Shown: positions 1-52,571 of the stretch, one piece after another
How positions within the stretch are numbered: position 1 is the first letter of the stretch
How the letters are laid out: every line of letters starts with the position of its first letter
DNA from: Hepatocystis sp. ex Piliocolobus tephrosceles
Taxonomy: Eukaryota > Apicomplexa > Aconoidasida > Haemosporida > Plasmodiidae
Reading direction: 5' to 3'
Length of the DNA stretch: 52,571 bases
NCBI GenBank assembly: GCA_902459845.2
Contig: CABPSV020000014.1
Span: 1,958 to 54,528, forward strand
The notes under the pieces: model-generated
The model's input: only the letters and a program-made list of their open reading frames with translations
Databases searched by the model: none
What the model was told of the DNA's origin: nothing
Program-made: the position numbers and the translations under genes

Positions 1-3000
1 ACGGTACGAAAAATGTGGATAACGGTACGAAAAATGTGGTTGACGGTACAAAAAATGTGGTTGACGGTACGAAAAATGTGGATAACGGTACGAAAAATGT
101 GGATAACGGTACGAAAAATGTGGATAACGGTACGAAAAATGTGGATAACGGTACGAAAAATGTGGTTGACGGTACGAAAAATGTGGATAACGGTACGAAA
201 AATGTGGTTGACGGTACAAAAAATGTGGTTGACGGTACGAAAAATGTGGATAACGGTACGAAAAATGTGGATAACGGTACGAAAAATGTGGATAACCTAC
301 CCAATGTTGTAAAAAATGGATTTACAATAAATAGTAATAATGTCAACGATAGTGATACAGCTAACATATCTACAGATGGCAAGACAAAATTAAATAAAAC
401 AACACTTCTTTGTAATAACAACAATGAAATAACAGCTTATGAAACAAAAATGGATATAGTGGGTCAACTGACAAGATCTTGTATAAAAGAAGTACATAAA
501 AATGCATTAAATATGCATCAATTAAAAAATATAATTTTCAGATCGTACTTACAGTATCTTGAAAATTTAGAAACAACACCACAAGATGTACTAAATAAAT
601 ATTTAATAACTTATTTTATATATGGTAAAAATATAACCGATTTTAATGAATGTTTGGATCAAAAACATACATATGAAAGTTTACTAAAAGAGGATGAAGA
701 ATATTGGAAAAATTTATTAGAATGTTATTTTTTAAAAAATCCATTTGTTGAAGTAAGATGTTATCCTAGTATTAAAAGATCAAAACAATTAGAAAATTTT
801 GAAAAATGGCTAATGCAAAAAGAGAAAATGCATTATGGAGAAGAGAAATTAAGAAGAATGGTTCAATATATTGAAAATATAAAAAATGGTTCATATGATA
901 TAACTTATGATTATTTACAATCTAATATTCCTCCAGCAGATCCAAAAAATGTAACATTAGATAAGATAACAATAGTAAGAAATTTTGGTATTGCATCTGT
1001 CGGTGAACATATATCTAACGAATTTGACCAAGTGGAAAAACAATTAAATGTACCAGACGAAAAAAAACAATTAAATGTACCACCAACCGATGCAAACCGT
1101 TTAAATGACATAACGAACAAAATAAAAGAGTTACCCATACCAGTCCAAGTAAGCATAACATCATCTAAGTTTGTCACAATTGATATATTTATAAACACAA
1201 GTAAAATCGATGAAGAATTAAAAAAATATATTCCTTTATTAAGTTATTTATTATTCGAAACAGATATTAATGTTAATAATAATAATTTAAAATGTGAATT
1301 ATTTATAGAAGAATTAATAAAAAATACAATTTCTTATGACTGTTCATATGGATTAGGTTGTAATGTAGAAAATTTTAAATCAGATGGAATGAACAATATA
1401 CTACTAATAGAATTGAGTGGATTACTAAAAAAATATGACACTTTATTTGATTTAATATTTTTATCAATATTTCATATGAATTTAACTATGGAACGAGTTA
1501 AATTAATTATGAAATCTAAGTACCAAAATTTAATACAAAATAAAAATGATCCAAAAACTTTAATACGAAATGTAGAATATGTATTAAGATATGCTGCAGA
1601 TAGTAACACTAATTTATCATCCATTGGACAACAAGAATTAGTATTAGAACAAATACGTAATAAAAAAAAAATAAAAACAGTTTTTGAAAAATTAAACATA
1701 TTAAAAAATAAACTATTTTGTTTGGAGAATATGGCTATAACTATTGAAGGTGATTTAACAAAAATAAATAATATTTTTAGTTGGTTTGGTAGATGGTTTG
1801 AATATACTGATAAGAATAAATATATGGTGAAAAATGTTTATATAAATATATTTGATACTTTGAAAAATAATTATTGTATAAATGATTATATATTCGAAAT
1901 GGACACTACTCACATTTCTGATCAACTATTACCAGTGGATAACAACAACCTATCACCAGTGGATAACAACAACCTATCACCAGTAAATAACAACAACCTA
2001 TCACCAGTAAATAATAACAACCTATCACCAGTAAATAATAACAACCTATCACCAGTAAATAATAACAACCTATCACCAGTAAATAATAACAATATTATTA
2101 ATACATCCAACAAAGAATCTTCAATACCTATGGCAAAGGAAAAATATAATCTATCCACTTCGAATGTTGAACAATATAAAGATCAATACCCAATTCATAT
2201 TTTTAAACAACATATTTTATTAGGAGAAGCGATACATGGTAATCTAAAAGAATACTTACATGCATATTATAAAGATGAAATTAAAGATTTTAAATTAAAC
2301 ATAATTAATTCGAATGTTTATAATAGTATTATATGTGGAACAAAAACAACAGATGTATCTTATCTTAAACTAACTGTAAAAGCATGTGATAGTTATACCC
2401 ATGACGATTTTTGTGCTCTTTTCATTTTAAAAGAATTTTTTTCTATGACAGAAGGTCCATTATATAGTAGCATACGTAAAGGAGGTTATGCCTATTCATG
2501 CGGTTTAGATTTTAATCCTATTTTAGGAGAATTAACTTTATACATCTATCGTTCAAATGATATTACCTCTGCTTTTAAAGAAGCACTTAAAGTTTTATCA
2601 ATTTATTGCGATAATCATTTAAATGAAAAAGAATTATGTTTAGCAAAATATAGTACATATTATGCAATTTTCGATAAAGGAGGAATGGTAAATGATAAAA
2701 GTTTTCAAACTATTTGTTTGAATATAAAAAAATTACCATTAAATTTTTATCATAAGCTATTACAAGAGGTCGAACAAATTAGTGAAAAAAAATTATTATA
2801 TGCATGCCAAAAATATATATCAAGAATTATTCATTTTAAGGCAGATGAAAAAAATGCTTTAATAGGTTCGACATTATGTGTTGTTTGTCCTTCAGATAAA
2901 GTTGAACAAATAAAAAATGAAATGATACAAAGAACACCCATTTATAAAATTCATAACTTCACTACTCCTCAAATATATAAACTTTTAAAAACATACAAGT

Positions 3001-3308
3001 TTGATTTTTGTATAAATAATTTTGAAATTAAGGCAAGACAAAAAGGAAATAATATTACAGGGGATACTGATGGCACTAATAGTGACAATAATAGTGGCAA
3101 TAATAGTGGCAATAATAGTGGCAATAATAGTGGCACTAATAGTGGCAATAATAGTGGCACTAATAGTGACACAAATAGTGATACAAATAGTAACAGTCGT
3201 AGTGACAGTTGTAGTGACAGTTGTAGTGATAGTTGTAGTTACAGTTGTAGTGAAGATGACGATAGTGATGATAATTGTTCAAGTTTGGTTTACTCAGAAT
3301 ATGAATGA
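1..3308 (+). CDS. M16 (insulinase-like) metallopeptidase, 5' truncated
   Basis: The frame is open from base 3, before any ATG, so the gene begins outside the window; it ends at a TGA at 3306-3308. About 1100 residues are visible. They start with a 7-residue tandem repeat (DNGTKNV/VDGTKNV), continue through the helical block around LLECYFLKNPFVEVRCYPS, typical of the middle of M16C proteins, and reach a C-terminal M16 domain at about 2420-2960 (MTEGPLYSSIRKGGYAYSCG, then LGELTLYIYRS). An Asn-Leu-Ser-Pro-Val repeat at 1930-2091 splits the fold, and a Ser/Asn/Cys/Asp tail follows. The zinc motif HxxEH lies in the N-terminal domain and is not visible, so activity cannot be judged. The EGPLxxxIR block resembles the C05D11.1/Sdd3 branch of M16 more than classical insulysin, and falcilysin is another Plasmodium M16C enzyme. 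It converges on the HAD gene. From remembered P. falciparum order it would be the 'insulinase, putative' gene. Confidence 0.87.
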   Translation, partial: GTKNVDNGTKNVVDGTKNVVDGTKNVDNGTKNVDNGTKNVDNGTKNVDNGTKNVVDGTKNVDNGTKNVVDGTKNVVDGTKNVDNGTKNVDNGTKNVDNLPNVVKNGFTINSNNVNDSDTANISTDGKTKLNKTTLLCNNNNEITAYETKMDIVGQLTRSCIKEVHKNALNMHQLKNIIFRSYLQYLENLETTPQDVLNKYLITYFIYGKNITDFNECLDQKHTYESLLKEDEEYWKNLLECYFLKNPFVEVRCYPSIKRSKQLENFEKWLMQKEKMHYGEEKLRRMVQYIENIKNGSYDITYDYLQSNIPPADPKNVTLDKITIVRNFGIASVGEHISNEFDQVEKQLNVPDEKKQLNVPPTDANRLNDITNKIKELPIPVQVSITSSKFVTIDIFINTSKIDEELKKYIPLLSYLLFETDINVNNNNLKCELFIEELIKNTISYDCSYGLGCNVENFKSDGMNNILLIELSGLLKKYDTLFDLIFLSIFHMNLTMERVKLIMKSKYQNLIQNKNDPKTLIRNVEYVLRYAADSNTNLSSIGQQELVLEQIRNKKKIKTVFEKLNILKNKLFCLENMAITIEGDLTKINNIFSWFGRWFEYTDKNKYMVKNVYINIFDTLKNNYCINDYIFEMDTTHISDQLLPVDNNNLSPVDNNNLSPVNNNNLSPVNNNNLSPVNNNNLSPVNNNNLSPVNNNNIINTSNKESSIPMAKEKYNLSTSNVEQYKDQYPIHIFKQHILLGEAIHGNLKEYLHAYYKDEIKDFKLNIINSNVYNSIICGTKTTDVSYLKLTVKACDSYTHDDFCALFILKEFFSMTEGPLYSSIRKGGYAYSCGLDFNPILGELTLYIYRSNDITSAFKEALKVLSIYCDNHLNEKELCLAKYSTYYAIFDKGGMVNDKSFQTICLNIKKLPLNFYHKLLQEVEQISEKKLLYACQKYISRIIHFKADEKNALIGSTLCVVCPSDKVEQIKNEMIQRTPIYKIHNFTTPQIYKLLKTYKFDFCINNFEIKARQKGNNITGDTDGTNSDNNSGNNSGNNSGNNSGTNSGNNSGTNSDTNSDTNSNSRSDSCSDSCSDSCSYSCSEDDDSDDNCSSLVYSEYE
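3..296 (+). repeat. 21-bp coding minisatellite in the M16 gene
   Basis: About 14 head-to-tail copies of a 21-bp unit (GTGGATAACGGTACGAAAAA plus T, with a GTGGTTGAC variant). They encode DNGTKNV or VDGTKNV in the peptidase frame. The unit length is a multiple of three, so copy-number change keeps the frame. The array may extend left of the window. Confidence 0.95.
1930..2091 (+). repeat. 24-bp coding minisatellite in the M16 gene
   Basis: Seven copies of a 24-bp unit encode an 8-residue repeat (LSPVNNNN; the first two copies have VDNNN). The insert sits just before the C-terminal M16 domain, so it is probably a surface linker. Confidence 0.93.
3078..3245 (+). repeat. 12-bp coding repeats in the C-terminal tail of the M16 protein
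   Basis: A (NNSG/TNSG)n array grades into SDSC-type repeats and ends in an acidic stretch. The gradual change of unit suggests slippage inside a disordered tail. Confidence 0.9.
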
Positions 3309-3497
3309 AAAATTATTGATATATAACTTTCTTTAACATTAAAAAAAAAAAAATAACACATCGTTAAAATAGCACATCGTTAAAAACTGTCTTTTTTTTT
3401 TTTTTTTTTTTTTTTCACCCTATAGTTTTTTTGAACAAAAACTGTGATTAAAGTTGGAACAATCCAATTTAGTCGTATTAAATATTTTATGTTGTAC

Positions 3498-3532
<35 letters not shown>

Positions 3533-3581
3533 TAGTTGTCTATTCTATGCACGCTTATATGCATATGCACATACATATGTG

Positions 3582-3616
<35 letters not shown>

Positions 3617-3801
3617 TGATAAAAGTATGATAAATATATATATTTGTGTGTGTTTTTATACGTAATTATTATTTTTATGTATATAACTTATGTATACATT
3701 GTTGTATAATCTGAATTTTTGTTTATTTACCTTCACTTAGTCGTTTGATCGATTTTAAAAGCGACTATAGACGAAACAAACACAAAAAATAAATACATAA
3801 A

Positions 3802-4118
3802 TAAAATGAGAAAAATAAAGTGGCAAAAATAAAGTAAGAAAAATAAAGTGAGAAAAATAAAGTAAGAAAAATAAAGTGAGAAAAATAAAGTAAGAAAAAT
3901 AAAGTGAGAAAAATAAAGTGAGAAAAATAAAGTGAGAAAAATAAAGTGAGAAAAATAAAGTGAGAAAAATAAAGTAAGAAAAATAAAGTGAGAAAAATAA
4001 AGTGAGAAAAATAAAGTGAGAAAAATAAAGTGAGTAAAATAAAGTGAGAAAAATAAAGTAAGAAAAATAAAGTGAGCAAAATAAAGTGAATAAACTAAAG
4101 TGAGTAGAGTAAAGTAAG
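3802..4118. repeat. 14-bp minisatellite (GTGAGAAAAATAAA), about 22 copies
   Basis: The units alternate between GTGAGAAAAATAAA and GTAAGAAAAATAAA and decay at the right edge. The array is purine-only apart from T, strongly strand-asymmetric, and lies between two convergent genes. Confidence 0.95.
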
Positions 4119-4281
4119 CAATATATGTTTACAAGGGATTTTTTTTTAAACCAAACAAATATGTATATATAGACTATTTTCTATCAATAACATTTTGATT
4201 TTAAAAAGAAAATTTAAACAGTTTTGATAAAAAAAAAAAAGAAAATAATTCAATATATGTATATGTGTGTACATTTAGTTG

Positions 4282-4323
<42 letters not shown>

Positions 4324-4336
4324 AAAATAATAATAA

Positions 4337-4368
<32 letters not shown>
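4337..4368. repeat. (TAG)n trinucleotide tract
   Basis: About 11 TAG units follow a 36-base poly-A and some TAA units. Confidence 0.9.
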
Positions 4369-4502
4369 ATATGACAAAAACTTTAAAAAATATGTTTTTG
4401 TTTTGACATAATAAATGTACAAATTTGGTAAATAAAAAAATATGCACAGTACATATAGGTAAACATAACATGTAAGGCTCACTTTCTTTATATTTGTTAC
4501 AG

Positions 4503-4612
4503 TTGTATATATATATATGTATGGGTGTACATATATGTATGGGTGTACATGAATGTATGGGTGTGCATGTATGTATGGGTGTGCATATATGTATGGATGT
4601 ATAGGTGTACCC
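4503..4612. repeat. 18-bp minisatellite (ATGTATGGGTGTACATAT type)
   Basis: Five to six diverged copies carry a GGGTGTAC/GGGTGTGC core. It is unusually G-rich for this intergenic DNA and lies just beyond the HAD stop codon, probably in its 3' UTR. Confidence 0.85.
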
Positions 4613-4643
4613 AGTAGGGAGAAGAGGGCAAAACAAAAATTGT

Positions 4644-5747
4644 CTAAACTAAAATAACATCCAGATCACTACAATGGCGTATCTCAATGTCAATATAGTC
4701 ATACGGCAACACAACATTTGTTTCTCTTAATTTAGAAAAAATAGCATCAGCATAAGGATTGTGATGTTTTAGACGTCTGTTGTTCCCTTCATTGTTAATG
4801 TTACTACAGTTACTTGTATCTGTAGTTCTACTATTATTGGTATCTTTACTGGATATATCGTTAAACGTACTACATGTGCTACTATTACTTTCACTAATAT
4901 TGTCGTTTGAAATATTATCATAGTGCGTGCTATTAGCACTATCTATACTACATATATCACTATCACTATTTTTATTATTTTCGAATTTTAATTTTAAATA
5001 AGAATACCATTCATTTTTTAATATTTCCTTACCATCTCTAAACATAGTAATCCAAGCACAATTAATATTTTTATTTTTTGCTCCCATAATATCTGTATAT
5101 ATATCATCTCCTACATGTAACCACTCATCTAATTGTAAATTTATATTTTTATCTTTTAAAAAATTTTCAGCCAAATCAAATATTTTTACATTTGGTTTTG
5201 CAAATTCATAATCTACAGATCGTATAACAAAACTAAAAATTTCATTAAGAAATTTTATTTTTTTAGCATCCGAATCACCATTTGTTATTGCACCTAATAT
5301 ATAACCTCTTTGTTTTAATTCTTTTAAATATTCTAATGTACCTGGACTAATAAATAAATGAACGTTATTTTTTTTTTTATGCCATAACTCTTGTATATCC
5401 GTAACAAACTTTTGTTCATCGCAATTTGTTTTTTTTGCTAAATATTTCAAAGCATCTATTCTTATTCTTGTTAATACCTTTACATCTCCTTCTTGACTTA
5501 TTACATGATTTTTTAACAATTTTTTTACTACATTTGTAAATGATAAATCATATTTTTTTAATAAATAATCATATGTATTTTTATAATTTACTTTCAAATA
5601 TTTATAACATGCATTATCAGCATAATTTAGTAAAGCTTCTATATTCCATATTGTATGGTCTAAATCAAATGTTATTAATTTTATATTTTTAAAATTTTTA
5701 CTTTTACCCTTTTCGGTTAAATAATAGCATCTTGTTTCTTCTTGCAT
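4644..5747 (-). CDS. HAD-superfamily hydrolase (phosphatase-like)
   Basis: Single exon, 367 residues. All four HAD motifs are present: motif I DLDHT (residues 28-32, nucleophile Asp28, acid/base Asp30), motif II Thr/Asn in AITNGD (about 154-159), motif III Lys184 in FAKPN, and motif IV GDD...D (213-219). The helical stretch between motifs I and II fits a C1 cap, so a subclass IA phosphatase is likely. The frame runs eight codons further upstream but starts there with TTG; the first real ATG is at 5747-5745. Compared with family members of about 230-250 residues, it has a Ser/Asn/Asp-rich insert (about 260-320) followed by a less biased tail ending in CSDLDVILV. The substrate cannot be read from sequence. 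Remembered synteny points to the P. falciparum HAD-like gene next to NOP56. Confidence 0.92.
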   Translation of the reverse strand: MQEETRCYYLTEKGKSKNFKNIKLITFDLDHTIWNIEALLNYADNACYKYLKVNYKNTYDYLLKKYDLSFTNVVKKLLKNHVISQEGDVKVLTRIRIDALKYLAKKTNCDEQKFVTDIQELWHKKKNNVHLFISPGTLEYLKELKQRGYILGAITNGDSDAKKIKFLNEIFSFVIRSVDYEFAKPNVKIFDLAENFLKDKNINLQLDEWLHVGDDIYTDIMGAKNKNINCAWITMFRDGKEILKNEWYSYLKLKFENNKNSDSDICSIDSANSTHYDNISNDNISESNSSTCSTFNDISSKDTNNSRTTDTSNCSNINNEGNNRRLKHHNPYADAIFSKLRETNVVLPYDYIDIEIRHCSDLDVILV

Positions 5748-5895
5748 TTTAATGGTTGTGCTTGCGTACAAAAAATAGTAAAAAAAAAAAAAAAAAAAGT
5801 AAACAATTTAAAAGGCTTTTTTTTTTTTTTTATCTAGTAAATATGCACATATACATATACTTTATATAGTGACTTTGTGTTGCAATTGTATGGCT

Positions 5896-5896
<1 letters not shown>

Positions 5897-5944
<48 letters not shown>
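5897..5944. repeat. Poly-A homopolymer, 48 bases
   Basis: An uninterrupted A run upstream of the HAD start. With the T run at 47414-47461 it is among the longest in the window. Length may be unreliable in an assembly. Confidence 0.9.
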
Positions 5945-5947
<3 letters not shown>

Positions 5948-6157
5948 ATAATGCAAGGTACATATATATATATAGCTATATATGTGCGTAAGCGAATTCC
6001 TGCACAACCAACTATAAAATTTGTAGAATAATCTTACAAATCTAATATATTGTTTTTGTTTTCTTTTTGTTTTCTTTTTGTAATGCTCACTTTTTTATTT
6101 TATTTTATTTTTTTTTTTTTGAAAGGCTTAGCAAACAAATAAGTAAAATTGTAGCAA

Positions 6158-6337
6158 ATTAAGTTGTGGCATATAAAATTGTGGCATATAAAATTGTGGC
6201 ATATAAAATTGTGGCATATAAAATTGTGGCATATAAAATTGTGGCATATAAAATTGTGGCATATAAAATTGTGGCATATAAAATTGTGGCATATAAAATT
6301 GTGGCAAATTAAATTGTGGCAAATTAAATTGTGGCAA
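6158..6337. repeat. 15-bp minisatellite (GTGGCATATAAAATT)
   Basis: About nine near-identical copies, then three copies of a GTGGCAAATTAAATT variant. The ORFs it creates on both strands are shadows of the repeat. Confidence 0.95.
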
Positions 6338-7145
6338 AGTATAAAATAAAATAACAAATAGTAGTAAAACTAATAATAAAATAACAAAGTAATTAATTAA
6401 CAAACTTGGTGAAAAAACAAACTAATTAAAATGACAAAATAACAAAATAACAATAAAAAAAAAACTAATAAAGTAATAAAGTAATAAAATAATAAGTAGT
6501 AAAATAGTAATAAAATAGTAGTAAATAAGTAGTAAATTAGTAGTAAAATAGTAGTAAAATAGTAGTCAATAATAAATTGTAGTTAATAGTAAAATGCTAA
6601 AAATACTTGTGTAATTGTACGTCAAGTTAGTTTATACAAGATCAATTTTAAGAGCTTCTCACTTCTCATACAACAATTTTTGTACAAAAAAAAAAAAAAA
6701 AAAAAAAACAAAAATAATAACTCATGCAAAACATATTATGTACATATTATACATTGTCTTCCTATAATTTCACGTTTATAATAAATCGTAAAAACCACTA
6801 AAAAAAAAAAAAAAAAAAAAATATATTTGACATAAACACTTTTTTTTTTTTTTTTGAAATGTAACTAATAAATTAAATATACAAAATGCATATATATTTA
6901 TATATACACGTTTAAAAAAAAAAAAAAAAATAACTTAAATTTATTTGGAGAAGAGTATTTAAAATATAGATACACTTATGGACACATGTGAATGTTTAAA
7001 AAGGATAAATTAAAACCATGGAATGGCTTAGTTATTTTAGTAGGTAGGTAGGGTATATATACATAGATGTTAATTGTGTATAAAATATGTAAGAGATAAA
7101 TAGACAGTTTATCTATTTATTGGCTTTCTTTTTTATTTACTAACT

Positions 7146-7255
7146 GGATTTTTTTATTTATTGATTTGCTTTTTCATTTATTGATTTGCTTTTTCATTTA
7201 TTGATTTGCTTTTTCATTTATTGATTTGCTTTTTCATTTATTGATTTGCTTTTTT
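7146..7255. repeat. 20-bp minisatellite (TTTTTCATTTATTGATTTGC)
   Basis: Five nearly perfect copies with a degenerate leading copy, between the HAD and NOP56 genes. Confidence 0.93.
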
Positions 7256-7492
7256 AATAATAAGGGTTGACCAAAGAAATAACATCACTCTTTAATAAAA
7301 AAAAAACATAATATATATATTTATTTATATATGGAAATAAAAGTAAAAACAAAATTCAAAAAAAGCCTCGAAGTTAAAAAAAAAAAAAATCATCAAAAAA
7401 TGGTAAAAAAATGGTAAAAAAATGGTAAAAAAAAGGTAAAAAAATGCTCAAAAAAAAAAAAAAAAGTTAAAAAAAAAATGACAAAGTAAGGT

Positions 7493-7525
<33 letters not shown>

Positions 7526-7639
7526 TTTTTTACCATAACATTAAACAAATTAAGTGCTTTTATATTGGGCTGCCTTATTTAGGCGAGCATAGTAAAAAAT
7601 ACATAGGGCCATTTGATGCCTTTGTTTTTTAATTGTGCT

Positions 7640-7693
<54 letters not shown>

Positions 7694-8197
7694 TTATGTA
7701 TATTTATATATATTTACATACATAGTATATATATAACATATACATTCATTATGCCTATTAAATATACCAACAAATAACCCTATTTTTGTAACTAGGCGTG
7801 TTTTTTTTTTTTATTTTTTATTTTATTTTATTTTTATTTAATAAGCTACAATAATTAATTAATTAATTATTATAAAGGCTATACCAATGGCAATATATTT
7901 ATATATATATATTTCTGAACGAATATGCATTTATGTTTATATAATTATACATGTTTATGGTCATATGCTTAATATATGTATATTAATTTTTTTTTTTTTT
8001 TTTTCTCCTACTCAATTTAACTTATCAAAATATAAACATTTTTGTAATTTTGAAAAATAACACTTTTTGTTTTACGTTGTAGATGGTTTATTTAAAAATG
8101 TAAAAAAAAAATTTATTTTATTTTTTTTTTTATAACATATAATTGACTATTATCATTTTTGTTTAAATGAGCAATTGGGTTTTAATGTATAAAGATA

Positions 8198-8280
8198 ATT
8201 ACATTAAATATAAGTTCATGCATAAATATATATACATAATTTTACATTTATACTTGTCATGATCTTATATTTAATGTAAT
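8198..8280. other. 17-bp perfect inverted repeat (stem-loop candidate)
   Basis: The arm ATTACATTAAATATAAG at 8198-8214 is exactly complementary to 8264-8280. After one mismatch, five more pairs follow (8216-8220 with 8258-8262), leaving a loop of about 37 nt. A run of seven T (8287-8293) lies just downstream on the plus strand. It is unlike the (TA)n tracts because the arm is not internally repetitive. Confidence 0.7.
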
Positions 8281-8519
8281 ACCGATCTTTTTTTCTCATA
8301 CGGTGAATACATTTTGTTATTTTAAATTTAAACAGTAGTTACATGTACATGTACACGTAAATATATATTGTATATGTATATTATATATGTACATCCTTGT
8401 TAGTATGTATTAAGAATTTTTTTTTTTTTTTTTTTAACCCCATAATTTTGTTTGGCATAATTATACTAAATTAACTGGCCAATAATTTATCTGTTTTTCC
8501 TTGCTAAAACATTTGTTAA

Positions 8520-8815
8520 TTTTTAATTTTTAATTTTTAATTTTTAATTTATAGTTTATAATTTTTAATTTATAGTTTATAATTTATAGTTTATAATTTA
8601 TAGTTTATAATTTATAGTTTATAATTTATAGTTTATAATTTTGTAGTTTATAATTTATAGTTTATAATTTTGTAGTTTATAATTTATAGTTTATAATTTT
8701 ATAGTTTATAATTTATAGTTTATAATTTATAGTTTATAATTTATAGTTTATAATTTTATAGTTTATAATTTATAGTTTAAAATTTATAATTTTTAATTTA
8801 TAATTTTTTAATTTA
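8520..8815. repeat. 14-bp minisatellite (TTTATAATTTATAG) upstream of NOP56
   Basis: About 18 imperfect copies end some 60 bp before the NOP56 start. Nearly pure A/T, with one G per unit. Confidence 0.93.
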
Positions 8816-8835
8816 TAATTTTCATTTTTTTTTTA

Positions 8836-8873
8836 ATCTGTGACTAGCCCAGCTTACCTCAACCCCCAAAGAA
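8836..8873 (+). promoter_or_regulatory. GC-rich leader directly before the NOP56 start
   Basis: After the A/T-only minisatellite the sequence turns abruptly G+C-rich (GACTAGCCCAGCTTACCTCA, then ACCCCCAAAG) up to the ATG. TTTTTTTTAATCTGTGACTAG before it looks like a splice acceptor, so this may be the end of a spliced 5' UTR. That is inference. Confidence 0.45.
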
Positions 8874-10619
8874 ATGAAAAAACTATTTATTTTGTTCGAA
8901 TGTGCGGCTGGGTACTTTCTATTAAAAGTGGAAGAATGGGAACAAATAGCCAATAACGACTCCCTTGAAAAAAAATTAATAAATTCTAGTTCATTTCAGC
9001 AGTGTGTTAAATTTTGTGCGTTTGTATCATTTGATACAGCGGAACGAGCACTTGATAATATAAACAGTTTAAACGAAGGTAAGCTAACTGATTTTTTATT
9101 AAATTTTTTAGAATTACATTTACCAAGTGACAAAAGTGAGTATGAATTAGGTGTAGCAGATTTAAACTTAGGTAAAAATTTATCTACTATAGGTTTTAAT
9201 GTTGTACATAATAATAACATTTTAGAATTGTTTCGAGCATGTAGACAGTTTTATTTAAATAAAATATCAACATACGTAAATAATGAAGATATAAATATAA
9301 AAAATTTTAATATTGGATTAGGTCATAGTTATTCCAGAAGTAAATTAAAATTAGATCCCAAAAAACAAGACAAATCTATTATTAATAGTATAGCCACAAT
9401 TGAATCCTTAGATAAAAATATTAACGTTTTTAGTATGAGAGTAGTAGAATGGTATAGTTGGCATTTTCCTGAATTAAAAAATATTGTTACTGATGTTATA
9501 AAGTATTGTAAATTAGTTCAATTAATTGGTATTAAAGATAAATTTGATTTTGATTTGAATAAAGATAAAATAACAGAAATTACAGAAGATGAAGAAATTA
9601 CAGAAAAAATTCAAAAAGTGTCTAATTTATCAGTTGGACAAGAATTATCAAATGAAGATTTAAGTAATATTGTTAATTTTTCAAATGAAATTATTAGTTT
9701 ATATAATACTAGAACATTATTATGGAATTATATGGATAATAAATTGAATATACTTGCACCAAATTTAAAAGAACTTGTTGGTAATAGATTAACTTCTAGA
9801 TTAATTAGTCATGCAGGTTCTCTTTTAAATTTAGCAAAAAGTCCATGTAGTAGTATTCAAATATTTGGTGCTGAAAAGGCTTTATTTAATTCGTTAAAAG
9901 GTAATAAAAGAACACCAAAGTTTGGTATTATATATAACTCTTCTTATATTTCTAAAGTACCACCGAAATTAAAAGGAAAAATGTCAAGATATCTTTCCAG
10001 CAAAATTTCAATAGTTACAAGGATAGATACATTTTCTGAAAATCCAACAAATAATTATGGTGTTGTATTAAAAAAACAATTAGAAGATAAAATATTGCAT
10101 ATGATCAAGGGAGTAAAACTTTCTAAAAATATTGATTATATAAACACTGCTGAGCAATTATATAATGACACTATTGAGCGAACCAGACAGGAGTTGGGTG
10201 ATGAACAAGGCAAAACTGATAAAAAAAAAAAAAATAAAAATAAAAATAAAAATAAAAAGCATAAAAAGGACAAGACTAAAATGGACATGAATAAAAATGA
10301 AGAAGTTGAAGTTGAAAATAAGAACGAAGTTGAAAATAAGAACGAAGTTGAAAATGAAGATAAAGAAGAAAATGAAGATGATGAAGAAGAAGAAAATGAA
10401 GATGATGAAAAAGAAGAAAATAAAGATGAAAATGAAAATGAAGAAGAAAATGAAAATGAAAATGAGGAAGAAAATGAAAATGAAGAAGAAAATGAAAATG
10501 AAAATGAAGAAGAAAATGAAAATGAAAATGAAGAAGAAAATGAAGATGATGAAGAAAATGAAGACGAAGAAGAAAGCGAAGAAGAAAATGAGGAAACAGA
10601 TGAAGATGAAGACAACTAA
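8874..10619 (+). CDS. NOP56: Nucleolar protein 56 (box C/D snoRNP core)
   Basis: Single exon, 581 residues. NOP56 with NOP58, fibrillarin and the 15.5K protein forms the box C/D snoRNP that guides rRNA 2'-O-methylation and pre-rRNA processing in the nucleolus. The N-terminal NOP5NT domain starts MKKLFILFECAAGYFLL. GLGHSYSRSKLK (about 148-159), FSMRVVEWYSWHFPEL, and the Nop domain with CSSIQIFGAEKALF (about 323) and ISRVP-like YISKVPPKLKGKMSRYL follow human NOP56 almost block by block. SRIDTFSE-type sequence favours NOP56 over NOP58. The tail from about 440 is a Lys/Asn block, then an acidic Glu/Asn array, longer than but equivalent to the KKE/D tail of other NOP56 proteins. The ATG is the only sensible start. 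Confidence 0.97.
   Translation: MKKLFILFECAAGYFLLKVEEWEQIANNDSLEKKLINSSSFQQCVKFCAFVSFDTAERALDNINSLNEGKLTDFLLNFLELHLPSDKSEYELGVADLNLGKNLSTIGFNVVHNNNILELFRACRQFYLNKISTYVNNEDINIKNFNIGLGHSYSRSKLKLDPKKQDKSIINSIATIESLDKNINVFSMRVVEWYSWHFPELKNIVTDVIKYCKLVQLIGIKDKFDFDLNKDKITEITEDEEITEKIQKVSNLSVGQELSNEDLSNIVNFSNEIISLYNTRTLLWNYMDNKLNILAPNLKELVGNRLTSRLISHAGSLLNLAKSPCSSIQIFGAEKALFNSLKGNKRTPKFGIIYNSSYISKVPPKLKGKMSRYLSSKISIVTRIDTFSENPTNNYGVVLKKQLEDKILHMIKGVKLSKNIDYINTAEQLYNDTIERTRQELGDEQGKTDKKKKNKNKNKNKKHKKDKTKMDMNKNEEVEVENKNEVENKNEVENEDKEENEDDEEEENEDDEKEENKDENENEEENENENEEENENEEENENENEEENENENEEENEDDEENEDEEESEEENEETDEDEDN
10300..10612 (+). repeat. Glu/Asn codon repeat in the NOP56 tail
   Basis: Imperfect GAA-AAT-GAA units encode (ENE/EEN)n. 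The poly-Phe and poly-Ser ORFs opposite it are shadows. Confidence 0.9.
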
Positions 10620-10637
10620 AAATAAAAAGAAGAAAAT

Positions 10638-10670
<33 letters not shown>

Positions 10671-10737
10671 CATGTCAGAAAAGTTACATAATAAGGGCAA
10701 AGAATTTAGTAACGGAAAAATCTGTTATTTTGAAAAG

Positions 10738-10754
10738 TTATGACCTGGTCATAA
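10738..10754. other. Palindrome TTATGACC-T-GGTCATAA
   Basis: Perfect 8-bp arms around a single T, 119 bp after the NOP56 stop. The ATGACC/GGTCAT core makes it stand out from A/T-only surroundings. The one-base spacer fits a dimeric protein site better than an RNA hairpin. Confidence 0.6.
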
Positions 10755-11083
10755 AAAAAAAAATGTTAACAATAAAAAAAAAAAACAACTTAATGATTAG
10801 TGATGAAGTTTATTGACAATGAGGATAGCTATATTAATACAATTTAAAATTTTTATACATACATGCATATGTTTTATGTATACATACATATGTTTTCTAT
10901 ATGTGAGTTATTTTTAATCAAGTGAAAAATCTTTAAATTTTTTTCTGTTACATCTTTGTAATTTTTTTTTTTTTTTTCTTCTTTTTCTTTTTTTATGTGA
11001 TAAACATTTTGGTACAATTTGCACATAGGCGGATTGTTTAAAAAAAACAATTATCATAATGGTTAAATAAATAAATAAATAAA

Positions 11084-11124
<41 letters not shown>

Positions 11125-11287
11125 ATATGTATGTATATAAAAGTAAAAAAAAAAAAAAAATAAAACTAATATACATATATATGTGCATACATAGTGCCAA
11201 GAAAAAAAAGGTGTACTAACAAAAAGAAGCATAAAATGAAAAGAAATAAAATATAAGATATATATAAGAAATAAATAAAAAGTAAAT

Positions 11288-11472
11288 AAGATATGAATAA
11301 GTTATAAATAAGTTATAAATAAGTTATAAATAAGTTATAAATAAGTTATAAATAAGTTATAAATAAGTTATAAAAAAGTTATAAAAAAGTTATAAATAAG
11401 TTATAAGTAAGTTATAAGTAAGTTATAAGTAAGTTATAAGTAAGTTATAAGTAAGTTATAAGTTATAAATAA
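11288..11472. repeat. 11-bp minisatellite (ATAAGTTATAA)
   Basis: About 16 copies shade from AAATAAGTTAT to AAGTAAGTTAT to the right. It lies between NOP56 and MYST. Confidence 0.93.
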
Positions 11473-11695
11473 AATGTTAATGAAATAGTGATGCGGTTTT
11501 AGGTGTCAAATTATAAAACCTTTTTTACATGTAGAAGTACACATAAACATATCCAAACGTAAGTTCATGTTGGTATGATAAATTTATCACTTTTTTTTAA
11601 CCATGCAAATATATATGCAAATATATATGTATATATATATATATGTGCAGGTGGCTAATCGGAGTATAAAACTTGTTATTGTCAATATAAGAGAC

Positions 11696-11740
11696 AAAAA
11701 AAAAAAAAAAAAAAATTTTTTTTTTTTTTTTTTTTTTTTT
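11696..11740. repeat. A20-T25 head-to-head homopolymers
   Basis: A run of 20 A joins directly to 25 T, flanked by GAC and (after AAT) GTC. It could fold as a hairpin of at least 20 A-T pairs in MYST 3' UTR RNA or extrude as a cruciform. Confidence 0.85.
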
Positions 11741-11793
11741 AATGTCTTTTTTTTTTTTTAGATATATCTGCTTGTATAAGTGTTTACACGAAC

Positions 11794-11836
<43 letters not shown>

Positions 11837-11840
11837 TACA

Positions 11841-14042
11841 TCACTCATATAAAGCTAAATGGTAATCATAAGATACCCAATGCAATTTACTCTTACATAA
11901 GTCATAATGCTTTTGGTTAAGTTTACTAAGTACAAATTCCATTTGTTTAGGATTAATATAATAAATAATATCTCCATTTGGTGCAGTTTTAAAAATGTCT
12001 TTTTCTTCTAAACACGTTAAAATATCATTAATTTCGATACTAGTTATTTCTGATAATTCTTGTACTGATATTTGATTATAATTTAACAAAACTTTGAGTA
12101 ATGTTTCATACCAGTAAGCCATATATGAAGCAACTCCTAAATCTGATAATGGTCTTTCTGGTGTACCTGTTCTTTTTTCTGTTTGGGATAAAAAATAACT
12201 AAAATTTATTAAAAATTTTCCATAACCTTTCTTTTGATGTTGTGGTAAAGTAAGTATACATGATACATTATTTTTGGAATATTTTTCTTTTGAAAAATAA
12301 CCAGTTATATGATATCCATATTCATCTATTTCTGTTATAACATAAAATAAAAATAAATTTACTCGATGTTTTAATGTTTTATGATCTAAAAATAATTTTG
12401 ATAAAAAACATAAATTTTCACAATATATACGAAAATAGTTCCCATCAATTTCGAATATTGAATTTCTTTCATTTCGATATATTTCATTTCCTGGTGGATG
12501 TCTAATTTCACATCTTCGTATATGTCGTATTAATTCTTTTTCTACTTTAAAAAAACATAAGCAAAATTCACAAATATATAAAACATCTACATTTTGGTAT
12601 TCTTTTGGATAAGGAGAAAAATACCATGTATCTACTAAGTAAGAACCAAACCGAATTTGATTAATAGTTTTTAGTTTTGTATTCTCTTCATGTTCTTTTA
12701 AATATTCTTTATCTATTCCTAAATGTTCTTGATCTGATCCATTTTTTTCCATATTTTTTATAATTGGATATCCATCATCAGGATAACTATCTAATAACCT
12801 TAACTGTTCATATGATAACCAACAATCTAATCGCCTGTCAAAACTTTCCCAATGAACATAATAGTCATAATCACTTGCTTGCATAGTTAAATTGGTTGTG
12901 TTTATTTCTTGATTAACTTTATTTTGTATATCATTTTTATATGTGTTTAATGAATAAAATAAAGGTAACTCTTTTTTTGAATTTTTTTTTTTAGGTCTTG
13001 CATATACAACAGAACAATAACGCCAAACTTTATTCAATGGGTCTAATCCCCATAATACTTGTTTTACTGGTATCGCGTTAGGAAATATTAATGCATAAGA
13101 ATCATTAAATTTTGTTGATAAATTTATTGATTTACCAATACTCCGAGCCTTACTCAGACTACCTTTTGTATTTTTACTGCTACTGTTATGTGTATTATGA
13201 CTATTACCAACACTGCTATTATTATATCCTTTTTCTTTATTCTTTGATGAACCAGTTCCTTTTGTTATTATTTTATTGCTTCCTTTGGGAGTAGAAGTAG
13301 TACTATGAATCAATAAGGGAGGGGTCGAACCACTAGCAGCAGTAGCAGTAGCGGTTGTAGTAGCACCACTAGCACCATTAGTAGTAATAACATTTGTATC
13401 TTTCTTGGGGTCACTCACAGTATCTATCGACATTCTATTTTCTATTATTACGTTTGTAGCATTTCCATTGTTGGCTACTGTAGTTCCATTAGAGAATGTT
13501 GCATCAGTTATATTTATGGATTTTTCATCATTTATATTTATGGATTTTTCATCATTTATATTTATGGATTTTTCATCATTTATATTTATGGATTTTTCAT
13601 CATTTATATTTATGGTTTTTCCATTATTTATATTTATGGCTTTTTCATCATTTATATTTATGGCTTTTTCATCAGTTACATTTGTGGTTTTTGCATCAGT
13701 TACATTTAAGAATGTGGCAATAATTGCACTTGTGGTTACTGTAGTTGTTCCATTTGTGGCTACTGTAGCTGTTTCATGTTTGGCTGTCGTAACAGTTACA
13801 GCTGTAGGTGTTGTTAAGTCTGTTGGTGTTGTTCCTGTCACTTGTGTAGCTATTACTGTCGAACCTGTCGAAGTTACGTTTGTAACACAATTAATGGAGG
13901 CAATCCTTTCACTTAATCTTGTTACTACTCCTTTCGTCACTCGTGTTTTACAACTATTATTAACATTAACACTACCCTTTACACTTTTACTTATCCCTGT
14001 TCCTTTATTCACATGTAAACTCTCATGCTTGCTGGCACCCAT
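11841..14042 (-). CDS. MYST: MYST-family histone acetyltransferase
   Basis: Single exon, 733 residues. MYST enzymes transfer acetyl from acetyl-CoA to histone lysines, mainly H4, in the nucleus. Order of domains: a Thr/Val-rich low-complexity N-terminus with NINDEKS repeats (about 110-180); a chromo-barrel (about 325-411, WGLDPLNKVWRYCSVVYARP and YVHWESFDRRLDCWL); a C2HC zinc finger (ICEFC...HIRRC, about 487-510); and the acetyltransferase core with catalytic Cys in VSCILTLP (about 590), acetyl-CoA loop QKKGYGKFL (about 600) and catalytic Glu in TPERPLSDLG (about 627). The autoacetylated Lys position (DHKTLKHR) is present. The frame extends 40 codons upstream through a (TA)n tract; I start at ATG 14042 (MGASKHES) because the extension is repeat-derived. 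P. falciparum MYST is reported to have long and short forms; internal Met codons could allow that here. Confidence 0.96.
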   Translation of the reverse strand: MGASKHESLHVNKGTGISKSVKGSVNVNNSCKTRVTKGVVTRLSERIASINCVTNVTSTGSTVIATQVTGTTPTDLTTPTAVTVTTAKHETATVATNGTTTVTTSAIIATFLNVTDAKTTNVTDEKAININDEKAININNGKTININDEKSININDEKSININDEKSININDEKSINITDATFSNGTTVANNGNATNVIIENRMSIDTVSDPKKDTNVITTNGASGATTTATATAASGSTPPLLIHSTTSTPKGSNKIITKGTGSSKNKEKGYNNSSVGNSHNTHNSSSKNTKGSLSKARSIGKSINLSTKFNDSYALIFPNAIPVKQVLWGLDPLNKVWRYCSVVYARPKKKNSKKELPLFYSLNTYKNDIQNKVNQEINTTNLTMQASDYDYYVHWESFDRRLDCWLSYEQLRLLDSYPDDGYPIIKNMEKNGSDQEHLGIDKEYLKEHEENTKLKTINQIRFGSYLVDTWYFSPYPKEYQNVDVLYICEFCLCFFKVEKELIRHIRRCEIRHPPGNEIYRNERNSIFEIDGNYFRIYCENLCFLSKLFLDHKTLKHRVNLFLFYVITEIDEYGYHITGYFSKEKYSKNNVSCILTLPQHQKKGYGKFLINFSYFLSQTEKRTGTPERPLSDLGVASYMAYWYETLLKVLLNYNQISVQELSEITSIEINDILTCLEEKDIFKTAPNGDIIYYINPKQMEFVLSKLNQKHYDLCKSKLHWVSYDYHLALYE
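13511..13700 (-). repeat. 21-bp coding minisatellite in MYST
   Basis: About nine units encode NINDEKS/NINDEKA variants in the disordered N-terminus before the chromo-barrel. The unit length preserves the frame. Confidence 0.92.
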
Positions 14043-14075
14043 TCTAATCACCAAGAGTACAAATATATAATAATC

Positions 14076-14115
<40 letters not shown>

Positions 14116-15319
14116 TATATATGTATATATTCACTTAAATTACTAAGCTCATATAATAACAATTTTTTTTTTTTTTTCTATATATATATATTTTTTTTTT
14201 TTTTACATTATAAAAATGTAGGAACGCAAAAAAAGTAAAAAATAAAAAAAAAAACAAAATAAACAAAATAAACAAATTACTCAAGTAATGGAGCAAATAA
14301 ACCTAAAAAAAAAAAACGACAGAGCAACGAAAGGGTAATGTAACAAAACAACTAATAAAAAACCTAACCAACAAAACAGCCAAAATACAAAACAAACCAG
14401 TAAACCAACAAAACAGCAAAACAACAAACAAACAAACCGACAAAACAACTAAACAACAAACAAGTCAACAAATTAACAAATCAACAAGTCAACGAGTTAG
14501 CGAGTTACTAGCCATAATTTTATTACTCAACTATGTTTTGCATAACACTGATGTAATAATAAGGTTAAAAAAAAAAAAAAAAAAAAAAAGTTAATATAAA
14601 TTTTTTTTTTTTTTTTTTTTTCTTTTGCTTTATTTAAAAGTAAAAGGAGAAAAAAAAAAAAAAAAATAGTGCTTTTATTTTATTTCATTGGAATCAATAC
14701 ATAATTATAGTATATTTTTCTATCCATATATTCACTTGCTTGTTTAGCTATGTATTGATTTATTTATTGATTTACTTGTTTATTTATTTGTTTATTTACC
14801 TATTTATTTGTATACTGATTTATGTATTGACTTATATATTGACTTATTGATTTATTTGTTGACTTATTCATTGGCTTATTTTTTAGTTTTTTTGTTCATT
14901 TTTTTTTTTGCCATTCGTGTCATCAGTATTAACCTTTTTCTTCTTTGCCCTTAGCAGGCGTCTGTTTATCATTTTGTTATAGCCCTTCAATTTTATTCAT
15001 ATAAATTTTGTACGGTATATAAACACGCATGTATATATATACATATATGTATATATATATATATATATACATTTTAAATACTACTTCAGTAATAATATAC
15101 AAATCTATATGTACATATTTATAAATATATTAACAAGTCATTTTTTTATTTTATTTAACTCTGTTAATTCGTTTTACTCAATTTTTCTTTTTTTTTTTTT
15201 TTTTTTTTTTTTTCTATAAGCTTTTAGTCTTATTTTTATGTGTATACATTATAATTTTTTTACTTTATAATAAAATCGCATTTTTTTCCCTTATTTATTG
15301 GAATGAACTGAGTGAATGA

Positions 15320-15446
15320 GCAAATAAATGGATAAATAAACGAACAAATAAATGAATAAACGAATAAATAAACGAATAAGTAAACGAATAAGTAAACGAA
15401 TAAATAAACGAATAAATAAACGAATAAATAAACGAATAAATAAACA
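15320..15446. repeat. 12-bp minisatellite (CGAATAAATAAA)
   Basis: About nine copies with CGAATAAGTAAA variants in the MYST upstream gap. Confidence 0.9.
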
Positions 15447-15636
15447 GTTTCGATAACAGCAATACATAAAATATGTAAATTATTTCAAAAAAGAAAGTTG
15501 TAAACAAATATAAGTGATTTTAGCAAGTTTTTAGTAAGTTAAAAATATCGAAATACAATTAAGCGTTAAAATAAAACATTTTAAGAAGTTCACATCTTTT
15601 GAAAAGTGTACTAAAAGTTTACAACGACTGGAGTGG

Positions 15637-15671
<35 letters not shown>

Positions 15672-16403
15672 AATATTATTGTTTATTCAATTATGTAAAC
15701 TTAACAAACTAACATTTTTTCTCTTTTTTCTAATATTGTCAATTACATATAAAAAAAATAAAATATAATAATTATAAAAAAAAGAAAAGTTTTTAATTGG
15801 TTTATTTTTTTTAAACTTACGAATATTTAAAAAAAAAATAAAAAACTGAACTTTTAAATATATATTTATTTTTTTCGTTAAACATATTCCTGTAAAATTA
15901 AGCATTTATACGTAAACATATATTTATGTATATATATATATATTTAAACGCCCTACATTTATTTCTTTTATTATCACCATTTTTATACACTGAAACTTAT
16001 TAACAATAAGGACATAAAAGTAAAATATAGAATTTTTTTGTTTTGCATATACCCATATATATACAAATATATACATATACACATATACAAATATATACAT
16101 ATACACATGTACACATATATACATTTATATATACACTTCTCTATTTTCCCTTTATCATAATTAAACAATACAAAAGAATGATAACTTCCTTAGGTATCAT
16201 ACATAAACTACTAACACCAATATTTTCTCGAAGTGCAAAATAAATATGCAAATATGACTTTTTATTATATTTAGATGATTATTATTATTTATGCCATGAT
16301 AAAATATGTGAGTGAATATATTAATCAGATAGATAATAAATGAATCGTCATAACTGTAAAATTAACATTTTTTTGTAAAAATATATGATTTAAAAAAAAA
16401 AAC

Positions 16404-16470
16404 TACATTGCGAAAATACATTGCGAAAATACATTGCAAAATACATTGCAAAATACATTGCAAAATACGT
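16404..16470. repeat. Short array of ATACATTGCAAA / ATACATTGCGAAA units
   Basis: Five copies of 12-13 bp carry a TTGC core, about 440 bp upstream of the next plus-strand start. Confidence 0.85.
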
Positions 16471-16907
16471 TATAAAAAATGTTACAAAACATGAACCATA
16501 AAATCTCATTATGATATATGAATCGAATTATTGTAAGAAATGTATTTAATCCTGATAAAAAAATAAAAAAGTGTCATAATAAAATTTTTTGAAAAATATA
16601 ATGCAGCTTTTATGTAAGCAAAAGAAAGTATGCAATTTTTTTTTTTTTTGTTGAAACTAAATAAAAGCAGATTTTAATTAAGTAGATTAGCACACACGTA
16701 TATATAAATAAATACAAGACAATTTTGACGAATAAATAAAAAAAAAATATATGCATTTTACCCTTACATGTTAAAAATAAGACATGTATATATATATATA
16801 TATATATTACTTTAATATAATATTGCTAGAAAAAAAAAAAAAAAAAAAAAAAAAATGTACACATATACTATCTATACATATATATACTCACGAAATAATT
16901 TTTCAAA

Positions 16908-17732
16908 ATGAAGTTCATTAATTTTTTCACATACGTGACACTTTTTTTGTTTATGTTTTTAAATACAAAATGTCTTAAACATACCCCCCATAAATTTTTT
17001 GTAAATTTCAAATTCGATAATTATAAATATGCCTATAGTAATAAACAGTATTATAAGTCTATCAATTTAGGATTTATTGGATTAAATAAAAAAGAATATA
17101 AATTACTCAACTTAAATAAAAAAAAAAAAAAAGGAACAAACATTAATAAATATATTATAAAAAAATATATAAATTCAAGTATGTTATATGTACAACATTA
17201 TGAGAATAAAAAAAAAGAAATTAAATGCAGCTTTTTGAATAACAATGAAAAAAGTTTATGCAATAATTTAACATATAAAGTGGGAATAATATTTAATAAA
17301 AGTTTTTTAACAAAATTTCTTTGCACAAGTATTTTTTGTTTAGCAGTATATTCACTATCATTTTATCCACTTTCAATAAATAAAAAAATTGAATTTGTTA
17401 TTAATGTTTTAAAAAAAAAAATAAAGTGTCTAGGTGTCTTTAAAAAAAGCAAACATATTTTTTTAACTATACCATTTTCTGATTTTAGATCATCGCCTTA
17501 CTTTTTTTCTTCCATATTAATTGCTTCATATTCTTTATATATCATTTTAAAAGTTTATATAGAAAAATATAGAGAAGCGAAAAGAATAAAATCAGCAATA
17601 ATTGCATATAATAAAAATAGGGATAAATATATAGAGACAGGTGATGATTCTACTGACGAGTATGATGATCTAGATACTGATTATACAGATGACATGTATG
17701 GGAATGATCATTTCAATAAAGATTTTTACTAA
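16908..17732 (+). CDS. Putative apicoplast membrane protein, unknown function
   Basis: Single exon, 274 residues; I do not recognise the family. The N-terminus MKFINFFTYVTLFLFMFL is a signal peptide ending near residues 18-24. It is followed by about 75 residues rich in Lys, Asn and Tyr with almost no acidic residue, the pattern of a bipartite apicoplast leader. Two predicted membrane spans follow: about 133-153 (FLTKFLCTSIFCLAVYSLSF) and about 199-218 (FSSILIASYSLYIILKVYI). A charged helix (EKYREAKRIKSAIIAYNKNR) and an acidic tail (DDSTDEYDDLDTDYTDD) close the protein. The layout suggests a membrane protein with its acidic C-terminus on one face of an apicoplast membrane. ER or parasitophorous-vacuole location are alternatives. 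Plastid targeting is inferred from composition only. Confidence 0.75.
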   Translation: MKFINFFTYVTLFLFMFLNTKCLKHTPHKFFVNFKFDNYKYAYSNKQYYKSINLGFIGLNKKEYKLLNLNKKKKKGTNINKYIIKKYINSSMLYVQHYENKKKEIKCSFLNNNEKSLCNNLTYKVGIIFNKSFLTKFLCTSIFCLAVYSLSFYPLSINKKIEFVINVLKKKIKCLGVFKKSKHIFLTIPFSDFRSSPYFFSSILIASYSLYIILKVYIEKYREAKRIKSAIIAYNKNRDKYIETGDDSTDEYDDLDTDYTDDMYGNDHFNKDFY

Positions 17733-18113
17733 ACTTTTTTTTTTTTTTTTTTTTTTTAATAAAATGGGATTATAACCGTGCACCATTTTTTTTTTTTTTT
17801 TTCTTTTTCATCGTTTATTCATTTTTGTTCAACTACTTATTTTATTATTTTATAATTTTATTATTTTATTATTTTATTAATTTACGCATTTGTTTAAGTT
17901 TTAATTTGTACAAAATTTCCAATTAAGCTTTTTTAGTAAATACAACATTTTCATTTGTAAGATTTTTAATAACATCTGAAAAAATACTTGAAAAAAAATG
18001 GGACAAAATCGTCGGTTTTAAAAATGAATAATTATGTTCTATTGGGCTGTTTACTACATCCGCTTTTTTGTTTCCTTAAAAAAAAAAATAAAAAAAAAAA
18101 AAGAAAAGTAAAC

Positions 18114-18149
<36 letters not shown>

Positions 18150-18503
18150 TATGCATATACACAAATACGTAACAACACAAATTTGAGTAAATGCCATATT
18201 TCAAACATAAACATTTATATATATATATACACCCATTATATCACTTTTTCTTTTTTATGTTTTAAACAAACTTTTTATAACATCAATCAAATCTTCACTT
18301 AAAATTTTATCAATCGTTTGTATTGAACATGAGCTAATATTCAAAAGTTCTGTAACATATTTCTTGATATGTGTCTTAATTATACTTTTAAACATTTCCG
18401 AAAACATACAACAGTAAATTTTTCCTACAACGATTTAGCAAAATTAAAAAAAAAGTTTAATTAGGGAAAATGTATAATAACATGTGTAATAATTGTAAAA
18501 TGC

Positions 18504-18549
<46 letters not shown>

Positions 18550-18562
18550 ATGGTATTATAAT
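17733..18562. other. Convergent intergenic region, no gene seen
   Basis: Contains poly-T runs after the stop at 17732, TTTTATTA repeats near 17842-17880, (TA)n near 18118-18146 and poly-A at 18505-18547 beside the stop codon of the next gene. ORFs here are homopolymer or TA read-through. Confidence 0.75.
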
Positions 18563-18701
18563 CTAACTTTTATGATATAAAATTGTTTGCTCATCTGGTA
18601 TTTCATTTTCCATTTTATTTTGAATCTTTAAATTTTCTAATTTATCAAAATCAAAATAATGTCTTTTAAAAAAGCCTTGAAATAAAACACAAAAGTATGT
18701 G

Positions 18702-18733
<32 letters not shown>

Positions 18734-19576
18734 AGCATATAATGTAATTCGTATATATGTATATAATTACACGTATAAGCTTGCATTATATATATCTACA
18801 TATATTTACTTTTAGATTTGTCCTCCATTGGAATTGGTAAATAAATATATCTTTTAAAATATAAATGTTTAGGATAAATATTAGTTTCAGTTAAATTTTC
18901 AAACTTTTCGCTTTTCATTACTACATCTTTAGAGTTGCATGTGTATATTTTTATGTGAACGTAAAAATAAAATTTACTAAATTGTTTAACTCTCTCTATA
19001 TTTGTTTCTTTCACATTTTCTTTTTCGACAATATCATCATCTATTGATATGATTTCAAAAAACACAGTATAATAAAATTTGGCACATATATATGTATGTA
19101 AATGTGTGTATGTAAATGTGTGTATGTAAATATATGTATGTATATATATTATTTTTTTGATACCATTTGGAATTCCATACAGTCGTCTTATTGCCTTTTG
19201 AAGCGTACTTCTACTAATGTTGTCCTGTTTTTTTAATTATGTAAGTATATACGTATTTTATGTGAGTACATGTAATTATAATTATACCATATGTATACAT
19301 ATATATATATATATACAATATAGACAAGTTCGTATTGTTAAATTAAAAACGTTTGATATATGCCATTTTTTTTTAATTTTATAATTACATATGTGTATTT
19401 AAACGTTTGAATGTTGTCAAATATTTTTTGAGCGTGTGAGAAAGTTAAATCATCAATTTTTTTTTTTTTTTTTTGTGTTGACAGAACGTTAGCTCCTACA
19501 CCTTCTTCTCTTGTGTCTTCATATACTTCTTCTATTTTTTTGAATAGAAAAAAATAAAATTTTATAATGTATATAA

Positions 19577-19613
<37 letters not shown>

Positions 19614-19838
19614 CGTATATTTTTAATAAAATACATTTTATGTACCAATTTCCTCTTCGTATAAATCATCTGTGTTTTTTTGTATATTTTCAAGAGTGCT
19701 AGTTGTAGTATAATCATTTTCTATAAATTTCAATTCTATTTGGATATTTCCCTCTATATCTAATAGTATATCAGTAAGGATGAAGGTGAACGTCAAAAGA
19801 ACGTGTTCTCTTTTTTTTACAATACCTATTTTGTTGGG

Positions 19839-19870
<32 letters not shown>

Positions 19871-21481
19871 ATAGTAAAGTGTGTCAGAAAATGAGGAATG
19901 TATAGGTTGCAGTTATATTGTCACCATTATTGTTACATATAATATATGTAATGTATATAACCATTTTGTGGATATATTTTTAAAACATTCCCTGGAAGTG
20001 TGTTTTTATTTGATATTTTAAATTTCAAATCTTTCAAATATGAATAATTTTTTATGATGACAATCCTTTCAATAATAGTACTAAATAATTCATTTATGAA
20101 AAAGAAAAAAATGTACATATGTGTATATATATATATGTACATATGTGTATATATATATATGTACATATGTGTATATACTATTTCTTGCGAGTGCTCTTAA
20201 CTAAGAAATATGTCTGTTGTTTTGTTTTTAATTTATACTGCCTTATTCTATCTTATTATATTTTTTGTTTACTTCGTTGGGACATATAAAATATTAATAG
20301 AACTAGGTGTAATGAAAAATAGTTTATTTTTGGCGTATATATATGGATAGGGTGGGATAAAGTTTGAACAAAATGTGTTGATGTTTTGTTCATCCATATG
20401 ATTATAAAATTTATTATTAAATATATTAATTTTTTTATACATATTTTGGTAAATATTAAATGGTGTACTATTGATATTTACTTCTAGTTGTATTTTATTA
20501 AGCATCTATAAAAAAAAAAAAAAAAAAAATAATAATAATTATATTATGGTTAATATGTATAAGTATATGTACTTATATATATACACATTGGTATGGATAA
20601 AAAAAAAATATATAAATTAATGTAATATTATGCATGTATGTAAACATAAGTATAATGTATATATATATATATATATATATTACTATATCTTTTTGCAAAT
20701 GTTTAAAATAAGAATTTAATATTAAGTTTTCTTTCATTATTGATGGTGACAATCTAGAAATTAAAATAAAAAGAGAAATATACTTCCTTCTTTTAATTAT
20801 TCCTTTAGGGTTTAAAATAGTAAAATTTTCGTTATGTTGCATTTCATAAAATATGTCTAATTCACTATCATTTAGCAGATCTACATTTATGATACACTCG
20901 TTTTTTAAAGTCAAAATATGTTGATTAAAATTCTTTTGATAAAAAAAAAAAAAAATAATAATAATAATAATAATAAAATAAAACAGTTTTGCAATATAAA
21001 GACGAATATTAATAAAAGGAAGAGTGTATAAATATAGGAATGTTGTTTGGTGCCTCTAATATTTTTATTTATCCCTTTATTCTTTTATTTTTTTATCCTT
21101 TTATTTTTTTATTCTTTTATTTTTTTATCCTTTTATTTTTTTATTCTTTTATTTTTTTACCCTTTTATTTTTTTATTCTTTTATTTTTGTTATGTTTTTA
21201 CCTTAGTATTCATCCAATTAATGGGAGGCATGTTGGGATAAAGCGTTAAGGAGCAAACATTCAAAGGAACTATTTTCCCATTTTCTACTTCAACTATTAA
21301 TGGCATATTATGAAAGCCAACATATTTATGCTTATATATTAAAGTGATTGTTTTGGCTGTCTTTTTTTTTATTTCGAATTTTTTAGGATAAATATCAAAA
21401 CTATCTAAACACCTCATATAATGACGGAATGTATTGTCTACGTATAAAAACTGGGCCATCTACAATTACATTTTGTATAGA

Positions 21482-21517
<36 letters not shown>

Positions 21518-23076
21518 CAAACAAACGAATGAATGAAAGAAAGTGAAAAGTTTAACAGAGGAGTTATTATTATATTACGTCAACTTCCATAAACTAAATT
21601 ATATAATATATATACATATTTGTAAGTTAAAAACTATTTCGTTTTGACATGTTTTACCTTTTCTTCTTCATTTTTGATATATGGTGGTAAAATAGGGAAA
21701 ATGTAATACTTGATAGTATTTATTTGTATGTTTAATGATATATCTAATGGGTTATACAAAAGTAAATTAACATATGTTTGTTCATTTAATATATTATTTC
21801 CAATGTTAAATTCTATATAATTAAATCGATTAAATAAGTTTTGTAAATTCTCTACACTTTGCTCTTTTTTGTAGTCTAGCTCTGTTTTTGAAAGGTGATC
21901 TTTTAAACAGCTGAAGGTTATATATAATTAGTAATATAAAAATAAATTGTTAATTTAATAAATAAATAGATGAATAAACGGAAGAATAAACGGATGAATA
22001 AACATGAACAAATAAACTGAGTAATTTTATTATAATATATAATATGTAATATATAATATATAATATGTAATATATAATATATAATATTTAATATATAATA
22101 TGTAATATGCAATAAAAACATACGCGTTAATTTTATCTATAGATGTCATGTTCCAGTAAATAGATGTGGGTGTTTTAAAATCGTTTATATCTATAACTTG
22201 GAAATATGGCATGACGACTTTTAGTATTATATCAACAGTGTGTCTGCAAAAGGTAAGCAGATTGTTACATAAACTTGTGTTTAAAACAGTTTGCTCACGT
22301 GTACACACACATATATATATATATATATGTATATATGCATGTGTGTTGTAATTTTTTTTTTTTTTTTTTTGTGTCCAGCTTATCCTTGTACCTATATTCT
22401 GAGAAAAAAAAAATTTTAGGGTTTATTACGAAAGTATGTTATATGTGTATATGCATGTATATATACATACATATATATATGTTTATACATTAAAACAAAT
22501 GGCAGTTTTTTTTTTTTTTTTTATCTTACCTGCTATCATGACAAAAAAACGATACAAAAATACCCCCTTTCGGCTAGTGTTAAAACTCACGATTATATTT
22601 TTTTCAGAAAAGGGATTTATTACATATTCATTATTGTTTGATATTATATTTTCTTCTGCTTCTATAACTTCTTTTTCATCTTTTTTTTAAAAATAAAAAA
22701 AAAAAAAAAAAAAAATAGCTTAAACTGTGTTAAACTGTGTTAAAGTTAAAGGAAACATAGAAATGGTAACATAAACAAATGACTTTTTATAAACAAATGA
22801 CTTTTTATAAACAAATGACTTTTTATAAACAAATGGATTTTTATAAACAAATGATTTTTCAATATACCAAAAACATCGATGCCATCTATTTGAACAATTT
22901 TAGTTTTAGTCTTAAAATTTATAATCACTGGGTGTTTATTTTTTACTGTTATCTAAAAGAAAGAAATACAGATCATCATGTATGACCATAACGTAATATG
23001 TTATTATGTACATGTATATATCACACGAACGAACGTACTCATTCATTTGGTATCTGTTGTCTATGCTATTTATAAT

Positions 23077-23125
<49 letters not shown>

Positions 23126-23833
23126 CTTTCGATAACTTTTTAAACTATCACCTTCGCATTAAACTGTTTTCCAGGTAGAATCAATTCACTTTCAATTAAT
23201 TTCGGATAAACCATTAATGAACTTTTTACTATATTAATATTAATAGAAAACTTGTTTGAACTTTTTATATGATCATTCATGTTTTTTTTTAAATATATGA
23301 ATTTATTTTCCATGTCTGCATCGTTTATATATAATAAATAATTGAAGAGTAAAGGAATCGATTTGGTTATACTAAAATTACAAATAGCAGAAATATGTAT
23401 ATTTTTTTTTTCAAAAGGTGAAAGACAAAAAAAATAAAAATTATATAGTTTTTCATCATCATCAATAAATGAACTACTATGTTTTATATTTTCATTATCA
23501 ACAGTTGTGTTATTCAATTCGTTTAAATTGGTTTCTTTTTTATTATCAACAGGATCGTTATTCCCATCTATATCAATATTAACAAGTTTCTCTACATCTT
23601 CTTTTATTAGTACACATAAAACATTTCTTTCTGTTAAATTTTCAATATTCACTTTTTTGTAACTTTCAGTTTCGGTACCTACACATGGTAAGTTCTGTAC
23701 AAAAAAAAAAAAAGTGGAACAAATGTGGATAACATGAGAAAAAAAAAAAAAAAAAAACACTATATAGTTTTAGGCAATAAAAAAAACAATAGCAACATTC
23801 TTATAATAAATATGTGTACAGGACCGTGTATAC

Positions 23834-23872
<39 letters not shown>

Positions 23873-24607
23873 TTTTTTTTTTTTTTTTTTTTTTTACTAT
23901 GTTAGTATCTCCTGCATTTAACATAACGTTGTTCATTTCATGGGAAACCAAAACAGATATATAATTTTTTTCAATTCCATTTACTAAATAGTATATTTTT
24001 ATTTCAGAGTTATTTGATTGTTTTTTTTTGGGGGAGTAAAAAATAATTACATTTAAAAAGCTTTTTTTAGGAACATAATTTATTTGTGGATATACCCTAC
24101 AAAGTGAAATATATTATATAGGTATTAAACGTGCATTGTTAATATATACATAAATATATATATATATATATATATATTTATTCATTATTTTGAATAGCAG
24201 TTTTAACTAGCCACTAGCTTAACTACTTGCTTAACTACTGCACTATTAATTGTTCATTATTTTTCCGGTTACTACTTTATGCTTTCGGCTTCATTTTTAT
24301 ATGGAGTGAAATCAATAATTTGAGTAACTTCTGAGTTATTTTCAAATTTGACAATAGCATAACTATATTCTTCCTCAATTATATTTAAAAAGGATATATT
24401 TTTTGGATAAAAAACTAAACTGTCTTGCACGTTTTCTGTTTCACATATATATTTTGTATTAAATTGAAAAAAAGTAGCATATATAAAAAAAGGTGCTAAT
24501 AATGTCTTGCTGTTACATTTCGTATAGTCTTTGTTATTAGACGGAAACACAATACATTCGTATACTTCACATACATATTTTTTTTTTAAACCTTTTATGT
24601 TTTTTAC

Positions 24608-24640
<33 letters not shown>

Positions 24641-24719
24641 GTTAGCATGTATAACTGAAAATAGGATTAAATATACAGGACAAAATAAAATATGCACATA
24701 CATATAAGAACAAACATAG

Positions 24720-24759
<40 letters not shown>

Positions 24760-25798
24760 GTACCTAAATTTTTGATAGCCGAATGGCAACAACGGTGCTT
24801 CTTTAGGAGTTACTTCAAAAGTTCCCTGCTCCTGTTTATCAACTGCATTTAACCATACACATGTATATTCAACTGGCGTTTTATTTATTAACATTAAATC
24901 TTTTTCTTCCATTTCTTGTACTTCTAATTCTTTAGGTACTGCAAATACGTCTCTTAAAAAAAAAAAAAAAAAAAAAAAAAAGAAACTCATTATGAATACA
25001 TATGCACCCACAAATATGTTTTTTTTATATATTTAGGTGTTAGTACTAAAGTGTGTACATATATACAATTGCTTCGGTAGATGTAGCAAAAACTTACTTT
25101 TCACTTATTTCCAATATATCATTCAGCAACTCGTATGTAGTATCTTCATACGAATCAAACTCGACTGGAAAATCCCATATATCAATATACTCATTTTTTT
25201 CATAATATGAATTGTATACTATATTTTTGTCATGAATTAAATTTTTATATCTATATATGTGATGAATAGACAAAGGAGGCATTTTATAACTTATAGAAAA
25301 GTTACAAATAACATCTATATAAAATATTTTTTTATTTAAATGTACTAAAAAATATATTCTTTTATATACATTGATTGGATAAATACAATTACATACTAGA
25401 TATATAGAATGAAAACTATTTTTTTTTATTATAAATTTTTTATTTTTTATATAAAAAAAATATCCTGAATTTATAATTTCTACATCTAAGTCTGTATCTT
25501 CATCATTTCTTATTACTATTTTTTCATTTATTGTATCTCCTATTTTGGTATTTTCAAATATATATAAAGTCTTCTGTAAAACCAATTTTATATTTTTAAT
25601 TTCACATAATAAAAAAAGTTCAATAGAATAATCGTTACATGCTTTAAATCGAATTACTTCTGTATAATTACTAACAGGATTATTGCCGTTAACATTAATC
25701 GAAACGGCTTCTGTACTTTTTTCTTTTAATGTTAATTTATCGATGGGAAATGTAAAAACGCTGTTCCCTTTTTGTTTTTTGGCCTTAAAAAGAAAAAG

Positions 25799-25833
<35 letters not shown>

Positions 25834-26975
25834 ATGAGGAATAAATGTAACATAGATGAAAAAAAAAAAAACAGAATAAGTAAATATAAGGTGGGGGAGA
25901 AACCAAAGATATACCACACCTTAGTATTTTACTACTACCTTTTGTACATGCATAACCACGTATATATATCGTCCACAGGCGCACAAAAAAAGATTACCAC
26001 TACGTTAATTGGAGCATTTGTCAAATTTTTCAAAAAAAACGTTTTAGTTATTTTTTGGCCTAATGTTATATTCCCAAAATTGATTATATCTTTATTAAAA
26101 ATTTCCTTATTTTGGTCACACAAAATAATAATATGTGGTAAAACAAAAATCATATGTGCGTTAATCTGTTTTTTTATTAAACAGACTTGTATATTTTCTT
26201 TGTTTAATATTTTAATTATTTTTGATACAAAATTTTCTTCATTTTCTGTTTTTTTTTTTGTTTCATAAGGATTAATAGTTGTTTGTAAATTGTTTTTTTT
26301 TATTTCAGATTCAAAAGTAACTTTTTTTTCTAACTCGTAATTAATTTTTTTTTCTACCCTTTTTGGTATTTCAATGATAGAACATGTTATAATTGATTCA
26401 TATTTTTGTGGTACTTTTGAATATATAATAACATTTACAATTTGTTTTTCTTTCGATTTTAAAATAAAATTAGACGGTTCAAATTTTATTTTTATTTCTT
26501 TATCTTTCAACATATTTTTATAAGATAACTTAACAAGGCCATTTAATTGGCCATCATTTTTTAATAAAATTTCTTTTTTATTTTTTTGTTTTATAACCAT
26601 TTCATTAAAATTTATCGTACTTGGTACAACCACATCAGATTTTATAGGAGTAGCAATTATTTTTATAGGAATTTTCTCATTTTTATATTTATCATCTACT
26701 ATTACTATATTTAACGTTTCATTAATCGTTTGATTATCATGTAAAGGGTTTAAAAAACTTATTACATAACTTTTGTTTAAACCTGGACTAATATTTTCTA
26801 TATCTTGTAATGGGTATGTAAAATATGTACTACTTTGATATAAAAAACGAAATCTTATAATATATTTTGTAGTATTTTTTATATGTAACCTTTTTATCAA
26901 TTTTACCCCTCCTTCATAATTAGTAAACTCAATTAACGGAGGAAACTCAAGACCATACATTCGTGAATTTTCCAT
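18563..26975 (-). CDS. 20-exon ASH/MSP-domain protein, CFAP47/HYDIN-like (axonemal candidate)
   Basis: Exons (high to low): 26975-25998, 25783-25098, 24952-24764, 24608-24276, 24096-23898, 23694-23152, 22952-22868, 22679-22530, 22398-22392, 22243-22124, 21910-21658, 21459-21202, 20932-20684, 20505-20273, 20080-19962, 19825-19646, 19531-19389, 19224-19164, 19040-18810, 18675-18563. They total 5130 nt, 1709 residues, with every junction GT-AG and phase-compatible and a final TAG. The product is a chain of beta-sandwich segments of the ASH/MSP kind: N-terminal LEFPPLIEFTNYEGG, NISPGLNKSYVISFLNP, then ILLKNDGQLNGLVKLSY and IKFEPSNFILKSKEKQ; later KNISFLNIIEEEYSYAIVKF and FNTSRKGVFLYRFF. Such chains occur in HYDIN, CFAP47, CFAP65 and CFAP221 of the flagellar central apparatus. 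Plasmodium builds flagella only in male gametes, so gametocyte expression is expected. Assignment to a specific CFAP is not possible by eye. The least certain splice sites are the donor GTTATA after 19962 and the acceptor before 19040. Confidence 0.78.
21060..21190. repeat. Intronic T-rich minisatellite (CTTTTATTTTTTTATC type)
   Basis: About eight units of 16 bp lie inside the intron between exons 12 and 13 of the ASH-domain gene. The poly-Phe ORFs are shadows. Confidence 0.85.
22036..22110. repeat. Intronic ATATAATATGTAAT repeats
   Basis: Short palindromic A/T units with TGTAAT punctuation in the intron between exons 10 and 11 of the ASH-domain gene. Confidence 0.8.
22392..22398 (-). other. 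7-nt micro-exon (exon 9) of the ASH-domain gene
   Basis: The minus-strand sequence is AATATAG, between a strong acceptor (T-tract, then CTCAG) and a GTACAA donor. The preceding exon ends in phase 1 (GCAG/GTAAG) and the next begins in phase 2 (TTGCAG/A). Direct joining breaks the frame; inserting 7 nt restores it and gives VMIAEYRHTVDIILKV, which reads as one beta-domain edge. Confidence 0.65.
22778..22860. repeat. Intronic 18-bp minisatellite (AAACAAATGACTTTTTAT)
   Basis: Five copies, the last two with small changes, in the intron between exons 7 and 8 of the ASH-domain gene, ending about 8 bp from the exon 7 donor. Confidence 0.9.
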
Positions 26976-27008
26976 TTTATTTATAACAAGGTTGATACAA
27001 GTTTCATA

Positions 27009-27045
<37 letters not shown>

Positions 27046-28367
27046 TTTTTTTTATTTTCAAAAAAAAAAATACTTTTCACTTTTTTTTTTTTTTTTGCTA
27101 TAACTGTAGAATTATTACGATTTTAAAAAAATGTATCTCCATACTCTTTTTTCATTTGTAGAATATTATGTATATGGACATATAAACATGCATAATATAT
27201 ATTGTATACATGTATGTGTGTGTATATATATGGAGCCCTACATTAGAAGCAAACGTGGGAAAAAGAAAAAAAAAAAATAACCTTGCAAAAAAAAAACTGT
27301 GCTTAAGTAATTACTTTATAACTAGCTTTATAACTAACTTTATAACTTTATAATTTTATAACTTTATAACTTTATAACTTTTTTTTTTTTTTTTTTTTGC
27401 AGCATTATGGTAAAAGACCATTTTATATAAGCACATTGCTTACATTTTGATAAATAATTATTTAATTTTTTATTTTGCACGCTTTATATATTCTATAACA
27501 TATACTCACACATTTATATTTTTATTTTTAAGCTTTTTGTACGTTGAGAAATTTGCACAATGCGGTAAAATTTTTAGAGAGTTAAAGTAAATAAATGAAT
27601 GGGTGAATAAATAAATAAATGAATGAATAAACAAATGGGCTAACGATATGCAAAGAAAATTGATTATCATATATTAAAAAACAGTCTCATGTTCATTCGT
27701 GAAAAAAAAAAAAAAAAAAAAATCATGCAAGTGTTTAAATAAAACAATACATACATATATATATATATAATAATTGTTAATAATTAGTTTTTTTATATTC
27801 TTCCGTTTTTTATTACTAAAAAAAAATTTATAAGAACACAATGAAAATGCTATATACATGCTTGTAAATATATATATAGATATATATATATATATATGTA
27901 TATATATGCATATGAAGACAAAACTGGTATGGTGTGCGATTAAAAAGAAAAATGAAAAAATAAAGATAGAAGTAAAGATAGATGTAAAAATAGAAGTAAA
28001 AATAGAAGTAAAAAGCAATTCTCCATTCGCACCTATATATATATATATATACATATACATACATGCGTAATGGGTTGATTTGTTTTGTAAAATATAGGGT
28101 ATGAGGAAGGTGTGCTGACATTCAATTAACAAATATATTAAAAGGACAGATCGCTAGGTGCGTTTTTAAAAATACCAGCAATATATCACAAAAAAAAAAA
28201 AAAAAAAAAAAAAATTTAAATAAAAAAAGTAAAATTAACAATGTAGGACTGTGCTATATATGTACATATATATATATATAGTAAGCCTAATTTTTATAAA
28301 AAAAAAATAAAATTATTTATTTTTCCATTAGTTTGGATGATTGGCTGTTTACACTGTCACCACCCAC
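26976..28367. other. Intergenic region upstream of the ASH-domain gene, no gene seen
   Basis: It lies between the ASH-domain gene start and the polo-box gene stop (tandem, both minus). It holds poly-T at 27017-27040, ATAACTTTAT repeats (27310-27380), GAATAAATAAAT units (27585-27640), (TA)n near 27755 and 27880, a 12-bp GAAGTAAAAATA array (27956-28012) and poly-A near 28190-28214. The apparent ORFs are (TA)n and repeat read-through. Confidence 0.75.
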
Positions 28368-31300
28368 TCATTCCTCAATCGATTGCGGAAATATGGAAAA
28401 ATAAATATCCCTTTTGTGCGCTTCAGTTTGTTCTGTTATGTAAGGTAACGTTTTGTTCAGTTTCAAAGTATATTCAGTATTTCCTTTAGTTAATAAACTT
28501 AAACACTGTGAGTAGGCTTGTAAAGTAGTGCACCAATTTTGAATAATACTATCAATAGATATTCCTGCTTTTTTTAGTAAAGCTTCTAAATTCATTATAA
28601 TAGCATTTACATCAGCATCAGCATTGGTATCATCATCACCATCATAATAGCTATAATCATAATCGTAAACATTATTTTGTGTTAAATTAATTAAAAATGG
28701 ATTTTGTTTTTCTATTTGTGTTATATTCTTCAATAAATTTTTATTTAGTTCCTTTTTATTATTCGAGTTTTGTGTCAATCTTTTATTAAATTTTGTAGTA
28801 ACTGCATTTAAATCATCAATATGCACATTAATTGCATTTTTATCTTTTAAAGTAAATGATACATTATTATTTTTTATTTCAATTTTATCAATAAATATAT
28901 TATTACTTAAAGTTGCAATAAAATCAGGAGTAGTTCCATTACTCATTAAATTATATGTACCTAACCATTTTTTTGTTAATGTTATTTTAGGTGTATGTTT
29001 TTTTAAAGTTTCAACTACATCATACGCATAATCATATCTTATTGTATGTGCTTTGGGTAACTCTTCTGCAAGTACATTATAATAATCTAAAATTTGATTT
29101 ATTAAAATATCTTTTATTTTTATATTAATTCCACTTACATCAATTATAAATAACAATTTTCTTGGTTTTGATAAATCAATATTTTTAAAATTATTATTTT
29201 TAACGTTTTTATATTCTCTTATTTCTGATCTTCCTAAAAATGTAAATATTACTTCACCATCATCAGTTATTTCAAATATTCCTTGTTTTGTGTTCATTTT
29301 CACTTTTTTAATTTCAAGTGTGTTTACAATTTTTTGTAGTCGTTTTTTTTTGTTCTCAAAGGATTGGTAATTATAACATGAGTTATTACTGTTATTGCTC
29401 TTATTAGTATTTGTTTCGTTGTAGTTATAACTGTTGACACTACTACTACTACTATCGATACTATAACCAGTTCCCTGATTGTTTATACTACCATAATATT
29501 TCTTATTATTATTATTAGTATCCATCATAAATGTTATATCACTTTTTACCAATTCAGGTGTAATATTCATATTTTTAATTTTATCACCATTATTATCACC
29601 ATTATTATTATATAAATCTTTATATGTTTTGTTCAAAGTAACATTTTTATTTTTATAATTCCAATCCATATCTACATTACTTACACGTTTGTTATTATTC
29701 AAATTATATTCATTTAACATGTCATTGATACTGTTTCTTTGTTTATTTCTTATAGTGGGATCACAAGGTTGTCCGACATTATAACTGGCAATATTACCGA
29801 CCATACTACCGGCAATACTACCGACCATACTACCGGCAATACTACCAACCATACTACCGGCAATACTATCTACAACACTACCAGAATCACTACAACCACT
29901 ATTATTGTTGTTACTACTAATACTATTAGTAGGAAAATTACTCATATTATTATGATCATTACTATCACTTGTAAGGTTTATATCATTTTCTCCTCGTAAG
30001 AATTCGTTTTTACTGATTATATCCATTGTTGTTATCCCCCCACGTATATTTTCCTTCGATGTAAAAACGATTTGTTCATCATCCGAACGTATACTATTTG
30101 TTATACTTACCCTTTCCTTTTGTTTATTTCTAATTTCTTTATTTCGTGATGAATATAATGATTCAGATAAAACAGAATCAGCAGGTGTTGGTACAGGAAT
30201 AGGTTCATCAAATTCTTCACTAAAACTATCAAATACAGAATTAATCATTTTAGGTTGTTGTTGTTCTAATTCTTCATCATTATATGTATTCAAATTACCT
30301 GAAAAATGTTTGTTCTTAAAATTATGTACCGATGAGAACATATTTTGATTTTCTTCTATATTATTATTTGAACTGTTTTGAAATGCATCAGTACTGCTTT
30401 CACTAACAGCACTACTTTGACTCAAATCGTTAATATATAATTTTTCTATTCTTGTTTTATTATTTTTAACAATTTCTTTGACATATATTTTGTCATTTTT
30501 ATTTCTATACTCATTATTTTTTGACATAGTTTCATTATCATACGATTCTGAACAATTTAAACTGTTACTCAAACTATTATTCAAACTGCTATTTATTTTT
30601 TTATTTTTTTGCACTTGTTCATTTGATTGTTCATTTGATTGTTCATTTGTTTGTTCATTTGTTTGTTCATTTGTTTGTTCATTTTTTAATGATTGAGCAT
30701 TTAAAATATCATGTTGAAATTTGTTAATAACATTAAAACCATCATTTCTATTTAAAAATATATTATTTGTATTAATGTCACTTTCTCTTTTTATATTATT
30801 ATAAAAGTAACTTTTTTCTTCTAATTTGTTCGAATTTTCATTATTATTTATATTTATGTTTGTAAAGTAAGTTAAGCCATAATTCATTTGGTGGTTATTG
30901 CTAACACCAATACCACTGCTACCAATACTGTCATTCTTATTATTACTATTAGTAGTAATAGTGGTAGTATTAGTAGTAATAGCGGTAGTATTAGTAGTAG
31001 TGTTAGAATCATAATGTATATTAAGATTGTTCTCAAATTTTTTTGTTATTAAATAAGAGGTTTTAAATCCATTTTCTTCTTCTCCCCTTTTTCCAACATT
31101 ATCAAATTTGTCCGATTTTTTTTTTAATAAATTTAATTTATTAGTTAGGTCTAAACGTGTGTGACATGCGTGATCACTCGGTTCGTCTCTCGATTGGTCA
31201 CTTTCAAGGTCATACAAACTTAAACCATCTGGTTGTTGTTTATTTTTTGTATAACTAGTATTTTCATCTATTCTTGAATCTGTATCTTTTTTGTACATAT

Positions 31301-33790
31301 GCTCATATCTATCTTCACTTTCTTCATTTTCTTCATTTTTTTCATTTATTTTATCTTCTCTATATGTATTGCTACCTCTGTAACTGTATTTATTACAAAT
31401 TTTATTATCATTATTTACATTTATTTTTTTTTTATTTATTAACTCTTTTTCTATGGTTAGCTCTTTATACCTATCCCCACTACAATCACTTTCTTCAGGT
31501 ACAACAGACGAACTATCCAAATGATCATATTGGTCTCCGGAATCTGCATTAAAAGAAAAATATATATTACTAATGTGGTTACTATTATTTTGGTAGTTGT
31601 TACTATCGCTGCTTTTATTATTGCTGCTTTTACTATTGCTGCTTTTACTATTGCTGCTTTTACTATTGCTGCTTTTACTGTTGCGTGAGTTATACTGTAT
31701 GCCTTTTTTATTATTATCATTAATACTGTATTTTTTTTTTTTTTCTTTTTTTAAAAAACTAGTATCCCCATTTTTGTTCATAGAATCTTTATAACTATTG
31801 GTATAATTTACATCATAAATTTTTTTTTCTTTTATCAATTTTTTTTTGTTACTAAATAAATGATTATGTAACTGTTTCTTTTTTACATTATGTAAAGGAT
31901 AATTATCATTCTTTAGGTTATTTGCATATATATCATTTATATAACTTTTATCCTTTAGTTTTTTATCACTCAATTTTTTTAATGATTTTAAATTATACTG
32001 ATGACTACTACTAATACTGCCACTATCACTACAACTACTACTGTTACTACGATGAATACTTTTTTTTTTTTTATAACTATCTGCTTTTTGTTTATGACTA
32101 CCTGCTTTTATTTTATAACTATCTGCTTTTATTTTATGACTATCTGCTTTTATTTTATGACTACCTGCTTTTATTTTATAACTATCTGCTTTTTTTTTAT
32201 AACTATCTGCTATTTGTTTATGATTATCTGCTTTTTTTTTATAACTACCTACTTTTATATCATTACATACTTTACTATTTTTTTTTGACTCACGTATTTT
32301 TATTTTAGATGATTTAATATTCATTATATTATCAGAACTACTACTTTTGTTATATATTTTTTTATTACTTTTATGAATTAAACTAAAGTTTAGTTCGTTT
32401 TTTATTTTATCAGAAGAATGATAACACGACCGATTGCTGGGAATAGTAGCTAATGTATTTATATATTTTAATTTATGTTTTGAATTTTTTTTATTTAATA
32501 ATTTTGATTGAGACATAATGTCACAAAGTTTGCTTCTGTGTTTTAAACCGCGTTTACCACTACTACTGCCATTACCACTACCACTACTACTGCCATTACC
32601 ACTACCACTACTACTGCCACTACCACTATTACTACTATATCGTGCTACTTCTAAACTTGCAATGTTTGCTTGTTTTTCAAAATCATTATCGTGGTTATTG
32701 TTACTATCTGTAGATGCAGTTATAGAGAATTCGTCACTACCACTTTCAGACTGTGGTAAAGAAGAAAATGTATCTGATTTATTTAAAACAGATTCTTTAA
32801 TATCTTCTAATGGATTATGACTAACTGTTTTAACTGCTTCATTGGCATAATGACTAAGATTATAATTATTAACCTGTTTAATATAATATTTATAATCTGT
32901 TAATGTTTTATTATTAATACTGTTTATACATTTTATATACTCATTTAAACTATCTTTTGATATATTTATTAACAATTCTTTATATTTTTTTAAATGTTTA
33001 ATATATGAATTACTCAAATAAGATTCAAATCCATGCATAAAATAGTGGTCTTTATTATAAACATATTTATCATTAACATTATTATAATCAATATCACTAC
33101 TATATGTATTATATTTTTTTATATTATTACATATACTAAAATCAGGTAAATTAATGTATTTGTGTTCAGATGGATATATAATACTACTATTATGAATAGT
33201 GTTTAATTTTTTTAATTTTTCTTTTCTTTTATCATATATTATATCATTTTGTTCGTGTTCATTTTTATGTACATATTTTTGTGCACGAAGGTCGTTTTTA
33301 ACATTATAATTTTTTAAATTACGATTTTTATTATTGCTATTACTATTACATAATATGTCACTATTTAAGTGTTTATTATAATCTATAGTAGTTGTTGTAT
33401 ACATTTTTATTTTATTATTTACATTATGTACATTATTTACATTACTTTCCAATATATTATTATTAGTACTATTACTATTAAAGTTGTTTTTCCAATTACT
33501 ACTACAGTTGTTAAACTTATTGCCACTGATACGATGGGTATGCCTATAATAATTACTAGTATTATTGTCAATTAAATTGTCTACATTTACTATGTGTTTA
33601 TTTTCTGTTATACTATTATTTACATTACTTTTAATATCATTATTTTTATTTTCTTTTTTGCATTTAAAGATACTAAAATTGTTAACTAATCTGTTTTTTT
33701 TTTTATAATTTAATCTACCTGCTATTTTTGGTATGATGCTTTTTTCTTCAGTAGGTTCCGAGAAAAAACTAACATAATCATTATTACTGC

Positions 33791-33824
<34 letters not shown>

Positions 33825-35153
33825 ATTGTTACTGTTGTTGTTTTTGTTGTTGTCATTATTACTGCTGTTGTTATTATTATTACTATTAACATTATTACTA
33901 ATTCCATCATTACTACTTTCATTATCGTTATCGTCGTCAGTGGTATCAACATCATCACAGTAAAAAGATAACCCTTCTAACTTTTCATAAAGTATTCGGT
34001 TTGATATATACTCACAACTGCCATCCTTTTTGTTCCCATCATCTTTGTTATCATCGTTATTATTGTTGTAATTATTACTACTACTTTTCCCATTTTTGTT
34101 TGTGCAATTTTTTTCATCCACGTTATTTGACAAGTCCTTACTACTATAAGTTCGACTAGCAGAATTCAAAAATGAAATGTCTGGTACTTTAAGCGGTTTA
34201 GTTTTAAATAGACTACTATTACTATCTAATGTTATAAAACTTTTATAATCGTCTATATCATCATCATTCTCACTAAATATTGAATTATCCAAAGATATAT
34301 TATTTATTCGTGGTTGTATAATATCTTTACTACTATTTTCATAACAATAATAACTATTCTTATTATTAAATATTTTACCAGATATATTGTCATCATTTTT
34401 ATTTATATTATTATTACTATTATTATTACTATTATTGTTATTATTATTGTTGTAAATGTTTTTTTTTTTTTTTTTTTCTTTTTCTTCAAAACTATTTTTA
34501 TTAATGTCATTATTATAATATGTTTTTCTGTTGTCTATGCTATTATAATCTAAAATATTAGTTATACCTGAATAATCTCTTTCTGTTTCTTTTTTTTTAT
34601 AAACTATTTCATTTTTTTCATTCACATCCTCTTTTTCAAAATTAGAATCCAATTTATATAAAGATGTTTTTTTTTTTAAATCATAATTTTCAAAATTATC
34701 ACTACATAAACTTAAATTTAACGAATTATATTCTAAAAACATTTGTTTTATTTTATTTCTTCTATTTACAGCTTCTTCTAAATTTCTTTCTGTACAAGTC
34801 ATATCATCATTATTATAATTACTTATAAAATCATTATATGTTGTATTCCTACTTTTTGATAAATTGTTAATAAAAGACATAGATTCATGATTATTATTAT
34901 AAGTTTCAGTAGTAGCAGTAGTAATAGTATCACAACTTATTTTTTTTGTATTATATTCTTGTATATGTTTAGTATTATCTATATATGGTTTTTTATTTAT
35001 TATGTTTTGATTAACTAAATAATCGTTTTTATTGTTTTCATCTGTTTCTTCATTTTTTAATGCTGTATTTTCTTTATAAATTGGTGATACTTCATTATAC
35101 TTTTTTAAAATTTCATTCTCAATTTTTATATTGTCAATATTGAAATTTTGCAT
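28368..35153 (-). CDS. Giant low-complexity protein with C-terminal PLK4-type cryptic polo box, no kinase domain
   Basis: Single exon, 2261 residues from ATG 35153 (MQNFNIDN). The frame extends 42 codons upstream through a poly-Lys and (TA)-like leader that I treat as 5' UTR. Residues 1-1900 are Asn/Ser/Lys-rich with several tandem repeats (KADSYKI, SSNSK, NEQT, SIAGSMVG) and no ATP-binding or HRD/DFG kinase motifs. Residues about 1945-2225 are ordered and resemble the PB1-PB2 cassette of PLK4. A PB1 strand has KQGIFEITDDGEVIFTFL, then RKLLFIIDVSGINIKI. A helix follows (LPKAHTIRYDYAYDVVETLK). PB2 has HTPKITLTKKW, LMSNGTTPDF and SFTLKDKNAINV, and a closing helix has YSQCLSLLTKG. Human PLK4, from memory, shows the same order: ILDSEEVCVEL, ISSDGNTITI, SPKITYF, LMENSPGADF, SYTLKSESEVN. 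In PLK4 this cassette dimerises and binds centriole receptors. I infer a basal-body or spindle-plaque scaffold role. Confidence 0.85.
29779..29880 (-). repeat. 24-bp coding repeat (SIAGSMVG) in the polo-box gene
   Basis: Four units of SIAGSMVG, a hydrophobic small-residue repeat unlike the Asn/Lys arrays of the rest of the protein. Confidence 0.9.
30617..30685 (-). repeat. 12-bp coding repeat (NEQT/NEQS) in the polo-box gene
   Basis: Six NEQ(T/S) units in tandem. Confidence 0.9.
31600..31690 (-). repeat. Ser/Asn/Lys coding repeat (SSNSK) in the polo-box gene
   Basis: About six 15-bp units encode SSNSK/SSNNK. Poly-Leu and Ala-rich ORFs on other frames are shadows. Confidence 0.88.
32070..32250 (-). 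repeat. 21-bp coding minisatellite (KADSYKI) in the polo-box gene
   Basis: About eight units encode KADSYKI/KAGSHKI/KADSHKI, a very basic heptad. Its phase could form an extended charged helix. Confidence 0.92.
32555..32635 (-). repeat. Gly/Ser coding repeat in the polo-box gene
   Basis: Units encoding GSGNGSSS/GSGSSS. This is the most G+C-rich repeat of the gene (CCACTACTACTGCCATTAC on the plus strand). Confidence 0.88.
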
Positions 35154-35747
35154 TTTTTTTTTTTTTTTTTTTTTCTTTTTTTTATTACTCCTCCCTTCCT
35201 TGTTTACATATAAATTATTTTTTAATTGAAAAATGCTTATACATACATTAACACATGTAATATATATACAAACATACATATATTTCTTTTTTTTTACGTA
35301 ATATGTAGTATATAATATATATACATATGTTTATTTATATTTAAATTTAAAAATATAAAGTGTTTATACCCTCATTTATTTTTATTTTATTTTTCACTTT
35401 TTTTTTTTTTATGATTACCATTGTGAGGATGCAAAAAAAATACAGAAATTTTAAAATATTTCAGAATAAAAAAAAAACAAAAAAATGTAAAAATGTTAAA
35501 CATTATCACATGATTATTACTATTATTTTATCATTATCATTATTATCATTATTATCATTATTATTATTACTATTATTATTATTATATTATATTATATTAT
35601 ATTATATTATTTTTTTTTTATTTATAATATTACGTTTTTTTTATCATATTTTACATTTATAACTTTTAAAAAAATATCAGGAAAATAAAAAAAAAAAAAT
35701 TATCCTTTAATTATCTTACAATACATTTTTTTTCAATCATTTTTAAA

Positions 35748-35799
<52 letters not shown>

Positions 35800-36232
35800 G
35801 CAAAAATTTATACAAGTGTTTACTATGTATTATATATATATGTACATATTGACACTTGTATATATGACAAATTAAAAAAAATAAATGAATAAAAAATAAA
35901 TAAAATGAGGTAACAAATTTGTTCAATGAAGCTTCAAAAACGTAAATTTCATATAAAAAATACAAAATATTGATAAGTGGTACTAAATATTAAAATAAAA
36001 AAAAATATAATAACAAAATACTATGGTAAATAAAAAAGGAAAAGAAAAAATAAAGACAATGGGGTAAAACATTAAGCCAAATTATGTATATATATAAATA
36101 TAATATGTTTTATATATATATATATATATATCCTTTTAAGTTTTTATGTAAATTGTCAGTAAACCAAAAAAAAAAAAAAAAGAAAAAAAAAAACATATGA
36201 AACATACGAAACATATAAATTTATCCATCTTT
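35154..36232. other. Intergenic region between the polo-box and THOC5-like genes
   Basis: Tandem minus-strand genes. Contents: T tracts just upstream of the polo-box start (35154-35175), (ATT/ATC)n imperfect triplets at 35515-35610, a T run of about 47 at 35751-35797, (TA)n near 36113-36130 and poly-A near 36165. No gene seen. Confidence 0.75.
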
Positions 36233-36578
36233 TTAGTTTGATTCTTCATTTAAAAGTGATGGGTTTTTGGTAAATGATTTATAATATTTATTGGCTCCCT
36301 CCTAAAAAGAAAAATAAATATAAATTAAAATTTTCATTTAAATGTGGATATACATAAATATGTACATTCACATACATATAGACACGCACACACACACAAA
36401 AAAAAAAGGGAATGAAGAAAACGTTGAAAATATATATAAATGTTTATATTTATAAAAACCAAATATATACCCTTAATTTTGCTATCTGAAGTGTTAATAT
36501 TAGTTGCCTTTGAGTAAATTCATCTGTAGTATGTTTATGTACAATGGTAGTATTCAAATAATCTTGTAATTTCTATAC

Positions 36579-36611
<33 letters not shown>

Positions 36612-37784
36612 ATTCATATATACACATGTATGCATATAGAAATAAAAACAGATGTAAATTTACACAAGCGAATAAACCATTTTATACTCATTTTTTATTA
36701 TTACCCTAAGCCTTCTAGCATTTGTTTTTCTTGTTAGAAATACACTAAATATTGGTTCCCTGATAAGAATAAAAAAAAAAAAATAAAAAAAAATGTATTT
36801 ATAACAGAATACAACTTTCAACGTATTTTTATTCCATTCATACATAAATACATTCATTTTTTTAAATATAATTTTACTTTCCGTTAAGAGGAATTATACA
36901 GTATGCCTTAATCATAATATTATCACACAGAAAAATACGAATATGTAAATAAATATTATCCTTATTACATTCCTACAAAAGAAAAAAAAAAAAAAAAAGT
37001 AAAAATATATATATATATATATATATATATAAGTTGAAAACATAATGTGAACATTGTTAAGCAATAAACAACAGTTGTAAAAAAAAAAAAAATTAAAAAT
37101 AAAATTTGTTTTACAAAAATATAGAAAGGAACAAACTTATATTTATCATAATTATAAATACGCATATATATATATATATATATATATGTATATGTATATT
37201 ATATACATGTATAAACACAAATGAAACAATAATATAATGATATAATAAAACCATATGTAATAAACATATATGTATATATAATTATTTATATAACTATTAA
37301 AAATTAAATGTATAGTGTTACATACATGATTGTTTTCATTGTCCCCTATTAAGTAAGCATCTTCAGTTATTATTCCAAACTCTGATATGTCTTGTAACGA
37401 AAGCGATTGAATTCTTTTTATAACTTCGACTTGTTTTTCTTGCGAATATGGAGGAAACGTATTGGGATTATGCCTACACGCAAGTTTATTTGAAAAGTGG
37501 GATAAAAAATAAAAACGAAATAATAAAAATGGAAAAAAAAAAAAAAAAAAAAAAAATACAGAAATAGTAACAGTAACTAACAGTAATAGTAATATGCACA
37601 AACATGTTACATAACAAAAAAAAACAAATAACAGTAATAGCAGTTGCTGTATCTATAATAAATATATAGACCCCATGAATTATTTCATAAAACTGTAACA
37701 TGTATTTTACTTGTAATGACGAATTTGCCAAACGTCCCAAATCCTAAATAAGACTAAAAAATTAAAAAAGATAAAGTAAATAAA

Positions 37785-37829
<45 letters not shown>

Positions 37830-40411
37830 GTACGTATGTATGTATGCGTGTGTACAAACTTCCACATTCACGTATATCATATACATATACATATGTATTT
37901 TATTTTATTTTTACTTCTTGTAAAAATCGTGCAAAAAATAATAGATATATCCAGGGTTCTGCTTAAATACCAGTTGTATAGCTCTGATATTTTGTTTACA
38001 TCTAGTTTCTCCCTGTGTGTTTGATTTATAGTAGTATTGCTATTGTTACTACTGCTGGTATGATTACTTTTGTTGCCATGACTACTTTTGTTGTTACTGT
38101 TATTTATGTTGTTATTACTACTTTTAGTGTTGTTACTATTTTTGCTACTATTGATACTTTTACTATTATTATATTGACTGTTATTGTCGTTTCCTCTTGC
38201 ATTTAACTTATTTTCTCCTAATTTTCCATCTGTTATTTTGTGTTTGTATATTTTTTCTGCAATAGCATTAAGCCAAAAAAAAGGGAAGCCATATTGAAAA
38301 TTATGAAAATCTTTTATATCATCGGAAAATAAAATATAATGATCTTTGTCATTATATATATCAGATAATAGTTTATATCCTGAATTCAATCCAATGAATT
38401 CAACAGGGACTGTTTTAGCTACTAAACAATCACTTTTACATAAATAAAAAATATCTATTTGTATATTAAAATATTTAATATAAGATTTATCAGGTATAAT
38501 AGATGTATTAAATTTGTCATTTTCATAGATGTTTATAGATACATATTCATTAAGTACATTCTCTTTATTTTCACTAGTAACATTTTTATTATCTTCTCTA
38601 AATTTTGTTACAATGTTATATCTTATATAATTAAAAATATGACTACTATAATAATTACAAATATTACTAATACTACTACTAGTATTACTACTGTTACTAG
38701 TAGTAGTATTACTATTACTACTGGTATTAGTAGTAGTACTACTACCACTACTAATACTATTAAAAGCGCTCATACTTTTATAATTATACAAAAACTTAAT
38801 TGTTTCATCATAATTTAAAACGGGAGTTTGATTTATACTCAATTTATTTTGAGCATTTATCATTTTATAATAAAAATTTAATAAATATTTACTTTGTTGT
38901 ATATTTAATTCTGCAAAATTATTAAGAAAACGTTGAACACTTTTTTTAAATACTGATAATTTATTAAAAGAAATATCTTTCTTCTGATTATGTTTTTGAA
39001 GATCATCACTATATTTATTTTTTTTTGTTATTAATGATTGTAATTCTTCTTTTGCATTTATTCTTTCATTTATTTCTTCTCCTAAACATTGCAAAGTACA
39101 TAAATGAGAAATTTCACTTTTAGAATATCTCTTTTTATTACTATTGTCATTATTATTATTGTCATTATTACTACTGCAATTATTATTACTATTGCCATTA
39201 TTATTACTATTACTACTAGTATTACTATTACTACTAGTATTATCGTGTTCCGAATAAGCTTTATTAATAAGTGACATATTTTTATCATAATATTTTTTTT
39301 TTAGTTTTGGTTTTATTTCTTCATAATTTGTAGTTTTAAATTGAAGAAAATTACCAATTACACGTTCATAATTTTTCGTTTCTATATTTTCTTCATCAAA
39401 CATTAGGCAAATATAATTACTATTTTCTTTTAACAATTCAGAAAGTTGTCTCATACAAAATAAATACATTTCAATTACTCTATACGTTAATCTAATATTC
39501 ATTATGTTGTTTATTATTTTTCTTTTCTTTTCTAATTTTGTTATATTTGTTGTTTTTTCTTCCGTTTCGTTTTTTATGCTACTTACGTACATGTCACTAT
39601 TATCCGTGTTATCATTTCTCTTGTCATTAATACTACTACTACCATTCTCACTACTAGAACCAATACAAATATTAATATTATTATAATTTTCATGTACGAT
39701 TTCTCTAATTAATTTTTCATTTTCTACATAACATTTTTGTAACTTACTTAACTGATATTTACATTCTCTCCAATAAAAATAAAATTTTTTTTTCACATTA
39801 TTTATATATTTTTTCATATTATTTTTATTATTATTTAAAATAAAAGTGTTAAATGCATCATATAAATCTAATTCATAACCATTCATTTGATTAGAATTTT
39901 CTCTTTTCTGCCTTTTAACAAATACTATTTCAGTTATTTCTTCTTTTAATTTTCTTTTATTTATTCCTATTTCGTCCTTTTTTACTAATGCATTATTTTT
40001 TATTTCTTTTTCATCGTTTCTAACTACCAAATTTTCTGTTTTAACTAATTCCTTCTTGATAGTTCTATTTATATTATTATTCACATTTTTATTTGTTTCA
40101 TTACCTCTCCCATATGAATTATTAAATTTCTCATTTTTTCTTTCATAATTAGTTTTTTCATAATTAGTTTTCTCATAATTAATTTTCCGCTGCTCATTAG
40201 AGCTATACCATCTCTTTTTATTATCTTTTGTATCATTTAAATTATTCACATTCCCATTGCATGTATTTATACTTGACTCTTTTTTTATACCGAATGTATT
40301 ATTCTCTTTTGCATTTTCATTTATTCGCTCATCTTTTACAAACGATATTCCACTTTTTTTTTGTGTATATTTAGGATTCTTAGATATAAAAAACTTTTTT
40401 ATATTTTCCAT
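36233..40411 (-). CDS. THOC5-like THO/TREX complex subunit, 7 exons
   Basis: Exons: 40411-37915, 37753-37711, 37473-37326, 36972-36878, 36759-36705, 36572-36471, 36301-36233. They total 3009 nt, 1002 residues, all GT-AG, phases closing at TAA. The THO complex couples transcription to mRNA export in the nucleus. THOC5 features, compared from memory: a helical N-terminal region with VIGNFLQFKTTNYEEIK (like KCLEFKSKHEEVDLV); a coiled coil (LGEEINERINAKEELQSLIT, about 440-520); LLSDIYNDKDHYILF and then YGFPFFWLNAIAEKI (about 707, like LGHPYLWVQKLGG); exon 4-5 AYCIIPLNGKEPIFSVFL (like AVVLNPGYSSIPPVFQLCL); and a final LQDYLNTTIV...LTLQIAKLR helix. Low-complexity Asn/Ser inserts lengthen it beyond the usual ~680 residues. 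Exon 2 has a second possible acceptor (start 37743); 37753 is preferred because it fits the GTAAAA donor after 37915 in phase. The individual blocks are weak; the order is the argument. Confidence 0.7.
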
Positions 40412-41097
40412 TTTGTTTTTAATACAAAATGTTCACATTATGTATGTATGTTATATTATTTGTTTTTTTTTTACTATGCTAAATCCATATATAATAAATG
40501 TTATTACAAATATATTCAACTCTCACAAAAAAAAAAAAACAATTATTATAGATATGTATATTACAAACAAATATATATATTTTTTCTATAACTTCTTTGC
40601 TCAAATATATAAGTTAAATCATTGATGAAAGTTATCGAGCACAATATGATATGGCAGTTTTCTTAATGATTATGTTATGTTTTATATACATATATGTATA
40701 TACTGAATTATATATTTTAATTTTTTCTTTTACTCATTATTTTCTTATTTAAAAAAAAAAAAAAAAAAAATTATAAAAAATTAAACTTCATAAGTAAATA
40801 CATGTATATATATGTATAACTGTATTGCATGTTTTATAGTTGCAGTTTACAATATAAATAAAATATGACATTAAAGGTATATGATGTTATGTTATGTACC
40901 TATATATACATATGCAAGTTAATAAAAAAAAAAATTAACTTTATTTGTTATTTGTTACTTGTTATATTTTTCATTTGTTACTTGCTATACTTTTCATTTG
41001 TTACTTGTTATACTTGTTATTTGTTATATTTGTTAATTTTTATATATTATATATTATTTTTCCTTTAAAATTATATAATAAATAAAATATTGTAAAA

Positions 41098-41162
41098 CAT
41101 TATGCAAGTTTAAATATTATGCAAATTTAAACATCGTGCAAGTTTAAACATTTTGCAAGCTT
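41098..41162. repeat. 16-17-bp array (ATTATGCAAGTTTAAAC type)
   Basis: Four diverged copies with TGCAAGTTTAAAC cores, roughly 700 bp upstream of the THOC5-like start. Confidence 0.8.
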
Positions 41163-41790
41163 TACTTTAATTACGTTTACATAGATTAAATAAACGCTAA
41201 TTTTCTTAATTATTGTTTATTACTAATATTTTAAGTTGTTAAAGTTTAAACTTTTATAGTAAAAAAATTTTAATTTAAAAAGGCGAATAATCGGACGAAC
41301 AAAGAAAATAAATTAAAGATATTTCAATTTTTTATTTTTTTCAAAATACAACATATTGTTTTTACATTTGTCTATACGTACATATAAAAGTTTTTAAATA
41401 AAGATGATATTATGCATATATATATATGACATAAATCGCAAATAATTTAGGTATGTTATTATTTGCTTACATATATATATATATATATATATGCATATAC
41501 ATTTTTACGCACGATAAATCATCAATGGATTTAAATATATTTTTATAACAATTATAAACAAAAACATATAATAACATCAGCTTTATAGCTTATACAATAA
41601 TAAAAAAAAAATAAATAATAAAAAAAAAAATCAATTTACCATTATTATTCAAAAATTAATTTGGTGCATTTTACAATGATTTATAACAATGTGGGTGCGA
41701 AAAGAAAAAATAAATGGTCATAAAGTAATAAATAATGCAAAACTAATCAGTAACAAATGGGTTGTAGATATGTATTAAATTGATATATAC

Positions 41791-41798
41791 ACGCGCGT
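41791..41798. promoter_or_regulatory. CpG-rich palindrome ACGCGCGT
   Basis: An 8-bp perfect palindrome with three CpG steps. After one mismatch, five further complementary pairs extend it on each side (41785-41789 with 41800-41804). It lies 160 bp beyond the stop of the 41962-43038 gene and 1.4 kb upstream of the THOC5-like gene. Such a GC core is rare in this DNA; an ApiAP2 site is a possibility only. Confidence 0.4.
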
Positions 41799-41961
41799 AT
41801 ATATTCGAACTTTTTGTTTTATGTTATAGTGGCCTGGTTATATATATATATATATACCCTTTATGCTTACAAATTTTGTACATATTTAAAAAAAAAAATA
41901 ATATAAAGACAGAAAAATTTTTAAATGCATGTATATATAAATATATACATTTTACTAAATT

Positions 41962-43038
41962 TTAAATTAAATTATTATATATATATGAATAAATATTATA
42001 TATATAAAATAGTAACTGATTGCTTTCTAATTTCATCAATGTTAATTTTACCATTTGTGTATAATCACATTTAGGACTATTAGGTGTATACATTTTTTTC
42101 AAATTAATATTTTTGTTATCTTTTTTGATAGCTTCAAAAATTAAATTATGATATATATCCATTAATGAATTATATATTTTTGTATTTATAACATTATCAC
42201 TCATATATCCATTTAAATAGGTTTCTGAATATTGACTGTTTCCTAACATTTTATAAAAGTAAATAAAATTATTCATATGTATTTGCATTAATAAATATAA
42301 ATCTTTTAAATATTCCTTCCTAATATTAAGTAACTTTAAAAAAGGAAAAAAGGTATACATTGGATGATTTTCTTTTTTTTTATTTAATGAATAATCTTTT
42401 TCTACTATTTCATTATTTTTAAATTTATTATATTTTATATTATTTATAAATATATTATTTATAATTACATATAAATTATTTTTTTTATTTGTTAAAAAAA
42501 AATCAAGTTGTTTTTCAAGATCTGTTTCATAATCAATAACACATACAACTAAAGATACTTTTTCATTTACAATAATACAAGAGGCAAGTAATACATTCTC
42601 AGCATTACTACCATTATCACTACTATTATCATCACTTTCTTTAAAATTATTTTCTAAATTTGTTTGGAAATAATCATTAACAGAATTATCTTCACTTGCT
42701 AATATAAGTTTACCATTTCGTAAGTTTATAAAAACAAATAACTCAGCCATAAAATCATTAAACCTAGACATATTTATATATTCTTTATTATAAGATTTAT
42801 AAACGGGTATTATACCAATGATATGTTTTTTATTTACTACTTCTTTAACATAATACTTCCCAAAATTATTTGTTACATCACATATTATATCAACTTCTGG
42901 AATGGGATTACCATCATTATCATGTACTTTATCATTCATACCTTTTTTTTCATTTCTGTTTCTGTAAAAATGTCCATACATTTTAATACATATTGCAGAA
43001 ACAACTCCAGCTGATATGTATTCAAGTGTGGTTACCAT
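41962..43038 (-). CDS. Conserved-looking membrane-anchored protein, unknown function
   Basis: Single exon, 358 residues; I do not recognise it. The N-terminus MVTTLEYISAGVVSAICIKMYG is a short hydrophobic segment followed by a basic RNRNEKKG, typical of a signal anchor with a cytosolic remainder or of a mitochondrial outer-membrane anchor. The rest alternates strands and helices: VDIICDVTNNFGKYYVKEVV, HIIGIIPVYKSYNKEYINM, FMAELFVFINLRNGKLILAS, then an acidic insert (about 130-145), then LLASCIIVNEKVSLVVCVID and a C-terminal helical part (LMQIHMNNFIYFYKMLGN). Codon use and sparse low complexity suggest real coding constraint. It may be a longin-like or other small alpha/beta fold, but I cannot show it. 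Confidence 0.8.
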   Translation of the reverse strand: MVTTLEYISAGVVSAICIKMYGHFYRNRNEKKGMNDKVHDNDGNPIPEVDIICDVTNNFGKYYVKEVVNKKHIIGIIPVYKSYNKEYINMSRFNDFMAELFVFINLRNGKLILASEDNSVNDYFQTNLENNFKESDDNSSDNGSNAENVLLASCIIVNEKVSLVVCVIDYETDLEKQLDFFLTNKKNNLYVIINNIFINNIKYNKFKNNEIVEKDYSLNKKKENHPMYTFFPFLKLLNIRKEYLKDLYLLMQIHMNNFIYFYKMLGNSQYSETYLNGYMSDNVINTKIYNSLMDIYHNLIFEAIKKDNKNINLKKMYTPNSPKCDYTQMVKLTLMKLESNQLLFYIYNIYSYIYNNLI

Positions 43039-43160
43039 TATTATCTTCTTTTTTTTTTTTTTACTTTGTAAAAATATCTTTTCTTATGTGTTGTTAAATT
43101 CTAATATAATGTATAATGTTTAGGTATATGCGGAAATAAAACATATGATACATATAAGCG

Positions 43161-43204
<44 letters not shown>

Positions 43205-43421
43205 CTGCTAATCTCTTAGTTTAGAGAAAAAACTAAACAGTAAGATTACGCAAAGGATAAAAATAATATATTGATGCTTACTTTTTTATTATTAACAATT
43301 ATAAATAAAAAAAAAAATTCATAAAAAAACGTAAAATATCTCAAAAAAAATATAAACGAATTATAAAAAATGCGTTTAATCATAAACAATTTATTACCAT
43401 CTCAAGTACTGTATTTTTATT

Positions 43422-43453
<32 letters not shown>

Positions 43454-43553
43454 CAAAAAGCACGTAGCCACAAAATAAGTGGAATATTATCACTTGAGGA
43501 AGTGGATAAGCACATTGGTAAATACGAGACTTAATGTTTGCATTGTCAAATGA

Positions 43554-43597
<44 letters not shown>

Positions 43598-43805
43598 GTA
43601 TGTGTGCGTAAATTGTTTTATTTTGTTTTTTATCAATAATAGGATGAATCCTAACATATAGGATTTATTTTTTTTCATAATAACGACTTTACCTAATTTT
43701 AAAAAGGACATCATAATTTAGAATTTATTTTTTTTCTTTTTCTAAATGCATTACAATGCGCATTGGTGTTTGTTTTTGTTATATGTTTCCTTTTTTTTTT
43801 TTAAT

Positions 43806-43837
<32 letters not shown>

Positions 43838-44238
43838 GAAAATAAAAAATGGGCGAAAAAAAAAAAAAAGAAAAAAAAAAAAAAGCCATTTAAAAAAATA
43901 TGAATTGAAACTCACAGTAAACCATATTTTATATAACATTTCATTCTTTTATTTTGCTTTTTATTTTTTATTTTTTTCTTGTTCTAATAAAATTTTCATA
44001 CATATGAATACCAGCTGGATTATGCTATTATTTTGAAAAAAAATAAATAAATAATAATGTTGTAATAACGTAATACATACATATTGTAACCACTTGATTA
44101 ACTTGATTGTTCAAGTAAATACAACGAAACGAACAGTTTTTTTTTTTTGACTCCTTTACAATTATAGAACAATTATGAAATATTTTTTTTGTTTTTAAAT
44201 TACAAAATTTGTATTATACTTTTATAAAACTTCACATA
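43039..44238. other. Divergent intergenic region upstream of the JmjC gene
   Basis: Two starts face away from each other. Contents: poly-T before the minus-strand ATG, (TA)n at 43166-43195 and 43555-43585 followed by (GTAT)n, T and A homopolymers at 43425-43453 and 43810-43885. No gene seen. Confidence 0.75.
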
Positions 44239-44674
44239 ATGGCTTTAAAAAACGAATATTCAGGGTATTTTTATATATACATTTTTTTTTTTATGTTTTT
44301 ATGTTATTTTATAAGTATTGTAATATAATATATTTTACGCTATCATATTATACTATATTACATTTTGTGCTATTTTAAAAACTAAAAACATGGAATTTTT
44401 TTTATATTACTTATGTTAATCTGTAGATTTTGTTTCCATAAAGAGAAATCAAATAACATTGATGTTATTGATGAATATATAAGCGCAGAACATTTTTATT
44501 TGAATTATATTTTAAAAAGAAAGCCATGTCTATTAAAAAGGTTTGAATCGTGGTTTTTTTTTTTTTTTTTTTTTTTTTATCATATTTTATTATTTTTTAT
44601 AATAGTTATGGTGTGATTTATATATATATGTTTTTGTAAAAATAGTTTCCTATTTCTGGTACACATAAATAAAC

Positions 44675-44705
<31 letters not shown>

Positions 44706-45125
44706 TGTGCTTTATTTTTTATTTTTTTAGAAAAAATATAATTAAAAATAAACACAATATAGATATAAAATTTTTGAAGGAAAATATAGAAAATGTACCT
44801 GTTGAATTAGAACAAAAAGTTTCAAATTCTTTTGGGACAGGAGAAAAGAAAAAAATGAATTTTCATGAATTTTTATCATTAATAGAAAAAGGAAATACTG
44901 ATTACTATTTAAATACACAATACATAAAAGAAAATGCTTATTTCCCAACTGATTTCTGTAACTCAATTACTCGCCAAATAATAAATTATCTTCCAAAACA
45001 ATTAGAAATAATGGGGTAATTAATTATTGTCTTATTTTTATCAACCTATCTTTCCCCATTTCTGCTTTTTAATCACTCCTTATTTACTCAATTTAGGTTC
45101 ACTCTTCGAGTTCGTATTGCTATAT

Positions 45126-45160
<35 letters not shown>

Positions 45161-46308
45161 TGCTGCTTACATTTTTAGTAACTTAGAAATTTATCAGTAC
45201 AATATTTGGATAGGAAAGAATGAAGATAAAGACTTAAAAACATTTTTACACCATGATTATCATGATAATATATATGTACTATTGAAAGGTTATACAATTA
45301 TTTTCTTATATATATATATATATATATCAATTTTCAATTTATCTTATTCAATAGTTATCATTTTTTTTTTTTTTTTTTCCTTTTACAACTACTTTAGGAA
45401 AGAAAATATTTAGGATTTATAGTCCAAATTTCGCAAATTTGTTAAAAATGAATGGTATTTCACTCTATTTTAATTTTACTTCATAAAAAGTTATACATTT
45501 TAAGTTATAACAACATTTCTATATCGTCATAAACTTAATTATATAAATTTTTAAATAAATAATTACAGGAAATATTTATCGTATTTATAATAATGGATTA
45601 ATCACATATTCCCCATTCATTAGAAGTGATGGTATGTTTTAATATATATAAATGTTTGTGTGAGTAGAAAACATATTAAATATTAAATAAAAATAATATA
45701 TATATGTATATATACAAATAAACATACCCCAATTGCACTTATACAGGATCTAATTACTTAGATGTATATAAAAAAAAAATGGATAGGGTGTACCGTGATA
45801 TGAACATTATGACTAAACAAATTAACAAAAAAAGTAACCAACTAATAATTTTATTTATTTCAATTGAAAAATGTAAAAACCATTAACTATTTTTAAATAT
45901 AACTTATTATGAAAGAAAAAAAAAAAAAAAATTATTATATATATATTTTTTTTTTTATAATTTATATAGACAATTTATTAAAACACAAAGCTATAGAACA
46001 ATCCATGGATAAAGCGGAACAGATGTATTTATAAAAGCGAAATAAAAAAAATGCATAATTTTAAACATTTGCCTATGTTATGTATAACAATAATATACAC
46101 GCACAAACACATATATATAAATACACATATATATGCATACATATATATACATATATATATATTACAAACTCATATAGATTAAATAAACTAGAAGATAACA
46201 TTTTAAATTACAAAATAAGAAAATCTAAATTTCGATATAAAAATAACGCAAGAGACGACATACCAAACCACTTCTGCCTCATTAACACTATAGAAAAAAA
46301 ACAAGGTT

Positions 46309-46359
<51 letters not shown>

Positions 46360-47352
46360 TCATTCTTATTAATCTATTAATTAAATAGAATGATTAAAAT
46401 ATTAAAAATAAAAAAAGGATTTTTTTTTTTTTTTTTTTTTATTTTAGAAGATGATATTTTTACTGACACTACTGAAATACAAAAAAGATATATTGAAGTC
46501 TGTGTAGATGAAGGAGATATATGTTAAGAACAAACATGACAAGAGTTAACATTAACATAATATATATATATATGTGTATATTCATATAAACACTTTTGCG
46601 GATTTTTTTTTATTTTTTTTATTTTTTTAACAGTGTATTTACCATGTGGTTGGTTCCATGAAGTTAAATCCTTTTCAAATAATGAATGTAATTTCCATTA
46701 TAAAAAAATAAATAAATAATTTAATGTTTGTTATTATTCTATTATATTATATGTCATTATATTATATGTCACTATATTATATGCTATTAATTTATAAAAA
46801 CACTTTTTAAGTTTCTTTTTATTCGTCCTATATTTTTTGTACATATCTTTTTTTTGTTTGTTTTACCAGACCATTTGGCATTTAATTATTGGTATTATCC
46901 ACCTTATATAAGAATGATAAACGAAACGGAAATACAAAATAGATTTGACCACCCTTATATAGATAGACATTTAATCGAAAGGAATAGAAAACTATATAAA
47001 AAGGTATATACAATATATTTATACATATACAATTATTAAAAACACCTTTTTATCTTCCTTGAACCTTTATTTTCTTACTTTTAACACTGATTATCTTATT
47101 TGTTATATATTTTTTTGTTTATCTCCATTCCGTTTTGCACAATTTTAACCAAAAGTAAATAAATATTTTTACATTTCATTTTAGATTGGAATTATTAAAA
47201 AAGATAAAATTTCGAATATTGAAGATATTTTGTCATATTATAGAAATTTAAATACAAAACAAACAAAACGGATTAAAAAAGGAAATGTAAAAAGGTTAAC
47301 ATGCAAGAAAAGATTAGGGACACGTAATATAAACTACCTATGTAAAAATTAA
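44239..47352 (+). CDS. JmjC-domain 2-oxoglutarate oxygenase, 13 exons
   Basis: Exons: 44239-44264, 44427-44540, 44731-45015, 45179-45288, 45398-45454, 45569-45631, 45747-45833, 45970-46024, 46178-46305, 46448-46522, 46634-46687, 46870-47003, 47185-47352. They total 1356 nt, 451 residues, every junction GT-AG and in phase. The iron/2-oxoglutarate pocket is complete: HxD in TFLHHDYHDNIYVLLKG, Lys in the joined GKKIFRIYSP, and distal His in GDILYLPCGWFHEVKSF. EYHLAFNYWYYPP follows as in other JmjC proteins. The N-terminal part (AEHFYLNYILKRKPCLLKR) is the usual 'yi..rkPvllk' entry strand. There are no PHD, JmjN or chromatin-reader domains, so it resembles the small JmjC hydroxylases (JMJD5/JMJD7/TYW5 type) rather than large histone demethylases. 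A Lys-rich insert separates the HxD half from the distal His half, and the tail is basic (KRIKKGNVKRLTCKKRLG). Substrate unknown. Confidence 0.92.
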
Positions 47353-47412
47353 AAAAATATATAATTTTAATAATTGTTTTTGCTTTTTTTTGCTTTTTTT
47401 TGCTTTTTTTTG

Positions 47413-47464
<52 letters not shown>

Positions 47465-47676
47465 TTGTGAAAAATTCATAATATTAACTATGTAGAACGC
47501 CATTCTCATAGTTTCCCATTGACTTTTAATAGGATTACTTTTGTTCTACTTCCTTCATGATCCACCATATATATATACACTTTATTTTTTTAGATTTTTA
47601 TAATAACATTTTTTGAATAATTTAAAAATATCCTTATTCTGACATAATTCCCTTCAAAAATATATGTAGTAATACA

Positions 47677-47707
<31 letters not shown>

Positions 47708-48043
47708 GTGTAAATATATTTTTTAAATGCTCAAAAAAATATATACCAATTAAAATGGAAACTAAAAATTAACAATTTTTTTAATTTAAACAAAAACAAA
47801 TATACAAACGAATATACAAACGAATAATACAAACGAATATACAAACGAATACGCAAATGAACGAACGAACAAAAAAATGCACAAACAAATAAATAAACAC
47901 ATAAACAAATAAAGCACAACAAAAGTACTGAAAACGTAAAAAAAAAAAAACAAACAAGCACATAAAACGTAAACGAAATAAACAAAACGCAAAATAAAAG
48001 TATAGAAAAAATATATACAGTAAAAAAAAAAAATAATAATAAA

Positions 48044-48098
<55 letters not shown>

Positions 48099-48213
48099 TA
48101 AATAAGTCAATAAATAAGTAAATAAAGATTAGAAGAAAAACACAGAGAACGTAAAAGTTGCATAATACCCAAAACAATAATACTATTTTCGAAAAGTTTT
48201 AGGAAATAATCAA
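47353..48213. other. Intergenic region between the JmjC and GPI16 genes
   Basis: Contains TTTTTTTTGC units (47386-47415) running into a 48-base poly-T (47414-47461), another poly-T at 47678-47701, ATACAAACGAAT repeats (47797-47865), AACAAATAAATAAAC repeats and (TA)n near 48062-48090. No gene seen. Confidence 0.78.
47797..47905. repeat. Degenerate ATACAAACGAAT / AAACAAATAAAT repeats
   Basis: Ten- to twelve-bp units with CGAA cores grade into A-rich copies, about 300-400 bp upstream of the GPI16 start. Phe/Val-rich minus-strand ORFs are shadows. Confidence 0.8.
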
Positions 48214-50153
48214 ATGAAAACTGTAAAGTATATTTGCTTAATCATCATAACATGTATTGCTTCTTTAGTAAATACATATGTAATAAATGAGAGTATCAAT
48301 TTATTACCTCTAAGTAATAACTTATTACATGTTAAACTAAAATTAGTTATTAATGGAAAAGATTATAAAAAAGATTTTTTCCCTCCAAACATTTTAAAAA
48401 TATTGAATGATGTGAATTCACTTAAATTTAATATAAAAAGAGGTGTCTACCGAAACTTTTATAACAACAGTTATTTGGATAATTATCCATATGGGTTTAG
48501 TCTAATAGTTGATCTTAAAGAGGAAAGAGAAGATAATACTGATGATGACCATAGTAATAGTAATTCCAAAAGTAAAGAAAATGATGAATTTTCTAAAAAA
48601 GAAATATTTCGTTTAAAACAAGTATTTAATGAGCTTTGGTCTATTACAGGTGTATCAACTAATCTTTTTGAAACAAAAAATTTGATAAAAATTAATAATA
48701 AAATTTTTGCTTTTTTACCTGAGGAAAGTTTATGTATTGAAAGTTTTTCATTAATTAAAAAGTTATACCCTTGTAAAAATTTTGGCGGATTATTCAATGC
48801 TATAAATCCTAAATATATACTGTCACAATATTCCAGTAATATCGGTTTAGAATTAAATGATAATAATGAAAAACAATTGTTAGTACTTTATGTTGATTAT
48901 ATTACACAACATAATCATAAAAAAAATATAAAAGTTATTGATTTAATAAATAGTGAATATACTTTAAATGAATGTCCTTTGATAGATAACAGCTCAATCA
49001 TTGTTAAAAGGAAAAGTGAAAATCTTATTTCTACAATAGCAGAAATACCTGGTATTTCAAATTGGACTTATAAAGATATTAATTTATATAATATTTTACA
49101 AGATGCAGCAGAAAAATTAATATCAAACAATGAAGAAGAATATATAAATGTCAATATTATAAAGAAAGAAGCTAATAGTATGATAGCTGATGTTTTAAGA
49201 AAAAGGCAAAGTTCGTTAGTATATATATTCCAAAATTTAAATAAAAATCAAAATAGTGATTTTGTATTTATAGATAAATTACCCTATTATTTATCACCAT
49301 TGTTACATACCTTAATAATTCAAGGGAAAGGTCCTACTAATTCCACTAGTTCTATTAATACCACTAATAATATCAGTTTTAATAAATTAAAAACAAATTG
49401 TGATTTTATTTATTTTGCTTATCACGCAATTAAAAAATTTAATATACAAATTAATAATTTTGATACACCTGAAGACAAAATAACAAAACATCGAGACTTT
49501 TACTTTATTAATTTTAAATATAATTTACCACCTAAATGTGAAATAATTATAAGGTAAGTGTTTTTTTATTTTAAGCGCATATATATATATATATATTAAC
49601 ATTTATAAGTTCTTAAAATGTCTTATTTTGTATGTATTTTTTTATGTTTAAGTTAAATTTTTTATGTATGACGCGATACAGCGAAACATGAGGGGGGAAA
49701 AATATATACATATATATGTACATATATATATATATATATATACATATATATTGAATTAAATTCTTACATATGACACTTTGACATATACTCACATACATAT
49801 ATAAATATATACATATTTTTTGTAATGTACAACTGATTATGCAGATATGAAGTTATAAAAATACAAATTAGATCATTCGAATTTAAATTTGATTTTGAAA
49901 GAGGAATTTTACTAGAAAGTGGAATATTCAAGCAAAAAAGAAATTATATTTTAAATGAAATGGATGACTTGTACAAATATACTCCACCAATGTTAATTGA
50001 AATGAGTTTGCCAGATTCAAGTACTTGAAAAAAAAAAAAAAATCCTGTGTTTCTGATATATATATATATGTAAATATATACATGTGTACATATTATGTAT
50101 ATTTTTATATATATATACACTTCCTTTTTTTACCACCTATGTGGTCATATTTA

Positions 50154-50205
<52 letters not shown>

Positions 50206-50306
50206 GTATGCCTTTTAATGTTATAGCCATTTCATTGTGTGTTGTTACGTTATTTTTTGGGTTCATATTTAAGCGTACTGCTAAAGAAATGGCTAGATAT
50301 ATTTAA
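48214..50306 (+). CDS. GPI16: GPI transamidase subunit GPI16 (PIG-T)
   Basis: Exons: 48214-49553, 49845-50020, 50206-50306; 538 residues, phases closing at TAA. GPI16/PIG-T is the luminal ER subunit that holds the GPI8/PIG-K protease and helps attach GPI anchors to proteins, including the parasite's surface antigens. A signal peptide (MKTVKYICLIIITCIASLV) precedes the family opening INESINLLPLSNNLLHVKL. CIESFSLIKKLYPC (about 173-186) matches the CTENLTPWKKLLPC block of human PIG-T, followed by the SQYSSN region. The last exon, DSSMPFNVIAISLCVV plus a membrane helix and FKRTAKEMARYI, matches the C-terminal SMPYNVICL transmembrane end of PIG-T (both from memory). The Cys that can bond to GPI8 is likely one of these two, but I cannot assign it. 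The length is close to other GPI16 proteins. Confidence 0.94.
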
Positions 50307-50436
50307 TTTTTTTTTTTATTTTTCTTATGAATTTTTTGAAGTTCATAATAAAAATAATAAAAATATATCACAAATGCCTTTAACTTTAAATAGCCACATT
50401 TTATGTTATTCATTTATGTTATTTATTTGTTATTTA

Positions 50437-50496
<60 letters not shown>

Positions 50497-50797
50497 TTCC
50501 ATTTGGCATATATAATGTTTTATGAACTTTTTTCCCTTTTTTTTTTCGTATTTTATCGTTAATAGAAACATTACATTTGAATATTAAAAATTAAAAATTA
50601 AAAACTAAAAATAAGGAAATATATAAAGAACATGTTGTTGCTTATGCTTTCATTAAAACTGAAATGTCACATTTTTAACAAATAAATAGTAACTTATATT
50701 TATATGACATAATAAAATGAAGAGGGACGATACATTTACGTAACCAAAAATATTGGTTATTGTTACTATATTATATTACGATTGTTTTAATTTTTAT

Positions 50798-50834
<37 letters not shown>

Positions 50835-50896
50835 AATTAATGAATTAGTGAATTACCAAATTACTAAATAATATGTTTTAGTATACAGGCAATACC
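50307..50896. other. Intergenic region between GPI16 and the HPR gene
   Basis: Contains (TA)n at 50440-50478 followed by poly-T, ATTAAAAATTAAAA units (50580-50610), poly-T at 50803-50833 and AATTAGTGAATTA repeats close to the next start. No gene seen. Confidence 0.75.
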
Positions 50897-52571
50897 ATGA
50901 GTTTTTTATTAATTATAAAACGATATTCTAAAATTTTAAATTGGAAACATGACACCTATTATGCAAGCTTGATGAACAAATATGTGTATTTTGATGAATT
51001 TATGCGATTCTGTAATGACAATAAAGGTATTAATAAACATCACAAAATGAAACAAAATAAAAAAAAATATATATAAAACAAAATTGTCTTCTATTTTTGT
51101 AGTATTATATATATTAATTGTAGTAATTATAAAAAAATATAAAAAAAAAAAAAAAAAAAAAAACGTGTTACATTTTTATATATTAAATAACCTATTACAA
51201 ATTTCCTAATTTTTTGTTTTTTTTACCATATCTTTTAAACATTTTAGACAAATTCAACAAAAGAGATATCATAGCTTCATTAACATATATTCATCATATG
51301 AAAAAAGTTGATTTATTGTCACCAGCTTTCAACACTTACAATGATTTCATATTCAATAACATAAGTATTTTTAGATCAAATATAAGCACACTAGTACATA
51401 GGTAAACTTTTAAAAAAAACATTACCTATGCAAAAAAAAAAAAAAAAAAAAAAAAATTCATACATAATGTACTAAGCTGTACTATAATTTTATTTTTTTT
51501 TATTTTTTTTTTTTATTCATTATTTATTATTTATAGATATGCTATCCTAGGACACACAAAATCTCTTTTATTCATTTATGAAAATGTTTTAAAAAATAAC
51601 ATATTAAATTATGATAACAAATCAATTAGCTTAATAGCTTGGAGCTATGCAAAAAATAATTTCTATTTGTCGAATCTGTTTGTTGAAATAAATAAAATAT
51701 TGCGTGGATGTATTAAATCAATGACTCTTCATGAATTATCGTTAATATCATGGGCTTATTCTAAAATAAATAGATTACCTCCTTTAGAAATGGTATGTGT
51801 AAAAAATCGAGTATATAAATTATTAAGTTCACTAGATGAAGAATTGAATAGTGTTATAAAAGAAAGTGAAAATGCAGAGAATAATTCAGATAAAATGAAA
51901 ACTGATAATAATAATGATAAGCCAAATTTGATTGAATGCGATAAAATTCAATATAATAAAAATGAACATTTAACTAAAAGCAATAACACTTATTATAATT
52001 TGAATGAACACCCGAATGAAAATGACAAATCGGATATACAAAAACAGGTTTTAACAAATACATATGAAGGTGATAATAATAATGATGATACGAATAAAAT
52101 AGATATATATGGTTGTACAAATAATTTAAGTCAAGACATTTGTATGATTATGAAAGCATTTGCTATAATGAACAAAAGTGATCCTTTTTTTTTCTTATAT
52201 TTATTCAATTTCATTATAAAAAATGTAAAAAATAATAAAATGATGGTAACAGCCCAAGGAATAACGAGTGTTTGGGTATGCTTAAGAGAATATGAAATAA
52301 AAAATAAAAAAATAATTGAATGTGCTTTAGAACTATCTAGGTTTTTAAGACTAGATCATACTGTAAACAGCTCAATGATGCATGAAATTGTTATTAGTAT
52401 ACATAAATTAAAAATAAAAGATAGAAGAATTTTATATCATTTATTTTATCATTTAAAAAAAAAATGCATAAACATGTATGTTCAACATTTATATGATGTT
52501 ATAATCAATTTACATGAAATGAAAATTCATGACGATGATCTGTGGAAACAATTTGGAGTAGCTATACAAAA
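50897..52571 (+). CDS. Helical-repeat (HPR/RAP-type) protein, probable mitochondrial RNA-binding, 3' truncated
   Basis: Exons: 50897-51026, 51248-51401, 51537 to beyond the window; about 440 residues visible, phases consistent. The third exon carries repeated helical pairs with the signature SLIAWSYAKNN (about 51632-51664) and SLISWAYSKIN (about 51741-51773), then DICMIMKAFAIMNKSDPFFF and GITSVWVCLREYEI. This is the pattern of heptatricopeptide/OPR-like repeats found in apicomplexan RAP proteins, many of which bind fragmented mitochondrial rRNA. An Asn/Asp-rich insert (about 51880-52110) interrupts the solenoid. The N-terminus MSFLLIIKRYSKILNWKHD is basic and free of acids for 18 residues, as in mitochondrial presequences. 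The RAP domain would lie at the unseen C-terminus, so family placement stays provisional. It is tandem to GPI16. Confidence 0.8.

Follow-up and report, generated by a model that had tools for sequence, protein, structure and literature searches.

The cryptic polo box of animal PLK4, formed by PB1 and PB2, dimerises and reaches the centriole by attaching to acidic segments in Cep192 and Cep152. Divergent polo boxes are also carried by kinetoplastid proteins, KKT2 and KKT20 as well as KKT3. PLK1 and PLK4, or polo-like kinases generally, are described as missing from Plasmodium or apicomplexan genomes in four papers (PMC8705618, PMC8789139, PMC3025120, PMC4743101), in line with the premise of the initial annotation of this locus that Plasmodium is without Polo-like kinases; a kinome table assigns one Sarcocystis kinase to SAK/Plk4 on the basis of the kinase domain. 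On how a basal body is started and the centriolar plaque divided in Plasmodium with no polo-like kinase, PMC8789139 relays the suggestion that basal bodies in lineages lacking PLKs are duplicated either with no kinase or with other kinases. Here we describe a gene, found in the 52,571-nucleotide stretch of DNA that was analysed (hereafter the window), that encodes a long protein ending in a domain of PLK4 type.

Gene model and domain layout

The gene is a single open reading frame on the minus strand (window 28368-35279), which encodes 2303 amino acids from its first ATG and 2261 from Met43. We likened the start at Met43 to the N-termini of two rodent orthologues, which read MENF and MQNF and resemble the protein from that residue on; positions of the domain and its motifs are given in the 2303-residue numbering. 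The PLK4-like domain consists of the C-terminal 315 residues (1989-2303; window 28371-29315, minus strand), and the range of 28400-29350 that had originally been assigned to it covers all but about the last 10 codons. Every motif that had been quoted from the domain was found: GIFEITDDGEVIFTFL at residue 2000, IIDVSGINIKI at 2045, TPKIT at 2096, LMSNG at 2111, FTLKDK at 2142, and IIQNWC at 2245. The features that we assigned are collected in Table 1.

Table 1. Features assigned to the polo-box gene, with window positions (all on the minus strand) and the basis of each assignment.
Feature	Position (strand)	Residues	Basis
Polo-box protein CDS (2261 aa from Met43), no kinase domain found	28371..35153 (-)		ORF and 12 orthologues
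Pro-rich motif PIPVPTPADSVLSES (EF....S.PTPA.S type) in the long arm	30159..30203 (-)		PTPA in the protein and 12/12 orthologues; surroundings poorly conserved
PB1-like polo box	29103..29315 (-)	1989-2059	HHalign segment score 23.3; Plk4_PB1 in 12/13 domains at E<=1
Inter-box helix EELPKAHTIRYDYAYDVVETLKKH, matching a 23-letter stretch of PLK4	28995..29066 (-)		HHalign
PB2-like strands (TPKIT ... LMSNG ... DF ... FTLKDK)	28800..28994 (-)		HHalign of linker and PB2; six strands in the low-confidence model that drew on PLK4 rows
Insert of variable length between PB2 strands and closing helix	28608..28799 (-)		Alignments; nothing equivalent in the PLK4 rows
C-terminal helices (Cys-containing helix and final YFSIFP stretch among them), placed as PB2 closing helix	28371..28607 (-)

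Profile comparison with PLK4

We aligned 13 domains, that of the window protein and those of 12 Plasmodium orthologues, against 17 PLK4 rows with HHalign, and obtained a score of 48.0 (E 1.9e-6, probability 89.7) over 135 collinear columns, in which the identity to the PLK4 rows is 23%. Because PLK4 had been chosen beforehand in the initial annotation, this is a single comparison and not the best of many. Column-shuffled controls (n=400) gave a mean of 14.1 (sd 2.65) and a maximum of 27.05, locally shuffled controls (n=200) reached at most 27.02, and the reversed alignment scored 19.2. Background scores were likewise returned by nine other ORFs of the window (11.3-14.8) and by residues 1-1977 of the polo-box protein itself (12.6), whereas the domain submitted as a single sequence scored 47.6. 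The proposed likeness to PB1-PB2, in both order and spacing, is borne out by this comparison, which supports the assignment of the C-terminal domain as a homologue of the PLK4 cryptic polo box.

The signal can be divided among the parts of the cassette. The PB1 segment alone scored 23.3 and the linker with PB2 scored 42.7 (E 1.4e-6), and in neither case did any of 150 shuffles score as high. The tail segment that includes the closing helix scored 16.1, which 13 of 150 shuffles equalled or exceeded; the Cys-containing helix with which the cassette was said to close is present, but its match to PLK4 is not significant when taken alone. The Cys and FP columns of this helix do line up with PLK4 in the alignment. 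In the inter-box helix, L96, P97, Y104, and A107 (alignment numbering) are invariant across the 17-row alignment.

Database searches and predicted structures

Ordinary searches with phmmer, with Pfam, and with a profile against the PDB yielded PLK4 matches that all lie below threshold, and that agree in hinting at the same likeness. With the domain alone as the query, the seven best phmmer matches in the PDB were all PLK4 cryptic polo boxes (E 0.025-0.37), five of them spanning query residues 13/14-178 and two spanning 8-139. The full-length protein recovered PLK4 at E 0.42-0.56, beneath several low-complexity matches, and with a 13-species profile PLK4 came second (0.16-0.71), behind ribosomal protein S21 (E 0.098). 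The window domain alone matched the Pfam family Plk4_PB1 at E 0.056. When the 13 domains were scanned one by one at E<=1, Plk4_PB1 was listed for 12 (best 0.0056) and Plk4_PB2 for six (best 0.028), and POLO_box (PF00659) was absent from the nine families listed. MAAL_C, a family that we judged to be unrelated and spurious, matched 11 of the 13 domains with a best E-value of 3.8e-4, better than that of Plk4_PB1.

That each ordinary match falls under its usual threshold, and that a spurious family attains a better E-value, would be in keeping with a chance or convergent resemblance of a beta-rich conserved domain. We consider this very improbable, given a real score of 48.0 against a maximum of 27.05 among 400 global and 200 local shuffles, and given the background scores of the nine other ORFs.

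Two models of the domain were predicted, both of low confidence: one from Plasmodium sequences only, with a pLDDT of 36, and a better one built with the PLK4 rows. The fold expected in the initial annotation is a pair of six-stranded sheets, each packed against one helix. In the low-confidence model with PLK4 rows, PB2 has its six strands and helix, whereas PB1 has five strands, and it is only in this model that the closing helix packs on PB2. Foldseek placed PLK4 cryptic polo boxes on top for both models, the Plasmodium-only one included. The predicted structures therefore fit PLK4-type polo boxes, if weakly.

The same searches bear on whether the domain instead goes back to an ancestral polo box, either PLK1-type or undifferentiated, and owes its likeness to PLK4 to retention only. 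POLO_box was listed for none of the 13 domains, as against 12 for Plk4_PB1, and PLK4 outranked PLK1 in Foldseek for both low-confidence models; we regard such a descent as rather improbable. For the low-confidence Plasmodium-only model, PLK4 held Foldseek ranks 1-7 and the divergent polo box of KKT3 (8a0k) appeared at rank 24. This match, together with the precedent set by kinetoplastids, some of whose kinetochore proteins bear divergent polo boxes (PMC6881465), would suit a protein of the kinetochore or spindle in which polo boxes have been put to new use. However, PLK4 stands ahead of both KKT3 and PLK1 in the sequence matches and in the Foldseek ranks, and we hold a kinetochore or spindle protein of this kind to be quite improbable.

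Kinase domain, orthologues, and the N-terminal arm

Pfam scans of the polo-box protein and five orthologues returned no kinase family, as the original description of a kinase-free polo-box protein had it, and the precomputed Pfam annotation is empty for all 12 orthologues. Across the genome (12.4 Mb in 611 contigs, probably incomplete) a kinase profile had 52 matches, of which none fell on the contig that carries the polo-box gene. We assign no PB3, because the protein stops where the cassette stops; POLO_box, as noted above, was not listed for the 13 domains at E<=1. The polo-box protein is a carrier of a PLK4-type docking module, and not a PLK4 kinase.

All 12 orthologues that we found are from Plasmodium, with 57-64% of the query region shared, and the orthologue searches found no relatives outside that genus. 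The orthologue in P. gallinaceum is named an FHA-domain protein in UniRef, yet Pfam gives no FHA domain for it at E<=1.

The N-terminal arm is long (about 1940 residues) and mostly of low complexity. To call the C-terminal domain the only ordered part of the protein was too strong, since residues ~151-200, 751-850, and 1601-1700 are also conserved. The arm also contains a Pro-rich motif (Table 1); STIL and Ana2 carry Pro-rich motifs that bind SAS-4. A second conserved block (residues 758-818; window 32826-33008, minus strand) appears helix-like by eye, and short tandem repeats of the KADSYKIK and SIAGSMVG types are present in the arm (window 32061-32252 and 29778-29870, minus strand).

Genomic context

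The initial annotation stated that SAS-6 and SAS-4 are kept in these parasites. The SAS-6 N-domain is indeed present in the same genome (E 2.7e-17), whereas for SAS-4 we obtained only a weak paired match to its G-box family, Tcp10_C, under the cut-off (E 0.05). A second, partial match to the SAS-6 N-domain (contig C447, 9878-10018, E 1.6e-8) is perhaps a SAS6-like paralogue.

A neighbouring gene on the same strand (minus; window ~18500-27000), apparently multi-exon, includes an ASH-type domain of the HYDIN/CFA65 kind (PF22544, E 2.8e-8, in the ORF at 25935-26975) and a weaker similarity to Cep192 domain 5 (E 1.1e-4, under the family cut-off). By these matches its product resembles proteins of the flagellum or basal body; adjacency in Plasmodium is no evidence for a common function of neighbours. 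Further away, NOP56-like (Nop/NOP5NT) and MYST acetyltransferase genes adjoin (window 8874-14042). The P. falciparum gene numbers that we presume for these two are at odds with the genes lying on their right-hand side, and therefore the order of the contig is perhaps worth checking.

Proposed role

We believe that the homology is real, ordinary in fold and surprising in place. Our preferred reading, which we think probable though by no means secure, is that the protein, mostly disordered and kinase-free, ends in a PLK4-type cryptic polo box and acts as a scaffold, most likely at a microtubule-organising centre. By analogy with PLK4, the cassette would dock or dimerise as a scaffold that binds another protein, and once docked would keep the long arm, together with the short motifs conserved in it, at a single place in the cell. 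That place would most likely be a microtubule-organising centre, either the centriolar plaque or the basal body, because the cassette acts there in animals and because the parasite keeps SAS-6. One might guess that kinase activity is provided there in trans by another protein. Of the basic residues in the human domain, the parasite has replaced several by non-basic ones and retained others (approximate numbering), and the partners may therefore differ from those of human PLK4.

A real rival to this centriolar role is an endocytic one, in which the polo box would be the docking module of the Kelch13 (cytostome) compartment and have no centriolar role; we think this unlikely, and we know of no endocytic polo box. 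It is suggested by UniRef, where the P. yoelii orthologue bears the name 'Protein KIC10', a Kelch13-interaction candidate, and by a review that gives KIC1-KIC10 as components of the K13 compartment. Against it, the label comes from one source, and KIC10 was not found in the accessible portion of a later paper on proteins of that compartment (PMC10718435). Should the protein not be centriolar, a polo box would have been adopted by the Kelch13 compartment, with a bearing on haemoglobin uptake and on the response to artemisinin.

Returning to the scaffold at a microtubule-organising centre, we offer a further reading only tentatively: that PLK4 was not lost outright in these parasites, and that its kinase was lost or replaced while its cryptic polo box persists on a distinct scaffold, which still marks where a new basal body or centriolar plaque arises and recruits an unrelated kinase. 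If this were true, the PLK4-type cassette would be older than animals and fungi, and the finding in any event bears on the time at which that cassette arose. A kinase-free PLK4 cassette also offers a single, concrete gene from which to seek the missing centriole-copying machinery. We found no report of a polo box of this kind in Plasmodium, Toxoplasma, or Apicomplexa in the titles and abstracts of the open-licence literature, and the homology in Plasmodium is likely to be so far unreported.

Comparison with known systems

The closest known system is the cryptic polo box of PLK4/SAK in human and fly, which the parasite domain resembles in order, in spacing, and in the motifs TK, LP...Y.YA, TPK, LM.N, and DF. 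Unlike PLK4/SAK, the parasite protein has no kinase domain that we could find and no PB3; an insert precedes its putative closing helix, and its N-terminal arm runs to ~1940 residues. It appears to differ from the PLK1-type polo-box domain of PLK1 and Cdc5 in that Pfam POLO_box is not listed for it and in that this type ranks lower in Foldseek for both low-confidence models. Kinetoplastids provide the precedent of polo boxes borne by proteins of the kinetochore (PMC6881465); the parasite protein differs from these in phylum and organelle, and KKT3 reaches just rank 24 for the low-confidence Plasmodium-only model.
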